From Aromatoleum toluclasticum ATCC 700605 (GTDB taxonomy: Bacteria > Pseudomonadota > Gammaproteobacteria > Burkholderiales > Rhodocyclaceae), in the NCBI RefSeq assembly GCF_000378245.1, contig NZ_KB899503.1, positions 1 to 64,000 on the forward strand: a stretch of DNA of 64,000 bases, in the 5' to 3' direction. A model generated the notes under the pieces. It was given only the letters and a program-made list of their open reading frames with translations, made no database searches and had not been told where the DNA came from. The translations under genes and the position numbers were made by a program. Position 1 is the first letter of the stretch. Every line of letters begins with the position of its first letter. Shown one piece after another: positions 1-64,000 of this stretch.

Positions 1-1449
1 GAGATCACCGGCCTGCAGAAGATCTTCGACGGCAGCCTGCCGATGCTCTTCAACAACGTCAAAGGCATGCCGCATGCGCGGGCGATCACGAACCTCTTCG
101 GCGACATCCGCGTCGTCGAGGAACTCTTCGGCTGGCAGGACTCGCTCGACCGCGTCAAGAAAGTGGCGCGTGCGATCGACCATCCGCTGAAGCCGATCAT
201 CATTTCGCAGGACGAAGCGCCGGTGCAGGAAGAGGTCCTCACCTCCGACCTCGACGTCAATAAGTGGCTCACCGCGATCCGCCACACACCGCTCGAGACC
301 GAGCTGACGATCGGCTCGGGGATCTCGTGCGTGGTCGGCCCGTATTTCGACGGCGGCAGCCACATCGGCTACAACCGCATGAACTTCCGCTGGGGCAACG
401 TCGGCACCTTCCAGATCTCGCCGGGATCGCACATGTGGCAGGTGATGACCGAGCACTACAAGGACGACGAGCCGATCCCGCTGACGATGTGCTTCGGCGT
501 GCCGCCCTCCTGCACCTACGTCGCCGGCGCGGGCTTCGACTACGCGATCCTGCCCAAGGGCTGCGACGAGATCGGCATCGCCGGCGCCATCCAGGGCTCG
601 CCGGTGCGCCTGGTGAAATGCCACACGATCGACGCCTACACCCTGGCCGATGCGGAATACGTCCTGGAAGGCTATCTGCACCCGCGCGACAAGCGCTACG
701 AGACGGCCGAATCCGAGGCCGCCGACATCCAGGGCCGCTTCCACTTCCACCCCGAGTGGGCCGGCTACATGGGCAAGGCCTACAAGGCGCCGACTTTCCA
801 CGTCACCGCCATCACGATGCGCAAGCGCGAGACCAAGCCGATCATCTTCCCGCTCGGCGTGCATACGGCCGACGACTCGAACATCGACACCTCGGTGCGC
901 GAGTCGGCGATCTTCGCGCTGTGCGAGCGGCTGCAGCCGGGCATCGTGCAGAACGTGCATATCCCGTACTGCATGACCGACTGGGGCGGCTGCATCATCC
1001 AGGTGAAGAAGCGCAACCAGATCGAGGAAGGCTGGCAGCGCAATTTCCTCTCGGCGATCCTGTCGTGCTCGCAGGGGATGCGGCTCGCGATCGCGGTCAG
1101 CGAAGACGTCGACATCTACTCGATGGACGACATCATGTGGTGCCTCACCACACGCGTGAATCCGCAGACCGACATCCTCAACCCGATCCCCGGCGGGCGC
1201 GGCCAGACCTTCATGCCGGCCGAGCGCATGACTTCGGGCGACAAGCAATGGACCGCGTCGAACACGCTGTTCGAAGGCGGGATGGGGATCGACGCGACGG
1301 TGCCGTACGGCTACGAGAGCGACTTCCACCGTCCGGTGTACGGGGTCGATCTGGTCAAGCCCGAAGACTTCTTCAGCAACGGCGACATCGAGAAGATGAA
1401 GTCGCGCATGGCCGGCTGGGTGCTGTCGCTCGCACGCACCGGGCGCTGA
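1..1449 (+). CDS. UbiD-family decarboxylase, probable phthaloyl-CoA decarboxylase (5' partial)
   Basis: The reading frame is open from base 1, before the first ATG at 43, so the N-terminus lies outside the window; 482 residues are visible against about 500-530 for UbiD proteins. The sequence is UbiD-like throughout: LFNNVKG near the visible start, a central GYNRMNFRWGNVGTF stretch with conserved Arg/Asn, and the FPLG...D...VR region. UbiD enzymes use prenylated FMN to (de)carboxylate aromatic or unsaturated acids. The two class III CoA-transferase genes directly downstream and the TRAP transporter match the anaerobic phthalate clusters of Thauera chlorobenzoica and Aromatoleum, where the UbiD protein converts phthaloyl-CoA to benzoyl-CoA. 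The substrate is inferred from context; another aromatic acid is possible. No UbiX is in the window. Confidence 0.85.
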   Translation, partial: EITGLQKIFDGSLPMLFNNVKGMPHARAITNLFGDIRVVEELFGWQDSLDRVKKVARAIDHPLKPIIISQDEAPVQEEVLTSDLDVNKWLTAIRHTPLETELTIGSGISCVVGPYFDGGSHIGYNRMNFRWGNVGTFQISPGSHMWQVMTEHYKDDEPIPLTMCFGVPPSCTYVAGAGFDYAILPKGCDEIGIAGAIQGSPVRLVKCHTIDAYTLADAEYVLEGYLHPRDKRYETAESEAADIQGRFHFHPEWAGYMGKAYKAPTFHVTAITMRKRETKPIIFPLGVHTADDSNIDTSVRESAIFALCERLQPGIVQNVHIPYCMTDWGGCIIQVKKRNQIEEGWQRNFLSAILSCSQGMRLAIAVSEDVDIYSMDDIMWCLTTRVNPQTDILNPIPGGRGQTFMPAERMTSGDKQWTASNTLFEGGMGIDATVPYGYESDFHRPVYGVDLVKPEDFFSNGDIEKMKSRMAGWVLSLARTGR

Positions 1450-1483
1450 GCGCCGCCACCCCCAACACCAGGAGGAAGCCGCG

Positions 1484-2671
1484 ATGCTTGAAGCATACCG
1501 GGTTCTGGATCTGAGCGACCGGACCGGCTGGCTTGCCGGGCGGTTGCTCGCCGATCTCGGGGCCGACGTCATCAAGGTGGAAGGGCCCGGGGCCGACATC
1601 GACGGTCCCGACTGGCAGGCGTACAACGTCAACAAGCGGCTGCTGCGTCTCGACCTCGCGGCGCCCGGTGGCCACGCGGATTTCGAGCGGCTCGTCGCCG
1701 GCGTCGACTTCCTGGTCGAATCGGCCTCGCCGGAGGAGCGGGCGCGGATCTTCGACCCGGCGCGCCTGCGCGAGCTCAATCCGGGGCTGATCCATGTATC
1801 GGTGACGCCCTTCGGCACGAGCGGGCCGCGTGCCGATTGGCTCGCGTCCGATCTCGAGATGATGGCGGCCGGCGGCGCGATGTCGCTCGCCGGCGAGCCC
1901 GACGACGTGCCCAAGCGCGTGACCGTTCCCCAGTCCCACTGCTGGGCCGGCGCGCAGGCCGCGGTCGGCGCGCTGACGGCGCTGCTGTATCGCACCGCGA
2001 CCGGCGAGGGGCAGCACGTCGACGTGTCCGGGCAGGCGGCGGTGATCCTCGCGCTGTCGCATGCACCCGCGTTCTGGGACCTCGAAGGCATCGTGCCGAC
2101 GCGCGCCGGCGCGTTCGTGACCGGGCGCTCGATCAAGGGCGCGCGCTACCGCGCCTTCTGGCCGTGCGCCGACGGCTATCTGAACTTCGTCCTCTACGGC
2201 GGGCCCGCCGGACGACGGACCAATGCACAGCTCGTCGCGTGGATGCGCGAACGCGGTGCCGAGCTCGGCGCGCTCGCCGACATCGACTGGAAGCGCTTCG
2301 ATCCGCGGCTCGCCACGCAGCAGGACGTCGATGCGCTCGAGGGGCCGATCGCACAGTTTTTTCTCGGCCTGAAGAAAAGCGAATTCCTCGAGCAGGCGAG
2401 CCGCCGCGAGATGCTCGGCTATCCAGTTTCGACGATGCGCGACATCGCCGAGGATCCGCAGCTCGAAGCGCGCGAGTTCTGGCACGACCTGACCACTCCC
2501 GGCGGCGAGCCGCAGCGCCATTGCGGCAGCTTCGCGATCATCGACGGCAACCGGCAGCCACTCGCGCACCCGCCTGGCACTGCCGTCGACGTCCGCACGC
2601 TGCTCGCCGAATTCGGCGCGGACCGCATCCGCTCCGCGCCCGAAACCGCACACGAGAGGCAAACCGTATGA
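1484..2671 (+). CDS. Class III CoA-transferase (CaiB/BaiF), catalytic-type subunit; SptA/SptB-like
   Basis: 395 aa CaiB/BaiF-family protein starting at the ATG behind the AGGAGG-like site of CACCAGGAGGAAGCCGCG. The N-terminal fold is typical (VLDLSDRTG, LLADLGADVIKVE). An Asp at about residue 123 in ASDLEMMAAGGAM sits where class III transferases carry the Asp that forms the acyl-enzyme anhydride. It overlaps the next CoA-transferase gene by ATGA, so the two are translationally coupled and probably form a heteromer. With the UbiD gene upstream, the likely reaction is succinyl-CoA:phthalate CoA transfer. The length (395 aa) is normal for the family. The family is certain; the substrate is inferred. 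Confidence 0.88.
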   Translation: MLEAYRVLDLSDRTGWLAGRLLADLGADVIKVEGPGADIDGPDWQAYNVNKRLLRLDLAAPGGHADFERLVAGVDFLVESASPEERARIFDPARLRELNPGLIHVSVTPFGTSGPRADWLASDLEMMAAGGAMSLAGEPDDVPKRVTVPQSHCWAGAQAAVGALTALLYRTATGEGQHVDVSGQAAVILALSHAPAFWDLEGIVPTRAGAFVTGRSIKGARYRAFWPCADGYLNFVLYGGPAGRRTNAQLVAWMRERGAELGALADIDWKRFDPRLATQQDVDALEGPIAQFFLGLKKSEFLEQASRREMLGYPVSTMRDIAEDPQLEAREFWHDLTTPGGEPQRHCGSFAIIDGNRQPLAHPPGTAVDVRTLLAEFGADRIRSAPETAHERQTV

Positions 2672-3888
2672 GCGCGATCTCCCAAGCCCTGGCGGGCGTG
2701 AAAGTCGTCGAGTTCGGCGCGTACGCCGCCGGCCCGCATATCGGCAAGATGCTCGCGACCTTCGGCGCGACCGTCGTGCACATCGAATCGCACCAGCGGC
2801 CCGACGGATTCCGCACCGAATATCCGCCGTACAAGGACGGCCGGCCGGGCAAGGACCGCAGCGGCTGTTTCGCGATCTTCAACGACTCGAAATACGACGT
2901 CACGCTGGACCTGAAGACGCCCGCCGGTATCGAGGTCGCGCGACGCCTGACCGCTTGGGCCGATATCGTGATCGAGAACATGCGTCCGGACGTGATGTCC
3001 CGCCTCGGCCTCGGTTACGAGGCTGCGAAGGAGCTGAACGCGGGGGTTGTGATGATCTCGAGCTGCAACATGGGCCAGACGGGGCCGCGCGCGCAAACGC
3101 CCGGCTTCGGCTCGCAACTGTCGGCGCTCGCGGGCTTCTGCGGATTGACGGGCGATCCGGACGGCCCGCCGATGCTGCTGTACGGTCCGTATATCGACTT
3201 CATCGCGTCGACGCTGGGCGCGACCGCGGTGCTCGCGGCGCTCGACCGGCAGCGGCGCACCGGGAACGGGGCGTGGATCGATCTCGCGCAATACGAGAGC
3301 GGACTGCTGTTCGTCGCCGGTGCCTTGCTCGACTACCACACGAGCGGACGCATCGCCGAGCGGGCGAACAATGCCGACCCGGGCGCGGCTCCCCACGACG
3401 CCTATCAGTGCGGCGGCGGAACGTGGCTGGCGCTGTCGTGCTGGTCCGACGACGAATTCGCGCGCCTCGCGCAGACGCTGCGGCGGCCCGAGCTCGCCGA
3501 CGACCCGCGCTTCTCGACCATTGCCGCGCGCAAGGCCAACGGCGTCGAGCTTGACGCGATCATCGCGTCGTGTCTCGTCACGCAGGACGCCGGGGATGTC
3601 GCCGCGAGGCTTCAAGCCGCGCGGGTCCACGCGTATCCGGTCAATACGATCGCGGACCTCTTCCGCGACCCGCAGCTCGCCTACCGACGGATCTGGCGAC
3701 GACGCCTGCACGGCGAGATCGGCGACGTGGCCTGCTATTTCTCGGCCTTCGATCTGTCGGCCACGCCCGGCGATGTGACGGGCGCAGCCCCCCGCCTCGG
3801 GGAAGACAACGCGCTGGTGTCTCGTGATTTCCTGGGGATCTCCGAACAGGAATACGCGGCGCTCGAGGAGCAGGGGGCGTTCGCGTGA
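2668..3888 (+). CDS. Class III CoA-transferase (CaiB/BaiF), partner subunit; SptA/SptB-like
   Basis: 406 aa CaiB/BaiF-family protein. The start ATG at 2668 overlaps the stop of the preceding transferase (ATGA). The N-terminus VKVVEFGAYAAGPHIGKMLATFGATVVHIES and the WADIVIENMRPDVM motif are diagnostic. At the usual catalytic-Asp position the sequence reads TPGFGSQLSALAGF (Gly148/Ser149), so the Asp seems to be missing and this would be the non-catalytic partner of a heteromeric enzyme, as in BbsEF-type or succinyl-CoA:phthalate CoA-transferases. Followed by a 204-base gap and the TRAP transporter genes. Function as a phthalate-activating subunit is inferred from the neighbourhood. Confidence 0.87.
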   Translation: MSAISQALAGVKVVEFGAYAAGPHIGKMLATFGATVVHIESHQRPDGFRTEYPPYKDGRPGKDRSGCFAIFNDSKYDVTLDLKTPAGIEVARRLTAWADIVIENMRPDVMSRLGLGYEAAKELNAGVVMISSCNMGQTGPRAQTPGFGSQLSALAGFCGLTGDPDGPPMLLYGPYIDFIASTLGATAVLAALDRQRRTGNGAWIDLAQYESGLLFVAGALLDYHTSGRIAERANNADPGAAPHDAYQCGGGTWLALSCWSDDEFARLAQTLRRPELADDPRFSTIAARKANGVELDAIIASCLVTQDAGDVAARLQAARVHAYPVNTIADLFRDPQLAYRRIWRRRLHGEIGDVACYFSAFDLSATPGDVTGAAPRLGEDNALVSRDFLGISEQEYAALEEQGAFA

Positions 3889-4027
3889 CCAGGAATTGCG
3901 CGCCCGCGGCGCGAAGCGAGCGAGCGTCCGGATCGTGGATGTTTTCTTCGGGCGCGCCGCCCCATACGTTCTTGCTGGATGGAAAACCCCAATGCTAGCC
4001 TGACAATACGCTGTGCAATAACAATAA

Positions 4028-4047
4028 GTCCGTGATCCGGACATCAC
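4028..4047. promoter_or_regulatory. Overlapping inverted repeats upstream of the TRAP transporter genes
   Basis: In the 204-base gap before the TAXI receptor gene two inverted repeats overlap: GTCCG-N5-CGGAC (4028-4042) and GTGAT-N6-ATCAC (4032-4047). They lie 45-65 bases upstream of the start codon, a plausible place for an operator controlling uptake. The spacing does not fit a CRP site. The rest of the gap is AT-richer and could hold a promoter, but no convincing -35/-10 pair was picked. Confidence 0.3.
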
Positions 4048-4092
4048 TCCGACGCTGCTTGGGCATCAGGTAAAACGATAAGGAGGAGACAG

Positions 4093-5073
4093 ATGTTGCG
4101 CACCATTATTTTTGGGGTCGTGTTTGCGTTGTCCAGTCTTGGCGCGAATGCGGAACCTTACAAGATGACGCTATCGGGCGCGAGCCCGAGCGGGCTGTGG
4201 ACCATGATCGGCATCGGCATCGACGGCGCCGTCAAGGAAAGTTTTCCCGGCTCGTCGATCACGTATCAAACGTCGGGCGGCGGACTCGCGAACATCGCGC
4301 TGCTCGACCAGGGCAAGGTCGAGCTCGGCATCGCGCATGACGCCGAGCTGCGCATCGCGAGCTCCGGCGCGAAACCGTTCTCCAAGCCGATCACGAGCCT
4401 GCGCGCGCTTGCGCTGTTGTACAACTGGGCGCCGATGCAGATGGTGATGTCGAAGGCGTTCGCGGAGAAGTACCAGATCCACAGCTTCGACGACATCGCA
4501 GCCAAGAAACCGCCGCTGCGGCTCGCGCTGAACAAGCGCGGCAACATCACCGAGCACGTCGCCGTCGAGATGTTCAAGGCGATCGGCGTCAATCTCGACG
4601 ACATCAAGAAATGGGGCGGCGACGTCATCTACGCGGCTTCCGACGAGCAGGGCGATCTGATGAAGGACAAGCGGATCGACATGTTCGCCAACGGCGTGTT
4701 CGTCCGCACGAGCTTCATCGTGCAGGCGGGCGATGCGGTCGAACTCGTCCTGCTGCCCGTCTCCGATCGCGCCGTCGAGAAAGTGTCGCAGGAGCTGAGC
4801 GTCGCGCCCTTCACCGTGAAAGCCGGCAGCTACGCGTGGCAGCCGACGGACGTGCCGACGGTGGCCTTGAGCGCGGTGCTGGTCGTCAATAGCCACATGG
4901 ACGACAAGGTCGCGCACGATCTCGCGGGCGCGCTGCACAAGCACATCGACAAGCTGCAGGGCGCGCACGGCAGCCTGAAGGTGATCACGCCCGAGTTCCT
5001 CGCGAGCCAGAAGATCGTGCCCTATCACAAGGGCGCCGAAGACTATTACCGGGAAGCCGGGCTGCTGAAGTAG
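4093..5073 (+). CDS. TAXI-family TRAP transporter solute-binding receptor
   Basis: 326 aa periplasmic receptor with a clear Sec signal peptide (MLRTIIFGVVFALSSLGANA-EPYK) behind a strong ribosome site (AAGGAGGAGACAG, ATG). The mature part opens KMTLSGASPSGLWTMIGIGIDGAVKESFPGSSITYQTSGG, typical of TAXI receptors (TRAP-associated extracytoplasmic immunogenic-type). It would capture the substrate, by context phthalate or another aromatic carboxylate, and hand it to the fused permease encoded 196 bases downstream. TAXI receptors usually pair with 4TM/12TM fused permeases, as here. The ligand cannot be read from the sequence. Confidence 0.88.
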   Translation: MLRTIIFGVVFALSSLGANAEPYKMTLSGASPSGLWTMIGIGIDGAVKESFPGSSITYQTSGGGLANIALLDQGKVELGIAHDAELRIASSGAKPFSKPITSLRALALLYNWAPMQMVMSKAFAEKYQIHSFDDIAAKKPPLRLALNKRGNITEHVAVEMFKAIGVNLDDIKKWGGDVIYAASDEQGDLMKDKRIDMFANGVFVRTSFIVQAGDAVELVLLPVSDRAVEKVSQELSVAPFTVKAGSYAWQPTDVPTVALSAVLVVNSHMDDKVAHDLAGALHKHIDKLQGAHGSLKVITPEFLASQKIVPYHKGAEDYYREAGLLK

Positions 5074-5269
5074 GGACGGCGAACCGCGCACGCCGCATTC
5101 CGGCCGCGCCGCGCTGCCAAGCCATTCCGTCGTCGTCGCCGACTGGTGGCGTCGCCATCCGCCCCGGTCCGGGGCGCGGCGACGCGGCCGTCTCGCGATT
5201 CGCGCCGCCCGCACCCGCGCCGCCGCAAGCGGGGAGTCGTCGGACGCGGACCTCTGAGGAGATTCGAAC

Positions 5270-7183
5270 GTGTCCAGTATGAGCCTTTCATTTCTGAGCA
5301 GATTCCTGACGTCCGGCGCGCGCCGCGACCCGACCCACTGTGCCGGCTGGGTGCTCAAACCGCTGGCGGCGCTGATCGCGGTCGGCATCGTCTGGGTCAC
5401 GACGATCCAGATCGTCCAGATCTACGCGATGACGATCGTGTTTCTCGGACTGATGCTTGCGCTGGTGTTCCTGTCGACCGGCGCGACCGCGAGCTCGAAC
5501 CGCGACCGCGTGCCGGTCTGGGACGGCCTGCTCGCCGCGGCGAGCCTCGCCATTTCGGCCTATTTCTGGTTCAACAACGAGCGGATCATCACGCGCATCA
5601 CGCTGCTCGACGAGCTCACGACCGGCGACCTCGTCTGCGGCAGCGGCCTGCTGCTGATCACGCTCGAGGCGACGCGGCGCACCGTCGGCCCGGGGCTCAC
5701 GTCGATCGTGCTCATGTTCCTCGCCTACAACCTGTGGGGCGATCTGCTGCCCGGCGTGCTCGGCCACGGTCCCATCGACTATCCGCACTTTCTCGACGTG
5801 CTCGCGTTTACCACCGACGGCATTTTCGGCGCGCCGATCCGGGTCGCATTGACTTACGTCTTCCTGTTCGGTCTTTTCGGCACTTTTCTCTCGCGCGCCG
5901 GAGGAGGCGACTTCTTCTTCGATGCCGCGGCCGCCGTCAGCGGCAGGAGCCCCGGCGGTCCGGCGAAGATCGCCGTGGCGTCGTCGGGGCTGTACGGCAC
6001 GATTTCCGGCAGTCCGACCGCCGACGTCGTGACGACCGGCTCGATCACGATTCCGATGATGAAGAAGCTCGGCTATTCGGGCGCAGTCGCCGGGGGCATC
6101 GAAGTCGCAGCCTCGACCGGCGGTAGCATCCTGCCGCCGGTCATGGGCTCGGCCGCCTTCATCATGGCCGAATTCACCGGCATCCGTTACACCGACATCG
6201 CCGTCGCCGCGATCGTGCCGGCCTTGCTCTACTACTTCTGTCTTTACCTGCAGGTGCATCTGCGCTCGCTCAAGGACGGGATCACCGGCCTCGACGACGT
6301 GCCGGCGCTCGCGGACACGATGCGCCGCGGCGGTATGTTCCTGGTTCCGCTGCTCGCGCTGGTCGCCGCGCTGCTGATCGGCTACTCGCCCAATTTCGTC
6401 GCCGCGTTCGGTACCCTCGCCGTCGTCGCGGTCGCGATGTCCCGGCGCGAGACGCGTTTCGGCCTGAAAGGGCTTTACGACATCCTCGCCGAAGCGACGC
6501 TACGCATCGTCCCGGTCGTCGCCGCCTGCGCCGCGGCAGGGCTGGTTGTGGGGGGGCTGTCGATGACCGGCCTCGGCGTGAAAGTCGCCGATCTGATCTT
6601 CCTCATTGCCGGATCCAACCTGTTCGTCTCGCTGCTGGTCGCCGCGGTCATCACGCTGGTCCTCGGGATGGGCATGCCGACGCCGAGCGTCTACATCCTG
6701 GCCGCCGTACTGGTCGCGCCGGCGCTGACGAAGCTCGGCGTGTCGCTGATGGCGGCGCACCTCTTTCTCGTCTATTACGCGAGCCTGTCCGCGATGACGC
6801 CGCCGATCGCGGTCGCCGCGTTCGCCGCCGCGCCGATCGCGCTCGCCAATCCGCTCGCGGTCGGTCTTGCCGCCGTGCGCATCTCGATCACCGCGTTCGT
6901 CGTTCCATTCGCGTTCGTCTACAACGAGGGCGTCCTGCTGTCCGGATCGACGGGCCAGATCGTGCTCGCGTGCGTCGCGACGGCGGCCGCGGCCGGCTGT
7001 CTTTGCCTCGCGACCGAGGGCTACTGGAAGCGGCAGCTCGGCGTGGTGCACCGTCTGTGCTTTCTCGGTGCCGGTGTCGGCCTGATGGTTCCTTCGTATC
7101 AGGTCCAGATGGCCTCGGCGCTCGCTGCCGCCATAGGCGGTTGGCTTGTATGGCATGGAATGGCGGCCGATCGCAGTGCCTGA
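5270..7183 (+). CDS. TRAP transporter fused permease (4TM/12TM, DctQM-type)
   Basis: 637 aa membrane protein if the GTG at 5270 is used (634 aa from the ATG at 5279); GAGGAG at 5257-5262 precedes the GTG. It is the fusion of the small (DctQ) and large (DctM) TRAP permease subunits. Early hydrophobic segments include AALIAVGIVWVTTIQIVQIYAMTIVFLGLML; the large-subunit part carries GLYGTISGSPTADVVTTGSITIPMMKKLGYSG, AASTGGSILPPVMGSAAF, LGMGMPTPSVYI and YYASLSAMTPPIAVAAF, the conserved DctM motifs. It moves the receptor-delivered carboxylate inward with Na+/H+ and belongs to the presumed phthalate module. Confidence 0.92.
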   Translation: MSSMSLSFLSRFLTSGARRDPTHCAGWVLKPLAALIAVGIVWVTTIQIVQIYAMTIVFLGLMLALVFLSTGATASSNRDRVPVWDGLLAAASLAISAYFWFNNERIITRITLLDELTTGDLVCGSGLLLITLEATRRTVGPGLTSIVLMFLAYNLWGDLLPGVLGHGPIDYPHFLDVLAFTTDGIFGAPIRVALTYVFLFGLFGTFLSRAGGGDFFFDAAAAVSGRSPGGPAKIAVASSGLYGTISGSPTADVVTTGSITIPMMKKLGYSGAVAGGIEVAASTGGSILPPVMGSAAFIMAEFTGIRYTDIAVAAIVPALLYYFCLYLQVHLRSLKDGITGLDDVPALADTMRRGGMFLVPLLALVAALLIGYSPNFVAAFGTLAVVAVAMSRRETRFGLKGLYDILAEATLRIVPVVAACAAAGLVVGGLSMTGLGVKVADLIFLIAGSNLFVSLLVAAVITLVLGMGMPTPSVYILAAVLVAPALTKLGVSLMAAHLFLVYYASLSAMTPPIAVAAFAAAPIALANPLAVGLAAVRISITAFVVPFAFVYNEGVLLSGSTGQIVLACVATAAAAGCLCLATEGYWKRQLGVVHRLCFLGAGVGLMVPSYQVQMASALAAAIGGWLVWHGMAADRSA

Positions 7184-7213
7184 AAATCGTTTTGACCACG
7201 TGAGGAAAACGTC

Positions 7214-7864
7214 ATGCGCTTGACCAGCAGCTGTTTCGAGGACGACGGAAGAATTCCGCAAGAATGCGCGTTTGCCGCGCCTCACCCGGAGACGCGGATC
7301 GGCCTGTCACGCAATCTCAATCCCGCGCTCGCGTGGAGCGGTCTTCCAGCGGGCACGAAGTCGCTGGTCGTCATCTGCCACGATCCCGACGTGCCGTCGG
7401 TGCTCGACGACTTCAATCGGGAAGGGCGGGTCGTGTCGGCGGCGGTTCCGCGGATCGACCTGTATCACTGGGCCCTGGTCGATCTGCCGCCCGAGTTGCC
7501 GGGCATCGGGAAAGGGGAGTTCTCGGACGCCGTCGTTCCCCGCGGCAAACCCGGGCCCGACGCGCCGCATAGCACCCGGCAGGCGCTCAACGATTACACC
7601 CAATGGTTTGTCGGCGACGAGCACATGGCGGGGCAGTATTTCGGCTACGACGGGCCGTGCCCGCCGTGGAACGACGAGATTCCGCACCGTTACGTGTTTA
7701 CGCTGTACGCGCTCGACATTGCGAAATGTCCCGTGTCGGGGACCTTCGGCGCACGCGATGTCGTCGAGGCGATTCGTCCGCATGTGCTGGCCGAGGCGAC
7801 GCTGACCGGACGTTACACGCTCAATCCCGATGTCGCCCTCTGCGGGGCCGAGGCAGGAGCATAG
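7214..7864 (+). CDS. PEBP-like protein (YbhB/YbcL family)
   Basis: 216 aa, ATG at 7214 behind TGAGGAAAA. Phosphatidylethanolamine-binding-protein fold signatures are present: LNPALAWSGLPAGTKSLVVICHDPDVP (the DPD ligand-pocket motif) and YFGYDGPCPPWNDEIPHRYVFTLYALD (the GxxHRY motif). It is longer than E. coli YbhB/YbcL (about 158-183 aa), mainly through a loop insert DDFNREGRVVSAAVPR. There is no signal peptide. It lies between the TRAP permease and nadC, with 7 bases to the latter, so it is probably co-transcribed. PEBPs bind small anions and phosphate-like ligands; a role with an aromatic acid, its CoA ester or a cofactor is speculation. Confidence 0.85.
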   Translation: MRLTSSCFEDDGRIPQECAFAAPHPETRIGLSRNLNPALAWSGLPAGTKSLVVICHDPDVPSVLDDFNREGRVVSAAVPRIDLYHWALVDLPPELPGIGKGEFSDAVVPRGKPGPDAPHSTRQALNDYTQWFVGDEHMAGQYFGYDGPCPPWNDEIPHRYVFTLYALDIAKCPVSGTFGARDVVEAIRPHVLAEATLTGRYTLNPDVALCGAEAGA

Positions 7865-7871
7865 GACTGCG

Positions 7872-8714
7872 ATGAACGACTCGACTCTCGAACTCGACGT
7901 CGCGTCCGCGGTGCGCGCGGCGCTCGAGGAAGACATCGGCGAAGGCGATTACACGGCGAATCTGCTTCCTGCCGACCGCCAGGCATACGCGACGGTGATC
8001 AGCCGCCAAGCGGCGGTGGTGTGCGGCGCCCCATGGTTCGAACAATGTTTTCGCGAGCTGGACCCCGGCGTCGAGATCCGCTGGCGCGCAGCGGACGGCG
8101 TCGAAGTCTCGCCCGGGGACGTCGTGTGCGAAATCGCCGGCAACGCGCGTGCGCTCTTGAGTGCCGAGCGCGCGGCGCTGAATTTCCTGCAGACGCTTTC
8201 AGCCACCGCGACGGCGACGCGGCGCTACGTCGAGGCGATTCCCGGCACCCCCGCGCGAATCTACGACACCCGCAAGACCTTGCCCGGTCTGCGCATGGCG
8301 CAAAAATACGCGGTGCGGGTCGGGGGCGGCCACAATCACCGCATGGGTCTTTATGCGGGCGTGCTGATCAAGGAAAACCACATCGCCGTGGCGGGCGGCA
8401 TCCCGCAGGCGCTGCGATCCGCGGAAGCCTTCACGCCGGCCGGCATTCCGCTGCAGATCGAGGTGGAGAACCATGCCGAGCTCGAGGCTGCGCTCGCAGC
8501 CGGGGCGAAGCTGATCCTGCTCGACAACTTCAGCGTCGAGCAAATGCGCGAGGCAGTCGCGATCACCGCGGGGCGGGCCGAGCTCGAAGCCTCGGGCGGC
8601 ATCACGCTCGACAATCTGCGCGAAGTGGCGGAAACGGGTGTCGATCGCATCTCGATCGGAAGCCTTACCAAGGACGTCAAGGCGATCGACCTGTCGATGC
8701 GTATCAGTTGCTAG
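7872..8714 (+). CDS. nadC: Nicotinate-nucleotide pyrophosphorylase (quinolinate phosphoribosyltransferase)
   Basis: 280 aa from the ATG at 7872; the frame stays open upstream into the PEBP gene, but MNDSTLELDVASAVRAALEEDIGEGDYT is the normal NadC beginning. Conserved motifs: NFLQTLSATATATRRYV, IYDTRKTLPGLRMAQKYAVR, GGGHNHRMGLYAGVLIKENHI, and C-terminal EASGGITLDNL. The enzyme joins quinolinate and PRPP to give nicotinate mononucleotide, CO2 and PPi in NAD synthesis. nadA and nadB are absent nearby and the gene sits in a phthalate-type operon. Phthalate is a known quinolinate analogue and ligand of this enzyme family, so a specialised or inhibitor-tolerant copy is a reasonable idea. The catalytic motifs look intact. 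Confidence 0.93.
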   Translation: MNDSTLELDVASAVRAALEEDIGEGDYTANLLPADRQAYATVISRQAAVVCGAPWFEQCFRELDPGVEIRWRAADGVEVSPGDVVCEIAGNARALLSAERAALNFLQTLSATATATRRYVEAIPGTPARIYDTRKTLPGLRMAQKYAVRVGGGHNHRMGLYAGVLIKENHIAVAGGIPQALRSAEAFTPAGIPLQIEVENHAELEAALAAGAKLILLDNFSVEQMREAVAITAGRAELEASGGITLDNLREVAETGVDRISIGSLTKDVKAIDLSMRISC

Positions 8715-8727
8715 GGGAGAAGCGAGG

Positions 8728-9432
8728 ATGTCTCGATACCACGCAGTTCACGAACCGGAAGAGAAGCTCGAAGCGACAGGAGATGCCACCTCGTGCGTCG
8801 CCCGTGGTCGCCCGCCTCTGAGTGTGCGTTTCATCGCATCGAGTCAGCTGCCGACGCGGTGGGGCCTTTTCGTCGCCCACAGTTTCGTCGATGCGGTTCA
8901 CAAGGAACATCTGGTTCTGACGCTGGGCGACGTCGCCGGGGACGAGCCGGTGCTTACGCGAATCCATTCGGAATGTCTCACCGGTGACGCGCTTTTCAGC
9001 CAGCGCTGCGACTGTGGCCATCAATTGCGCAGTGCGCTGCAACAGATCGGCAGCGAAGGCAGGGGAGTGCTGATCTACCTGCGCCAGGAGGGGCGGGGTA
9101 TCGGGCTGCACAACAAGATTAGGGCATATGGTCTGCAGGATTGCGGTGCGGACACCGTGGATGCCAATCTGCGCCTGGGATTTTCGGTCGACGCCCGGGA
9201 ATATGCGGTTTGCGGCCCGATGCTCGCGCATATCGGCGTGCGGCGACTACGCTTGATGACGCACAATCCGGCGAAGACCAATGCCTTGACGGCGATGGGA
9301 TTCGAAGTCGTCGAGCGCGTGGCGTTGCCGAGCGGACGAAACGCCCACAACGCGGCCTATCTCGACACGAAAGCAGGTCGCATGGGACATGTCTTCGACC
9401 TCGTGGGCGAGAATGCTGGCGCCGAGCAATAG
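8728..9432 (+). CDS. ribA: GTP cyclohydrolase II
   Basis: 234 aa from the ATG at 8728, preceded by GGGGAGAAGCGAGG; the frame is open upstream but lacks homology there. RibA hallmarks: RIHSECLTGDALFSQRCDCGHQL with the zinc-binding cysteines, the YLRQEGRGIGL substrate motif, and AYGLQDCGADTVDANLRLGF. It is a stand-alone RibA without a RibB (DHBP synthase) domain, with a roughly 35-residue N-terminal extension. It opens GTP to the first riboflavin/FMN precursor. Its position at the end of an operon that begins with a UbiD enzyme suggests extra flavin supply for prenyl-FMN; that link is inference. A strong terminator follows. Confidence 0.93.
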   Translation: MSRYHAVHEPEEKLEATGDATSCVARGRPPLSVRFIASSQLPTRWGLFVAHSFVDAVHKEHLVLTLGDVAGDEPVLTRIHSECLTGDALFSQRCDCGHQLRSALQQIGSEGRGVLIYLRQEGRGIGLHNKIRAYGLQDCGADTVDANLRLGFSVDAREYAVCGPMLAHIGVRRLRLMTHNPAKTNALTAMGFEVVERVALPSGRNAHNAAYLDTKAGRMGHVFDLVGENAGAEQ

Positions 9433-9532
9433 GGGTCGCGCTTGATCTTCATTCCTTGTTGGAGTGCCCTTCGGCGAGGCAATAAACCGGTTTCGTCCAG
9501 CGGAGTCTCCTCTCCCGCCGTTGGCGACTTAC

Positions 9533-9564
9533 CCATCCAGCACATGTGCTGGATGGTTCTTTTT
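9533..9564 (+). terminator. Rho-independent terminator after ribA
   Basis: A perfect 24-base palindrome, arms CCATCCAGCACA / TGTGCTGGATGG (9533-9556), is followed by TTCTTTTTCC. It ends the operon 100 bases after the ribA stop and also marks the border with the lower-GC mobile region. Confidence 0.85.
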
Positions 9565-9614
9565 CCGTGATCGGCGCAACGTGTTTGGCGGAAGAGTAGT
9601 GGAGCGGGTTCCCG

Positions 9615-9887
9615 ATGTGGGCGCGGCCGCGCGCAGTGATCAGACAGGAGCCAGGTTGTAGCAGCCGTTTCCAGAGCTACACCGCTGTTGCGGCCGCATA
9701 TGCGGTGGCCATGGTGGCTGAGAACGCGGTGAAGATGGTGGACGGGACGATCGCTGAATCTCGTATTGTCAGTTGGGTGCGTGGCCAGCGTTATCTGAAT
9801 GACCAGCGACATGGCCTGACGCTGCGGGACTGGGCGGCCATGGCTACGCCGCATGATGGATTGGTTATTGAACGCTCATTCCCGTGA
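9615..9887 (+). pseudogene. C-terminal remnant of a ThiF/E1-like protein
   Basis: The open frame of up to 90 codons encodes SSRFQSYTAVAAAYAVAMVAENAVKMVDG...SWVRGQRYLNDQRHGLTLRDWAAMA, which resembles the C-terminal helix region of ThiF/HesA-type E1 proteins found in bacterial E1-E2-JAB operons. No nucleotide-binding or catalytic part lies upstream: the preceding DNA is the ribA terminator. The stop overlaps the GTG start of the JAMM gene (GTGA), a coupling expected of a former E1-JAB operon. I therefore read it as a gene cut off at its 5' end, with the breakpoint between 9565 and about 9650. The assignment rests on context and pattern and is only moderately sure. Confidence 0.4.
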
Positions 9888-10411
9888 ACAATCGACTGTT
9901 CTTCTACCCGGACTACGGGAGCTACGTCCTCTTCACGGCCAGTGCGCTCGAGCATATGTATAGGCATGTTCAGCGACGATTGTGGCAGAAGGAGGCCGGC
10001 GGGGAGATTTATGCAATCGATCCAGACGCCCAGAGCCTTATCGTGACTACTGCCACGGGACCTAACAGAGGCGACCGCCGCACTCGGCATTCCTACAATC
10101 CAGACATCGAAGCAGCAGCCCGTGATCGAGAGCGGCAGTTCGCCGCGGGTTTGCATGCTGTTGGGTTGTGGCACACGCATCCGGAAGCAGACCCCAGTCC
10201 ATCTGGCCAAGATCGACAGACAACCAAAGAATACCTATCTGCTTTCCAGAGAGACAGGGAACGCTATTTGATGGTGATTGTTGGCAATTGCGGTAACCCG
10301 CCGAACGTGAAGGCATGGGTAGCCAGCCGGGACGCTCGTGTCACATGGATAGAATTGGCTGAGGAGTCAATAAGTTCGGTTTCGAAGAGTGATTTATTTC
10401 GGGGAGCTTAG
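9884..10411 (+). CDS. JAMM/MPN (JAB) isopeptidase, Cap3-like
   Basis: 175 aa starting at GTG 9884, overlapping the preceding E1-like remnant. The metalloprotease signature is complete: Glu41 (KEAGGEIY) and GLWHTHPEADPSPSGQD (His97, His99, Ser107, Asp110; ten residues between the second His and Asp). Bacterial JAB proteins of this size, encoded next to E1/E2-like genes, remove ubiquitin-like or cyclase conjugates in type II CBASS (Cap3) and related defence operons. No cyclase, effector or intact E1/E2 is present, so the system is probably a leftover. Base composition is lower in GC than the flanking catabolic genes. Confidence 0.8.
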   Translation: MNNRLFFYPDYGSYVLFTASALEHMYRHVQRRLWQKEAGGEIYAIDPDAQSLIVTTATGPNRGDRRTRHSYNPDIEAAARDRERQFAAGLHAVGLWHTHPEADPSPSGQDRQTTKEYLSAFQRDRERYLMVIVGNCGNPPNVKAWVASRDARVTWIELAEESISSVSKSDLFRGA

Positions 10412-10458
10412 CTCGGCTATTCATTCCCTCGCCTACATCCATCGGGAGATCTTCTTTG

Positions 10459-10480
10459 AGGCCAGTCTCAAGGTTGGCCT
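10459..10480. terminator. Hairpin between the convergent JAMM and recombinase genes
   Basis: AGGCCA (10459-10464) and TGGCCT (10475-10480) flank a 10-base loop in the 105-base gap between convergent genes. There is no T-run. It is a weak candidate for a bidirectional transcription stop. Confidence 0.3.
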
Positions 10481-10516
10481 AATGGACTGGGCGCCTAGCC
10501 GAGGGCCCGGACGCCC

Positions 10517-11695
10517 CTACCAACCGATCCGATGCTTTTGCTCCGTCTCCCTGTGACGAACATCGTCGTCCGTATGCAAGTACTGGCTGGTGGTCTTCAG
10601 CGATTCATGTCCCAAATTGTCGCGGATCGAGCGCAGGTCAATCTGCTGATCCGCCATATGCGAACCAGCGGTGTGCCGTAGCCAGTGAGCGGAGGCGCGT
10701 TCGAGTTGATTGGCTCGAGCGGCGTATTCCTCGCCACGTTGCCGTAGCCGGGAAGCGGCGCCGTCGAAGACCTTTTTCACGATCGCGTGCAGCGCGGCCC
10801 GGGTCAGCGGTTCCCGTGATTTGCCGATGGGAAGTACGAGCGGGGTGTCCTCGGTGGGCGTGGGGTAGGGGGCAAGCCCGCACTCACGCCGGTACCGGGC
10901 GAGTTCCACGATCATTTCATTGGTAGCCGGTACTAACCGTTCCTTCTCGCCCTTGCCGAGCACTTCCAGCCACCAACGCTCCTCGCCGTCCCGATCGCGC
11001 CGGCAGAAGAAGCCGCCCATGGTGTTGTAGCCGACTTCGGAGATCCGCAGTCCGCCCAGGTAGAGGAGGGTGAAGAGCCACCGGATTCGAAAATAGTGGG
11101 CCCGTTGTCGATCGGTCTCGCACGGCATGCCCTCGATGTAGGCCTTCACCTCCTGCCAGAGATCGGGGTCGAGGTAACGCGTGATGCGAGGTTTGGGGCG
11201 ACGAGTACGATGCCGCGACAACGACAGCGGATTGCCGGCCAGGTAGCCGGCCTCGACGAGCCACGCGAACATCACGTTGAGGATCACCATCGCTTGCCGC
11301 TGGCTTGTCGGGGCCAGTGGTCCATAGAACGGGCGCCAGCGTGGATCGCCCCGGGGGTGCTTCCGACCGGCGCCGGCCAACCATTTGTCGCGCGGCTGCG
11401 GATCGGCGAGAAAACGCTGGTAGACGAGGAAATCCTCGTGCGTGAGCGACGAGATCGGCCGTCCGAGCTGAAACACCGCCCAGAGATACAGCCGCTCGGC
11501 TTCCTTGCGGTAGTTATCGAAGGTCGTGCGTGTGTCGGCAAAGCGCGCGAGCCACGCCTGGATCGCCTGCAGATCGTTAATTGCCGCAATCTGGGCCACC
11601 TTGCCGACGGCACGATTGTGGCCGTGACTGCCATCCAGATCCGACGGAAGCCGGAGGCCCTCGAACGGGCCGGGAACCATGAGGGAATCAGTCAT
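10517..11695 (-). CDS. Tyrosine recombinase/site-specific integrase, TnpS-like by context
   Basis: 392 aa from the ATG at 11695 (403 aa if the ATG at 11728 is used; GAGG lies just before the shorter start). Features: an N-terminal SAM-like DNA-binding domain, then the catalytic domain with RISEVGYNTMGG (first Arg), a Lys in the beta-hairpin region (EVLGKGEKERLVP), SAHWLRHTAGSHMADQ (HxxRH) and NLGHESLKTTSQYLHTDDD (His and the nucleophile Tyr). It diverges from a KfrA-like coiled-coil gene with a short intergenic region containing an inverted repeat with a 6-base spacer. This is the layout of the TnpS/TnpT cointegrate-resolution systems of Tn4651-type transposons. No transposase is in the window. 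Confidence 0.85.
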   Translation of the reverse strand: MTDSLMVPGPFEGLRLPSDLDGSHGHNRAVGKVAQIAAINDLQAIQAWLARFADTRTTFDNYRKEAERLYLWAVFQLGRPISSLTHEDFLVYQRFLADPQPRDKWLAGAGRKHPRGDPRWRPFYGPLAPTSQRQAMVILNVMFAWLVEAGYLAGNPLSLSRHRTRRPKPRITRYLDPDLWQEVKAYIEGMPCETDRQRAHYFRIRWLFTLLYLGGLRISEVGYNTMGGFFCRRDRDGEERWWLEVLGKGEKERLVPATNEMIVELARYRRECGLAPYPTPTEDTPLVLPIGKSREPLTRAALHAIVKKVFDGAASRLRQRGEEYAARANQLERASAHWLRHTAGSHMADQQIDLRSIRDNLGHESLKTTSQYLHTDDDVRHRETEQKHRIGW

Positions 11696-11761
11696 TTTCC
11701 GCATCCTCGGAGCGATCCTGGGCCTCATTATTTTCTAACCATGAACGTACCGCTAGTTTTC

Positions 11762-11781
11762 GACATTAGAGTCATAATGTC
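11762..11781. promoter_or_regulatory. Candidate recombinase core site (inverted repeat, 6-base spacer)
   Basis: GACATTA-gagtca-TAATGTC: perfect 7-base arms around a 6-base spacer, with further partial symmetry outside (TTT left, AAA right). Tyrosine recombinases bind inverted arms around a 6-8 base crossover region, and this site lies between the recombinase and the divergent KfrA-like gene, where the TnpS/TnpT resolution site is found. Confidence 0.5.
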
Positions 11782-11804
11782 AAAGCGGAGGCGCAGAGCG
11801 TACG

Positions 11805-11832
11805 AAATAATACGTTTTACGTTGTATTATTT
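11805..11832. promoter_or_regulatory. Second AT-rich inverted repeat, probable accessory or operator site
   Basis: AAATAATAC-N10-GTATTATTT: perfect 9-base arms, about 50 bases before the KfrA-like start codon and 23 bases from the presumed core site. It could be the binding site of the KfrA/TnpT-like protein, serving recombination and autoregulation. It is strongly AT-rich in a GC-rich genome. Confidence 0.45.
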
Positions 11833-11884
11833 ATAAACTTCCCGTCAAACATCGCCGTTTATCCTGTGTAGCCCAGTCGCAGCC

Positions 11885-12991
11885 ATGAACACTGAAAGCG
11901 AAATCCGTGAGGCCATCGACGCGCTGCGCGACACGACGGCGAACACTCAAGAGCTGTATCGAGAGGCTTGCGCGCTATTGTTCTTCCGCTACGGCATCAC
12001 GCCGACCGCCAACAAGCTCTATCACTTCGTCAGAAAAGGGAGCATGTCTGCGCCGTCGGAAGCCTTGGCGCGTTTCTGGGAGGAGTTGCGAGAGAAGAGC
12101 CGGGTCCGCATCGAACACCCTGACCTTCCCGACACACTGAAAGCGGCGGCCGGGGAATTGGTCGGCCGGCTATGGAACGATGCCCAAGCGGCTGCACATG
12201 AAAATCTGAGCGCCTTTCGACAGGAGGCCGACGCTCGCGTCGCCGCGGCCGAGGCTGCAACGCGGCGCCTCGAGCACGACTGGCAGGCTGCCAACGACGA
12301 GCTCGAGCATCTGCACGAGGCGCTGGATAGGGCTTCGGAGCGCAACCTTTCACTGGAACGCGCTGTGGCAGCGGAGCGCGCGGAAAAGGAGGCGCTTGCC
12401 CGGGAGCTTTCGGCAGCACGGCAACAGCACCAGGCGCTCGAAGTGGAATTGTCCGCGGCACGTAAGGACTTTGCGTCCGAGCTCGAAAAGCAGCGCGATG
12501 CTTTGCGGCGGGAGGAGGATCGCCATGAAGCAGCCGAGAAGCGTGCGTTGCTGGAGATCGACCGCGAACGCACGACCACTGCGAAAGCACAGAAGGAACT
12601 GGCGCAACTCCGGCAGACGAATGCGGATCTTGTTCTACGGCAGCGGGACGAACTGGGTGCTCTTCAACAGGAGCTCGGCGACGTCCGCCAAGCCCTGGGC
12701 GCCGCAGAAGGCAGCCTCATCAAGATGAGGGAGGTCGCGGAACAGCACCTCGCACAGATGAACGTGATGCGCGAGCAACTTTCACAACGGACAACCGAGG
12801 CTGCGCTCCTGCAGCGTGAGTTGGAGCTCCGTGACGAGAAGATCAATACTATGGCGCAGCAAATGCGGCCCGTCCGAGAACCTAGCGACGCACACCCCAG
12901 CACGCCAAAGCCCAAGCTGCGGGGACGGAAATCGTCGCCGGATGCAGCCGCGGGTCCAGTAACCACAACGCCGGGCCCGAAAGCTCGATAG
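11885..12991 (+). CDS. KfrA-like DNA-binding coiled-coil protein, TnpT-like by context
   Basis: 368 aa. The N-terminal about 110 residues (IREAIDALRDTTANTQELYREACALLFFRYGITPTANKLYHFVRKGSMSAPSEAL) match the KfrA_N DNA-binding domain. Residues from about 115 to 325 are a long heptad-rich coiled coil (Ala/Glu/Arg/Leu), and the tail is basic and Pro-rich (STPKPKLRGRKSS). KfrA proteins are plasmid regulators that form filaments; TnpT of Tn4651 has the same plan and assists the tyrosine recombinase TnpS. The divergent position relative to the recombinase and the palindromes between them favour the TnpT-like role. Plasmid-derived KfrA is the alternative. Confidence 0.75.
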   Translation: MNTESEIREAIDALRDTTANTQELYREACALLFFRYGITPTANKLYHFVRKGSMSAPSEALARFWEELREKSRVRIEHPDLPDTLKAAAGELVGRLWNDAQAAAHENLSAFRQEADARVAAAEAATRRLEHDWQAANDELEHLHEALDRASERNLSLERAVAAERAEKEALARELSAARQQHQALEVELSAARKDFASELEKQRDALRREEDRHEAAEKRALLEIDRERTTTAKAQKELAQLRQTNADLVLRQRDELGALQQELGDVRQALGAAEGSLIKMREVAEQHLAQMNVMREQLSQRTTEAALLQRELELRDEKINTMAQQMRPVREPSDAHPSTPKPKLRGRKSSPDAAAGPVTTTPGPKAR

Positions 12992-13029
12992 ATGAGGATC
13001 GCTAAGCGATTCGTCGCGGATCAACCCTT

Positions 13030-13182
13030 TCACTCGTCGCCCGTGCTTTTGTCGTTGGGATCCTCGTGCAGGATCGTTTCGTGATCGTGGCCGCCGTAGA
13101 ACACGCCGATGATGGAGGCCAGATCGGCCGCGACGTCGAAGGCCATCGAATCGGCGCTACGACTCGGCACTCTCAATCGCGT
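13030..13182 (-). pseudogene. ParE/RelE-type toxin C-terminal remnant
   Basis: The end of an open frame reads SMAFDVAADLASIIGVFYGGHDHETILHED, resembling the C-terminal strand of ParE toxins (..IIGVFYGGQDYE..L). Upstream in the same frame the sequence (to 13374, TTG start) has no toxin-like content, so the N-terminal two thirds are missing. No antitoxin gene is adjacent. It is probably a decayed toxin-antitoxin locus from the mobile segment. The call rests on about 30 residues. Confidence 0.4.
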
Positions 13183-13277
13183 CAGCGAGTCTAGAATACA
13201 AACAGGGTTGGATTGATGCTGCTCACGACTAGAAGCATCGCTGTACTGTTCAGCGGCTTTGCTTCGTCTGGCTGTCG

Positions 13278-13298
13278 CCATTTTTCTGTTAAAAATGG
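13278..13298. repeat. Perfect AT-rich hairpin
   Basis: CCATTTTT-ctgtt-AAAAATGG in the gene-free stretch 12992-13431. Besides the ParE fragment this stretch holds only palindromes. It could be a terminator remnant or part of a transposon end or resolution site. Confidence 0.45.
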
Positions 13299-13348
13299 TG
13301 CCATCTTTCTGTAACTCGTCGTCAGGTATCGAAGAAGGCAGGACGCCT

Positions 13349-13379
13349 GTAAACTGTAGTTTACATAATACCAATTATG
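13349..13379. repeat. Two abutting palindromes at the right edge of the mobile segment
   Basis: GTAAACT-gt-AGTTTAC (13349-13364) is followed directly by CATAAT-acca-ATTATG (13364-13379). Both are perfect and AT-rich. The GC-rich DUF6351 gene ends 53 bases further on, so these mark the right border of the lower-GC segment. They could be operator, recombination or transposon-end sequences; no matching copy was found at the left border. Confidence 0.45.
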
Positions 13380-13431
13380 GCGGTTTACGATGCATTGGCA
13401 GATCCATCCTGCACCCGCCATCCAGGCAGCT

Positions 13432-15693
13432 CTACGAAGTCCCTTTCGCCGTATCTCCGTCCGCCAGATCCTTCGGACGCCCTTGGTCGGGTTGGCGATA
13501 ATCGCACACCCCATTGGGAAAGATCTGCTCCAGTCGCGCCTTGTAGGCGCTCATCGCCACCGGCTCGTACACGCCACCGGCGAGCGCGGCCGACACCGTC
13601 TGCAAGGCACATTTGAAGCGGTCGCCGTGGATCTCGTCGCCGGCCACCATGCGCGAATTGCCGTAGATCGGATAGGCGCGCATGCAAGCGCCCGCCGGGA
13701 GCCGGTTCCAGCTGCCGTCCCACACCCGGTCTCCGTTGAACATGACCCGGCCGCGGGCGTCGAAGCAGCGATCGGCAGCCGTCCCCGGGCGCACTTCGGC
13801 CCAGGACAGTTCCGGACGCGCACGTTTCGCACGCAGCCACTGGTCGATCGCGGCAAAGGCTCGGGGTGTGGGGTCGTAGGCCTTGTCGCTCACCCAGATC
13901 GCCTGGCTCCCCGCATCGCCCTGCGCCGCGATCATACGCGCCCGCGCGGAGAACGATGCGGCGGCGTGATGCATGTCGAGCTCCGCTTCGAGGTACAGGC
14001 GCTCGTCGATGACGGGGATGTCGACGCGGCCGAGGAAGACCTGACCCGAGCGATAGGCGGCCGCGATCGCTTCGCGGTCACCCTCGAAGCGCGGCGCCGG
14101 GCGATCGCTATCCGGGCCCGTATTGATGTTGTGGGCGCTCCAGGGTGAAAACTCGCGCAGTTCGCTCTCGCCGCCGTCGACCAGCCAGTAGTGCTCGGGC
14201 TGCATGTCGGCAGGCGTTTTCCAGCTGCCGATGCGGGCATTGAGCCGCAGGAACTGCTCCGGGGTGATCTGTTTGCGCTGCAGCGCCCGCAGCCCGTATT
14301 GCACACCGACGTTGTCCCACGGAATGCGCGCGTAGCCACGCGCATCGGTGCCGAAGAAGCGCTTCAGATCCTCGAAGTAGCTCCAGCGTACCTGCCGGAA
14401 AACGTCTCGCGTCAGATGCGATTCAAAGGGCGCGAACCGTGGATTCAGGACGAGCGGCGTGAGCCCTCGCCAGCCGATCACGCATTCCGTGTCGCCCTTA
14501 CGTTCGCCCAGCGCTTCGCCGCGCATCATGAAGGCAACCCGGGTCGTGACGTCGATCCGCTTCAGCCCGCCCGAGCTTTCATGATGGTTGCTGGCGTTGA
14601 AACCTTCTATCCAGCTCCGGTTTTCCGCCTTGCGCCAGGTGCGGTTGTCACCGTCGGTGACGTCGAAGTAATACTCGAGCAGTTCGCAATCGAACACCGG
14701 GATGGTCTGCGTGATCATGTCCGGGTACGAATACTGGGCAATCGCCGCATCGATGAGACCGGGGCGGTTCTGCGCGAGCAGGTATTGCTGGATCGCGCCG
14801 CCCGAGGCGCCCACGCCGACCGTGTAATCGGGCTCGCCGTACAGGGCAACGAACTGCCGCTTGACGCGTAGTGCGGTGTCTTCCGCGAGCCAGATGTCGA
14901 AGTGGTTGCGGGTGGTCGTGCCGGTCGATGCGATGACCGCGTAGCCCTGCGCGAGCTGTTCGCGGCGGTCTTCCAGCACGGCTTTCACGTTCGCCCTGCC
15001 CTGTCTATGACCGATTCCCACTCCCCCGTAAAACTGGTAGATCAGGCGCCGGTTCCAGCGGTCGGCGGCGGGAGCGTCGATGATCTCGCGTGCGCCCTTG
15101 AGCACCGCGATGAGGTAGATGAAGCGGTTGATCGTGCCCATCTCGACCCGCAGGATGAAGGGCACGCGCACGCCGTTGACGGTGATCGTCTCGACTTCAT
15201 CCTTCGACTGGCCGTTCCAACGCGCGAAATGCTTTTCGCCCACGGGCTTGTAGAAGTACCAGGCCTTAGTCGGCGCCAGGCAATCCTTGCTGAAGGCCGC
15301 CTTGCGTGTTCCCTTGATGGCGCCGTCGGCGGAATCGACCGGAGTGAGGACCGGAGTGCCGACCCCCGCAGAGTTGTCCGCCAGGGGCGCTCCCAGGCCG
15401 GAACTGGCGGTATCACAAATGAAGGGGTATCGCTTCGGGCCGGCAAACAGTGGCTCATCCGGGCCGACCTGCCCGAGCATGATCGGAAAGCGGAAGGTTT
15501 CGTCCGGCCGTTGCAGGCGCGACGGATGCGGGCCGGCGTAGGGTTCGGTGCGCGCGCCCGCGTCGAAATCCGTCGGCAGGCCGACGACCTGCCGATCCCC
15601 GAGTTGCCTGCGCCCGTCCGACTGGCCGCCGACGGCGAAGCCGGCGAGCAGCAGCCCAAGCCACAGCCATCTTTTTCCCGTCATCTTCGGCAT
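13432..15693 (-). CDS. Exported DUF6351-family protein (tannase/esterase-like hydrolase)
   Basis: 753 aa with an N-terminal signal peptide (MPKMTGKRWLWLGLLLAGFAVGGQS). The body matches large secreted DUF6351 proteins: IYQFYGGVGIGHRQG, then GYAVIASTGTTTRNHFDIWLAEDTALRVKRQFVALYGEPDYTVGVGASGGAIQQYLL, where the Ser in GASGG is the likely alpha/beta-hydrolase nucleophile. The C-terminal part has RPAPRFEGDREAIAAAYRSGQVFLGRVDIPVIDERLYLE. It probably acts on an ester in the periplasm or outside; the substrate is unknown. It lies alone, divergent from the cysteine operon and convergent on the mobile segment. Catalytic Asp/His were not assigned. Confidence 0.8.
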   Translation of the reverse strand: MPKMTGKRWLWLGLLLAGFAVGGQSDGRRQLGDRQVVGLPTDFDAGARTEPYAGPHPSRLQRPDETFRFPIMLGQVGPDEPLFAGPKRYPFICDTASSGLGAPLADNSAGVGTPVLTPVDSADGAIKGTRKAAFSKDCLAPTKAWYFYKPVGEKHFARWNGQSKDEVETITVNGVRVPFILRVEMGTINRFIYLIAVLKGAREIIDAPAADRWNRRLIYQFYGGVGIGHRQGRANVKAVLEDRREQLAQGYAVIASTGTTTRNHFDIWLAEDTALRVKRQFVALYGEPDYTVGVGASGGAIQQYLLAQNRPGLIDAAIAQYSYPDMITQTIPVFDCELLEYYFDVTDGDNRTWRKAENRSWIEGFNASNHHESSGGLKRIDVTTRVAFMMRGEALGERKGDTECVIGWRGLTPLVLNPRFAPFESHLTRDVFRQVRWSYFEDLKRFFGTDARGYARIPWDNVGVQYGLRALQRKQITPEQFLRLNARIGSWKTPADMQPEHYWLVDGGESELREFSPWSAHNINTGPDSDRPAPRFEGDREAIAAAYRSGQVFLGRVDIPVIDERLYLEAELDMHHAAASFSARARMIAAQGDAGSQAIWVSDKAYDPTPRAFAAIDQWLRAKRARPELSWAEVRPGTAADRCFDARGRVMFNGDRVWDGSWNRLPAGACMRAYPIYGNSRMVAGDEIHGDRFKCALQTVSAALAGGVYEPVAMSAYKARLEQIFPNGVCDYRQPDQGRPKDLADGDTAKGTS

Positions 15694-15900
15694 CTCGGTG
15701 CAGGTTCGATCCGGCGGAGCCGTTCCTTATCTGATGTATAGAACACGGTGGCCCGACCGCAATGCACGACGACGGAGCGGGCGTTGCCGGGTGAAATTTG
15801 TTCCTCGAAGGTTTTCGCGGCGAACTCCGGTCGCCCGACGACGCTCAAAAGTAAACTATTTTTGTCGACTATTATCTAACATTGAAACGAGGGGGCCTCC

Positions 15901-16317
15901 ATGGCGACGTTGCGACTACCGGCCCCGCTGCGCGACAAGCTCATCTCTGCGGCGCAGACGGGTTATCCCGACGAGGTGTGCGGACTCCTGCTGGGGCGGC
16001 AGGATGCCGACGCCGTGACCGTATGCGCGGTCCATGCCGCCCGCAACGTGCACCCGGATCGCACCGCGGACCGTTTCCTGATCGAAGCGCAGGATTATCT
16101 GGACGCCGAGTACGAGGCTGCCGCCAGTGGGCTGCAGGTGGTCGGTGTGTGGCACTCGCATCCGGACCATCCGCCCCGCCCGTCCGCCACCGATCGCGAA
16201 TTCGCGTGGGCGGGCTGGTCCTATCCGATCGTCGCCGTCAATGCCGGCGTCGCCACCGAGCTGCGATCGTGGCGGCTGGAGGGCGAAACCTTCGACGAAG
16301 AGGAGGTGCTGTCATGA
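15901..16317 (+). CDS. JAMM/M67 metallopeptidase, Mec-like (CysO-cysteine peptidase type)
   Basis: 138 aa, ATG at 15901 behind GAGGGGGCCTCC. The JAMM motif is complete: Glu25 (YPDEVCGLLLG) and VGVWHSHPDHPPRPSATD (His85, His87, Ser95, Asp98). It is the first gene of a tight operon: it overlaps the Ubl-rhodanese-E1 fusion by ATGA, and a cysteine synthase follows. In Mycobacterium tuberculosis the counterpart Mec cuts cysteine off the CysO carrier protein, so here it should release cysteine from the Ubl domain, and may also cut the fused Ubl free. A promoter probably lies in the AT-rich stretch just upstream (TATTATCTAACAT). Confidence 0.88.
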   Translation: MATLRLPAPLRDKLISAAQTGYPDEVCGLLLGRQDADAVTVCAVHAARNVHPDRTADRFLIEAQDYLDAEYEAAASGLQVVGVWHSHPDHPPRPSATDREFAWAGWSYPIVAVNAGVATELRSWRLEGETFDEEEVLS

Positions 16318-17765
16318 GCCGAGTCATCGTTCGCATTCCGACTCCGCTGCGTTCCTACACGGATGGCGCCGACGAAGTCGAGGTCGAGGCCGCCACGGTC
16401 GGCGATGCGCTGCAGGCGCTGGCCCATCGTCACGAAGGGCTGTTGTCGCGCGTGTGTGCGGCCGACGGATCGCTGCGCCCCTTCGTGAACATTTACCTCG
16501 GCGCGGACAACATACGCGACCTTGGCGGACTCGCGGTTGCCCTGCCCCATGACGGCGCCGTGCTCGCGATCGTTCCTGCGGTGGCAGGTGGCGCGGGCGG
16601 CGCGCGCGAACGGCGCATCACGGAACTGAAGGCCAGCGTGCCCGAGGTCGGTCCGCGCGAAGCGTTGGCCCAACAGGCGCAAGGCGCAGCACTGATCGAC
16701 GTGCGCGAGGCGGACGAGATCGCCCAGGGCAGCCCCCGCGGCGCATTCCGCCTCGGTCGCGGTTTTCTCGAACTGCGCGTGGAGGAAGCCATTCCGGATA
16801 CCGACCGGCCGCTGCTGATAATGTGCGGCGGAGGCGTCCGCTCGCTGTTCGCGGCCGAAGGCCTGCAGCGGCTCGGCTATCGCAAGGTCGCGTCGGTGGC
16901 CGGCGGTTTCTCGCGCTGGAAGGCGGAAGGCCTGCCCTTCGAGACCCCGCGCGGCCTCGATCCGCACGCGCGCGAACGCTATGCGCGCCACCTGACGATG
17001 CCGGAAGTCGGCGAAGCCGGGCAGCGGCGCCTGCTGGACAGCCGCGTGCTGCTGATCGGGGCAGGCGGACTGGGCTCGCCGGCGGCCCTGTATCTCGCCG
17101 CGGCCGGTGTCGGCACGCTGGGCATCGTCGACCACGACGTCGTCGATCGCTCCAACCTGCAACGGCAGATCCTGCACAACGACGAACGCATCGGCCAGCC
17201 CAAGGTCGACTCCGCGCGCCGCACGCTGCAGGGCCTCAACCCGTCCGTGGACATCGCAACCTGGGCGGAACGCCTCACTTCCGCCAACGTGGAACGCATC
17301 CTCGAAGGCTACGACGTGGTCGTCGACGGCTCCGACAACTTCCCCACCCGCTACCTCGTCAACGACGCCTGCGTGCGCCTGCAGATTCCCTGCGTACACG
17401 GCTCCGTGTACCGCTTTGAAGGCCAGGTCACGGTGTTCTGGCCGGCTTATCCGACGCGGCGCGGCCCCTGCTATCGCTGCCTCTATCCCGAACCGCCCCC
17501 CGCCGAATTTGCGCCTTCGTGCGCGGACGCGGGCGTGCTGGGCGTATTGCCCGGCGTCGTGGGGCTGCTCGAAGCGGTCGAGACGATCAAGCTGCTACTG
17601 GGTCTGGGCGACCCGCTGGTCGGGCGGCTGCTGCATTACGACGCCCTGCGCGCCCGCTTCGACGAATACCGGCTCGCCGCGAATCCCGACTGCGCGCTGT
17701 GCGCGGAAGGGCGCGCGTTCCCGGGCTACGTCGACTACGACGCATTCTGCGCAACGGCTGCGTAA
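16314..17765 (+). CDS. Fusion protein: MoaD/ThiS-like Ubl + rhodanese + MoeB/ThiF E1
   Basis: 483 aa from the ATG at 16314. Residues 1-93 are a MoaD/CysO-like ubiquitin fold (MSRVIVRIPTPLRSYTDG...VNIYLGADNIR...AIVPAVAGG) whose diglycine (92-93) is internal. About 105-210 is a rhodanese domain with active-site CGGGVRS. About 215-483 is an E1-like adenylyltransferase with GAGGLGSPAALYLAAAGVG, the LQRQILH motif, and zinc-binding CxxC pairs (PCYRC and CALC). One polypeptide thus holds the sulfur carrier, the sulfur donor and the activating enzyme for thiocarboxylate formation. A free C-terminal GG is needed for adenylation, so processing after Gly93 or an unusual mechanism is implied. A Mec-like protease precedes it and a cysteine synthase follows. 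Confidence 0.88.
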   Translation: MSRVIVRIPTPLRSYTDGADEVEVEAATVGDALQALAHRHEGLLSRVCAADGSLRPFVNIYLGADNIRDLGGLAVALPHDGAVLAIVPAVAGGAGGARERRITELKASVPEVGPREALAQQAQGAALIDVREADEIAQGSPRGAFRLGRGFLELRVEEAIPDTDRPLLIMCGGGVRSLFAAEGLQRLGYRKVASVAGGFSRWKAEGLPFETPRGLDPHARERYARHLTMPEVGEAGQRRLLDSRVLLIGAGGLGSPAALYLAAAGVGTLGIVDHDVVDRSNLQRQILHNDERIGQPKVDSARRTLQGLNPSVDIATWAERLTSANVERILEGYDVVVDGSDNFPTRYLVNDACVRLQIPCVHGSVYRFEGQVTVFWPAYPTRRGPCYRCLYPEPPPAEFAPSCADAGVLGVLPGVVGLLEAVETIKLLLGLGDPLVGRLLHYDALRARFDEYRLAANPDCALCAEGRAFPGYVDYDAFCATAA

Positions 17766-17788
17766 GCGTGCTGCAACGGAAAACGGTC

Positions 17789-18727
17789 ATGGCAGCGATC
17801 CCGATCCGCGAATCCGCCCTGCTCTCCGGCGTCGGACACGTTCCGCTGGTCGAAGTCCACGCCGCCCGCGAGCTGGCGCCCGCTTGCCGTGTGTTTGCCA
17901 CCCTGGAGGGTGTGAATCCCGGCGGCTCGATCAAGGACCGCCCGGTCGTGCGCATGTTGATGAAGGCCCTGCAGACCGGTCGCCTCGACGGCGGACGGCG
18001 GCTGCTCGATTCGTCGTCCGGCAATGCGGGAATCTCCTACGCCCTGTACGGCGCGGCGCTGGGCGTGTCGGTCACTCTCGTCGTGCCGGGCAATGCCAGC
18101 CGCGAACGCCTGGATCGCATCCGCGCCAGCGGCGCCGAACTGATCCTCACCGATCCGCTGGAAGGATACGACTTCGCCGTAGCCGAGGCACGCCGCCTGG
18201 CGCGCGACCATCCCGACCGCTATTGGTACTGCGACCAGTATTCGAACCCCGAGAACTGGCGCGCGCATTACGAAACCACCGGCCCCGAACTGCTGCGGGG
18301 CGTAGTCGCCCACACCGGGCGGCCGCCGGACGCATTCGTCGCGGGCATCGGCACCGGCGGCACGCTGACGGGTGTCGCGCGCCGGCTCAAGGAGGGCCGG
18401 CCGGCAACGATCGTGGTCGCGGCGATTCCCGACGAATTCCCCGGCATCGAAGGCCTCAAGCCCCTCGGCCATCCGGGCGACATGGTGCCGGCGATTCTCG
18501 ACGAAGGCCTGATCGACCGTCGCGTGCCGGTGCGCATGGAAGACGCCATCCCGATGTGCCGGAAGCTGGCGAAAACGGGCTTGTTCGTCGGCCCGTCGGC
18601 CGGCGCGCTGGTGCATGTCGCCTGCCGGGTCGCCGTCGAGGATGGCTTGCGCTGCATCGCGACGGTGCTGCCCGACACCGGCGAGCGCTACGTGTCGACC
18701 GGACTCTGGTCGGGTGGAGACGGGTAA
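17789..18727 (+). CDS. PLP-dependent cysteine synthase family protein (CysM/CysO-dependent type)
   Basis: 312 aa from the ATG at 17789, 23 bases after the fusion gene. Fold-type II PLP motifs: LEGVNPGGSIKDR with the PLP-binding Lys, LLDSSSGNAGISYALYGAALG for the substrate loop, and GIGTGGTLTGVARRLKE for phosphate binding. The C-terminus is LPDTGERYVSTGLW. Neighbours point to use of a protein thiocarboxylate as sulfur donor with an activated serine as acceptor, as for mycobacterial CysM, not free sulfide. The acceptor (O-phosphoserine or O-acetylserine) cannot be decided from the sequence. Confidence 0.88.
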   Translation: MAAIPIRESALLSGVGHVPLVEVHAARELAPACRVFATLEGVNPGGSIKDRPVVRMLMKALQTGRLDGGRRLLDSSSGNAGISYALYGAALGVSVTLVVPGNASRERLDRIRASGAELILTDPLEGYDFAVAEARRLARDHPDRYWYCDQYSNPENWRAHYETTGPELLRGVVAHTGRPPDAFVAGIGTGGTLTGVARRLKEGRPATIVVAAIPDEFPGIEGLKPLGHPGDMVPAILDEGLIDRRVPVRMEDAIPMCRKLAKTGLFVGPSAGALVHVACRVAVEDGLRCIATVLPDTGERYVSTGLWSGGDG

Positions 18728-18773
18728 CACGACAACGGGAAGCACAGGGAGCTACGAATGCATGGAGGGTGCC

Positions 18774-19433
18774 ATGGCACTGCGATTAGGCGACGATGCA
18801 CCGGATTTCACGGCGGAAACGACCCAGGGAACGATCCGGTTTCACGAGTGGATAGGGGACGGGTGGGCAATCCTGTTCTCGCATCCGAAGGATTTTACGC
18901 CCGTCTGCACAACGGAACTGGGCTATATGGCGGGGCTCAAGGAGGAATTCGACAAGCGCAACACCAAGATCATCGGCCTGAGCGTGGACAGCGTGAGCGA
19001 CCATGATCGCTGGTCGAAGGATATCGAGGAGACGCAGGGGCATCGCGTCAATTACCCGCTGATCGGCGACCCCGAACTGAAAGTGGCCAAGCTCTACGAC
19101 ATGATCCACCCCAACGCCAGCGGCAGCGCACAGGACCGCACCGCACAGGACAACCTGACAGTGCGTTCGGTGTTCGTGGTCGGGCCGGACAAGAAGATCA
19201 AGCTGATGCTCACCTACCCCATGAGCACCGGCCGCAACTTCGATGAAGTCCTGCGCGTGCTCGACTCGATCCAGCTCACGGCCAGGTACAAGGTGGCGAC
19301 GCCGGTCAACTGGAAGGCGGGCGAGGACGTGATCATCGTGCCCTCGGTTTCCGACGAGGAGGCGAAAACGCGCTTCCCGGACGGATGGAAGGCTCCCAAG
19401 CCCTACCTCCGCATCGTTCCTCAGCCCAAATAG
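18774..19433 (+). CDS. Peroxiredoxin, 1-Cys (Prx6/AhpC-TSA) type
   Basis: 219 aa. The ATG at 18774 is preferred because GGAGGG lies just before it; an in-frame ATG at 18762 would add four residues. The peroxidatic site is FSHPKDFTPVCTTELG. The C-terminal domain (YKVATPVNWKAGEDVIIVPSVSDEEAKTRFPDGWKAPKPYLRIVPQP) is that of the Prx6 subfamily. It reduces peroxides in the cytoplasm. It follows the cysteine-synthesis operon by 46 bases and may be co-transcribed, linking sulfur supply and peroxide defence. Confidence 0.93.
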   Translation: MALRLGDDAPDFTAETTQGTIRFHEWIGDGWAILFSHPKDFTPVCTTELGYMAGLKEEFDKRNTKIIGLSVDSVSDHDRWSKDIEETQGHRVNYPLIGDPELKVAKLYDMIHPNASGSAQDRTAQDNLTVRSVFVVGPDKKIKLMLTYPMSTGRNFDEVLRVLDSIQLTARYKVATPVNWKAGEDVIIVPSVSDEEAKTRFPDGWKAPKPYLRIVPQPK

Positions 19434-19529
19434 CGGCAGTGCGCCGGGGAACGCGCGGCCGGCTCTTGCGGTCAGTCGGGAAGGTGCTCTATACATGAAA
19501 TGACCCGTTTCGACCCCGAGGAGCCGATC

Positions 19530-19958
19530 ATGCCGAGAAAAGCCACTGCTCATGAGCCCGCGCATGCGCCGCCGATCGATGCGGCACCCGATGAATCGCG
19601 TGCGACCTGGCCGTTTGCCGACGTAACGGCGGCCTGGATGGGGATGCCCTGGGTCAACCTGTGGATGCAGTCCTGGGCAACGTGGCTCGGACAGCACGAC
19701 GAAGGCCATCCCCCGGCGCGCTCCTCCGGGCGCGCCCGCTCGCGGCGTCCGGAGCGGCGGCACGCGGAACTCCCGTGGGTTCCCCGGATCGAGTCGACGG
19801 TGATTCCCTTCTGCCGCTCCGAGGACGAGCCCGGGGCGGAAGCGACGAGGCTGTCGATGCGCCTGCGTGTGCCGACCTTGCCCTGGATGGGGGGCAGCAA
19901 CGTGATCTCCATCGACACCGTGATGCCTCACGGGCCGGACAAGAAGCGCGACGACTGA
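19530..19958 (+). CDS. Hypothetical protein, Pro/Arg-rich with Trp-rich N-terminal segment
   Basis: 142 aa from the ATG at 19530, chosen because GAGGAG lies 6 bases ahead; the ATG at 19500 would add ten residues. Visible features: a Trp-rich stretch WPFADVTAAWMGMPWVNLWMQSWATWLGQ, a basic Ser/Arg segment (ARSSGRARSRRPERR), and a C-terminal half with VPTLPWMGGSNVISIDTVMP. There is no signal peptide or recognised domain. The Trp-rich part resembles segments of granule- or membrane-associated small proteins, but no function is claimed. Confidence 0.6.
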   Translation: MPRKATAHEPAHAPPIDAAPDESRATWPFADVTAAWMGMPWVNLWMQSWATWLGQHDEGHPPARSSGRARSRRPERRHAELPWVPRIESTVIPFCRSEDEPGAEATRLSMRLRVPTLPWMGGSNVISIDTVMPHGPDKKRDD

Positions 19959-20123
19959 GCGGATACACATCGCCGCCCCTCTCGCAAGGTATTCCCCGCC
20001 GCAGCCGCAACCGGCCTGCGGCGGGTTATCATTACCGCCGCATATCGGGTGTCGCCCCGGCCACAGGCCGTGCGCGACGCTCCGAGCCGCCTTGCGTAAC
20101 TGACCTGATCCCGGGAGTGTGAT

Positions 20124-20744
20124 GTGTCGAGATCCTTCCTGCGCCGCCTCGCGCCGGCCGCCATTGTTGCGGCTTCGCTGACCCTTGCCGGTTGTGGCTA
20201 CAACGATTTCCAGCGCCTTGACGAGCACAGCAAGGCGGCCTGGTCCGAGGTGCTGAACCAGTATCAGCGACGTGCGGACCTAATCCCCAACCTCGTCGCG
20301 ACCGTCAAGGGCGAAGCAAACTTCGAGCAGGAAACGCTCACGAGGGTGATCGAGGCACGCGCGAAAGCGACCTCGATCCAGCTCACCCCCGAAATGCTGG
20401 CCGACCCCCAGGCGATGGAACGCTTCCAGCAGGCGCAAGGCCAGTTGGGCGGCGCCCTGTCGCGCCTGCTCGCGGTGGCCGAGAACTACCCGAACCTGAA
20501 GGCCAACCAGGCCTTCCAGGATCTGCGCGTGCAGCTCGAGGGCACCGAGAACCGCATCACCGTTGCGCGCAACGGCTATATCAAGACCGTGCAGGAATAC
20601 AACATCCTCGCTCGCAGCTTTCCGACGAACCTGACCGCAATGGTGTTCAGCTACGCGCCTAAGGCGGGATTCACCGTCGCGAACGAGCAGGAGATTTCGC
20701 AGCCCCCGGCGGTGGATTTCGGCGGTGGCGCAGCCAAGCGCTGA
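20124..20744 (+). CDS. lemA: LemA family lipoprotein
   Basis: 206 aa starting at GTG 20124, behind CCGGGAGTGTGAT. The N-terminus is a lipoprotein signal (LTLAGC, Cys at about 24). The LemA body follows: YNDFQRLDEHSKAAWSEVLNQYQRRADLIPNLVATVKG...ESTLTRVIEARA-like helices, and a C-terminal AYNILARSFPTNL-type motif. It is the first gene of a lemA-TPM-TPM operon common in beta- and gammaproteobacteria. LemA is a helical envelope protein of unclear function. Confidence 0.92.
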   Translation: MSRSFLRRLAPAAIVAASLTLAGCGYNDFQRLDEHSKAAWSEVLNQYQRRADLIPNLVATVKGEANFEQETLTRVIEARAKATSIQLTPEMLADPQAMERFQQAQGQLGGALSRLLAVAENYPNLKANQAFQDLRVQLEGTENRITVARNGYIKTVQEYNILARSFPTNLTAMVFSYAPKAGFTVANEQEISQPPAVDFGGGAAKR

Positions 20745-20787
20745 AGCCGTCCGGCCCCCTGCGCTGAAGCCGGCCGACGCCCGCCCC

Positions 20788-21681
20788 ATGCCTGCGCTCG
20801 CATACGCCCTGCGCCTGGCAATGTGCGTCCTTGCGCTACTGCTGTGGCCGGGCGCTGCGAGCGCGCAGGAATTGATCGCGGTTCCCCAGCTCACGGCACG
20901 CGTCATCGACCAGACGGGAACCCTGTCGTCGGGCGAGCGGCAGGCGCTCGAAGACAAGCTTGCCCGATTCGAAACCGAGCGCGGCAGCCAGCTCGTCGTG
21001 CTGATCGTGCCGACGACGGCACCCGAGGACATCGCCGCCTTCGCCAATCGCGTCGCAGCGGACTGGAAAATCGGCCGGCGCGACGTCGGCGACGGACTCC
21101 TGCTGATCGTCGCGAAGAACGACCGGCGCGTGCGCATCGAGGTCGCGCGCGCGCTGGAAGGCGCAGTGCCCGACCTGGCCGCGTTCCACATCATCGACCG
21201 CGCCATCACACCCGCCTTCCGCGAAGGCCGGTTCGCCGCCGGTATCGACGAGGGGGTGGATGCGCTGATGGCACGCATCCGCGGCGAGAACCTCGCCCTG
21301 CCCGAACCCGAAACCCGCGATTCAGGCGGCTTCGCCTCGCTGCAGGAAATCGCCGTCTTCGTCATGTTCGGCGTCCCCATCGTCGGCGGCATGCTCGTCG
21401 CGGTCCTGGGCCGCAAGCTCGGTGCGCTGGCAACCGGCGGCATCTTCGGCCTCCTCGCGAAATTCCTGCTCGGCAGCCTCCTGCTGGGTCTCCTCGCCGG
21501 CGTGCTCGCCTTCATTTTCGTCCTCGTGCTCGGCACGGGCGGCGGTGGCCGGGGCGGACGAGGTGGCCCCGGCGGGCCGGTCATCTGGGGCGGCGGAGGC
21601 CGGGGCGGCTTTGGCGGAGGCGGTTTCAGCTCGGGCGGGGGCGGAAGTTTCGGCGGCGGAGGCGCGTCAGGACGATGGTAG
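20788..21681 (+). CDS. TPM-domain (YgcG-type) membrane protein with Gly-rich tail
   Basis: 297 aa from the ATG at 20788, chosen because it begins a good signal peptide (MPALAYALRLAMCVLALLLWPGAASAQ); a GTG at 20725 inside lemA would add 21 residues. The TPM domain covers about residues 30-160 (LTARVIDQTGTLSSGERQALEDKLARFETERGSQLVVLIVPTT, GDGLLLIVAKNDRRVRIEVAR). It is followed by hydrophobic segments and a Gly-rich C-terminus ending SGRW. TPM proteins have been linked to phosphatase activity and photosystem repair; here the role is in the envelope, with LemA. Confidence 0.87.
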   Translation: MPALAYALRLAMCVLALLLWPGAASAQELIAVPQLTARVIDQTGTLSSGERQALEDKLARFETERGSQLVVLIVPTTAPEDIAAFANRVAADWKIGRRDVGDGLLLIVAKNDRRVRIEVARALEGAVPDLAAFHIIDRAITPAFREGRFAAGIDEGVDALMARIRGENLALPEPETRDSGGFASLQEIAVFVMFGVPIVGGMLVAVLGRKLGALATGGIFGLLAKFLLGSLLLGLLAGVLAFIFVLVLGTGGGGRGGRGGPGGPVIWGGGGRGGFGGGGFSSGGGGSFGGGGASGRW

Positions 21682-21712
21682 CGAAGATCACTTCCACGAC
21701 GGGGGAACGTCG

Positions 21713-22252
21713 ATGAGCGCCCTCGCCCGCCTCGCCCGCCACCTTTGGCTGGACGCCGGCGATGCCCGACGGGCCGTCGGCCCCGACGCGCTGCAGCGTC
21801 TGGAGTCGCGCGTGCGCGACAGCGAACGCCAGCACACGGGCGAAATCTGCCTGTGCGTCGAGGCCAGCCTTCCCCTGACCTATCTGTGGCGCCACCTCAA
21901 GGGCGCTCCAATCGCCGCTGTCGTGCGCGAACGTGCCGTGACGCTGTTCGGAAAGCTGCGTGTCTGGGACACCGAACTCAACAACGGCGTCCTGATCTAC
22001 CTGCAACTCGCGGAACACCGGATCGAGATCGTCGCCGACCGTGCCGTCGCACGGACCGTGAGCGACGCGGATTGGCAGCGCATGATCGCCGACGTCATGC
22101 CCGAATTTCAGGCCGGCCGCCATGAAGAGGGATTGGGACGCGCGATCGATGCCGTGAGCGCTGCCCTGCGATCCGGTTTCCCCGCGCCGGATACGGGCGA
22201 CGAAGGTGCCGCGCGAGCGAACCAGCTGCCGAACCGCCCCGTCGTGCGCTGA
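21713..22252 (+). CDS. TPM-domain protein, second copy
   Basis: 179 aa, ATG at 21713 behind GGGGGAACGTCG, 31 bases after the first TPM gene. The N-terminal part (ARLARHLWLDAGDARRAVGPDALQRLESRVRDSERQHTGEICLCVE) and RAVTLFGKLRVWDTELNNGVLIYLQLAEHRIEIVADRAVAR are TPM-like. There is no signal peptide or Gly-rich tail, so it is probably cytoplasmic or membrane-peripheral. It completes the lemA operon. Confidence 0.85.
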   Translation: MSALARLARHLWLDAGDARRAVGPDALQRLESRVRDSERQHTGEICLCVEASLPLTYLWRHLKGAPIAAVVRERAVTLFGKLRVWDTELNNGVLIYLQLAEHRIEIVADRAVARTVSDADWQRMIADVMPEFQAGRHEEGLGRAIDAVSAALRSGFPAPDTGDEGAARANQLPNRPVVR

Positions 22253-22286
22253 ACGGCCCCCTACTCCCTAACCTTACCCAAGCCGC

Positions 22287-22643
22287 CTACGCGCGCAGCG
22301 CCCGCCACGCGAGCAGCAGCCAGCCGGCGATCATCAGCGTGCCGCCGATCGGGGTGATCATCCCCAGCACGCGCCAGCCGCTCAGGGCCATCGCGTACAG
22401 GCTGCCGGAAAAGACCAGCGTACCGAGCACGAGCAGCACCGCCGCCGGGCCGATGTTCGGCAAGCGCCCGGCGCCGAGCGCGAGGAGCCCGGTGGCGTGC
22501 CACATCTGGTACTGCACGGCGGTGTGCCACCATCCGAGTTCTGCGGCGCCGAGCACATTGCGCAGCCCGTGGGCCCCGAAGGCCCCGAGGGCAACACCCA
22601 GCCCGGAGAGCAGGCAGCCCGCGATCAGAGAGAATCGATTCAT
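22287..22643 (-). CDS. DUF423 family membrane protein
   Basis: 118 aa from the ATG at 22643; the frame is open upstream, but MNRFSLIAGCLLSGLGVALGAFGAHGL is the typical DUF423 N-terminus. Four hydrophobic segments are visible, with WHTAVQYQMWHATGLLALG and LYAMALSGWRVLGMITPIGGTLMIAGW. Function is unknown across the family. It converges on the lemA operon. Confidence 0.9.
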   Translation of the reverse strand: MNRFSLIAGCLLSGLGVALGAFGAHGLRNVLGAAELGWWHTAVQYQMWHATGLLALGAGRLPNIGPAAVLLVLGTLVFSGSLYAMALSGWRVLGMITPIGGTLMIAGWLLLAWRALRA

Positions 22644-22803
22644 GGTTTCGTGAAGCGTCGGGTTTCCCCACGGCACGCGCCGCGCGGCAGAGCGCCGGGC
22701 GATGCGAACGCACCGGGCAAGCTGAAGGCGGATAGTGTCTGCCGCCATCGTCCGTCGCGCAATGGGCGCCCGCCCTTGGTCGGGGCGGGCGTTCTCATCA
22801 GCC

Positions 22804-24162
22804 TTACTCGGTCACGACACCGATTTCGCCTGCAAAGGCGAGCGCTTCCTCTTCTTCCGGCGCGTGCAGCGCATTGCGCGCGATCAGCGAGACCGCGAAT
22901 GCCGCAATGGCACCCGGGATCGCAAAGAACAGGAAGTTGAAATGCAGCGGCATCGCCATCGCCAGCAGCGTGCCGCCGACGATGGGCCCGAGAATCGCGC
23001 CGCTGCGGCCGACGCCCGACGCCCAGCCGATGCCGGTCGAGCGGATCGCCATCGGATAGAACTGCGCCGCATACGCGTACAGCAGGATCTGCGAACCGAT
23101 GGTGGTCGCGCCGGCCAGCGCGACGAGGACGTACAGAACCGCGGTCGGGCTCTTGTAGCCGAGCAGGCTGATGGACACCGATCCGATCACGAAGAAGACC
23201 ATCAGCACCGTCTTCAGGTGCAGGCGATCCGCGACGACCCCGCCGCCTACTGCGCCGAAGATCGCGCCGAGGTTCAGCACCAGCAGGAAGGACAGGCTGG
23301 AGCCGAGACCGTAGCCCGCCTGCGTCATCAGTTTCGGCAACCACGATGCCAGCGCGTAGACCATCAGCAGGCACATGAAGAAGGCCAGCCAGAACATCAG
23401 CGTGCTGAGCGCGCGGCCGTGCTGGAACAGTGCGACCAGGGGAACCTGACCGGTGTTGCCGGTCGGAAAGTCATAACGGTCGCCCGGCTGCGGAATGAAC
23501 TTTTCTTCGACGCGCGACAACAGGATCGCCGCCTCCTGGTCACGTTTTGCGTGCAGCAGGAAGCCGATGGATTCAGGCAGCAGATACAGGATTGCGGGCA
23601 GCAGCAGCAGCGGCAGCCCTGCAACGAAGAACACCGAGGACCATCCATAGACCGGGATCAGGTAGATACCCAGCCCCGCCGACAGCATCCCGCCCACCGA
23701 ATAGCCGCTGAACATGATCGCGACCAGCGTCGTGCGCAGCTTCTTCGGCGAATACTCGGTCATCAGGGCGACGACGTTGGGCATCACGCCCCCAATCCCC
23801 AGCCCCGCGAGAACGCGACAGACCGCGAACTCGGTGACGTCGCGCGCAAAACCATTGAGGAAGGTGAAGGTGCTGAAGAGGAGCACGCATACCGCGATCA
23901 CCTTCTTGCGTCCGAAGCGGTCGGACATCGGACCGAACAGCAGTGCGCCGAACATCATGCCGAACAGCGCGTAGCTGCCGAGGGTGCCGGCCTGGATCGG
24001 CGTCAGGCCCCACTCCTTCATCAGCACCGGCAACACGACCCCGTAGATCACGAGGTCGTAGCCGTCGAAGATGATGATCAGCGCACACCAGAACAGCACT
24101 TGCCAGTGGAAGCGATTGAATTTCGCCTCGTCGATCAACTTATGTACATCGATGTTTCTCAT
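22804..24162 (-). CDS. MFS aromatic acid:H+ symporter (AAHS/BenK-like)
   Basis: 452 aa, 12 hydrophobic segments. The first-helix motif FDGYDLVIYGVVLPVLMKEWGL is the AAHS aspartate signature, and the loop GPMSDRFGRKK is the MFS motif. Members import benzoate, 4-hydroxybenzoate and similar acids with protons. It is the last gene of the - strand aromatic cluster, 73 bases after the ABC transporter ATPase, so benzoate is the likely substrate. Confidence 0.9.
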   Translation of the reverse strand: MRNIDVHKLIDEAKFNRFHWQVLFWCALIIIFDGYDLVIYGVVLPVLMKEWGLTPIQAGTLGSYALFGMMFGALLFGPMSDRFGRKKVIAVCVLLFSTFTFLNGFARDVTEFAVCRVLAGLGIGGVMPNVVALMTEYSPKKLRTTLVAIMFSGYSVGGMLSAGLGIYLIPVYGWSSVFFVAGLPLLLLPAILYLLPESIGFLLHAKRDQEAAILLSRVEEKFIPQPGDRYDFPTGNTGQVPLVALFQHGRALSTLMFWLAFFMCLLMVYALASWLPKLMTQAGYGLGSSLSFLLVLNLGAIFGAVGGGVVADRLHLKTVLMVFFVIGSVSISLLGYKSPTAVLYVLVALAGATTIGSQILLYAYAAQFYPMAIRSTGIGWASGVGRSGAILGPIVGGTLLAMAMPLHFNFLFFAIPGAIAAFAVSLIARNALHAPEEEEALAFAGEIGVVTE

Positions 24163-24235
24163 GCCGCCGTGTCTCCTGGTATCGTTTTAATCCCGTACGG
24201 CTCCTCGCGGAGCAGCGCAGTTTGGTGATGGGCGA

Positions 24236-24952
24236 TCAGCTCACGCCCAGATGTTTGTGCAGCAGGTCGGGGTTCGCGCGCAGCTCGGCGCTGCTCGCCT
24301 CGTGGGCCACATTGCCCTTCACGAGAATGACGTTACGGTCGGAAATCGACGTCACGGCCGCGTGGTTCTTGTCGATGACGATGGTGGCGATGCCGGTGGC
24401 ACGGATCTGGCGGATGATGTACCAGATCTCCTTGGCGATCAGCGGCGCCAGCCCCTCGGTTGCCTCATCGAGGATCAGCAGGTCCGGGTTCGTCATCAGC
24501 GCGCGGCCGATCGTCAGCATCTGCTGCTCGCCGCCCGAAAGCTGGTTGCCGCCGTTGGTGAGCCGTTCGCCCAGCCGCGGGAAGGTGTCGAGCACGCGCT
24601 GGTAGGTCCAGTCGCGGCGCCCGTCCACGCCCGGCTTCGCGGCCATGATCAGGTTCTCGCGCACCGTGAGGTTCGGAAAGATGCCCCTGCCCTCGGGCAC
24701 GTAGGCGATGCCCTTGCGCGCGATGAGATAGGGCCGCGCGCCGGTCATCGTCTTGCCGCGCACGGCGACGCGTCCGTGGCGCGGGCGCACGTGGCCGAGC
24801 ATGCTGCGGATCAGCGTGCTCTTGCCCATGCCGTTGCGACCCATCAGGCCGACCGTCTCGCCCCGGCTGATGTGGAAATCGATGCCGTGCAGGATGTGGC
24901 TGCTGCCGTAGAACGTGTGCAGCCCTTCGGCTTCCAGGAGTACGTCACTCAT
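24236..24952 (-). CDS. Branched-chain-type ABC transporter ATP-binding protein (LivF-like)
   Basis: 238 aa from the ATG at 24952, 8 bases after AAGGAGA; a GTG six codons upstream is less likely. Walker A GRNGMGKST, ABC signature NQLSGGEQQML, Walker B DLLILDEAT. It overlaps the LivG-like gene by 8 bases. One of two ATPases of a HAAT-type importer encoded directly after benzoate-CoA ligase, so an aromatic acid such as benzoate is the likely substrate. Confidence 0.9.
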   Translation of the reverse strand: MSDVLLEAEGLHTFYGSSHILHGIDFHISRGETVGLMGRNGMGKSTLIRSMLGHVRPRHGRVAVRGKTMTGARPYLIARKGIAYVPEGRGIFPNLTVRENLIMAAKPGVDGRRDWTYQRVLDTFPRLGERLTNGGNQLSGGEQQMLTIGRALMTNPDLLILDEATEGLAPLIAKEIWYIIRQIRATGIATIVIDKNHAAVTSISDRNVILVKGNVAHEASSAELRANPDLLHKHLGVS

Positions 24953-25706
24953 CGTCCGGCTCTCCTTCACCCAGGTAGGCTTCCTGAACCGCGATGCTGT
25001 CGCGGATCTGGTCCGGCGGCCCGCTTTCGAGCACCTGCCCCGTCACCATCACGGTAATCACGTCGGCGACCGCGAACACCGCATCCATGTCGTGTTCGAC
25101 GAGCAGGATGGCGTGATCGGGGGTGAGCTTCTTCAGCAGCGCCACCATCGATTGCGATTCCTCCGGGCCCATGCCGGCGAGCGGCTCGTCGAGCAGCAGC
25201 ACCGAGGGCGAGGTCGCGAGCACCATCGCGATTTCCAGCTGCCGCTGCTCGCCGTGGCTCAGCGTCGCCGCGACGACATCGCGCCGCTCGGCAAGGCCGG
25301 CCTGTTCGATCGCGCGGTCGGCGGCGTCGCGCAGGTCGTCGTAAGCGACGGCTTTCGAGAAGATGCGCAGCGCCCGCGGTTTGCGCGACTGTGCGGCCAG
25401 CCGACAGTTCTCGAACACCGTGAAGCCGGGGAAAATGTTGGTGCGCTGGTAGCTGCGGCCGATCCCGGCGCGCGAACGCCTGTCCGGGCTCCAGCCCGAG
25501 ATATCCTCGCCGCGGTAGAGGATCTGCCCGGCAGACGGCGGTAGGTCGCCCGACAGCAGGTTGATCAGCGTCGACTTGCCTGCGCCGTTGGGCCCCAGGA
25601 CCGCGTGCAACATGCCCTTGTGCATGTCCAGCGAAACATCCTTGTTGGCGTACAGCCCCCCGAAACGGCGCGACATGCCGCGCGCCGAGAGCACGAGATC
25701 AGCCAT
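24945..25706 (-). CDS. Branched-chain-type ABC transporter ATP-binding protein (LivG-like)
   Basis: 253 aa. Walker A GPNGAGKSTL, signature ATLSHGEQRQLEIAM (SHGEQ variant), Walker B SVLLLDEPLAG, and the LivG C-terminal VEHDMDAVFAVADVITVM. It overlaps the LivM-like gene upstream by 8 bases and the LivF-like gene downstream, which indicates one transcript. Second ATPase of the presumed aromatic-acid importer. Confidence 0.9.
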   Translation of the reverse strand: MADLVLSARGMSRRFGGLYANKDVSLDMHKGMLHAVLGPNGAGKSTLINLLSGDLPPSAGQILYRGEDISGWSPDRRSRAGIGRSYQRTNIFPGFTVFENCRLAAQSRKPRALRIFSKAVAYDDLRDAADRAIEQAGLAERRDVVAATLSHGEQRQLEIAMVLATSPSVLLLDEPLAGMGPEESQSMVALLKKLTPDHAILLVEHDMDAVFAVADVITVMVTGQVLESGPPDQIRDSIAVQEAYLGEGEPDDE

Positions 25707-26676
25707 TGCGGTTGCCTCCCCCGATCAGCAGGCCCTTGAGGCGTCGCGGCAGGCTCGAAAGGCCGCCCGGCAGCACCATCACGACAGTGACGATGACGGC
25801 CCCCATCAAAAGCTGCCAGTGCTTCGTCAGCGCGGAAAACACCTCCTGCAGCACGACGAAGGCGAAGGCGCCGATGGCGGCGCCGTTCAGCGTGCCCATG
25901 CCGCCCAGGATCACCATCAGCAGCACGTTGCCCGACTGGTGCCAGGAAAGGATTTCCGGCGTGACGAAACCGTACTGACAGGCCGACAGGAAACCCGCAA
26001 GCCCGGCGAGCCCGCCGGCGGTGACGAACCCCGCGAGCTTGTACAGGAACACGGGAAAGCCGAGGGACTGCATGCGATGCTCGTTGCTCCGGATCCCCGC
26101 CAGCGCATGCCCCAGCGGCGAGCGCAACAGCACCCGCAGGAACACGTAGGCCGCGACCAGGAAGACCAGCACGATGTAGTAGAACTGCATCGGCTCGTTG
26201 AGATCGATCAGCACCTTCTCGCCGATGCGCAGTTCCGGTTTCACGTTGAGGAAGGCGCCGTCCGAGCCGCCTCCGAGCGGCGTGTCGTGAAACACGAAAT
26301 AGATCATCTGCGCGAACGCGAGCGTCACCATGATGAAATAGATCCCCTTCGTGCGCAGCACGAACAGCCCCACGACGAAGGCGACTGCCGCCCCGGTCAG
26401 GATCGCTGCCGGCAGCACGAGCCACAGGCTTCCCGGATCGTACTTGGGCGACAGCAGCACCACGCTGTAGGCCGCCACGCCGAAGAATGCCGCGTGGCCG
26501 AAGCTGACGAGACCGGTATAGCCGACCAGCAGGTCCAGGCTCATCGCAAAGATCGCCATGATCATGATCTTCGCGATGAGCTCGTTGTAGTAACCCGAAC
26601 CGAATAGCGGGAACAGGGCCAGCACCAGCAGCACGAGCGGCAGGTAATTGCGGGTTTTCTTGCGCGGGAGCGGCAT
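25699..26676 (-). CDS. Branched-chain-type ABC transporter permease (LivM-like)
   Basis: 325 aa from the ATG at 26676 (MPLPRKKTRNYLPLVLLVLALFP), behind CGGAGGATCTGACC; upstream in-frame codons overlap the LivH gene and are not homologous. Multiple membrane segments, with the LivM signatures SLDLLVGYTGLVSFGHAAFFGVAAY and QSGNVLLMVILGGMGTLNGAAIGAF. It starts 2 bases after the LivH stop. Confidence 0.9.
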   Translation of the reverse strand: MPLPRKKTRNYLPLVLLVLALFPLFGSGYYNELIAKIMIMAIFAMSLDLLVGYTGLVSFGHAAFFGVAAYSVVLLSPKYDPGSLWLVLPAAILTGAAVAFVVGLFVLRTKGIYFIMVTLAFAQMIYFVFHDTPLGGGSDGAFLNVKPELRIGEKVLIDLNEPMQFYYIVLVFLVAAYVFLRVLLRSPLGHALAGIRSNEHRMQSLGFPVFLYKLAGFVTAGGLAGLAGFLSACQYGFVTPEILSWHQSGNVLLMVILGGMGTLNGAAIGAFAFVVLQEVFSALTKHWQLLMGAVIVTVVMVLPGGLSSLPRRLKGLLIGGGNRNG

Positions 26677-26678
26677 GG

Positions 26679-27545
26679 TCAGATCCTCCGGAAGATGCCT
26701 TCGGGCCGCCACAGCAGCACCGCAGCCATCAGCACATACACGGCAAGGCCGGCATAGTCGGGTGCGATGACCTTGCCGAAGGTATCGGTCAGGCCGATCA
26801 GCAGCGCAGCGACCAGCGCGCCCCACACCGACCCGACGCCGCCGATGACGACGACGACGAAGCAGATGATCAGCACCTGGTTGCCCATGCCCGGATAGAC
26901 CGACGACACCGGGGCCGCGAGCATCCCTGCGAATGCGGCAAGGGTCACGCCGAGGCCGAACACGATGCGGTAGATCAGGTCGATGTTGATGCCCAGCGCC
27001 TGCACCATCTCGCGGTTCGAACTGCCCGCGCGGATCATCATCCCGAGGCGTGTGTAGCGGATCAGCCAGTACATGACGATCGCCAGCAGGATGCAGACGG
27101 CGGACATGAACAGCCGATACACCGGATAACTCAGCGTCTCGCTGAGCTGGATCGACGCCGACAGCAGTTCGGGGATCGGCACACCGTGCACGTCATCGCC
27201 GACGAGCAGGCTGCGCAGCTCTTCGAAGATCAGGATCAGGCCGTAGGTCAGCAGGACCTGGTCCAGGTGGTCGCGCTTATACAGCCTGCTGAACAGCGCC
27301 CACTCGAGCAGAAATCCGATCAGCACGCTCAGCGCGACGCCCACCAGCACTGCGACGAGGAAATTCCCCGAGAGGGCAGTGAGCGAGAACGCCATGTAGG
27401 CGCCCATCATGTAGAAACTGCCATGGGCGAGGTTGATGATGCCCATGATGCCGAAGATCAGCGTCAGTCCGCTGGCTACCAAGAACAGCAGCAGCCCGTA
27501 CTGAAGCGAATTCAACAGCTGGATGAGGAAGGTCGAGACGTCCAT
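26679..27545 (-). CDS. Branched-chain-type ABC transporter permease (LivH-like)
   Basis: 288 aa from the ATG at 27545 (MDVSTFLIQLLNSLQYGLLLFLVASGLTLIFG). LivH signatures: GIMGIINLAHGSFYMMGAY and VVVIGGVGSVWGALVAALLIG. It is separated from the upstream binding-protein gene by 177 bases holding a strong hairpin, and is followed closely by LivM, LivG and LivF. Confidence 0.9.
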   Translation of the reverse strand: MDVSTFLIQLLNSLQYGLLLFLVASGLTLIFGIMGIINLAHGSFYMMGAYMAFSLTALSGNFLVAVLVGVALSVLIGFLLEWALFSRLYKRDHLDQVLLTYGLILIFEELRSLLVGDDVHGVPIPELLSASIQLSETLSYPVYRLFMSAVCILLAIVMYWLIRYTRLGMMIRAGSSNREMVQALGINIDLIYRIVFGLGVTLAAFAGMLAAPVSSVYPGMGNQVLIICFVVVVIGGVGSVWGALVAALLIGLTDTFGKVIAPDYAGLAVYVLMAAVLLWRPEGIFRRI

Positions 27546-27597
27546 CGCCGTATCCCTCCGGGCGCAGCGCGCGCCCGAGTGAAGGTGAAGCGGATCG

Positions 27598-27625
27598 GGC
27601 GTTCGCCACCAGGATGGCGAACGCC
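27598..27625 (-). terminator. Strong intercistronic hairpin between binding protein and permease genes
   Basis: Arms GGCGTTCGCCA and TGGCGAACGCC with a 6-base loop, and no clear T-run afterwards. It lies between the abundant binding protein gene and livH, where partial termination or mRNA stabilisation commonly sets a higher level of binding protein than permease. Confidence 0.55.
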
Positions 27626-27722
27626 TGCCGAAGCGGTGGTGCCGCGCCGGCGGGACGTGTACTGCGCGGGGGCGCCCCTTTATGTCGCGCCCGCGCACGC
27701 CCCGCCGGGGCCGGCAACCGGG

Positions 27723-28910
27723 TTACATCCGGCAACCGCGTGCCGGATCGGCCAGCGCCTTCGCTGCGACCGTAATAACCTTGTTCTGCTTCGCCTCGAC
27801 CTTGCGCAGATAGATGTCCTGCACCGGATTGTGCGCCTTCGACAGCGTGAAGCGCCCGCGCGGACTGTCGATCGTCGCCTTTTCCATCGCGGCGATCAGT
27901 GCCTCGCGCTTCGTGACGTCGCCCCCGACCCCGGCCAGTCCCGCCGCGAAGAGCTGTGCGGCGTCGTAGCCCTGCACGGAATACACGTCCGGCTGCATCT
28001 TGTACGCCATCGCGTAAGCTGTGCGGAAAGCCTTGTCCTTGGCGATGTCGAGCCCGTCTGCGTAATGCAGCGTGGTCAGGATGCCTTCGGCGGAATCGCC
28101 CTGTGCTTCGAGCGTGCCGTCGGTGAGGAAGCCGGAGCCATAGAGCGGGATCGTCTTCTTGAGGCCGGCCGCGTCATAGTCCTTCACGAACTTCACGGCA
28201 CCACCGCCGGCGAAGAACACGAACACCGCGTCAGGCTTGAGCGCGGCGATCTCGGTGAGATAGGGCTGGAATTCGACGTTCGGGAAAGGCAGGTACATTT
28301 CCTTCACGACCTTGCCGCCCGCCTTCTCGAAGGCCTCCTTGAAGCCCGCGACCGACTGCTCGCCGAAGGAGTATTTCCAGCTCAGCGTGACGACGTTCTT
28401 GTGCTTCTTCTCGGCCATCACCTGTCCCATCGCGTAGGCGGGCTGCCACGCGGAGAAAGAGGTGCGGAAGATGTTGGGCGAGCACAGCGGGCCGGTGATC
28501 TCGTCGGCGCCGGCGTTGGGCACGATCAGCAGCGTCTTGGTCTCGCGTGCGACGCGCGTCATCGCCAGCGCAACGCCCGAATGCACGGTGCCGATCAGGA
28601 CGTCGACGTTGTCGCGCTTGATCAGCTTGTTGGCGTTCTCGGGTGCCTTCGCGGCGTCCGACTCGTCATCGACCGTGAAGTACTCGATTTCGCGTCCGCC
28701 GAGCTTGCCCCCGCCCTGCTCCACGGCGAGTTTGAACCCGTTGGTGATGGCGTTTCCCAAGGAAGCGTAGGTTCCCGTGTACGGCAGCATCAGGCCGACG
28801 CGGATCTTGTTGGCGCTCTGGGCGAACAACGGTGTCCCGGGCAGGGCGAGCCCCCCCGCGATACCGGCAGTGGACAGCAGGAAACGACGGCGATTGAATC
28901 CTTGCTCCAT
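27723..28910 (-). CDS. ABC transporter periplasmic binding protein (branched-chain/aromatic type)
   Basis: 395 aa with an N-terminal signal containing NRRRFLLSTAGIAGGLALPGTPLFAQ; the twin-Arg followed by a Phe-Leu pair suggests Tat export. The mature part KIRVGLMLPYTGTYASLGNAITNGFKLAVEQGGGKLGGREIEYFTVDDESDAAKAPENANKLI is the Peripla_BP_6 fold of HAAT importers. It directly follows bzdA, so it probably binds benzoate or a related acid. It is co-oriented with the permease and ATPase genes. Confidence 0.9.
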   Translation of the reverse strand: MEQGFNRRRFLLSTAGIAGGLALPGTPLFAQSANKIRVGLMLPYTGTYASLGNAITNGFKLAVEQGGGKLGGREIEYFTVDDESDAAKAPENANKLIKRDNVDVLIGTVHSGVALAMTRVARETKTLLIVPNAGADEITGPLCSPNIFRTSFSAWQPAYAMGQVMAEKKHKNVVTLSWKYSFGEQSVAGFKEAFEKAGGKVVKEMYLPFPNVEFQPYLTEIAALKPDAVFVFFAGGGAVKFVKDYDAAGLKKTIPLYGSGFLTDGTLEAQGDSAEGILTTLHYADGLDIAKDKAFRTAYAMAYKMQPDVYSVQGYDAAQLFAAGLAGVGGDVTKREALIAAMEKATIDSPRGRFTLSKAHNPVQDIYLRKVEAKQNKVITVAAKALADPARGCRM

Positions 28911-28971
28911 TTCACACTCCTCCTTCGGTTAGGCCGCTTGGGCGGCTCTGGTTATGTGTGCGCTACGGGAT

Positions 28972-30573
28972 CTACGCCCCTGAAAGCGAACGCAGCTTGA
29001 ATCGCTGGATCTTGCCGGTTGCCGTCTTGGGCAACTCGTCCACGAACTCCAGCCAGCGCGGGTACTTGTACGGCGCGAGCTTGCTCTTGACGTGAAGCTT
29101 CAGCTCGTCCGCGAGATCCGCAGCGGGCATGCGTCCGGGCTTCAGCACGACGAAGGCCAGCGGCTTGATCAGTCCGTCATCGTCCGCCTTTCCGACCACC
29201 GCCGCTTCGAGCACTGCAGCATGCGTGATGAGGGCCGATTCGACCTCGATCGGGGAGACGTAGATGCCGCCGACCTTGAGCATGTCGTCGTTGCGCCCCG
29301 CGTACACGTAGTTGCCGTGCTCGTCCCGGCTGTACTTGTCGCCGCTGCGCGTCCACTGGCCGATGAAGGTCTCGCGGCTCTTCGTCCGGTTGTTCCAGTA
29401 CAGCGCCGCACTGGTCGGCCCTCGCACCTGGAGTTCACCGGCCTCGCCTTTCTCGACCTCCTGCCCGTCGTCACCGATCAGACGCAGCTCGTATCCCGGC
29501 ACCGGTTTGCCGCTGGTGCCGTAATGCACATCCCCTGCCCTGTTCGACAGGAAGATGTGCAGCATCTCGGTGGAACCGAGCCCGTCGAGGATCTCGACGC
29601 CGAAATGTTCGGTCCAGCGCTTTCCGACTTCGGCCGGCAGGGCCTCGCCGGCAGAGATGCAGCGGCGGATCGACAGTTCCTCGCGCCCCGGCAGCGCCGG
29701 GCTCGCCAGCATCGACGCATACAGCGTCGGCACGCCGCAGTAGATCGTCGGCTGATGCTCGCGCAGCACGCGGAAAACCGCATCCGGCGTCGGCCGCTCG
29801 GCCATCAGCACGGCGGTGGCGCCCGAGGCGAGCGGGAAGGTCAGCCCGTTGCCCAGACCGTAGGCGAAGAATAGCTTCGCCGCCGAGAAGACGACATCGT
29901 CTTCTCGGACGCCGAGGATCGGCTTCGCATACAGCTCCGAGGTCTGGATCAGGCTGGAGTGGAGGTGCACCGTTCCCTTGGGGGCGCCGGTCGAACCGGA
30001 CGAATACAGCCAGAAACAGGGATCGTCGCAACAGGTCTGCGCCGTCTCGTACGGCGGGCGGGGTGATGCGATGAGTTCGGCGAACCCGAGATGGCCGCCC
30101 CGCGTGCCTGCGTCGCCACCCGAGACGACGATGTTCTTGACGAAGGGGCTCGCCTCGATCGCACTGGTGAACGCCGGCAGCAGGGCCGACGAGAGGACCA
30201 GGCCACGCGCACGGCTGTCGCGCAGCATGTAGGTGTAATCGGAAGCCGTCAGAAGGGTGTTGACGGGAATCGGCACGACCCCGGCCTTGATACAGCCGAG
30301 GAAGGCGGTGGGGAAATCGACGGTGTCAAGCAGGCACAGCAGCACCCGCTCTTCCATTCTGATGCCCATTTCGCCCAAGGCGTGCGCGAAACGATCGACG
30401 CGCTCGGCGAGTTGCGCATACGTGTAGCTTCCCGCCTGGTCGATCACCGCGGTCTTGCCGCCACGCCCGGCGCGCAGGTTGCGCTCGATCAGGTCGTGCG
30501 CCGCATTGTACTCACGCGGGATGGTGATTCGCGGAGGACTGACACTTTGATCCGCGACGCTGAGTTCTGCCAT
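28972..30573 (-). CDS. bzdA: Benzoate-CoA ligase
   Basis: 533 aa AMP-forming acyl-CoA synthetase. AMP-binding P-loop YSSGSTGAPKGTVHLH, LGSTEMLHIFLSN, SGDKYSRDEHGNYVYAGRNDDMLKVGGIYVSP, and the C-terminal catalytic Lys in PKTATGKIQRFKL. N-terminal IPREYNAAHDLIERNLRAGRGGKTAVID is typical of benzoate-CoA ligases. It activates benzoate with ATP and CoA to benzoyl-CoA, the entry to the Bzd pathway. It is the last catabolic gene of the operon, after bzdZ. A 4-hydroxybenzoate ligase is the main alternative, less likely by context. Confidence 0.93.
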   Translation of the reverse strand: MAELSVADQSVSPPRITIPREYNAAHDLIERNLRAGRGGKTAVIDQAGSYTYAQLAERVDRFAHALGEMGIRMEERVLLCLLDTVDFPTAFLGCIKAGVVPIPVNTLLTASDYTYMLRDSRARGLVLSSALLPAFTSAIEASPFVKNIVVSGGDAGTRGGHLGFAELIASPRPPYETAQTCCDDPCFWLYSSGSTGAPKGTVHLHSSLIQTSELYAKPILGVREDDVVFSAAKLFFAYGLGNGLTFPLASGATAVLMAERPTPDAVFRVLREHQPTIYCGVPTLYASMLASPALPGREELSIRRCISAGEALPAEVGKRWTEHFGVEILDGLGSTEMLHIFLSNRAGDVHYGTSGKPVPGYELRLIGDDGQEVEKGEAGELQVRGPTSAALYWNNRTKSRETFIGQWTRSGDKYSRDEHGNYVYAGRNDDMLKVGGIYVSPIEVESALITHAAVLEAAVVGKADDDGLIKPLAFVVLKPGRMPAADLADELKLHVKSKLAPYKYPRWLEFVDELPKTATGKIQRFKLRSLSGA

Positions 30574-30622
30574 TTGCTCCTCCTCTCCTTATGGTTCTTT
30601 CTGGCGTGGCGCTGCGGATGTC

Positions 30623-31369
30623 TCAGTGAATCGTCATTCCGCCGTCCGCCGCCAGAATCTGTCCGGTGACATAGCTCGACGCGCCGGATGCGAAGAACAC
30701 GAATACCGGAGTGATCTCCTCCGGCTCGGCCCAGCGCCCGAGCGGGATGCGGTCGAGGTACTTTTCCTTGAATCGTTCGTCCGTGCGGATCGTCTCGGTC
30801 ATCGGCGTGGCCGCTCCCGGTGCGATCGCATTCGCGGTGATGCCGTAGCGCGCGAGCTCCTTCGCGGTGCTCTTGGTCATGCCGAGCACGCCGGCCTTTG
30901 CCGCGCTGTAGTTGATCTGTCCGATCGTGCCGAGCACGCCGGCCGTCGAGGTCACGTAGATGATGCGGCCGTACTGGCGTTCGATCATGCCGCCGACCAC
31001 CGCCTGCAGGCAGTTGAACGCGCCCGTCAGATGCACGGACAGCACCTGGTTCCACTGTTCCGGCGTCATCTTGTTGAGCATCGCCGTGCGCGTGATGCCG
31101 GCGTTATTGACGAGGATGTCGATGCGGCCCCATTCGGCGTTGACCCTGGCTGCCATCGCCTCGACCTGCTCGCGGTTGGCGACGTCGCACGCCACGCCGA
31201 TCGCCTGACCACCCGCTTCGACGATCTGAGCCGCGATCCGGTTGGCGGCGGCGAGATCCAGGTCGATGACTGCGACCTTCGCACCTTCGCGCCCATAGGC
31301 CGTGGCAACGGCCGCTCCGATGCCCTGCCCTGCTCCGGTCACGATTGCGACCCTGTCCTTCAACTGCAT
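30623..31369 (-). CDS. bzdZ: Short-chain dehydrogenase/reductase
   Basis: 248 aa from the ATG at 31369 (MQLKDRVAIVTGAGQGIG), behind AGGGGA; an ATG seven codons earlier is possible. Rossmann TGAGQGIG, NNAGIT, catalytic Ser in VTSTAGVLG and Tyr-x3-Lys in INYSAAKAG, and a C-terminal GQILAADGGMTIH. BzdZ is a predicted alcohol dehydrogenase of unsettled role in the lower part of the benzoyl-CoA pathway, perhaps a backup 3-hydroxyacyl-CoA dehydrogenase. It lies 159 bases after bzdY. Confidence 0.85.
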   Translation of the reverse strand: MQLKDRVAIVTGAGQGIGAAVATAYGREGAKVAVIDLDLAAANRIAAQIVEAGGQAIGVACDVANREQVEAMAARVNAEWGRIDILVNNAGITRTAMLNKMTPEQWNQVLSVHLTGAFNCLQAVVGGMIERQYGRIIYVTSTAGVLGTIGQINYSAAKAGVLGMTKSTAKELARYGITANAIAPGAATPMTETIRTDERFKEKYLDRIPLGRWAEPEEITPVFVFFASGASSYVTGQILAADGGMTIH

Positions 31370-31444
31370 GCGAGTCCCCTTTAATTGCATGGCGACAGTC
31401 AAGCCGCCGGTGAACTGCAAATGCTCCCCCCGGTTGCGAAAAGG

Positions 31445-31488
31445 CCGGGGTGGAAGGAAAACGGCCAACGCCGCGTCCACCACCCCGG
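31445..31488 (-). repeat. Intercistronic hairpin between bzdY and bzdZ
   Basis: CCGGGGTGG (31445-31453) pairs with CCACCCCGG (31480-31488) around a 26-base loop. It sits in the 159-base gap and may attenuate or stabilise the transcript between the core ring-cleavage genes and bzdZA. Confidence 0.4.
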
Positions 31489-31528
31489 GAAGGGAGAGAC
31501 CTTATGAAACTGTATGCATCGAAAGACG

Positions 31529-32659
31529 TCAGGCCTTCGGCTTGCCCAGCACCTGCTCGGCGAAGTTCTCGTCGAACATCGCGCCTTCGGCGATCAGCTG
31601 ACGGTACTTGATGAAGTCGATGACGTCCTTGCCGGTTTGCTTCTTGCTGTCGAACGCCGTGAAGCCCAAATAGGCCTCGTGGTTCATGTTGGCGGCCAGC
31701 CAGTGACGGTTCGCGACCTTGAGCTGGTCCCAGAAGAACTTCTTCTTGCCGCGGATGCCCTCGATCGTCTTCACCAGGCAGTGCGGGAACAGGTTCGTGA
31801 ACTTCCACACCAGCGCGTTGACCGCTTCGTCGAGCTTCGCGAAGTCGGTCGTGCATTGCCCGATCAGCTCCTTCGCCGCCTTGGCCTGGTCCGGGGAAAC
31901 GGGTTCGCCGTACACCAGCTCGCCGTCATCGACGTAGGCGTCGGTGCGCACAAGCGGGTTACGCACCCACTGGCCATCCTTCTTCAGCACCGGCACAACC
32001 TTCGTGACCAGGTTCTTCGCCTTCATCTTGTACGCGCTCCACGGCTCGCACGAGATGCAGTTGTACATGGCATCTTCCATGTTCAGCATCCACGGCAGGA
32101 AGTCGGTCGAGCCGCCGTCCGGCGCGCTGCCGTGCTTCGGGCCGGCCTGGCCGAACACCGCCATGTCGGACGTGATCGTCAGGTCCGTCGCCATGCCGAT
32201 CTCCTGGCCGCCGCCGACGCGCATGCCATTCACGCGGCAGATCACCGGCTTCTTGCAGTTCAGGATGCCGTCGACCATGGCGTTGAACAGGTCCATGTAT
32301 TCGCCATACTCGTTCGGGCGCTTCGAGTAGTAGCCGGCATACTCGGCGGTGTTGCCGCCGGTGCAGAAAGCCTTGTCGCCGACCGCGGTGAACACCGCGG
32401 CGACGATCGAACGGTCGGAAGACGCGCGTTGGAAGCCCGCGATCACCGCCTTGACCATTTCGGTGGTATAGGAGTTGTACTGCGTCGGGTTGTTCAGGAT
32501 GATCCAGGCGGCGTACAGCCCGGGAACCTGGTTGCCCTGCGGATCGGTAACGGGGCGCTTCTCGAAGATCACCGAAGGCGCTTCGGCGCCGAAATGCTCT
32601 TCACCGAGCAGGGCGTGATCCTTGAGTTCGTTGTCGCGGCGCAGCCAATCGAGTGCCAT
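31529..32659 (-). CDS. bzdY: 6-oxocyclohex-1-ene-1-carbonyl-CoA hydrolase (ring-opening)
   Basis: 376 aa from the ATG at 32659 (MALDWLRRDNELKDHALLGEEHFG). Enoyl-CoA hydratase/isomerase superfamily with the Oah-specific features: long N-terminus, FTAVGDKAFCTGGNTAEYAGYYSKRPNEYGEYMDLFN, VNGMRVGGGQEIGMATDLTI for the oxyanion hole, and FGQAGPKHGSAPDGGSTDFLPWML. The enzyme adds two waters and opens the ring of 6-oxocyclohexene-carbonyl-CoA to 3-hydroxypimelyl-CoA. It is highly diagnostic of the anaerobic benzoyl-CoA pathway. It follows bzdX by 35 bases. Confidence 0.95.
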   Translation of the reverse strand: MALDWLRRDNELKDHALLGEEHFGAEAPSVIFEKRPVTDPQGNQVPGLYAAWIILNNPTQYNSYTTEMVKAVIAGFQRASSDRSIVAAVFTAVGDKAFCTGGNTAEYAGYYSKRPNEYGEYMDLFNAMVDGILNCKKPVICRVNGMRVGGGQEIGMATDLTITSDMAVFGQAGPKHGSAPDGGSTDFLPWMLNMEDAMYNCISCEPWSAYKMKAKNLVTKVVPVLKKDGQWVRNPLVRTDAYVDDGELVYGEPVSPDQAKAAKELIGQCTTDFAKLDEAVNALVWKFTNLFPHCLVKTIEGIRGKKKFFWDQLKVANRHWLAANMNHEAYLGFTAFDSKKQTGKDVIDFIKYRQLIAEGAMFDENFAEQVLGKPKA

Positions 32660-32694
32660 GAGATGTCTCCTGTGTTGTCCAGTGGTGTGCTTGA

Positions 32695-33762
32695 TCAGAA
32701 ATCGGGCGTCAGGATGACGCGCCGCTTGAGCTTGCCGTGGTGCGCCTCGTCGAACACCTGTTCGATCTGGCTCATCGGCCGCGTTTCGACGAAGGGTCCG
32801 AGCTTGATGCGGCCGTCGAGGCACATGTCACGCACGGCGGCGTAACGGTCCGGCGGGCAGCCCCAGGTGCCGATGATCTCGGCGTCGAAGGCCATCAGCT
32901 TCGAGAGCATGTAGTTCGTCTCCGCCGTGCCGTAGCCGACGATGACGAGCTTGCCGGTGAAGGACAGCAGCGACAGCGCGAGTTCCTGGCCGGGCTTGCT
33001 GCCGGTGACCTCGAAGATCTTCCAGCCGTAGTTCGACGGCAGGCCGCGCTCCTTGCAGAAGCCCTTGAAGAGCTCCTTGACGTCCTTCGCGCTCTTGTCC
33101 TTCGGGTTGATGACGAAGTCGGCACCGAAGTCCTTCATCATCGTCAGCTTTTCTTCATTGATGTCGATGCCGATGACGGCCTTCGCACCCATGCCCTTGG
33201 CGGTCTGAACCATGAAGCTGCCGACGCCGCCGGCCGCGCCGATGACGATCACCAGATCGTCCTTCTTGAGGTCCGCACGCACCGCAGCCTGGTAAGGCGT
33301 CGTCACTGCATCGGCCACCACGGCGAGGTGTTCGAGCGGCGTGCTGCCGCGGTTCTCGACCACGCACAGGTACTTCGACTGCGCGACGATGTGGCTCGAA
33401 TAGCCGCCGTAGATACCCATCGAGTTGCCCGGCATCTTCTGTGACAGGCAACGGTTGCCGCGGCCGGTCTTGCACAGCTCGCATTCGCCACAGGGGATGA
33501 CGGCCGGCACGATCACTTCCTTGCCGATCATCGACGCTTCGCCGCCGATCACGACGCCCGAGATCTCGTGGCCCAGCGACAGCGGGGGCTTCTGCACCGT
33601 CGGCACGCCCATGTAGTAGTAGGACAGGTCGGTATGGCACACGCCGCAGCCGGCGATTTTCACGACGACGTCGCCCGGTTGTAGCTCGGGCATCGGAACG
33701 CGGGTCTTCTGCAGTTTGCCCGGCTCGGTCATCTGCCAGGTATCGATGAATTCAGGAATCAC
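32695..33762 (-). CDS. bzdX: 6-hydroxycyclohex-1-ene-1-carbonyl-CoA dehydrogenase
   Basis: 355 aa zinc-type medium-chain dehydrogenase starting at GTG 33762 behind GGGAGACGAAGC. Catalytic-zinc start GCGVCHTDLSYYYMG, structural zinc Cys set CGECELCKTGRGNRC, and nucleotide-binding GAAGGVGSFMVQTAKGMGAKAV. It oxidises the hydroxyl formed by the dienoyl-CoA hydratase, with NAD+, giving the 6-oxo compound for BzdY. It lies between bzdW and bzdY as in Azoarcus CIB. Confidence 0.94.
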   Translation of the reverse strand: MIPEFIDTWQMTEPGKLQKTRVPMPELQPGDVVVKIAGCGVCHTDLSYYYMGVPTVQKPPLSLGHEISGVVIGGEASMIGKEVIVPAVIPCGECELCKTGRGNRCLSQKMPGNSMGIYGGYSSHIVAQSKYLCVVENRGSTPLEHLAVVADAVTTPYQAAVRADLKKDDLVIVIGAAGGVGSFMVQTAKGMGAKAVIGIDINEEKLTMMKDFGADFVINPKDKSAKDVKELFKGFCKERGLPSNYGWKIFEVTGSKPGQELALSLLSFTGKLVIVGYGTAETNYMLSKLMAFDAEIIGTWGCPPDRYAAVRDMCLDGRIKLGPFVETRPMSQIEQVFDEAHHGKLKRRVILTPDF

Positions 33763-33930
33763 GCTTCGTCTCCCATTGATTTCGCATCTTCAAACATCAT
33801 TTCAGGTGCGGCCCGACGGTTTGCTCTGCAGCAGCCCCCGTCGAGGCGTGTTTCGTGCCGAGGCGTCCGCTTGCGCCAACGAGGCGCGGAACATGCCTCG
33901 GCGGGGGCAGGCCATCGGCACGAAAGTCCG

Positions 33931-34710
33931 TCAGCTATTCCGCCAAACCGGTTTCCGCTTTTCCAGGAAGGCAGCCAGCCCTTCCTTCGCGTCGTCGGTG
34001 TGCATCAATTCGTTCAGGTAGATGTTCTCGGCCGTATCGAGCGCCGCGCCAAAGGGCTTGTCCGCCACCGCGCGGATCGTCTTGCGCGTGCTGGCCAGTG
34101 CGGCACGGCTCAGCGTCAGGAACGGAGCGACGAAGCCCTGCACGTCCGCCGCAAACGACTCCTTCGCGAACACCCGGTTCACCAGCCCGATCGCCTTCGC
34201 CTCGTCGGCGCCGATGTTCTCGCCGCCCAGCAGCAGCTCCAGCGCGCGGGCCGGCGGCACGAGGCGCGGCAGCAGCACCGCGGCGATCGGCGGAAACACC
34301 GCCAACTTGATCTCGGGCTGGCCGAACTTGGCGTTGGATGCCGCGACCAGCATGTCGCACGCGATCGCCACTTCCATGCCGCCGCCCAGTGCGACGCCAT
34401 TCACCGCGGCCAGCGTCGGAATCGGCAACTGCTGCATGCGGCGGAAGATGCCATGGAAGACCTCGATCATGCGGTCCACCTTGTCCGGCGTGTGATCAGC
34501 GACCTCGACGCCGGCAGAGAAAGCCTTCTCGCCCGCGCCGGTGATCATCAGCAGCTTGACGCTGTTGTCCGCAAGGCACTGGTCGAGTGCAACGTTCATC
34601 TCCTCCATCGTCGGGATGTCGAGGACGTTGAACGGCGGGCGGTTGATCGTCAGTGTTGCGAGGCCGTCGGCCACGCCGTAGGTGATGAACTGGAATTGCG
34701 CACTACTCAT
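33931..34710 (-). CDS. bzdW: Cyclohexa-1,5-diene-1-carbonyl-CoA hydratase
   Basis: 259 aa enoyl-CoA hydratase family protein (dienoyl-CoA hydratase, Dch). Motifs: LTINRPPFNVLDIPTMEEM, AFSAGVEVADHTPDKVDRM, AAVNGVALGGGMEVAIACDMLVAASNAKFGQPEIKLAVFPP. It adds water to the cyclic dienoyl-CoA made by BzdNOPQ. A 168-base gap without a visible signal separates it from bzdX. Confidence 0.94.
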   Translation of the reverse strand: MSSAQFQFITYGVADGLATLTINRPPFNVLDIPTMEEMNVALDQCLADNSVKLLMITGAGEKAFSAGVEVADHTPDKVDRMIEVFHGIFRRMQQLPIPTLAAVNGVALGGGMEVAIACDMLVAASNAKFGQPEIKLAVFPPIAAVLLPRLVPPARALELLLGGENIGADEAKAIGLVNRVFAKESFAADVQGFVAPFLTLSRAALASTRKTIRAVADKPFGAALDTAENIYLNELMHTDDAKEGLAAFLEKRKPVWRNS

Positions 34711-34757
34711 GTCGTGTCTCCCCTCGTTCTCGTTCGCTCAGTGCGTTTTCAGTTACT

Positions 34758-34940
34758 TCAGTTCTCGTTCTTCATCTGCAGCCGGTACGGGCACACCGCA
34801 TCGCAGTCCGCACAGCACACCTCACCGTCGCAGCGGATGTGCCACAGGTCCGCGCCGCAGTTCGTGCACCGGCACTTGGCCTCGGGCTTGATGGCCGGGC
34901 GGACTTCCTCCGCCGACCAGAAATCGATGACCTGTCCCAT
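34758..34940 (-). CDS. Small Cys-rich (zinc-ribbon-like) protein of the bzd operon
   Basis: 60 aa, ATG at 34940 behind GGAGGTCGCC, 12 bases after bzdV. The sequence CRCTNCGADLWHIRCDGEVCCADCDAVCP carries eight cysteines, mostly in CxC/CxxC pairs, suggesting zinc or Fe-S binding. No known enzyme domain. Its place between bzdV and bzdW and its own good ribosome site make it a real gene of the operon. It could be a ferredoxin-interaction or assembly factor; this is speculation. Confidence 0.75.
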   Translation of the reverse strand: MGQVIDFWSAEEVRPAIKPEAKCRCTNCGADLWHIRCDGEVCCADCDAVCPYRLQMKNEN

Positions 34941-34952
34941 GGCGACCTCCGG

Positions 34953-37502
34953 TCAGAACAAATCGTCGAGTTCGTCCGACCCGCCACCCGGCATCTTTCC
35001 GAACTGCTGCAGATAGGCCTGGATCATCTGGCTCTCGCGTGAGGTGAAGAGCGCCGCTTCCTCGAACACAAAGTTCGTTGCGTCGCCACCGCGCTCGAAC
35101 TGTTCCATCAGTCCTTCGCGCAGGTTTTCCACTCCCTTGATCATCAGCACGTTCTTCTCCGCATCGAGGAGCTGGAACACCCCCGATTCGGTCGGCACCG
35201 AAGCGATCGTCGCCTCGTCGAACTTCAGCGAGGACTCCGGCGGCAGCACCGCGTCGGCGATCTTCGGCGCGAGGTTGCACTTGAAGCAGCGCGCGGCCTC
35301 GGCGCGTGCCGTCGCATCGTCGAAACCCAGCTCGACCTCGTCCCAGCCGGTGCGCTGCTCGGGCGCCAGCATGATCGGGTGGAACTTGCGGATCTTGTTG
35401 AAGCCTTCCTTGCGGCCGATGTAGGGGCTGGTCTCCCAGCCGTCGCGCAGCAGCACTTCGGAGATGTCGCCGTCGCCACCGAGCACGACGTCCATCGCAG
35501 AGGCCGCCACACGGCCTTGCGCAACCGACTCGATCAGGGTCGAAGGTCCGAGCACGCAGTCGCCACCGGCATAGACCTTGGGCCGGCTCGTCAGCATCGA
35601 ATCCTCGCGCACCGTGATACGGCCCTTGCGGTCGGTCTCGACGCCGAAACCTTCGAAGCGGTTCGGGAACTGTCCGATCGCGGCGATCACCAGATCCACG
35701 CCTTCGACGACTTCCTCGCCGGTCTCGACCGGCTTGCGGCGGCCCGACGCATCGGCCTCGCCAAGCGCCATCTTCGCGTAGGTGATCTGCAGCCGGAAGC
35801 CGTTGGTGCCCGGCTCGATCTTCTTGGGCGCGAGCAGGTAGCGGATATTCACGCCCTCCTCCACGCAGCCCTCGAATTCCTCCAGACGCGCCGGCATTTC
35901 CTCGCGGGTGCGGCGATACACCATGTCCACATCGGCACCGAAGCGGCGCGATGAACGCGCGTTGTCGGTCGCGACGTTGCCGCCGCCGATCACCGCCACC
36001 TTCTTGCCGGTCTGGATGCCCTCGGGCGTATTCACGAGGCCCATCGTCACGGCTTTCAGGTAGGTCGGGCTGTCGACCACGCCCGGCAGGTCATCGCCCG
36101 GGATACCGAGCCTGTCGCCGCCCTGCGCGCCGATACCGACAAACACCGCACCGTAGCCGTCACTGAACAGCGTATCGACGCTTTCCACTTTGGCGCCGTA
36201 GCGGAACTCGACGCCGAGAGCAGAAACTTCCGCGACCTCGTTGTCGATCACTTCGGCCGGCACGCGGTACGACGGGATGCCGTAACGCGCCATGCCGCCC
36301 GCGGCAGGCTGCGCGTCGAAGATGGTCACGCCGTGCCCCTGCTTGGCAAGGTAGTACGCCACCGTCAGGCCGGCAGGGCCAGCGCCGATCACCGCGGCCT
36401 TCTTGCCGGTCGCCGGCAGCTTTTTCGCATGCTCGCGCCAGATCCCGGTGTCGTTGTCCGCGGCGATGCGCTTCAGGTTGCGAATCGACAGCGGGTCGTC
36501 GAGATCCTTGCGGCGGCAGGCCGATTCGCACATCGCAAAACAGGCGCGGCCGAGGATGCCCGGGAACGGGAGCTTCTCGCGAACGACCGCGATCGCCTCG
36601 CCGTACTTCCCTTCGGCGGCGAGCTGCACATAGCGCGGCACGTCGATGCCGGCCGGACAGGCGTTCTTGCACGGCACCATCGACTCCTCGCGCTTGGCGG
36701 GGTCGAGCGTGCGGTCCATCAGCGCGCCGGTCGGGCACACGGTCACACAGGCTTGGCAGAAGGTACAGCCGGATTCGATCAGCGTCGGCGCGATCGTGCC
36801 GACGTAGGTGCGCTTGCCCTGCGGCGTCTCGACTTCCTTCACCTCGAGACAGCCCACGCCGCGCACGTCATTACAGGCGACGAGGCAACGGCGGCAGTCG
36901 ATGCACAGGTTGTAGTCGCGGTCGAAGAAGGGCTCGTCGAGCACGACCGGCAACTGCGCGGGCTTGTAGGGAGGCGTCGTGTTCGGGATGCCGATGTAGT
37001 CGGAAATCTTGCGCAGCTCACAGGACGAGAAGATCGTGCAGCAGCGCGTCTCCTGCGGGTTGCCGTAGGAGCACTGCGAGCGCGAACAGCCGTCGCGCTG
37101 CGGACAGGTGAGGCAGACGTGGGGATGCGGGCCGAGGACCTTCGCGAGGCTGGCCTGGCGCACTTCCTGGATCGCTGCCGACTGGGTCGTCACGACCATG
37201 CCGGCTGTGACGGTGGTCGAACAGGCCTTGACGACACCATCAACGCCGTCGATCTCGACCATACACAGGTTACAGCCGCCTTCGCCCGCGCCGCGCTGGC
37301 CAGCGGGAGGAAGATCGGGGTGTGCGCACAGCGCCGGAATGTAGAGGCCCGCGGCAGTCGCCGCATTCAGGACCGACGCGCCGGCAGGCGCCTCGACCTC
37401 GACGCCGTCGATGCTCAGCTTCACCGGCGCGCCGAACTCGGCCATCCCGGCCGGCTTGCTCGCCTTCCACCACCTGATTTCCGATGTCTGTACGGCTTCC
37501 AT
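34953..37502 (-). CDS. bzdV: NAD(P)H:ferredoxin oxidoreductase-like flavoprotein with multiple Fe-S clusters
   Basis: 849 aa. Order of domains: a [2Fe-2S] NuoG-type domain (about 27-105, Cys59, 77, 80, 94), a His-Cys3 cluster region (HVCLTCPQRDGCSRSQC, about 129-144), two [4Fe-4S] motifs (CIDCRRCLVAC at 200 and CTFCQACVTVCP at 246), then a GltD-like part with CKNACPAGIDVP (278), CFAMCESACR (321), FAD site GAGPAG (373) and NADPH site GGGNVA (506). It is proposed to reduce ferredoxin BzdM for the benzoyl-CoA reductase. The C-terminus is SDELDDLF. Lies between bzdU and the small Cys-rich gene. Confidence 0.92.
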   Translation of the reverse strand: MEAVQTSEIRWWKASKPAGMAEFGAPVKLSIDGVEVEAPAGASVLNAATAAGLYIPALCAHPDLPPAGQRGAGEGGCNLCMVEIDGVDGVVKACSTTVTAGMVVTTQSAAIQEVRQASLAKVLGPHPHVCLTCPQRDGCSRSQCSYGNPQETRCCTIFSSCELRKISDYIGIPNTTPPYKPAQLPVVLDEPFFDRDYNLCIDCRRCLVACNDVRGVGCLEVKEVETPQGKRTYVGTIAPTLIESGCTFCQACVTVCPTGALMDRTLDPAKREESMVPCKNACPAGIDVPRYVQLAAEGKYGEAIAVVREKLPFPGILGRACFAMCESACRRKDLDDPLSIRNLKRIAADNDTGIWREHAKKLPATGKKAAVIGAGPAGLTVAYYLAKQGHGVTIFDAQPAAGGMARYGIPSYRVPAEVIDNEVAEVSALGVEFRYGAKVESVDTLFSDGYGAVFVGIGAQGGDRLGIPGDDLPGVVDSPTYLKAVTMGLVNTPEGIQTGKKVAVIGGGNVATDNARSSRRFGADVDMVYRRTREEMPARLEEFEGCVEEGVNIRYLLAPKKIEPGTNGFRLQITYAKMALGEADASGRRKPVETGEEVVEGVDLVIAAIGQFPNRFEGFGVETDRKGRITVREDSMLTSRPKVYAGGDCVLGPSTLIESVAQGRVAASAMDVVLGGDGDISEVLLRDGWETSPYIGRKEGFNKIRKFHPIMLAPEQRTGWDEVELGFDDATARAEAARCFKCNLAPKIADAVLPPESSLKFDEATIASVPTESGVFQLLDAEKNVLMIKGVENLREGLMEQFERGGDATNFVFEEAALFTSRESQMIQAYLQQFGKMPGGGSDELDDLF

Positions 37503-37559
37503 GTCTCTCTCGTCCTCTATTCTGCTCCGGGCTTAGCGTGTGCCCGTTCCTAACCGCTC

Positions 37560-38201
37560 TCAAGCAGCCTGCGCGAGTTGCGCGTAACCCGGGTAGTAGC
37601 TCCCCTGGCAGGCGCCCGCCCGCACGGCCGCAATGAAACTCGCCATGTCGGTCACGGGCTGCGAGAACTTCGTCGCGCACCGCCCGACGGCAATTGTCTT
37701 GTGGCAATCGCTGCCGCCCAGCGCTGGCAGGGCCATGTGGCGAGCGGCACTGATTGCCAGATCGTTGTCGCTGTCGAGGTTGCCGCCGTTGTGCGTTTCC
37801 ACGGCGGCGATGTCCCTGATGTCCAGCAGCCCGTGCAGCAGGCTCGCAACCCCGACCTCGCGGAAGGGGTGGGCCGGCACGCAGATTCCGCCGATGCTGT
37901 TGATGTGCTGGATGACCTCGTTGATCGGGAGGTAGTTGTCGCGCCCCCAGATGTTCCAGCCGTCATCCTGCATACCGTACGCCAGCATGTGTCCCCGGTC
38001 GGTTGCGATCTCCACCCCGCGCAGCACCAGGAAGCCCTCGTCGCGCCCCACCTGCTCGACAGGCAGCGACGCTTCGTACGAGTAATGCTCGGTGATGCAC
38101 ACTCCGTCGAGTCCCAGCTCCTTGGCACGGCGGATCAGATCCACCGGCTCGAGCCAGTTGTCGTAGGAATACTTGGTATGGCAATGGCAATCGATCCACA
38201 T
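37560..38201 (-). CDS. bzdU: PHP-domain protein of the bzd operon
   Basis: 213 aa. PHP metal-binding motifs: DCHCHTKYSYD at the N-terminus, ITEHYSYE, RGVEIATDRGHMLAYG, PAHPFRE and GGSDCHK near the C-terminus. PHP proteins are usually phosphoesterases with two or three metals. Its role in benzoate degradation is unknown, though it is conserved in the bzd operon of Azoarcus. It could hydrolyse a phosphorylated or nucleotide by-product, or serve a signalling role. Confidence 0.85.
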   Translation of the reverse strand: MWIDCHCHTKYSYDNWLEPVDLIRRAKELGLDGVCITEHYSYEASLPVEQVGRDEGFLVLRGVEIATDRGHMLAYGMQDDGWNIWGRDNYLPINEVIQHINSIGGICVPAHPFREVGVASLLHGLLDIRDIAAVETHNGGNLDSDNDLAISAARHMALPALGGSDCHKTIAVGRCATKFSQPVTDMASFIAAVRAGACQGSYYPGYAQLAQAA

Positions 38202-38231
38202 CGGACGGACTCCGTGCGCCGGCCTGGCCGC

Positions 38232-38684
38232 TCAGGAAACGGTGTACTCGAGGTTGATGCGCTTGGACGGCGAGAAACGCTGACGGGAGAAGAATTTCTC
38301 CAGCGCGAAGTCGTCCCAGTTCACCAGCGTATAGACCTTCTTCACGCCCGCTGCCTTCATGTTCATCATGAACTGGTCGAGCAGCTCGCTCGCCACGCCG
38401 CGGTTCTGGAAGCGCGGATCGACGCCGATGGTGTCGATCGTCGCGGTCGACTCGGGAATGCCGAACTCGCCGAAATACACGTCGCCCATCACGAAACCGG
38501 CGATCTTGCCGTCGATCTCGCACACGAGGGAGGAGTTGATGTTGTGCTGCGGGTTCAGAACCCCTTCCAGCTTCCGCTCGTAGTACTCGCGACGGTTCTG
38601 CTTGGAGCCTGCCGCGTCGATCTCGACGATCGCATTCAGGTCTTCCTTCTTCAGCACCCGCATCACACGCTTCTGGTCAGACAT
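38232..38684 (-). CDS. bzdT: GNAT-like N-acetyltransferase of the bzd operon
   Basis: 150 aa, GNAT fold: N-terminal VMRVLKKEDLNAIVEIDAAGSKQNRREYYERKLE, IDTIGVDPRFQNRGVASELLDQFM containing the acetyl-CoA pyrophosphate-binding Q/RxxGxA-type loop, and ALEKFFSRQRFSPSKRINLE. Its substrate is unknown. Acyl-transfer to a Bzd protein lysine or to a small molecule is possible. It lies between bzdS and bzdU. Confidence 0.82.
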   Translation of the reverse strand: MSDQKRVMRVLKKEDLNAIVEIDAAGSKQNRREYYERKLEGVLNPQHNINSSLVCEIDGKIAGFVMGDVYFGEFGIPESTATIDTIGVDPRFQNRGVASELLDQFMMNMKAAGVKKVYTLVNWDDFALEKFFSRQRFSPSKRINLEYTVS

Positions 38685-38735
38685 TTACCTATCTCCTTTG
38701 GTTGGCAGTTCCGCGTCCGTTCGCGTCACCGCCTC

Positions 38736-39065
38736 TCAGAACAGTTCGTCTTCCTGCTGGGGCTTCGTCGAGCGGCGCGTGTACACCGTGCCGATGACCT
38801 TCCCCATTTCCTGGTCGGTGTCGAGGCAAGTCGTGCAGCCGTCGCCTTCGGTCTGGTAGCTCTCGACGTGCACCTCGAAGCCCATGCCCCGGTACGCTTC
38901 GGCGATTTCCGACAGCCGCGGCTCGCCGATCGTCGTCAGGCGCTTCCAGCCTTCCCGCAACAGGCGCTCCTCGACGTCCTCTTCACGCGACGCAGCGCCG
39001 GCCAGCTTGATCGGGATCGTCTTCTTCGTGCTCATCTTGGAACCCTCTGTCATCGCCGGGAACAT
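38736..39065 (-). CDS. bzdS: Small conserved protein of the bzd operon
   Basis: 109 aa from the ATG at 39065, which follows TAAGGAG by 7 bases; an ATG ten codons later (39035) is an alternative. No known domain. Contains GFEVHVESYQTEGDGCTTCLDTDQEMGKVIGTVYTRR with a CTTC motif, and ends QQEDELF. It lies between the ferredoxin gene and bzdT, so it may help ferredoxin or the reductase. Function unknown. Confidence 0.75.
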   Translation of the reverse strand: MFPAMTEGSKMSTKKTIPIKLAGAASREEDVEERLLREGWKRLTTIGEPRLSEIAEAYRGMGFEVHVESYQTEGDGCTTCLDTDQEMGKVIGTVYTRRSTKPQQEDELF

Positions 39066-39075
39066 GGCCTACTCC

Positions 39076-39360
39076 TTACCAGGAATGCTTGATCGCGCCC
39101 GGCGTACAGGCGGTGGTACAGGGCAGGCTGGTGTAGCCGCCCGCGGGCTTGCAGCCGGCGCAGTCGTAGGCCAGAGCGCGCGTGCATTCCTTCTTCACCC
39201 ACGCCACCTCGTCGTCGTAGTCGTCGGTGATGATTTCGAACATGTGCTTGGGGCACGCGGTCAGGCAGGCCCGATCCGCGGCACAGCCGATGCACTTGTC
39301 CGTGTCGATGCTGATGTAATACTCGCCGGAACCGTCCTTGTAACCGTAGTTCGCGATCAT
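39076..39360 (-). CDS. bzdM: Ferredoxin, electron donor to benzoyl-CoA reductase
   Basis: 94 aa. Cluster motif 1 is DKCIGCAADRACLTACP (Cys23, 26, 32, 36) and motif 2 uses Cys59, 67, 70, 81 and 85 (CTRALAYDCAGC, CTTAC). The insert of about 20 residues between the motifs is typical of the 2[4Fe-4S] ferredoxins of benzoyl-CoA-degrading bacteria. It carries low-potential electrons to BzdPQ. Position after bzdQ matches the Azoarcus operon. Confidence 0.92.
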   Translation of the reverse strand: MIANYGYKDGSGEYYISIDTDKCIGCAADRACLTACPKHMFEIITDDYDDEVAWVKKECTRALAYDCAGCKPAGGYTSLPCTTACTPGAIKHSW

Positions 39361-39393
39361 GTTCGTCCTCCTGGATTCGTTTGCGCCGCAACC

Positions 39394-39429
39394 CGCCGGA
39401 GCCCGCCGTGCGTCGGGCGAGTTCCGGCG
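39394..39429 (-). repeat. Intercistronic hairpin between bzdQ and bzdM
   Basis: Outer arms CGCCGG / CCGGCG (39394-39399 and 39424-39429) and inner arms GCCCG / CGGGC (39401-39405 and 39414-39418) form a two-step stem. It lies in the 91-base gap between reductase and ferredoxin genes and could tune their relative expression. Confidence 0.45.
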
Positions 39430-39451
39430 AAAGTCGTGGTTCTCGCGCCTG

Positions 39452-40357
39452 TTACTTGGCGGCCTGCTTCTGCATCAGCGTGTAGCCGAACAGCGCAGCG
39501 CCCAGCGCGCCGGCGATCTGGCTGTCGATCTTGGTCTCGAGCTGCTTGATTCCCAGCAGCCGCTCGATCCGCTTCACGACGCCCGGGTTCTTCGCGATAC
39601 CGCCGGTGATGAAGAAGCCCTCTTCCACGCCGATCCGCTCGAGCAGGCTCACGACGCGCTCGGCCATCGCCTGGCAGTACGCCGCGATCACCATGTTCTT
39701 CGTGTAGCCGGCCTTGAGCAGGCCCAGCGCTTCGGACTTCGCGAACACCACGCAGATCGACGACACGGCTTCCGGTTCGGTTTCGACGTCGAACGAACGC
39801 GGGCCCAGCTCGGCGATGGGGATCTGCATCAGGTCGGAGATGACTTCCATGCCGCGGCCGGTACCGGCTGCGCACTTGTCGTTCATCAGGAAGTTGGTGA
39901 CCTTGCCCTTCTCGTCGCAGTGGATGGCCTTGCAGTCCTGACCGCCCATGTCGAGGATGGTGCGCACCTTGTTGCCGCCCATGTAGTTCGCGCCGCGAGC
40001 GTGGCACGCGATCTCGGTGATCGCCTTGTGGGCGAAGGGCACGTTCACCCGGCCGTAGCCGGTGCCGACGACATAGTTGATGTCCTCGAGCTTCATGCCG
40101 ATCTTGTCCATGATGCCCTGCAGCGCATTCTTGGCCGAGTCCGGCGAGTTGTTGCCGGTGCGCATGCTGTTGTAACCGAACAGCTCACCGTCACAGACCA
40201 GCACCGCCTGCGAGGACACCGAACCGACGTCGATACCGCAGGTGATGATCTTGGCGTCCTTCCAGTTCTTCGACTCGTCGAACCAGGTATTTTCCTGCCA
40301 GCGCCAGAATTCCTTCTTCTCGGGGGCGGCGGTGGCGGCAGCAACTTCTGCATTCAT
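39452..40357 (-). CDS. bzdQ: Benzoyl-CoA reductase ATPase subunit (BcrA/BadF-like)
   Basis: 301 aa from the ATG at 40357, 8 bases after AAGGAG. ASKHA ATPase of the BcrAD/BadFG/HgdC family: GIDVGSVSSQAVLV, VGTGYGRVNV, TEIACHARGANYMGG, TILDMGGQDCKAI and NDKCAAGTGR. The two Cys that bind the bridging [4Fe-4S] cluster (EIACHA and NDKCAAG) are both present, and GGQDCKAI resembles BcrA more than BcrD. ATP hydrolysis here drives electrons to the ring-reducing subunits. Downstream of bzdP with 38 bases between. Confidence 0.93.
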   Translation of the reverse strand: MNAEVAAATAAPEKKEFWRWQENTWFDESKNWKDAKIITCGIDVGSVSSQAVLVCDGELFGYNSMRTGNNSPDSAKNALQGIMDKIGMKLEDINYVVGTGYGRVNVPFAHKAITEIACHARGANYMGGNKVRTILDMGGQDCKAIHCDEKGKVTNFLMNDKCAAGTGRGMEVISDLMQIPIAELGPRSFDVETEPEAVSSICVVFAKSEALGLLKAGYTKNMVIAAYCQAMAERVVSLLERIGVEEGFFITGGIAKNPGVVKRIERLLGIKQLETKIDSQIAGALGAALFGYTLMQKQAAK

Positions 40358-40395
40358 TTGATCGCTCCTTAATCCGTATCTGTTCGCGTGTCGGT

Positions 40396-41205
40396 TCAGT
40401 GCACTCGCTCGGCTGCAATCAGCGCGCAACCCAGGGCGCTGACGAACTCGGGCAGTTCGGGCAGGAGAACCTCATCGACGTCCATCGCGGTCTTCAGCGA
40501 CTGGACGAAACCGGGGTTGTGGCCCATGCCACCGATCAGCACGACGTTGCCTTCGATGCCGACGCGACGAACCATCGCGCAGACGCGGCTCGCCACCGCA
40601 TCCAGCACCGCCTTGGCGATGTCTTCCTTCGGCGTCGAGGAGTGGATCAGCGACACCACTTCCGACTCCGCGAACACCGTGCATTGCGCGTTCATCGGGA
40701 TGCTCTTGTCCGACTTCAGGCTCGCCTCGCCGAACTCCTTGAGCGAGAGCTGCAGCGCGCGGCTCATCGCCTCGGCGAAGGAACCGGCACCGGCGGCGCA
40801 CTTCTCGTTGCCCGCGAAGTCGATCGCCTTGCCGTCCGGATCGGTCTTGATGCCGCGGCCTTCCTCGGCACCGACGTCCACCACCGTGCGGGCCTGCGGA
40901 TACATGAACACCGCACCACGCGCCCCGGCGGTCATCTCGGTGACGCCTTCGGTCGCGAAGGCCACCTGGCCACGGCCGGCGCCGGTTGCGAAGATCGACT
41001 TCACCTGGTCACGCGTCACGCCAGCCTCGGCGAGCGCCGTGTCGAATGCCTTCTCGGCAGCCTGATCGGCGTCGAGGTCACCCGGCATCATCAGATGAGC
41101 CTTCTTGACCGCGAAGCTCGGCTCCTTGGCACCTTCAATCTTGATTTGTTCCAGCAGCACCACCTTGACGCTGCGGGAGCCCATATCGATTCCAGCGGTA
41201 ATCAT
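40396..41205 (-). CDS. bzdP: Benzoyl-CoA reductase ATPase subunit (BcrD/BadG-like)
   Basis: 269 aa from the ATG at 41205 (MITAGIDMGSRSVKVVLLEQ), behind GAGGAGACGAGA. Same ASKHA family as BzdQ: GAGRGQVAF, VDVGAEEGRGIKTD and NEKCAAGAGSFAEAM. One cluster Cys is present (NEKCAAG), but the position of the other (EIACHA in BzdQ) reads TEMTAGARGA with no Cys. VDVGAEEGR is characteristic of the BcrD-type subunit. It forms a heterodimer with BzdQ. Confidence 0.93.
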   Translation of the reverse strand: MITAGIDMGSRSVKVVLLEQIKIEGAKEPSFAVKKAHLMMPGDLDADQAAEKAFDTALAEAGVTRDQVKSIFATGAGRGQVAFATEGVTEMTAGARGAVFMYPQARTVVDVGAEEGRGIKTDPDGKAIDFAGNEKCAAGAGSFAEAMSRALQLSLKEFGEASLKSDKSIPMNAQCTVFAESEVVSLIHSSTPKEDIAKAVLDAVASRVCAMVRRVGIEGNVVLIGGMGHNPGFVQSLKTAMDVDEVLLPELPEFVSALGCALIAAERVH

Positions 41206-41233
41206 TCTCGTCTCCTCTTGGCTCTGTTTCCGA

Positions 41234-42559
<1,326 letters not shown>

Positions 42560-42564
42560 TCAGT

Positions 42565-43704
42565 TCAGAACAGCTCTTCTTCGCTCAGCGTCTCGAGGAA
42601 TGCCTCGATACGGATACGGAAGGGCCCGATCGGATTGGTGATGTCGAATTCCAGGAACAGCGTCGGAATCCCGTTTTCTTCGAGATGACGCTTCAGATCC
42701 GGGTAATCGCCCTCGTGCGGATCGCAGAACTTCTGCTGCAGGAAGATCGCGCCTTGAACGTCGTAGTCCTTGGCAAGACCCAGGACGTGATCGAAACGCG
42801 TGTGCGCCGGGTAATCCTTGGTCGGACAGGCCGGACGATCGCAGTAGCGCTCGGCAATCGCCTTGATGACATCGCCTTCGGGCTTCGATGCATTCCAGAA
42901 GTAACGGCTGCCGGAGCACTGGTCATCGATGACGATGGTCGCGCCGACCGACTCCACCATGCCCATGAACGCGATGTCGTCGTTCTCGGAACCGATCGTC
43001 ATGAAGCGCGCGCCGGTCTTGCGTTCGACCTTGCGGGTCGGCAGCGCAGCGAGCGTCTTCTTCAGCATCTCGTTGTGCTCGCGCTTGTCGATGAACTGCG
43101 CGGTCAGCGATGCGTACAGGGCCTCGACGCCGGTCACCTTCGGGTCGGCTTCCTTGCGATAGTCATACAGTTCGCGCAGCAGGCGGCGGTTCTCGTCGCA
43201 CACGGCGAGCGCGTCGCTCAGCATGGCGTCGGTGATTTCCTTGCCGGTCAGCGTCTGCAGGAACACGCGGAAGGACTGCACTTCCTCGTAGTGGGCCTTG
43301 CGCGAATGCTGCGACTGGACTTCGTTGGGCATCGGCACGTAGTAGTCCCACTTCACGGTGGGGACGTGCAGGCGCCACGAACCGAAGGTCTGGCGATACT
43401 GGATACACGACTGGGTCAGCGTCACGCCTTCCGCGTAGTCGAAGCGGCCCAGCAGGCCCTGTGCGAGCGAGTCGCGGCAGAACGGGCAGAACATGCCGAA
43501 GATGTGCGGCTCGGTCACGTTCTGCGGCTCGTGCGCGCCGAGCACGCGCACCGGCAGCATGCCGGCCGCGATCAGCAGCTCTTCCGGCGTGTAGGTGCAC
43601 ATCGTTGCCACAACCTGGCCACCTGTCCGCGCCTTCCAGTCGCGTGCATAATCGTGGCGCTTCTCGTACCAGGTCTTGAACTGGTCGAACAAACCATCGC
43701 TCAT
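42565..43704 (-). CDS. bzdN: Benzoyl-CoA reductase substrate-binding subunit, gamma (BcrC-like)
   Basis: 379 aa from the ATG at 43704 behind AGAGGAGATAGTTCG. HgdB/BcrC family: CTYTPEELLIAAGMLPVRVLGAHEPQ, IFGMFCPFCRDSLAQGLLGRFDYAEGV, and C-terminal GAIFLQQKFCDPHEGDYPDLKRHLEENGIPTLFLEFD. It partners BzdO in ring reduction and is the first gene of the bzd operon. The C-terminus ends in SEEELF. The 76-base leader starts at the promoter described separately. Confidence 0.94.
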   Translation of the reverse strand: MSDGLFDQFKTWYEKRHDYARDWKARTGGQVVATMCTYTPEELLIAAGMLPVRVLGAHEPQNVTEPHIFGMFCPFCRDSLAQGLLGRFDYAEGVTLTQSCIQYRQTFGSWRLHVPTVKWDYYVPMPNEVQSQHSRKAHYEEVQSFRVFLQTLTGKEITDAMLSDALAVCDENRRLLRELYDYRKEADPKVTGVEALYASLTAQFIDKREHNEMLKKTLAALPTRKVERKTGARFMTIGSENDDIAFMGMVESVGATIVIDDQCSGSRYFWNASKPEGDVIKAIAERYCDRPACPTKDYPAHTRFDHVLGLAKDYDVQGAIFLQQKFCDPHEGDYPDLKRHLEENGIPTLFLEFDITNPIGPFRIRIEAFLETLSEEELF

Positions 43705-43787
43705 CGAACTATCTCCTCTGATGTGTTGCGGATCCGTCCCCGAGTCCGCGTTTGCTGCATTATTGTGCCGGTCCTGCATGATTTCGC

Positions 43788-43793
43788 ATGTTA
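43788..43793 (-). promoter_or_regulatory. bzdN promoter -10 element
   Basis: TAACAT read on the - strand (43793 to 43788). It places the transcript start near 43780-43781, 76 bases before the bzdN ATG and 41 bases from the centre of the FNR-type box. There is no good -35 hexamer, as expected of an activator-dependent promoter. Confidence 0.6.
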
Positions 43794-43814
43794 CGCACTG
43801 CAGTGCAGGTGATG

Positions 43815-43828
43815 TTGACCTATGTCAA
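43815..43828. promoter_or_regulatory. FNR/AcpR-type box of the bzdN promoter
   Basis: TTGACCTATGTCAA, perfect 5-base arms around 4 bases, close to the FNR consensus TTGAT-N4-ATCAA. Its centre lies about -41 from the deduced start, a class II activator position. In Azoarcus CIB the FNR homologue AcpR activates this promoter under anoxia. Confidence 0.8.
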
Positions 43829-44186
43829 ATGTCAGGCACCTTTACATGCACTGGACTGCATTTTTTACGGGACAAACTGCACTCAAGTTCGCTGCAATGC
43901 ACAAATAAATGTATTTTGGTGCACTGCGACACGCAAGCTCGCAAACGCGGTGACGCAACAAGAGGAATCCGAACCGGCCGCGAACTCAGTCCGGGCAAGG
44001 CTTTCGGGGAGGTCGAGCGGACAAGGAGAGGATCCCGGAACGCGCAATGCAGGATGCTGCAGTGCGATAGCCGTTTTTCCGGGGATTCGGGGAATGCGGG
44101 GGGAGCTTGTCGCCCCCTGGGGTGTCAGGAAAGTGTTCCGCGCTCTGCAGGCGCGGACTGGCGGGCGCCGGGTGTTTGGAGCACGC

Positions 44187-45083
44187 TCAGCGCGCGAGGA
44201 CTTCGAGGATGTCCAGGAAGGATTGCTCGACCGTTCGGCCGGACGTGTCGATGATCGCGTCCGCCTTGCTGTACATGGCCGTCCGACCCGCCAGGATGCG
44301 CTTCAGGTCGTCCATCGCTTCCTGGTTTCCGTGCATGGGGCGGTAGTCGCCCTGCGCCATGACGCGGGACATGTGCTCCTCGGGAGACGCACACAGCCAG
44401 ATCGTGAAGCACGATGACAGCAGCAGGTCGAAGTTTGCCGGCTCGGACACGATGCTGCCGCCCGCGATGAGGACAAAGGCCTCGTTATTTGCGACCACCG
44501 ATTCCAGCCCGCGACGCTCGTAGCGGCGGTATGCCGCCTGGCCGTACAGCGAAAAGATTTCGGACAGATCGGCGCCCGCTTCCTGTTCGATCACTTTCGC
44601 GAGCTCGAGGATGGGCACGCCGAGTTGCTCGGCCAGCATCGTCCCCAGCGTGGTCTTCCCTGCCCCGCGCAAACCGATGAAGGCAATGCGCTGCCTGCGC
44701 GCAGTTCGCCCTGACGACTCGAGCTCGTTCTGGAGCAGGCGACGCGCCCATTCATGCGTCTTGGGCGGAAAGCGGCTGAGGTACTGGATCAGCAGCGTCA
44801 GCTCCGGAGACTGCTCCGCCTCCTCGCGCACGAGGTCGACGATGGGAAAGCCGAGACCCTGCGCGATCTGACGCAAGAGGATGATTGAGATATTGCCGTG
44901 CCCGGTTTCCAGCTGGGCAAGGTAGCGCTCCGACACCCCGGACTGGTGAGCGAGCATCTTGCGCGTCATTCCGCGCTGCGCGCGCAGATCGCGAATGCGA
45001 TCACCGAGCATCAGCAGGTAATTGTTCTCTTCCAGCGACAGGTCCGGGCGCTTGAGCCGTGATGAATTCTCATCGTTGGACAT
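44187..45083 (-). CDS. bzdR: Benzoyl-CoA-responsive transcriptional repressor
   Basis: 298 aa from the ATG at 45083, the length of the Azoarcus BzdR. N-terminal XRE-type HTH at about 27-85 (LGDRIRDLRAQRGMTRKMLAHQSGVSERYLAQLETGHGNISI), a linker at about 86-130, and a shikimate-kinase-like domain from about 133 with Walker A GLRGAGKTTLG. The C-terminal domain binds benzoyl-CoA and releases the protein from TGCA operators. It lies upstream of and parallel to bzdN. The aerobic paralog BoxR is the alternative, but the location and length favour BzdR. Confidence 0.93.
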   Translation of the reverse strand: MSNDENSSRLKRPDLSLEENNYLLMLGDRIRDLRAQRGMTRKMLAHQSGVSERYLAQLETGHGNISIILLRQIAQGLGFPIVDLVREEAEQSPELTLLIQYLSRFPPKTHEWARRLLQNELESSGRTARRQRIAFIGLRGAGKTTLGTMLAEQLGVPILELAKVIEQEAGADLSEIFSLYGQAAYRRYERRGLESVVANNEAFVLIAGGSIVSEPANFDLLLSSCFTIWLCASPEEHMSRVMAQGDYRPMHGNQEAMDDLKRILAGRTAMYSKADAIIDTSGRTVEQSFLDILEVLAR

Positions 45084-45123
45084 TGGGGTTACCCCTATTT
45101 GAGCGGCAATAAAGTGCCGATGA

Positions 45124-45161
45124 ATTATAGTGCTCAAGGTTGAGCTGGATTGCAACATGCA
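45124..45161 (-). promoter_or_regulatory. bzdR promoter with a palindrome and two TGCA motifs
   Basis: On the - strand a perfect -10 TATAAT lies at 45129-45124. Directly upstream is the inverted repeat GCTCAA-cc-TTGAGC (45145-45132), overlapping the -10/-35 spacer, then two TGCA motifs (45151-45154 and 45158-45161). There is no strong -35. This fits autoregulation of bzdR. Confidence 0.5.
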
Positions 45162-45282
45162 GATGAGGCTGCGGGCATTCGTACTAACCGCAAAAATTTG
45201 CCCTCGAGCGTTCGTGATCCGCAGCACGAGACACCGGATAATGCGTATGGCATCATTGATGACCTCGTCAGCAGATGCCCCC

Positions 45283-45750
45283 ATGAATCGCGGAAAACTG
45301 CACGCCCTCGCCGCCCTCGCGACGGTCCTGGCCATCGTCTCATCCCCTTGTTCCGCAGCGGTGTTCAAGTGCGTGGCCGGCAACGGGCAGGCTAGTTATC
45401 AGGCACTCCCCTGCGAAAACGAGGAGCGGCGCGTCGAGCTCCACGCGCGCGATCCGGCCCCGGGGGAACAAGCGGCTGCGCGGACACGGGTGCGCAAGGA
45501 ACAACGATTCGTCACCGAAATCGAGTCGGAGCGGGAAGCCGCGAGGCGCAGCGCGCGATCGGAGCTGAAGCGGAACGACGAGGAACGGCAGGCACAGGCG
45601 TTGCGCTGTGCGGGCTATCAGGAACGTGCAGAACGGGCCGATGCGGACGCCAGAATGCACCTGCGGCGAAACCGCTACAAGCGCGACCATGAATTGCGCG
45701 CACGGACGCTGCGGGACCGCTACTTCAGCGAATGCTTTGCGGCCGATTGA
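45283..45750 (+). CDS. Small exported DUF4124-like protein
   Basis: 155 aa from the ATG at 45283 (MNRGKLHALAALATVLAIVSSPCSA as signal peptide); upstream in-frame ATGs exist but give no signal peptide. The mature start AAVFKCVAGNGQASYQALPCENEERRVELHAR is the DUF4124 pattern. A charged, coiled-coil-like helix follows, rich in Arg/Glu, with two more cysteines (LRCAGYQERAERAD, FSECFAAD). Function unknown; probably periplasmic. It diverges from bzdR. Confidence 0.72.
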   Translation: MNRGKLHALAALATVLAIVSSPCSAAVFKCVAGNGQASYQALPCENEERRVELHARDPAPGEQAAARTRVRKEQRFVTEIESEREAARRSARSELKRNDEERQAQALRCAGYQERAERADADARMHLRRNRYKRDHELRARTLRDRYFSECFAAD

Positions 45751-45911
45751 AGCTTGGCCGCACGCTGGAAACCGGCGACCCGTTGATCGTAGTCAAGCAC
45801 GACCGCGGGTACGCGAGCCCCGAAATGCAGCGGGAGCGCCCGCAGCGCCCCCGCTCGAAGCATGACAGCCTGCGGCACCGCTTCGTCCCGGGCCGCATCT
45901 TCGCCCAGGCG

Positions 45912-47309
45912 TCAGACGTAGCGGGCCATGCGCGCGAGCACGCGCTCACGGCCGAGGAGCTCGAGAACAGCGTCAATGGCCGGGGTCTGCGCCACACCCA
46001 GCGTCGCGATACGGAGCGGAATGGCGACCTGGGGCATCTTCAGGCCATGCTCGGCCATCGTGTCCTTGATTGCCTGATTGAGGGACGTCTTCTCCCACGT
46101 GACGCCCTCGAGACGCGCCTTCAGACCGGCGAGCGCCGGGCGCGACACGTCCGTCAGGTGCTGGGCCACGAGCTCCGGGGCGGGGTGAAGCTCGACGCAG
46201 TAGAGCTCCGCGGAGTCGGCCAGCTCGTTGAGGTTGGCGACCCTATCCTTGTAGAGGGCGATGACCGCTTCGAGCGCGGGCCCGGCTTCGGGGTCCACAC
46301 CGCGGCGCGCGAGACGGCGCGCGACTTCGGCCGCGAGGCGGGCATTGTCGGCCTGCTTGATGTAGTGGGCGTTGAGCCAGTTGAGCTTCTCGGTGTTGAA
46401 CTGCGCCGCCGAAGGCGTAATGTGGTCGAGATCGAACCACTCGACGAATTGCTGGCGCGAGAAGATCTCATCGTCGCCGTGGCTCCAGCCCAGCCGGCCG
46501 AGGTAATTCACCACCGCCTCCGGCAGGTAGCCCTCGTCGTCGTACTGCATCACGCTGACCGCGCCATGGCGCTTCGACAGCTTGGTGCCGTCGTCGCCCA
46601 GGATCATCGACAGGTGGGCATACAGCGGCACCTGGGCGCCGAGCGCCTGCAGGATGTTGATCTGCCGCGGGGTGTTGTTGACGTGGTCGTCGCCGCGGAT
46701 GACGTGCGTGATACCCATATCGAGATCGTCGACGACGACACAGAAGTTGTAGGTCGGGGTGCCGTCGGCACGGGCGATCACGAGATCGTCGAGTTCGGTG
46801 TTGGCGATTTCGATGCGGCCCTTGACCAGATCGTCCCACGCAACGGCGCCGTCGGCGGGGTTGCGGAAGCGCACCACGGGCTTCACGCTCTCGGGCGGGG
46901 TCGGCAGGGTCTTGCCCTGCTCCGGGCGCCAGCGGCCGTCGTAGCGCGGCTTCTCGCCGCGTGCGCGCTGCTCCTCGCGAATGCGGTCCAGTTCCTCGGA
47001 AGACGTGTAACAGTGATAGGCCGTGCCGGCGGCCAGCATCTGCTGGATGACTTCCTTGTACCGGTCCATCCGCTGCATCTGGTAGAACGGGCCTTCGTCG
47101 GCGTCGAGCCCCAGCCATTCCATGCCGTCGAGGATCGCCTGCACCGCTTCGGGCGTCGAGCGCGCGACATCGGTGTCTTCGATGCGGAGGATGAAGGTGC
47201 CGCCATGACGACGCGCAAAGGCCCACGAGAAGAGCGCAGTGCGGGCTCCGCCGATATGGAGGTAGCCGGTGGGGCTGGGGGCGAAACGGGTGCGAACGTT
47301 GGAAGCCAT
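45912..47309 (-). CDS. gltX: Glutamyl-tRNA synthetase
   Basis: 465 aa from the ATG at 47309 ([25 protein letters not shown]); earlier in-frame codons are non-homologous. HIGH-type motif [11 protein letters not shown] and KMSKS-type motif [11 protein letters not shown]. It charges tRNA-Glu in protein synthesis. The two tRNA-Val genes lie just upstream on the same strand. An ordinary full-length housekeeping gene. Confidence 0.97.
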
Positions 47310-47413
47310 CGATGAGGACTCTGGGCCGGGTCTAAAGACGCGGATTCTACGCCATCGGCCCTCCTCAACGGCGCGGGGGGCGATGCCGGCAGAAATCCGC
47401 ACGCTAAAGAACA

Positions 47414-47443
47414 AAGGCCCTGAAACCGGAGTTCCAGGGCCTT
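47414..47443 (-). terminator. Terminator of the tRNA-Val operon
   Basis: On the - strand AAGGCCCTG pairs with CAGGGCCTT around a 12-base loop, followed by TTTGTTCTTT-like sequence. It lies 4 bases after the second tRNA CCA end and before gltX. Confidence 0.75.
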
Positions 47444-47447
47444 GCAT

Positions 47448-47522
47448 TGGTGGGCGGTACTGGGATCGAACCAGTGACCCCTGCCGTGTGAAGGCAGTGC
47501 TCTACCGCTGAGCTAACCGCCC
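47448..47522 (-). tRNA. tRNA-Val (anticodon CAC), copy 2
   Basis: The - strand reads GGGCGGTTAGCTCAGCGG..., anticodon stem CTGCC / GGCAG with loop TTCACAC (anticodon CAC), T-arm GGTTCGATCC, and acceptor ending CCGCCCA. The 3' CCA is encoded. Identical in sequence to the copy 27 bases upstream. Confidence 0.95.
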
Positions 47523-47549
47523 GGAATTCCGTGCGTCTTCGTCATCGAC

Positions 47550-47624
47550 TGGTGGGCGGTACTGGGATCGAACCAGTGACCCCTGCCGTGTGAAGGCAGT
47601 GCTCTACCGCTGAGCTAACCGCCC
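47550..47624 (-). tRNA. tRNA-Val (anticodon CAC), copy 1
   Basis: Same sequence as the neighbouring copy, CCA encoded. First gene of the two-tRNA operon, 13 bases from the deduced transcription start. Confidence 0.95.
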
Positions 47625-47643
47625 AGTGTGGCGAAGAGGCGCG

Positions 47644-47673
47644 ATTGTAGTGGGACGGGAATTCCTTCGTCAA
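47644..47673 (-). promoter_or_regulatory. Sigma-70 promoter of the tRNA-Val operon
   Basis: On the - strand -35 TTGACG (47673-47668), an 18-base spacer and -10 TACAAT (47649-47644). It predicts a start near 47637, just before the first tRNA. Confidence 0.7.
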
Positions 47674-47847
47674 GCATGCGACGAGACTTTGCGGAAAAGC
47701 ACTCGCTCGAGCGCTGTCCGCTGGCGTCCGCGTCGACCGAATCGCACGGCATGCCTTCACGCTCTCGCAGCAAGGCCGCGAGTCATGCCAGAATCGCGTT
47801 GCGTCCCTTGACGGACGTTGCAGACAGAATAACGAGGAGACATATCA

Positions 47848-48357
47848 ATGGGAGTTGTATTCGCGAAGACGACGAGCGGTCAGGACGAAATTGCCAACCG
47901 CAACGGGGGCTTGTCGCCCCGCGTGCGCAGGGTGCTGATCCTGGTGGACGGCCGGAAAACGGTCACCGACCTTCGTGAGGTGGTGGCCGCCGACGATCTT
48001 ACGCATACCCTGGGTGCACTCGAGGAGTTGGGCCTGATCGAGGTGCGCAAGAAGATTTCGGCGATCGGCGCCAGCCATGAGCCTGCAGGCCCCCTGCCCT
48101 CGATCACGGCATTCCGTGAGCTGCCAGCGGCGCACCAGTCGAAGGAACTCGACATGGCGCGCAACTTCATGATCAACACACTGAAGAATTTCTGCAGCCT
48201 GTACGGCCCCATTTCGCTGATGAGCAACATCAACGCAGCATCCTCGCATGAAGCGCTGCGCGAGCTTTACCCGGAGTGGTACCGGCTCATCGTCGATAGC
48301 CGCTCCGGGCGGCGCAGGGCGGAAGACTTGCGCAAGGATCTGCTGAAGGTGCTCTGA
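47848..48357 (+). CDS. Hypothetical protein with winged-helix-like N-terminus
   Basis: 169 aa, ATG at 47848 behind GAGGAGACATATCA. N-terminal VRRVLILVDGRKTVTDLREVVAADDLTHTLGALEELGLIEV looks like a winged-helix or response-type domain; the C-terminal half (AHQSKELDMARNFMINTLKNFCSLYGPISLMSNINAASSHEALRELYPEWYRLI) is helical. No enzyme motif. Convergent with the HDOD gene. A regulatory role is guesswork. Confidence 0.65.
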   Translation: MGVVFAKTTSGQDEIANRNGGLSPRVRRVLILVDGRKTVTDLREVVAADDLTHTLGALEELGLIEVRKKISAIGASHEPAGPLPSITAFRELPAAHQSKELDMARNFMINTLKNFCSLYGPISLMSNINAASSHEALRELYPEWYRLIVDSRSGRRRAEDLRKDLLKVL

Positions 48358-48366
48358 GGCGCCGGT

Positions 48367-49302
48367 TCAGTCCACCCAGGACGATGGCAGGGCCGTGATC
48401 GTGGGCTTTGGAAGGCGCACGAGATCGGTCCACATCGGGAGCTCGGCGAGCGCATCCGTTGCGAGCTTGCGGGTTTCTTCCGGCGACAGGTCGAGAATGG
48501 CTGCGCGAAGGTAGATCGTCGCCACAGAATCGGGATCGGGCTGGGCCGCCAGGCAGGTATCGGCGAGCCGCGTCGCCAGCTGCAGGCCGCAGGCGAGACG
48601 ATAGGAACGGGAATCGGGCTCGAATCCTCCGCCTTCGGGATCGCATTGCCAGTACACAACGTCGGCGAGCGAGGTCGGCAGGCCCCAGTCAGCCAGCAGG
48701 ACGGCCGATAACTCGTGCCGGTCGAAACCGAAATTGGCGATTTCGGCGGTTTCGACCGGATCCGTGCCTCGCATGGCCTGCTCCAGCGTGAGGTCGTACG
48801 TCGCGGGCGCGCCCGTGGCGAACGCGAGCGTGCCGATCTCGCTCAGCAGCCCCAGCGTAAACGCCTCGGACCCCGGCAGATCGCCGCGGTGGTGGGCAAG
48901 CGTTTCCATCACGGCCGCATTGAGCAGCGACGAGGTCCAGAAGGCGTTGTAGTTGAAGCGCTTCGAGGTGACTTTCGGACGATTCGTGACCAGCGACAGC
49001 GCGACGGCGTGCGCGCGAACGATGTTCATGCCCAGCCGGATGACTGCCTGCTGCAGGTCGAGCGAGCGTTCGGTCCTCCCGAAGCGGGCGGCCGAAGCGG
49101 CGCGCAGGACGAAACCCGAAAGCGCGGGGTCGGAGCGGATCACGCGCACGACGGCGTCGATGCGCACGTCCGGGTCGCGTGCAAGCTCGATGAGTTTCAG
49201 CGCCGCTCCGCGCGGGCTGGGCAGCTCGTCGGCAGCGAGCAGGAAATCGCGGATGTTTCCGGTCACCTCGCCACGGTCTCGCTGGTTGCTGGCTGAATTC
49301 AT
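48367..49302 (-). CDS. HDOD domain-containing protein
   Basis: 311 aa from the ATG at 49302, behind AGAGG. HDOD features: LPSPRGAALKLIELARDPDVRIDAVVRVIRSDPALSGFVLRAA, LDLQQAVIRLGMNIVRAHAVALSL, LGLLSEIGTLAFA, FGFDRHELSAVLLADWGLPTSLADVVYW. HDOD proteins act in signalling and motility control without known catalysis. It follows the DUF1631 gene by 112 bases on the same strand. Confidence 0.88.
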   Translation of the reverse strand: MNSASNQRDRGEVTGNIRDFLLAADELPSPRGAALKLIELARDPDVRIDAVVRVIRSDPALSGFVLRAASAARFGRTERSLDLQQAVIRLGMNIVRAHAVALSLVTNRPKVTSKRFNYNAFWTSSLLNAAVMETLAHHRGDLPGSEAFTLGLLSEIGTLAFATGAPATYDLTLEQAMRGTDPVETAEIANFGFDRHELSAVLLADWGLPTSLADVVYWQCDPEGGGFEPDSRSYRLACGLQLATRLADTCLAAQPDPDSVATIYLRAAILDLSPEETRKLATDALAELPMWTDLVRLPKPTITALPSSWVD

Positions 49303-49414
49303 TCCTATTACCTCTTGTGCTGCGCAGTTGGGCAAGGCCTTCCGCTATGTCGCCCGAGCCATCGCCCGACTGCGGGATTCTCTTTCATTCGTGCCGGTTC
49401 GAGCGCCCCGGCGA

Positions 49415-51550
49415 TCAGCTCCGCAGTTCGTCGAGCACGTCATCCACGACACGGTCCAGGAGGGGTTCCTGATCGGCGGTCGATGCCTCCCCGTTCGAGA
49501 AACGCCGCGTGAGCTCGGCCCGCGTCAGGGCGAGTGCGCGCTGCCCCTGCCGGTTGGCGAACAGGTACATGGTCCGTGCGGGACTGATCCAGGTGAGGCG
49601 TACGCGACGCACGTCACCGGATTCGTCCCTGAGCTCCACCCAGCTTCCGCGAGTGAGGAGGTCGAGCTCCAGCATCTCGGGCGTCGGCTCTTCTCCGACG
49701 GGCTGAAGACCGGGCAAGCGTCCGGCGGGCCGGGCCGGAGCGTTCGATGCAGGACGCACCGGCGCCGGCGCGGGTGTGATCGGCGCTTTCAGGGCGGCCG
49801 CATGGCATTGGACCAGCTCGGAAAAGAATGCCTTCTGGCGGGCCTCGTCCACCCCCGCCCCCGTCATGCCCGCCTTGAGGTTGCGCAGGATTGCCGGAAG
49901 CTGCTTCACCATGCGCTGGCGTTCTTCCATGCTCTGTTTCGGCACGACGCTCCACACGAGCTCGCCGACCGCGGAGATCGCATTGGTCCAGCGCTCGCTG
50001 TTGGCGGGCGGCGCTGCCGTGGCGCCGCTCTCGAGGGCGGCATGCGCGAGCACCCTCGTCCACGTGTCGCGGATGAAGTCGCGCACGGCGGCGGGTATTT
50101 CCTCGTTCGCGAGGTGAGCGGCCATTGCGTCCTCGCCGACCTGCCGGGCGAGGTCGACGCGCTCGCGTTCCTTGAGGCGTTCGGTCAGCGTTGCCGCGCG
50201 CGCGTCCGCATAGCGTTCCTGTTCGACGAGATAGTTCTCGAGTTCCTGCAAGCAGCCTGCGAAGACGCTGGCGTCGTCGGCGAACTGATTCTGTATGCGG
50301 ACGACGATGCCTTCGGCGATACGGTAGAGGGAGCTGTCCTCGGCCAGGGGGCCGTCCCACGTGACGCTTGCCTGGGCGAGCGAGTTGATCAGCCGACGCG
50401 CAGGATGGGTACGGTTGGAGAAGAAGGCGTGATCCATCATCGCCAGCTTCAGCACCGGGATCTGCAGGCGTCCGATCAGCCCCTTCATGGCGTCGGGAAC
50501 GCGCGAGTCGTCGAAAATGTAGTCGAACAGCGTGGCGACGACGTCGATGACGATGCCGTCGACGGAACTCACCTGCTTGCTGAGACCGGCCTCGATGAGG
50601 GAGCTGATGACGTTGCCGGCGGCCTGGCCGTCGGCTGGAAGCGCGAAGTCCTGCCCGCCGAACTGCAGGTCCCCCCGCCCCTGTTGCAGGCCATCCAGCA
50701 GTTGCATGAGGTCGGCGGTACCGGCGCGCTGGCGCCAGTCGGCCTTGTCGGCGGCGGCAGCCCGGGCTGTGAAGATCTGTTTCACGACGTCGGAAGGATC
50801 GGGATCCCCCGGAAGCGTTGCGCTCTTGCGCACGGCCATGCGCTGCGAGGCCTTGCCGCGTTTCGCACGCGGACGGACGTTGGGCATCACGCGCCGTGCG
50901 ACGAGCAGCGCGTTGACATCGTGATAAACGGTGGACAGTTCTCCCGCAAGCCGCCCAATCAGCAGTTCGAGCGCGGTTGCGCGCAGGCCGCCGGTTCCCT
51001 CCTGGCTCCAGCAGATGTTCTTGAGCGCTTCGCAGATTGCGGTCGGACCGATGGGGTTCGCGGTGTTGTCGATGTCGCTTTCGCCGAGCATGAAGGCGAC
51101 ACGGGTCTGCAGATCCTGGTTCTCGGCTTCGCATGCTCTTTCGAGCCGGGTTGCCAGGTTCTTCACGGCGAGGGTCTCGTCGATCTCGGTTTCGTCGACG
51201 AGCGAAAGTTCGGGAAAGAAGCCGTTTTCGCTCTCGTAGAACGAGCCGCCGACGTTCGAGGTCTTGGCGCGCTCCTGGAACTGATCTTCGAAACCGGAGC
51301 TGAAGGCACGATCGATATCGGCACCGATACCGCGCAGGAGCGCCTGTAGTTCGATCAGTTTCTGCGCTTCCTCGGCATTCCTTGCGCCGATTCGGCGAGC
51401 CTGGACTTCGTCACCGAGGTCGCCGACGGCCCGGGCAAGCGCTTCGCGTACGCGCTGGCTGACGAAGTCACGGCATTCGAGCAGGACCCCCTGATGCGGA
51501 CGGAACGCATCGGGAGCTCCGGTCTGGCGCGATGGTTGCAGGTTGGTCAC
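49415..51550 (-). CDS. DUF1631 family protein
   Basis: 711 aa from GTG 51550, which has GGAG 7 bases ahead; a TTG at 51583 would give 722 aa. The match is to large proteobacterial DUF1631 proteins: ECRDFVSQRVREALARAVGDLGDEV, FYESENGFFPELSLVDETEIDETLAVKNLATRLERACE, NPIGPTAICEALKNICW, and a C-terminal PilZ-like region (LLTRGSWVELRDESGDVRRVRLTWISPARTMYLFANRQGQRALALTRAELTRRFSNG). The PilZ-like end may sense c-di-GMP. Function unknown. Confidence 0.86.
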   Translation of the reverse strand: MTNLQPSRQTGAPDAFRPHQGVLLECRDFVSQRVREALARAVGDLGDEVQARRIGARNAEEAQKLIELQALLRGIGADIDRAFSSGFEDQFQERAKTSNVGGSFYESENGFFPELSLVDETEIDETLAVKNLATRLERACEAENQDLQTRVAFMLGESDIDNTANPIGPTAICEALKNICWSQEGTGGLRATALELLIGRLAGELSTVYHDVNALLVARRVMPNVRPRAKRGKASQRMAVRKSATLPGDPDPSDVVKQIFTARAAAADKADWRQRAGTADLMQLLDGLQQGRGDLQFGGQDFALPADGQAAGNVISSLIEAGLSKQVSSVDGIVIDVVATLFDYIFDDSRVPDAMKGLIGRLQIPVLKLAMMDHAFFSNRTHPARRLINSLAQASVTWDGPLAEDSSLYRIAEGIVVRIQNQFADDASVFAGCLQELENYLVEQERYADARAATLTERLKERERVDLARQVGEDAMAAHLANEEIPAAVRDFIRDTWTRVLAHAALESGATAAPPANSERWTNAISAVGELVWSVVPKQSMEERQRMVKQLPAILRNLKAGMTGAGVDEARQKAFFSELVQCHAAALKAPITPAPAPVRPASNAPARPAGRLPGLQPVGEEPTPEMLELDLLTRGSWVELRDESGDVRRVRLTWISPARTMYLFANRQGQRALALTRAELTRRFSNGEASTADQEPLLDRVVDDVLDELRS

Positions 51551-51791
51551 GAGATGCTCCGCTTCGATGGCGGTACGGGACAATGGCGATTACTGTCGCC
51601 GGACTGAGGGCGAATCTCAAACTGCCTCAGTTTGACACATTTCATTCGCCCCTTCGATGCTTCAAACGACGCTGCGACGCGGTATTCCGACGGCCGGTCC
51701 GCGAGACGGCACGAATGGCAGGCGCGTACCGGCGCATGGGCGCCTTCTTTATAATTACGGCTCCGCAATTGAACTCTTTAGCGATTTCCTC

Positions 51792-52220
51792 ATGCCACGA
51801 ATCAAGGTCGAGCTGCCAGAGCGTTTTATTTTCGCAACCGAGATTCCCGTGCGTGCGCGGCACATCAACGGCGCCGGCCATGTCGACAACGCGCAGATGG
51901 TGGTCCTGATATCGGAAGCGCGCGAGGCCTTCTTCGTCGGTCTCGGCTACCAGCAGAACGACGTCGAGGGCGTCGGGACGGTGATTACCGATGCGGCGTT
52001 CCAGTACCTCGCGGAAGCCTTCGAGGGCGAGACGCTGGTGTTCGGCCTCGCAGCGAACGATTTCAACAAATATGGCGGCGACATCGTCTGCCGCGTCAGC
52101 GACCGCGAAACGGGACGCGAGGTCGCGCGGGCGAAGCTGGGTTTCGTGTTCTTCGATTACACGACGCGCAAGGTCGCGCCGATTCCGCCGCGCTTTCTGG
52201 AGCGGGTGAACGCTGCCTGA
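51792..52220 (+). CDS. Acyl-CoA thioesterase-like hotdog protein
   Basis: 142 aa from the ATG at 51792 (MPRIKVELPERFIFATEIPVRARHINGAGHVDNAQMVVLISEAREAFF). It has the 4HBT hotdog signature with HVDNAQMV where thioesterases of this class carry a catalytic Asp/Glu. Might hydrolyse short acyl- or aromatic-CoA esters. Monocistronic. Confidence 0.82.
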   Translation: MPRIKVELPERFIFATEIPVRARHINGAGHVDNAQMVVLISEAREAFFVGLGYQQNDVEGVGTVITDAAFQYLAEAFEGETLVFGLAANDFNKYGGDIVCRVSDRETGREVARAKLGFVFFDYTTRKVAPIPPRFLERVNAA

Positions 52221-52235
52221 AGCGGCACCCGCGAT

Positions 52236-53390
52236 TCAGCCGGGATCGAGGCGCAGGATGCGGCCCTCGGTCTCGTCGAGGAGATAGAGCTTGCCGTCCG
52301 GACCCTGGCGCACGTCGCGGATGCGGCTGCCCAGTTCCGTCAACAGGCGCTCCTCGCGGACGAATTTTTCGCCATCCAACTCGATCCGGACGAGGAGTTG
52401 CCCGCGCAGCGCACCGACGAAGAGGTTGCCCTTCCACTTCGGAAACGCATCGCCCGTATAGAACGTCATCCCGGAGGGCGCGATCGACGGAACCCAGTAC
52501 CTGACCGGCGGCACGACGTCTGCACGTTGCGTGCCCTCCCCGATGCTGAATCCGGTGACGTATTCCTTTCCGTACGTGATGACCGGCCAGCCGTAATTCG
52601 CGCCGGCGCGGACGACATTGACCTCGTCACCGCCCTGCGGTCCGTGCTCGTTCGCCCACAGCTTGCCCGTGACCGGGTGCAGCGCCGCACCCTGTACGTT
52701 GCGGTGGCCAAAGGACCAGATTTCGGGCAATGCGCCGGTCTTGCCGACGAAAGGGTTGTCGGGCGGGATGCCGCCATCGGGCCGGATCCGGACGATCTTG
52801 CCGAGATGGCTGCCCACGTCCTGGGCACTATCGCGGTGCGAGTACCGGTCTCCCAAGGTCACGAAGAGATTCCCGTCGCGGTCGAACACCAGCCGCGATC
52901 CCCAGTGATTGCGTCCTTCCGGATCATCGCGCTGGGCGAACACGACCTCGACGTCCTGCAGACTGAGAGCGGATTCGTCCAGCCGCGCGCGGGCAACGGC
53001 GGTACGTGCGCCTTTCTGCGTCGGCTGGGCGAACGACAGCCAGATGAGGCGATCGCGGGCGAAATCGGGCCCGATGACGACGTCGAGCAATCCGCCCTGC
53101 CCGGCCGCATGGACGCGCGGAACGTTCCGGATCGGTGCCGACAGCTTGCCGTCCGGCGTGACGACACGCAGCCGCCCGGGGCGCTCGGTGACGAGCATGT
53201 TCCCGTCGGGCAGGAAGGCGAGCGACCAGGGGGTTTCCAGGCCGGAAGCGACGGTGCTGATGCGGAAGTTCGCCGCCTCGCTGCGCACGACGGGCTGCGC
53301 GATGACCGGCGCTGCAGCAAGGGCCGCAAGAACGCCGATGAGGGAACGCGCGATTCGAGCGCGCAGGCGCAAAGACGATGGAATCAACAT
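52236..53390 (-). CDS. PQQ-dependent aldose sugar dehydrogenase (YliI/Asd-like)
   Basis: 384 aa, ATG at 53390. Signal peptide SLIGVLAALAAAPVIAQ. Beta-propeller repeats: VASGLETPWSLAFLPDGNMLVTERPGRLRVV, GQGGLLDVVIGPDF, SLGDRYSHRDSAQD-like, and HGPQGGDEVNVVRAGANYGWPVITYG, the PQQ/Ca-binding region. Oxidises aldoses in the periplasm. Divergent from the FmdE-like gene, with an FNR-type box in the spacer. Confidence 0.88.
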   Translation of the reverse strand: MLIPSSLRLRARIARSLIGVLAALAAAPVIAQPVVRSEAANFRISTVASGLETPWSLAFLPDGNMLVTERPGRLRVVTPDGKLSAPIRNVPRVHAAGQGGLLDVVIGPDFARDRLIWLSFAQPTQKGARTAVARARLDESALSLQDVEVVFAQRDDPEGRNHWGSRLVFDRDGNLFVTLGDRYSHRDSAQDVGSHLGKIVRIRPDGGIPPDNPFVGKTGALPEIWSFGHRNVQGAALHPVTGKLWANEHGPQGGDEVNVVRAGANYGWPVITYGKEYVTGFSIGEGTQRADVVPPVRYWVPSIAPSGMTFYTGDAFPKWKGNLFVGALRGQLLVRIELDGEKFVREERLLTELGSRIRDVRQGPDGKLYLLDETEGRILRLDPG

Positions 53391-53420
53391 GGATATCCCC
53401 TTCTCCGTCGCGGGGCCGAA

Positions 53421-53434
53421 TTGACTGGCGTCAA
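53421..53434. promoter_or_regulatory. FNR-type box between the PQQ dehydrogenase and FmdE-like genes
   Basis: TTGACTGGCGTCAA, perfect 5-base arms around 4 bases, and the same arms as the bzdN box. It lies 58 bases before the FmdE-like ATG, so a class II start near 53469 is plausible. It is 31 bases from the divergent gene start, so it could repress that gene. Confidence 0.55.
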
Positions 53435-53491
53435 TGAGACCGTGCGGTGCTTGTTGAGATCCTTGCGCTTCACCCGACAGCGAGGACCGTG

Positions 53492-54106
53492 ATGCGCTTT
53501 CCCGATTTCTTTGCCGACGTCCGCCGGATCACACTGCGCGATCCGCTCGCCGATTTCCTCGGCGCGGCCGACGACGGCATCATCGAATACGCTTATGAGG
53601 ATGCCGTCAAGATGGCCGGCCATTCCTGCCCCACCGTGGCGTCCGCCTGGATGCTGAGTTGCCACGCCCTGCGCGCCCTGTATCCGGATGGCGTGCCCGA
53701 ACGCGGCGGCGTCCGCGTCACGCTGCGCGGGCGCCTCGACGAGGGCGTGAATGGCGTGATCGCGAGCATCGCGACCCTGCTCACCGGTGCCGCACAGGAC
53801 GGCGGCTTCAAGGGACTTGGCGGGCGCTTCGCGCGCCGCGGGCTGCTCGACTTCGGCGTCGACCAGCCGCTTGCCTTGCGTTTCACGCGCATCGACACGG
53901 GCGCCGCGGTCGACGCACAGGCGGACCTGTCGCTGGTGCCCGCAGCGCCGGAGATGCCGGAACTGCTCGCGCAGTGCCTCGCCGTGCCGGGCGACCGCGC
54001 GCTCGCGCGGCGTTTCGGGGCGCTCTGGCAGGAGCGCGTGCGCCGCATCCTGATCGAGCACGCCGACGATCCCGCAGTGTTCCGCATCGCCGCGGCCACC
54101 TCCTGA
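53492..54106 (+). CDS. FmdE-like (formylmethanofuran dehydrogenase subunit E domain) protein
   Basis: 204 aa from the ATG at 53492, behind CGAGGACCGTG. The motif MAGHSCPTVASAWMLSCHALRALYPDG matches the FmdE N-terminal Cys/His signature. The C-terminal part (VPGDRALARRFGALWQERVRRILIEH) is helical. FmdE proteins occur outside methanogens with unknown roles, often binding metal. Its FNR-type promoter suggests use under anoxia. 100 bases before the cupin gene. Confidence 0.75.
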   Translation: MRFPDFFADVRRITLRDPLADFLGAADDGIIEYAYEDAVKMAGHSCPTVASAWMLSCHALRALYPDGVPERGGVRVTLRGRLDEGVNGVIASIATLLTGAAQDGGFKGLGGRFARRGLLDFGVDQPLALRFTRIDTGAAVDAQADLSLVPAAPEMPELLAQCLAVPGDRALARRFGALWQERVRRILIEHADDPAVFRIAAATS

Positions 54107-54132
54107 CCCGGTCACGGCGTCGGCGGTACGCT

Positions 54133-54158
54133 GGAACCGTTTGCACGTCTCGCGCGTC
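54133..54158 (+). promoter_or_regulatory. ECF-type promoter of the cupin-methyltransferase-sigma operon
   Basis: -35 GGAACC (54133-54138), 16-base spacer, -10 CGTC (54155-54158). This is the form recognised by RpoE-like ECF sigma factors. It lies 49 bases before the cupin ATG, at the head of the operon that encodes an ECF sigma factor and its zinc-finger anti-sigma, so autoregulation is likely. Confidence 0.6.
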
Positions 54159-54206
54159 CTTTGGGCAAAAAACAGGGAGGCCCCCAACCCCGAAGGAGCA
54201 GCGATC

Positions 54207-54665
54207 ATGACAAGAACGAGGCATGTGCTGCTGGCGACCGTGGCGCTCGCGGCGTTCCAGCTTTCCCCCACCGCCCACGGCGCCGACGGCAAACAGATCG
54301 AGACCACGACCCTCGATGCGATCGTCGCGGCCAATCCGCTGCCGGCGGGCGGCCCCACGGCCAAGGTGATCTCGACCGCGCGGGCCGGCAACAGCGAGCT
54401 CCAGGTGATCCGCATCAGTAAGATCCGCCTGCATCATCACGCGCAGGAGGACCACGTGGTCTATGTCGCTCGCGGCAACGGGACCGCACGGCTCGAGAAC
54501 GCCAGCGGGCAGATCGACTCGCGCCCGGCAAGGCCCGGCGACGTGTTCAACCTGCCGCGCGGCAAGAAGCATGCGTTCGAGCGCACGGGCGACGAGGACC
54601 TCGTGCTGCTCGTGGTCGCCACGGCGGGCTGGAAGCCGCTCGAAGACACCGTCTTCCACGAGTGA
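54207..54665 (+). CDS. Exported cupin-domain protein
   Basis: 152 aa from the ATG at 54207, behind AAGGAGCAGCGATC. Signal peptide MTRTRHVLLATVALAAFQLSPTAHGA. Cupin motifs: RLHHHAQEDHVVYVARGNGTARLE (His residues for metal) and RPGDVFNLPRGKKHAFERTGDEDLVLLVV. Periplasmic metal-binding beta-barrel; could bind or oxidise a small molecule. First gene of the ECF operon. Confidence 0.82.
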   Translation: MTRTRHVLLATVALAAFQLSPTAHGADGKQIETTTLDAIVAANPLPAGGPTAKVISTARAGNSELQVIRISKIRLHHHAQEDHVVYVARGNGTARLENASGQIDSRPARPGDVFNLPRGKKHAFERTGDEDLVLLVVATAGWKPLEDTVFHE

Positions 54666-54702
54666 AGGCCGCGTGACGACGCACACCGCAGGAGGAGACG
54701 AG

Positions 54703-55476
54703 ATGACGAACACTGTCTTCGATCCGTGCGAACTGGAACAGAAGGTCAAGGCGATGTACCAGTCGGTCGCCGAGGACCCGCACGGTGAATTCCACTTCGA
54801 GATGGGCCGCGCGCTCGCGGAGCGCCTCGGCTACACCCCGGCCGAACTCGACCGCGTTCCCTTGCCGTCGATCGAGTCCTTCGCCGGCGTCGGGCACCAC
54901 TTCGATCTTGCCGGGCCGAATGCAGGCGAGAGCGTGCTCGACCTGGGCAGCGGGTCGGGCATGGACACCTTCGTCGCGGCACTGCGCGTCGGGCCGCAGG
55001 GGCAGGTCGTCGGCGTGGACATGACCGACGCCCAACGGGCGAAGGCCGAACGCCTGCGCGACGCGCACGGTTTTCCTCAGGTGGTCTATGTGGGGGGCTA
55101 TATTGAGGATGTTCCGCAAGCCGACGCTTCGGTCGATGTGGTGATCAGCAACGGGGTCATCAACCTCTCGGCAGACAAGCCGGCGGCGTTCCGCGAAGCC
55201 GCGCGCCTGCTGCGCCCGGGGGGCCGGCTGGCGATCTCGGACATCGTGTCCGAACGGCAGCTGCCCGATGGCATCGTGTGTAACGCGACGCTGTGGGCGG
55301 CCTGCATCGGTGGCGCCGCACAGCAGGACGACTACCGCGGCATGATCGAGGACGCCGGTTTGCGCGTGGTCCGCATGCGCGACAACCCGGCCTATCGATT
55401 CCTGTCGGAAAACGCGCGCGCAGCCTGCGCGAAGTATGGAGTGAAGAGCGTGTCGGTGCTCGCCGTGAAGGCATGA
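54703..55476 (+). CDS. SAM-dependent methyltransferase, ArsM/UbiE-like, copy 1
   Basis: 257 aa from the ATG at 54703 behind AGGAGGAGACGAG. SAM-binding motif [16 protein letters not shown], then [52 protein letters not shown], and [23 protein letters not shown], the ArsM-like layout. In the VISN-x-VINL position, where many arsenite methyltransferases have Cys, there is Gly. The first 65 residues ([50 protein letters not shown]) form an N-terminal segment shared with the second copy at 56397. Substrate unknown. Confidence 0.82.
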
Positions 55477-55480
55477 ACAC

Positions 55481-56143
55481 ATGGATCAGCGTGCGACAAC
55501 ATCGTGGCAGCGCGCCCCGCCGGCGGGCGGGCGTCCCCCCTGCTCCGCCGAGGACGCCGTCCTGCGCACGTTCTTCTGCGCCGCGGTCGAGGCGCTGACC
55601 GACCGGCTCTACGGTACGGCGCTGCGTTTCACGCGCAATCCGGCTGCGGCGGAGGATCTCGTCGCCGAGACGGTGGCGAAGGCGTGGATGCACCTCCCGC
55701 AGTTGGAGGACCGGGTGTGCTTCGAGAAATGGATCTTCCGCATCCTCGCAAACACCTTCTTCAGCCAGTGCCGGCACGCGCGCGAGGACCCGGTCGACCC
55801 CTGCGACGGGGACGACGCGGGCTTCTCGATCTTCGACCGCCTGCACCAGCCCTTTCTCCTGTGGTGGGGCAACCCCGAGCAGGAGCTGATCCACAAGCTG
55901 CTGTGCGAGGACATCGACCACGCGCTCGCCGCGCTGCCCGATTGTTACCGCGCGGTCGTGATCCCGGTGGATCTGCTCGGCTACTCGTACGCCGAGGTTG
56001 CGGAGATGCTCGCCGTCCCGGTCGGGACGGTGCGCTCCCGGCTCAACCGTGCGCGCGCACAGTTGCAGCGCGCGCTCTGGAATCAGGCGCTGGCCGCCGG
56101 CCTGGTGCACGGCACGCCTGCCAAGGAAGACGCTCATGACTGA
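55481..56143 (+). CDS. ECF-type RNA polymerase sigma factor
   Basis: 220 aa, 4 bases after the methyltransferase. Region 2: FFCAAVEALTDRLYGTALRFTRNPAAAEDLVAETVAKAWMHLPQLEDRVCFEKWIFRILANTFFSQCRHA. Region 4: ALAALPDCYRAVVIPVDLLGYSYAEVAEMLAVPVGTVRSRLNRARAQLQRAL. The next gene encodes a small zinc-finger anti-sigma and overlaps it, so the pair is a classical ECF module. Likely recognises the GGAAC/CGTC promoter at 54133. Confidence 0.9.
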   Translation: MDQRATTSWQRAPPAGGRPPCSAEDAVLRTFFCAAVEALTDRLYGTALRFTRNPAAAEDLVAETVAKAWMHLPQLEDRVCFEKWIFRILANTFFSQCRHAREDPVDPCDGDDAGFSIFDRLHQPFLLWWGNPEQELIHKLLCEDIDHALAALPDCYRAVVIPVDLLGYSYAEVAEMLAVPVGTVRSRLNRARAQLQRALWNQALAAGLVHGTPAKEDAHD

Positions 56144-56375
56144 ACCGGACCGCATCCGCTGCGAGGAAGTCGTCGCGCATCTGCTCGAATTCCTCGACGG
56201 GGAGATCGACATCGGGCGGCGCGAGCGCATCGAGCAGCATCTCGCCGAGTGCCGCGGCTGCTACTCGCGTGCCGAGTTCGAACGCGTCCTGCGGCAGCGG
56301 CTGAGGACGCTCGACGATGCGTCACCGCCCGATTCGCTGAGGCGGCGGCTTAAGTCGCTGCTCGACGCCTTCTGA
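56136..56375 (+). CDS. Zinc-finger (ZAS/zf-HC2) anti-sigma factor
   Basis: 79 aa, ATG at 56136 overlapping the sigma gene by 8 bases. CEEVVAHLLEFLDGEIDIGRRERIEQHLAECRGCYSRAEFERVLRQRL contains the HxxxCxxC motif (HLAECRGC) of zinc-binding anti-sigmas. It has no membrane segment, so it is a soluble, RsrA-like redox or metal sensor. Confidence 0.86.
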   Translation: MTEPDRIRCEEVVAHLLEFLDGEIDIGRRERIEQHLAECRGCYSRAEFERVLRQRLRTLDDASPPDSLRRRLKSLLDAF

Positions 56376-56396
56376 CCCTTTCCCGCGGGGGACATC

Positions 56397-57194
56397 ATGG
56401 TCGCGATCGCCGGATTGCAGAAGGACCAGATTTTCGACGCGGTGCGCCGGATGTATTCGGACGTGGCGAACGAGCCCGGGCGGCTGTTCCACTTTCCGAC
56501 CGGACGCCCGGCCTGCCGCTTCGTCGGCTACCCGGAACGATGGCTGGAGGGGGTGCCGGAGACGGCGCAGGAGTCCTTCGCCGGCGTGGGTTTTCCGTTT
56601 GCGGCGGACGTGATCCGCAAGGGCGACCGGGTCCTCGACGTCGGCGCGGGATCGGGCACGGATACGCTGATCGCGGCGAACCTGGTGGGGCAGCAAGGAC
56701 GCGTGCTCGCGCTGGACATGACGGTGGCCATGCGGGACAAGCTGCGCCGCAATGCCGAGCTGGCCGCGGCAACGAACGTCGAGAGCGTCGAGGGCAATGC
56801 CGAGGCGATACCGCTGCCGGATGCATGCGTCGACGTGGTCACGAGCAACGGTGTACTCAACCTCGTCCCCGACAAGCCCCGTGCCTTTGCGGAGATCTTC
56901 CGCGTGCTGCGTCCGGGCGGTTTCGTGCAGATCGCCGATATCGTCGTCTCGCAGCCCATCGGCGAGAAGTCGCGCAACAATCCGGCTTTGTGGGCGGAAT
57001 GCGTCGTCGGTGCGGTGACGGAGGAAGCCTACATCGACATGTTCCGCGCCGCCGGTCTTGACGGGATCGAGACGCTGCGGCGTTTCGACTACTTCGCCGG
57101 CAGCGCGAACGAGGCGACCCGCCGCGTGGCCGAAGCGCTCGGTGCCCATGCCATCGAGCTGCGGATGCGCCGGCCGGAGGCCTCCGCCGGCTGA
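56397..57194 (+). CDS. SAM-dependent methyltransferase, ArsM/UbiE-like, copy 2
   Basis: 265 aa, ATG at 56397, 21 bases after the anti-sigma gene. SAM site VLDVGAGSGTDTLIAANLVG, LALDMTVAMRDKLRRNAELA, VVTSNGVLNLVPDKPRAFAEIFRVLRPGGFVQIADIVV, WAECVVGAVTEEAYIDMFRAAGL. The N-terminus (VRRMYSDVANEPGRLFHFPTGRPACRFVGYPERWLEGVPETAQESFAGVG) is homologous to that of copy 1. Also has Gly at the VxSN-x-V position. The two genes look like a duplicated pair kept together by the sigma module. Confidence 0.82.
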   Translation: MVAIAGLQKDQIFDAVRRMYSDVANEPGRLFHFPTGRPACRFVGYPERWLEGVPETAQESFAGVGFPFAADVIRKGDRVLDVGAGSGTDTLIAANLVGQQGRVLALDMTVAMRDKLRRNAELAAATNVESVEGNAEAIPLPDACVDVVTSNGVLNLVPDKPRAFAEIFRVLRPGGFVQIADIVVSQPIGEKSRNNPALWAECVVGAVTEEAYIDMFRAAGLDGIETLRRFDYFAGSANEATRRVAEALGAHAIELRMRRPEASAG

Positions 57195-57268
57195 TGCATG
57201 ACGAATCCCGGCTGTGCGCGGTCGCCGGATGTGCTAGCCTCGGGCCGCCAAGTTCCCCTGCCGTCCCG

Positions 57269-57667
57269 ATGAGCTCCGACCAACTTCCCGAACTCCTGGT
57301 TGTCTGCCTGTGCGCCGAATGGTGCGGCACCTGCCGTGAATACCGCTCCGGTTTCGAGGCGCTGGCCGCACAGTGGCCGCAGGCCGGTTTCTACTGGGTC
57401 GATGTCGAGGACGATGCGGACGTCGCAGGAGACCTCGATGTGGAAAACTTCCCCACCCTGCTGATCCAGCGCGGCGACGTCGTGCTGTTTTACGGCACCA
57501 TGCTGCCGCAGCACGTCTTCCTCCAGCGCACGCTGGAAACACTCACCGCGCTCGGCGACGACGAGGCGCGCGCGTACGCCGGCGCGAACGACGAGCGCCA
57601 GGCGTGGCAGCAGGACTGCAATCTGCGCGAGGCACTCGCCGAGCATCCGCGCGTCGCTGCAGCCTGA
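57269..57667 (+). CDS. Thioredoxin-like protein
   Basis: 132 aa from the ATG at 57269. VVCLCAEWCGTCREYRSGFEALAAQWPQAGFYWVDVEDDADVAGDLDVENFPTLLIQRGDVVLFYGTMLP: thioredoxin fold with active site CGTC (WCGTC) and cis-Pro in NFPTLL. Cytoplasmic, no signal peptide. Upstream in-frame ATG at 57194 gives an N-terminus without homology. It may serve redox turnover in the preceding ECF operon. Confidence 0.87.
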   Translation: MSSDQLPELLVVCLCAEWCGTCREYRSGFEALAAQWPQAGFYWVDVEDDADVAGDLDVENFPTLLIQRGDVVLFYGTMLPQHVFLQRTLETLTALGDDEARAYAGANDERQAWQQDCNLREALAEHPRVAAA

Positions 57668-57708
57668 CGCCCCTCCCCTAGTCCTGCCCTTTCCTGCTCG
57701 CCGCACCG

Positions 57709-57939
57709 ATGCCCGTCCAGCCTGCCGACCGCAAACGCTGCGTCTCATGCAAGCGCTGGGGCGGCGCGCGCAAGCCGGGCGCGAACCCGGGCGAAGTCGA
57801 GTACGAGGACGACGCCCGCGGCGCGTGCAACGAGGGGCCGTGGCACGGCACCCTGCGCAGCCCGCGCAATGCCTGCGGACAGTGGGTCATGTGGGCCGAA
57901 TTGCAGGCCCCCGGCAAGGACTCGGGAAACGGCACCTGA
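57709..57939 (+). CDS. Small conserved Cys protein
   Basis: 76 aa. RKRCVSCKRWGGARKPGANPGEVEYEDDARGACNEGPWHGTLRSPRNACGQWVMWAEL: four cysteines (CVSC, one in GACNEG, one in NACGQW) spaced as in a small zinc or Fe-S site. No known domain. Same strand as the thioredoxin-like gene, 41 bases behind it. Confidence 0.65.
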   Translation: MPVQPADRKRCVSCKRWGGARKPGANPGEVEYEDDARGACNEGPWHGTLRSPRNACGQWVMWAELQAPGKDSGNGT

Positions 57940-57961
57940 GCTATAACCCGGCCACGGATTA

Positions 57962-58001
57962 CGGTTTGCGCTGAGCCCTTCGAGCAGCTCGGGGCGAACG
58001 G
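57962..58001. repeat. REP-like palindrome, copy 1 (reverse orientation)
   Basis: Read on the - strand it begins CCGTTCG and contains GAGC...CTCGAAGGGCTC, sharing the pattern CCGTTCG-N4-GAGC-TxxTCGAAG-GGCTC with the copy at 60045. Short imperfect palindrome of the type dispersed through bacterial genomes between genes. Confidence 0.55.
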
Positions 58002-58110
58002 CGGCATTTGATTCCCGCCGTAATGCCAGCAGCCCCGAGTTCATCGGTAAATCATGATGTTGCAGCGCAGCTTGCATTCCGTTACGCGGGCAGGTAATTT
58101 TCGCGCCTCT

Positions 58111-58127
58111 TCGTATAACGTATACGA
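58111..58127. promoter_or_regulatory. Palindromic operator before the GntR-family gene
   Basis: TCGTATA-acg-TATACGA, perfect 7-base arms around 3 bases, 20 bases before the regulator ATG. AT-rich palindromes of this size next to GntR/FadR genes are usually their own operators, probably controlling the ABC operon too. Confidence 0.6.
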
Positions 58128-58146
58128 TCTTACACAAGCCCCCTCC

Positions 58147-58845
58147 ATGGCGTCGTCGCTCGAACAACTCGCTGTCCCGCGCTTCCTGCGTCTCTCGGCA
58201 TCCGATCAGATCGCCGGTTCGCTGCGCGACGCGATTGTCAGGGGGCATCTCGCGACCGGTGTGGTGCTCCGCCAGGATGAGATCGCGGGCCGATTCCACG
58301 TCAGCAAGATTCCGGTGCGCGAAGCACTGAAGCGGCTGGAAGCAGAGGGCTTGGTACGCTTCACGAAGAACCGTGGTGCAGTGGTGGCCGGCTTATCGCC
58401 GGCCGAAATCCTCGAATACATGGACATCCGCGCGATGCTCGAAGCGCGCGCGGCCGGGCTCGCCGCAGCCCGCATCAACGACGAACGCCTGAACGAGGCT
58501 CGCCAGAAGCTGGCCGAGTTCGGCGCGTCGCACGACCCCGGACGTTGGGGTGAACTGAACTGGCTGTTTCATTCGACGCTTTACGCCGACGCCGACCGGC
58601 CCATCCTGCTGGCCGAGATCCGCGCGCTCTACGACAAGCTGGAGCGCTATGTGCGTGCGCTGCTGGCAATGACGGCGCAGACCGAAATGCCCAAGACGCA
58701 AAGCGAACACGCCGCCATCCTGGATGCGTTCGCGCGGCGCGACCCCGACGCTGCGGCGTCCCTGACGCGAGCCCATGTGCTCGATGCGGGGGCCTCGCTC
58801 GTGCAGTACCTGAAAGACCACAGACACCACGGAGGAAACACATGA
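58147..58845 (+). CDS. GntR/FadR-family transcriptional regulator
   Basis: 232 aa from the ATG at 58147; upstream in-frame codons cross the operator. N-terminal winged helix: SASDQIAGSLRDAIVRGHLATGVVLRQDEIAGRFHVSKIPVREALKRLEAEGLVRFTKNRGAVVAG. C-terminal FCD-type helical ligand domain (YMDIRAMLEARAAGLAAARIN...WLFHSTLYADADRPILLAEIRALYDKLERYVR...SEHAAILDAFARRDPDAAASLTRAHVLDA). Its stop overlaps the start of the binding protein gene (ATGA), so it is the first gene of the transporter operon. Confidence 0.9.
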   Translation: MASSLEQLAVPRFLRLSASDQIAGSLRDAIVRGHLATGVVLRQDEIAGRFHVSKIPVREALKRLEAEGLVRFTKNRGAVVAGLSPAEILEYMDIRAMLEARAAGLAAARINDERLNEARQKLAEFGASHDPGRWGELNWLFHSTLYADADRPILLAEIRALYDKLERYVRALLAMTAQTEMPKTQSEHAAILDAFARRDPDAAASLTRAHVLDAGASLVQYLKDHRHHGGNT

Positions 58846-59939
58846 AGAAGACCCTGATTGCGACCGCCTTCCTCGCGCTCGGCGCGCAGGCCCAACTCGC
58901 CCACGCCGACCTCGCGGTGGCGATCGCGGGCCCGATGACCGGCCAGTACGCCTCGGCCGGCGACCAGATCCGTCGCGGTGCCGAAATGGCGATCGCCGAC
59001 ATCAATGCCAAAGGCGGCGTACTCGGGCAGAAGCTGAAGCTCGAAGTCGGCGATGACGCCTGCGATCCGAAGCAGGCGGTGTCGGTAGCGAACGCGATGG
59101 TCAACAAGAAGATCGTGTTCATGCATGGCCACTGGTGCTCGAGCTCGACGATCCCGGCATCGGAAGTGTACGTCGAGGCCGACATTCCGATGGCGACGGT
59201 GTCGACCAACCCGCAGGTTACCGAGCGCGGCCTGAAGAACATCTTCCGCATCATGGGTCGTGACGACCAGCAGGGCCTGGTCGCCGGTAGCTACATCGCC
59301 GACAAGTTCAAGGGCAAGAAGGCCGCCGTGCTCGACGACAAGAGCGCCTACGGCAAGGGCCTGGCCGACGAGATGGCCAAGGCGATGACCGCCAAGGGCA
59401 TGAAGCCGACGCTGCGCGAGTCGATCACCGCGGGCGAGAAGGACTACTCGGGCATCGTGACCAAGCTCAAGCAGGCCGGCGTCGAAGTGCTGGCCTACGG
59501 CGGCTACCACACCGAAGTCGCGTTGATTTTGCGTCAGGCGCAGCAGGCCGGCCTGAAGCTGACCGTGATGGGCGGCGACACGATGACGAACTCGGAGCTT
59601 GTGACCGCAGCGGGCGCCAACGCCGACAACGTGATGTTCACGTTCTCGCCCGACCCGCGCAAGAACCCCGACGCCGCGCCGGTCGTGAAGCGCTTCCGCG
59701 ACGCCAAGGTCGAGCCGGAAGGCTACGTGATGTACGCCTACGCCGCGTTCCAGCTCTTTGCGGAAGCCGCGACCCAGGCCAAGAGCACCAAGTTCGCCGA
59801 CCTGGAGAAAGCGATGCGCGGTGGCACCTTCAAGACCGTGATCGGCGACCTCTCGTTCGACGCCAAGGGCGACCAGAAAAAGCCCGGCTTCGTCGTGTAC
59901 CAGTGGAAGGGCGGCCAGTACGACTACGCGGCCAAGTAA
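58842..59939 (+). CDS. Branched-chain amino-acid-type ABC transporter binding protein (LivK-like)
   Basis: 365 aa, signal peptide MKKTLIATAFLALGAQAQLAHA. LAVAIAGPMTGQYASAGDQIRRGAEMAIADINAKGGVLGQKLKLEVGDDACDPKQAVSVANAMVNKK: classic LivK/LivJ Peripla_BP_6 start with a Cys pair (DACDPK and MHGHWCSSST). Closer to true amino-acid binding proteins than the protein encoded at 27723. Substrate not certain. Confidence 0.9.
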   Translation: MKKTLIATAFLALGAQAQLAHADLAVAIAGPMTGQYASAGDQIRRGAEMAIADINAKGGVLGQKLKLEVGDDACDPKQAVSVANAMVNKKIVFMHGHWCSSSTIPASEVYVEADIPMATVSTNPQVTERGLKNIFRIMGRDDQQGLVAGSYIADKFKGKKAAVLDDKSAYGKGLADEMAKAMTAKGMKPTLRESITAGEKDYSGIVTKLKQAGVEVLAYGGYHTEVALILRQAQQAGLKLTVMGGDTMTNSELVTAAGANADNVMFTFSPDPRKNPDAAPVVKRFRDAKVEPEGYVMYAYAAFQLFAEAATQAKSTKFADLEKAMRGGTFKTVIGDLSFDAKGDQKKPGFVVYQWKGGQYDYAAK

Positions 59940-60044
59940 TCCCCCGTAGTTTCTTTTACCGGCCGGGCAACCCGCCCGGCCTTCGCGCCGCCGGTCCAAA
60001 AGGCCGGCGGCGCCCTCTCCGGTTTCAACGCATTCACTTGCACG

Positions 60045-60086
60045 TCCGTTCGTCCTGAGCTTGTCGAAGGGCTCGACCCGAACGGA
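60045..60086. repeat. REP-like palindrome, copy 2
   Basis: Outer arms TCCGTTCG / CGAACGGA (60045-60052 and 60079-60086), inner arms GAGC / GCTC (60057-60060, 60071-60074). It lies in the gap between binding protein and permease genes. Related to the copy at 57962 in opposite orientation. The shared core around TGAGC-TTGTCGAAGGGC is seen as a dispersed intergenic repeat in many proteobacteria. Confidence 0.6.
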
Positions 60087-60151
60087 GTTTCACGATCGGC
60101 GGGCGCAGCGACGCACCGGAAACCGCGCAAAAAACGAGAAAGGAGACTGCT

Positions 60152-61065
<914 letters not shown>

Positions 61066-61066
<1 letters not shown>

Positions 61067-62388
61067 TGAGCGCCGTCATCATCGCGCGCCACGGGCGCAC
61101 GCCCGCCGAGCGCTTCAAGGACGCGGCCTGGGTGGCTTTCGTCGCCCTGCTGCTAGGCATTCCGATGGTCGGCCTGACGACCGTCGATGAGGGCGGCGCA
61201 CTGACCGTCCAGACCCGTTTCGGCATGCTCGGGATCTTCGTCGGGGTGTCCTTCGCAGGCCGTTTCGTCTTCCGCTGGATCATGGATCAGGTCCGTGGCC
61301 GTCGCGCGGCCAAGCCGGCAGTTGCGAAGCTCGACCGCACGCCGCTGGCGATCAAGACGATCGGCTGGGCGGTGCTCGGTGCGTCGATCGCGCTGCCGAT
61401 CATGTTCTCCGAAAACCGCTACGTGATCGACACCGCAACGACGGTGCTGATCTACGTGATGCTCGGCTGGGGCCTGAACGTCGTCGTGGGCCTCGCCGGC
61501 CTGCTCGACCTTGGCTACGTCGCCTTCTACGCGGTCGGTGCCTACACTTACGCCCTGCTCTTCTCGCATTTCGGCTGGACCTTCTGGGAGGCGTTGCCGG
61601 TGGCAGGCGCGATGGCGGCGACCTTTGGCATCCTGCTCGGTTACCCGATCCTGCGCCTGCGCGGCGACTATCTCGCGATCGTCACGCTGGGCTTCGGCGA
61701 GATCATCCGCGTGATCCTGGTGAACTGGACCGAACTGTCGAACGGCCCCAACGGCATCGGCTCCATTCCGCGCCCGACGCTGCTGGGATTGCCCTTCGAG
61801 CGCAATCCGGCCGAAGGCACGCAGAGTTTCGCGAGCTTCTTCGGGCTCGACTTTTCGGGCATGCACCGCATCATCTTCCTGTATTACCTGATCCTGGTGC
61901 TGGCGCTGCTCACCAACGTCTTCGTGTCGCGCCTGAGGAAGCTCCCGGTCGGGCGTGCCTGGGAAGCGTTGCGCGAGGACGAGATCGCGTGCAAGGCGAT
62001 GGGCATGAACGTGACCAACGTGAAACTGTCGGCTTTCGCGATCGGCGCGATGCTGGGCGGCTTCGCCGGGGTGTTCTTCGCCGCGCGCCAAGGCTTCATC
62101 TCGCCCGAGAGCTTCACCTTCACCGAGTCGGCGACGATTCTCGCGATCGTCGTGCTGGGCGGCATGGGCAGCCAGCTGGGCGTCGTGCTTGCCGCACTGG
62201 TGCTGGTGCTGCTGCCCGAACTTGGCCGCAATTTCTCCGAGTACCGCATGCTGATGTTCGGCACGGCGATGGTACTGATCATGGTGTGGAAGCCGAGCGG
62301 TTTGCTCGCGTCGCGTGAACCGACGATCCGTCTAAACAAGGCCCTTGCAATGGACAACAAGGCCGCCGGACTGGGAGGTCAGGCATGA
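61066..62388 (+). CDS. Branched-chain amino-acid-type ABC transporter permease (LivM-like, long form)
   Basis: 440 aa from the ATG at 61066. An N-terminal part of about 110 residues with three hydrophobic segments precedes the LivM core, as in E. coli LivM (425 aa). Core: MLGWGLNVVVGLAGLLDLGYVAFYAVGAYTYALL, LRLRGDYLAIVTLGFGEIIRVILVNWTELSNGPNGIGSIPRPTLLG, TESATILAIVVLGGMGSQLGVVLAAL. It overlaps the LivG gene by 4 bases. Confidence 0.92.
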
Positions 62389-63221
62389 GCACCGCTACCC
62401 TGCTCTCGGTTGAAAACCTGACCATGCGCTTCGGCGGTCTGACGGCGATCGACGACCTGTCGGTGTCGGTGCCGGCCGGCAAGATCACCGCGATCATCGG
62501 CCCCAACGGCGCGGGCAAGACGACCTTCTTCAACTGCCTGACCGGCTTCTACAAGCCGACCACCGGCAGCGTGCGTCTCGTGCATCCGAAGAAGGGCGAA
62601 ATGCGTCTGGAGACCATGACCGGGCACCGCGTCGCGCGCGATGCGCAGGTCGTGCGCACCTTCCAGAACATCCGCCTGTTCCCGAAGATGACGGTGCTGG
62701 AGAATCTGATCGTCGCGCAACACAACTTCCTGCAGGAAGCATCGCGCTTCTCGATCGCCGGTATCTTCCGGCTGCCGGCCTACCGCAAGGCGGAGGCCGA
62801 GGCGCTGAGGACCGCGGCGCACTGGCTCGAGCGCCTCGGGCTCACGGACATCGCCGACGTCGCCGCGGGCGACCTGCCTTATGGCACGCAGCGGCGCATC
62901 GAAATTGCGCGTGCCTTGTGCGTCGATCCGGTGCTGCTGTGCCTGGATGAGCCGGCGGCGGGCCTGAACCCGCGTGAGTCCGCGGAACTCAACATCTTGC
63001 TGCTGTCGCTGTGCCGCGAGGAAGGCATCGCGATACTGCTGATCGAGCACGACATGAGCGTCGTGATGAAGGTGTCCGACCACATCTGCGTGCTCAACTA
63101 CGGCCGCAAGATTGCCGAGGGTACGCCCGAACAGATCCGCAATGACCCGCAAGTCATCAAGGCCTACCTCGGCGAGGATGACGAGAACGAACCGGCTACC
63201 GTCATGGGGGGGAACGCCTGA
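62385..63221 (+). CDS. Branched-chain amino-acid-type ABC transporter ATPase (LivG-like)
   Basis: 278 aa. Walker A GPNGAGKTTFFNCLTGFYKPT, signature VAAGDLPYGTQRRIEIARAL (PYGTQ variant), Walker B VLLCLDEPAAGLNPRE, and HDMSVVMKVSDHICVLNYG. Overlaps both neighbours by a base or more, so the liv genes form one transcript. Confidence 0.92.
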   Translation: MSTATLLSVENLTMRFGGLTAIDDLSVSVPAGKITAIIGPNGAGKTTFFNCLTGFYKPTTGSVRLVHPKKGEMRLETMTGHRVARDAQVVRTFQNIRLFPKMTVLENLIVAQHNFLQEASRFSIAGIFRLPAYRKAEAEALRTAAHWLERLGLTDIADVAAGDLPYGTQRRIEIARALCVDPVLLCLDEPAAGLNPRESAELNILLLSLCREEGIAILLIEHDMSVVMKVSDHICVLNYGRKIAEGTPEQIRNDPQVIKAYLGEDDENEPATVMGGNA

Positions 63222-63934
63222 TGATGCTGCATATGGAAGGCGTACATGCCCACTACGGCCACATCCACGCGCTGCGCGGGGTCGACGTCACCGTGCAGGT
63301 CGGCGAGATCGTGACGCTGATCGGTGCCAACGGCGCCGGCAAATCGACGTTGATGATGAGCCTCTTCGGCAAACCGGGCGCCTCTTCGGGGCGCATCGTG
63401 TTCGACGGCGAAGACATCACGCGCGTGCCGAGCCACCTGATCTCGCGCCGCGGGATCGCGATCGTGCCCGAAGGCCGCCGCATCTTCCCGCGCATGACGG
63501 TGATGGAGAACCTGCTGATGGGCACGGCCTTCGCCGACCCGGCGAACTTCAACGCCGATATCAAGCGGGTCTACGCAATGTTCCCCATCCTCGAGGAACG
63601 TGCGGCGCAGCGTGCGGGCACGCTCTCGGGCGGGGAGCAGCAGATGCTCGCGATCGGCCGCGCGCTGATGAGCCGGCCCAAGCTGCTGCTGCTCGATGAG
63701 CCCTCGCTGGGCCTCGCGCCGATCTACATCAAGCGCATCTTCCAGATCATCCGCGAGCTCAACACCGAGCACGGCATGACGGTGCTGCTGGTGGAGCAGA
63801 ACGCCCACCATGCGCTGCGCGTCGCGCATCGCGGCTATGTGCTGCAGCATGGCGAGATCGTGCTGGCGGGCAGCGGGCAGGAGCTGCTGGCGAGTCCGGA
63901 GGTGCGCGCGGCCTATCTGGAGGGGGGCCATTGA
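63221..63934 (+). CDS. Branched-chain amino-acid-type ABC transporter ATPase (LivF-like)
   Basis: 237 aa, ATG at 63221 overlapping the LivG stop (TGATG). Walker A GANGAGKSTLMMSLFGKPG, signature TLSGGEQQMLAIGRALMSRP, Walker B LLLLDEPSLGLAPIY, C-terminal VEQNAHHALRVAHRGYVLQHGEIVLAG. Complete ATPase pair with LivG. Confidence 0.93.
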   Translation: MMLHMEGVHAHYGHIHALRGVDVTVQVGEIVTLIGANGAGKSTLMMSLFGKPGASSGRIVFDGEDITRVPSHLISRRGIAIVPEGRRIFPRMTVMENLLMGTAFADPANFNADIKRVYAMFPILEERAAQRAGTLSGGEQQMLAIGRALMSRPKLLLLDEPSLGLAPIYIKRIFQIIRELNTEHGMTVLLVEQNAHHALRVAHRGYVLQHGEIVLAGSGQELLASPEVRAAYLEGGH

Positions 63935-64000
63935 CGAGTGGTGCCGCCACGCCGCCGCGCTGGATGCCCTTCGCCGTGCTGGGCATCGGGCTGCTGGCGG
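63931..64000 (+). CDS. Start of a further membrane protein gene (3' partial)
   Basis: A TTG at 63931 overlapping the LivF stop (TTGA) opens a frame beginning LTSGAATPPRWMPFAVLGIGLLA, a hydrophilic lead followed by a hydrophobic segment. It continues past the end of the window. A further transporter component is plausible given the operon, but 23 residues are too few to decide. Confidence 0.4.
   Translation, partial: MTSGAATPPRWMPFAVLGIGLLA

Follow-up and report, generated by a model that had tools for sequence, protein, structure and literature searches.

An accessory nadC gene in a putative anaerobic phthalate operon of Aromatoleum toluclasticum and its recurrence near phthalate degradation genes

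Why would a gene for NAD synthesis stand among genes for the anaerobic breakdown of phthalate? The question is raised by a nadC gene near one end of contig NZ_KB899503.1 (C13 in our numbering) of Aromatoleum toluclasticum ATCC 700605 (RefSeq assembly GCF_000378245.1). The whole stretch of DNA analyzed, hereafter the window, comprises positions 1 to 64,000 of the forward strand of this contig. An initial annotation made from the letters alone had placed the gene in an anaerobic phthalate-type operon and had proposed that it serves phthalate tolerance, as a phthalate-insensitive replacement for the housekeeping enzyme. We examined the surroundings of the gene, its occurrence in related genomes and on plasmids, its predicted active site, and its descent.

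The nadC gene, its operon, and other NAD and flavin genes

The open reading frame is intact in translation, with an ATG start and 280 amino acids followed by a stop codon. It scores above the curated cut-off of TIGR00078, the NCBIfam equivalog model for nadC, and matches both Pfam domains, QRPTase_N and QRPTase_C. Its product is probably active as a quinolinate phosphoribosyltransferase (QPRTase). The genes of the operon lie on one strand in the order UbiD, two class III CoA-transferases, TAXI protein, TRAP permease, PEBP, nadC, and ribA (Table 1), with intergenic gaps of 30 bp between the TRAP permease and PEBP genes, 7 bp between PEBP and nadC, and 13 bp between nadC and the ribA ATG (8728). 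Profile matches agree with the initial annotation, which had described a complete nadC amid TRAP, PEBP, and ribA genes, downstream of UbiD and class III CoA-transferase genes. The hairpin after ribA is weak evidence by itself, as the scanned 6.2 kb held six terminator-like sites versus a mean of 4.8 in shuffled sequences.

Table 1. Features of the predicted operon (window coordinates)
Feature	Coordinates	Strand	Support
UbiD-family phthaloyl-CoA decarboxylase gene (predicted), 5' part cut by window/contig edge	1..1449	+	Pfam UbiD/UbiD_C
Class III CoA-transferase, putative succinyl-CoA:phthalate CoA-transferase subunit	1484..2671	+	PF02515, 1.2e-55
Class III CoA-transferase, second subunit	2668..3888	+	PF02515, 1.4e-101; start at 2668
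TAXI-family TRAP solute-binding protein	4093..5073	+	TIGR02122, 144.8 bits (cut-off 84.35)
Fused TRAP permease	5270..7183	+	TIGR02123, 570.7 bits (cut-off 320.65)
YbhB/YbcL-type PEBP protein	7214..7864	+	TIGR00481, 77.7 bits (cut-off 57.75)
nadC, accessory quinolinate phosphoribosyltransferase	7872..8714	+	TIGR00078, 317.2 bits (cut-off 198.4)
ribA, GTP cyclohydrolase II	8728..9432	+	NF001591, 260.7 bits, and TIGR00505, 248.6 bits, both above cut-off
Terminator-like hairpin after ribA, 10-pair stem, T-rich tail	9533..9556	+	

The window starts at the end of its contig. Contig C23 ends in the same 175 bp with which the window begins, and right before this end it carries a gene for a UbiX-type flavoprotein (stretch L096:16551-17222). 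By homology, and for UbiX by way of this overlap, the components of an anaerobic phthalate (phthaloyl-CoA) gene cluster are present: UbiX, a UbiD-type decarboxylase, a CoA-transferase pair, and a TRAP importer. The UbiD product is 96% identical over 468 aa to its counterpart in Aromatoleum evansii KB740, a match that bears out the assignment to an anaerobic phthalate-type operon, and the first and second CoA-transferases are 77% and 79% identical to theirs in the same cluster. The bacterium probably degrades phthalate without oxygen.

A search of the genome (5.92 Mb in 46 contigs) ruled out that the operon copy is the only nadC, since one other full-length NadC, 58% identical to it, is encoded on contig C21 (C21:37256-38074). 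nadA had a single match, on contig C3. nadB had 11 matches at E ≤ 0.001, one of them (C19) over the cut-off and ten below it. Neither gene is on the window contig, in line with the earlier remark that nadC stands without nadA or nadB beside it. A second RibA copy (C8:52630-53208) is 59% identical to the operon ribA product, and operon ribA is likely a flavin supply for the prenylated FMN (prFMN) of the UbiX/UbiD pair.

A third NadC match in the genome, of 36 aa only (C28:31481-31588), is a relic, in which about 31 to 36 residues align within 400 bp translated. One end of contig C28 carries the last 60 codons of a UbiD gene whose product is 92% identical to that of the window, and 60 bp at the opposite end are shared with the DNA that follows UbiX on C23. 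Because both ends match pieces of the UbiX/UbiD region, C28 may represent a second, partly decayed phthalate-type locus, or else a small circular element.

Recurrence of nadC near anaerobic and aerobic phthalate genes

Distribution of the gene in anaerobic relatives of the cluster was analyzed in 79 loci fetched by decarboxylase similarity, each scored for NadC within the fetched stretch. NadC was found in five: those of A. evansii, Sulfuritalea, a Nitrosomonadales bin, and two Sterolibacterium bins. All five were among the ten loci with a decarboxylase at least 91% identical to that of the window. The remaining five of these ten had no NadC in the DNA fetched, which extended 10 kb downstream for L010, L012, and L013 and only 0.6 and 6.7 kb for L011 and L018. 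No NadC was found in the fetched stretches, many of them short, of the 69 loci with UbiD below 91% identity.

The A. evansii KB740 cluster (L007) has the order UbiX-UbiD-CoAT-CoAT-TAXI-TRAP-PEBP-NadC-RibA, as here, and its NadC and RibA are 83% and 82% identical to the window proteins; it differs in a 0.7-kb gap between the TRAP and PEBP genes. A. evansii is among the phthalate degraders named in the accessible text of PMC13040137, which gives the strain number as KB470. In the Sulfuritalea locus (L008), PEBP, NadC, and RibA genes are consecutive, and ABC-transporter and further UbiD genes replace the TRAP genes. In the Nitrosomonadales locus (L009), NadC adjoins RibA and the PEBP homologue lies about 4 kb upstream. 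The PEBP of the window has homologues in these three loci; genes for YbhB/YbcL-type PEBP proteins recur near UbiD-type decarboxylase genes in four fetched loci (the same three and L023). A PEBP gene whose product is 26% identical to that of the window also lies near aerobic phthalate genes in Caballeronia zhejiangensis (L189:11300-11869).

A whole-genome NadC search took in 26 of the 79 decarboxylase loci. A second NadC was present elsewhere in four of the five source genomes of NadC-bearing clusters, and in the fifth, a 98% complete draft of a Sterolibacterium bin (G022), the cluster copy was found alone. Its congener G067 has both copies, so we read the missing housekeeping NadC of G022 as a probable gap and did not take this genome as proof that a cluster copy can replace the housekeeping enzyme.

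Among 61 related genomes, 56 had a NadC match (E ≤ 1e-30), and four had two: A. toluclasticum itself (G000), G003, G034, and G043. Every one of the 17 same-genus genomes encoded NadC, with a second full copy in two (the own genome and G003). The decarboxylase (E ≤ 1e-100) was encoded by eight of the 61 genomes and by six of the 17. Within the genus, a second NadC thus occurred in 2/6 decarboxylase carriers versus 0/11 non-carriers; its absence from the other four carriers indicates that the gene is optional. The second full-length NadC of G043 had no phthalate genes nearby; when five of its neighbors were searched, two matched Pfam (GGDEF and autotransporter) and three matched nothing. The extra copy of G034 was broken and lay beside transposase genes, again with no phthalate genes nearby.

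The strongest support for a phthalate link came from a sample of 150 genomes from the class (completeness 95% or more; NadC threshold E ≤ 1e-40), since these were not chosen for phthalate. A NadC match was found in 131, and two copies in three: the own genome, G168, and G223. One copy in G223 adjoins homologues of the aerobic phthalate genes PhtA, PhtB, and PhtC, and in G168 homologues of PhtB and PhtC lie 4 to 7 kb from one copy. No PhtB- or PhtC-like genes were found in the stretches around the other G168 copy or the own C21 copy. This support comes from two genomes besides the own one.

Plasmids were searched in two ways. NadC matched 303 plasmid records; seven regions were opened from this list, and six had PhtC-like genes, five of them within the stretch. 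On a Neptuniibacter plasmid, the PhtC-like gene was about 11 kb from nadC. Sixteen regions were opened by PhtC, out of 76 records, and four had NadC inside 9-kb flanks (Paraburkholderia hospita, Thalassospira, Sphingobium AntQ-1, and S. xenophagum); one further region, with NadC about 11 kb away, was on the same Neptuniibacter plasmid. In total, nadC was near a PhtC-like (4,5-dihydroxyphthalate decarboxylase) gene on ten plasmids. On those of Massilia WG5, Acidovorax P3, Polaromonas CJ2, Novosphingobium KA1 (pCAR3), Sphingobium CAP-1, and five others, nadC lies between or close to genes resembling those of 4,5-dihydroxyphthalate decarboxylase and reductase, with the decarboxylase of Acidovorax P3 matching in three pieces. 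The nadC products of these aerobic clusters are 46 to 59% identical to the window copy and fall in clades other than that of the window copy. A nadC on a Pseudomonas veronii plasmid, with neighbors ampD, ampE, and coaE, was treated as housekeeping.

The presence of NadC in part of the decarboxylase loci and of the PhtC regions indicates a real link with phthalate, but one that neither the aerobic nor the anaerobic pathway type requires. This association supports the view that the nadC copy of A. toluclasticum serves growth on phthalate, and it lends support to the tolerance part of the initial proposal; the insensitivity part did not fare as well, as described below.

Contact residues and the probable role of the second copy

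Residues that contact quinolinate in the Mycobacterium tuberculosis enzyme are given as R105', R139, R162, K172, and H175 in the accessible text of PMC4065032. We placed them by motif from the primers listed there; the M. tuberculosis chain itself was not part of the alignment. The window equivalents, R100, R134, R157, K167, and H170, are all present. These five residues were identical in 17 of 17 phthalate-linked rows and in 124 of 124 other rows of the NadC alignment, and both NadC proteins of this genome share them. With the contact residues intact, the simplest reading is a normal enzyme in extra amount, not a resistant one.

We therefore consider it likely that the operon nadC encodes an ordinary QPRTase whose extra dosage keeps NAD synthesis up during anaerobic growth on phthalate. 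The gene would be made together with the anaerobic phthalate pathway, through co-transcription and induction by phthalate, while the TRAP system would import phthalate. At the single housekeeping NadC, free phthalate would then be a competitor of quinolinate and would slow NAD synthesis; the operon copy would raise total QPRTase so that NAD synthesis could keep pace. Operon enzymes may also divert some quinolinate, adding to demand, and the adjacent ribA copy would meet the demand of UbiX and UbiD for flavin (prFMN).

A precedent for an accessory QPRTase is known from Burkholderia cepacia DBO1, whose phthalate route is aerobic. The gene there, reportedly named ophE and one of two dissimilar genes, is said to be induced by phthalate, with phthalate acting as a competitive inhibitor and quinolinate being co-metabolized. 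Like OphE as described, the operon copy is a QPRTase putatively tied to growth on phthalate: it is a second, dissimilar copy placed with phthalate genes, here by homology and of anaerobic type. It differs in its setting, an anaerobic route with a CoA-transferase and a prFMN decarboxylase, and in its neighbors, TRAP, PEBP, and ribA. The QPRTase of DBO1 enhances growth on phthalate and is not required for its metabolism (Chang and Zylstra 1999, J Bacteriol 181:3069, as cited in the accessible text of PMC6051330).

The initial annotation had instead suggested that the operon enzyme is itself resistant, discriminating quinolinate from phthalate and so replacing a blocked housekeeping enzyme. Its limited identity to the housekeeping copy would fit such a change. 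Its further support came from a scan for residue enrichment that covered all columns of the alignment with a residue in the window copy; the top three positions were Gln195 (16/18 phthalate-linked versus 25/123 other rows), Met158, which adjoins the Arg162 equivalent (15/18 versus 28/123), and Ala172 (17/18 versus 45/123). These enrichments were unconfirmed once relatedness was allowed for: a kinship-aware test had three independent pairs on supported branches, too few to reach 0.05 in either direction, and the median sign-test P value over these pairs was 1 for Met158 and Ala172 and 0.5 for Gln195. We do not draw on the three residues as evidence of resistance, given the small number of pairs and the occurrence of Met158 in 28 ordinary rows. 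The comparison of active sites that the annotation had called for thus gave the same contact residues in both NadC copies, and nearby a few enriched residues judged on three pairs only.

Two further positions, near the phosphoribosyl side, differ within the phthalate-linked rows; the labels used there for K140, E201, and D222 equivalents are tentative. The residue after the presumed D222 equivalent (Asn) is Asp in 3 of 17 phthalate-linked rows, and 5 of the 17 have Asp directly behind Lys167; in both cases the window copy has the common residue. Phthalate differs from quinolinate solely in a CH in place of the ring N, so that telling the two apart is chemically hard. For human QPRT, the accessible text of PMC4726147 gives a Kd of 5.2 µM for phthalate versus 4.8 µM for quinolinate, with phthalate holding the enzyme in a state unable to proceed to product. 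Invariance of the contact residues in both sets of rows weighs against a resistant enzyme, which we regard as unlikely; extra dosage is favored over insensitivity to phthalate.

Another reading, which we hold to be quite improbable, is that nadC and ribA form a general NAD and flavin supply at the end of a demanding anaerobic pathway, with phthalate inhibition playing no part. The two genes are neighbors in the window and in the A. evansii, Sulfuritalea, and Nitrosomonadales loci, and for each of them this genome has another copy elsewhere. Yet nadC recurs with aerobic phthalate genes without ribA: no ribA homologue was found in the opened plasmid stretches with nadC and PhtC-like genes, so phthalate, and not prFMN, is the common factor for nadC. 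For the two Sterolibacterium clusters, the DNA fetched stops 1 and 3 kb past nadC and likewise showed no ribA, and the lack of NadC from the fetched stretches of the 69 less similar decarboxylase loci, many of them short, also speaks against a general supply function. That the enzyme acts on a pyridine dicarboxylate also degraded by the operon, the second option of the initial annotation, is highly improbable: quinolinate can serve as a substrate for a phthalate 3,4-dioxygenase (accessible text of PMC13040137), but the eight operon genes, UbiD through ribA, gave no match to a pyridine-catabolism family in NCBIfam or Pfam, and the gene order is of the A. evansii type.

Descent of the phthalate-linked copies

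A NadC tree was built from 57 rows after removal of five fragments (L144, three; L174, one; L184, one). One clade (100/99) holds the cluster copies of the window, A. evansii, Nitrosomonadales, and Sulfuritalea, and the other NadC proteins of these hosts fall outside it. The housekeeping NadC on C21 belongs to the same family as the operon copy; it groups with the NadC proteins of other genus members, whereas the operon copy does not. The two Sterolibacterium anaerobic-cluster copies group with the aerobic phthalate copy of Massilia WG5 (100/99), a grouping suggestive of exchange between phthalate clusters of the aerobic and the anaerobic type.

A larger set of 141 rows comprised 18 phthalate-linked and 123 other proteins, with matches shorter than 220 aa and duplicates left out; compared with the rows examined for contact residues, it lacks one near-duplicate and includes the G223 copy. 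In the resulting tree, phthalate-linked copies fell into seven maximal clades, not one, and required seven label changes, at least three of them forced by supported branches. Several recruitments of nadC, or recruitment with transfer between clusters, are thus likely. A broader scenario combines repeated independent recruitment protecting NAD synthesis, transfer between aerobic and anaerobic clusters, and a shifted selectivity in some copies, including this one, through pocket-adjacent residues such as Met158; taken as a whole, we find it rather doubtful.

The concept of an accessory nadC is not new, having been described for aerobic B. cepacia DBO1; what may be new is its anaerobic, prFMN-dependent setting and its repeated recruitment. 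Among the matches listed in a literature search that linked nadC or quinolinate to phthaloyl-CoA or to the anaerobic breakdown of phthalate, none placed nadC in an anaerobic cluster, which is no claim of absence from print. A term search of the accessible text of a multi-omics paper on anaerobic phthalate clusters (PMC8269228) gave no mention of quinolinate, nicotinate, or nadC. Our reading would extend from aerobic to anaerobic phthalate degraders the idea that a pollutant substrate poisons the NAD synthesis of its own degrader, and the A. toluclasticum genome supplies, in one organism, an enzyme pair for testing it. The idea may help to explain why degraders differ in their tolerance of phthalate and may matter for engineered phthalate degradation.

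Other features of the window were recorded in passing. On the 3' side of the operon are genes for a JAB-domain protein with weak similarity to Cap3 isopeptidase (9884-10411) and for a tyrosine recombinase (10517-11728), which together may mark a mobile region. Consecutive open reading frames at 15901-18727 resemble, by eye, a JAB protein, a sulfur-carrier/E1-like fusion, and a cysteine synthase-like protein. At 47448-47624 lies a perfect direct repeat of 75 bp, whose copies start 102 bp apart.
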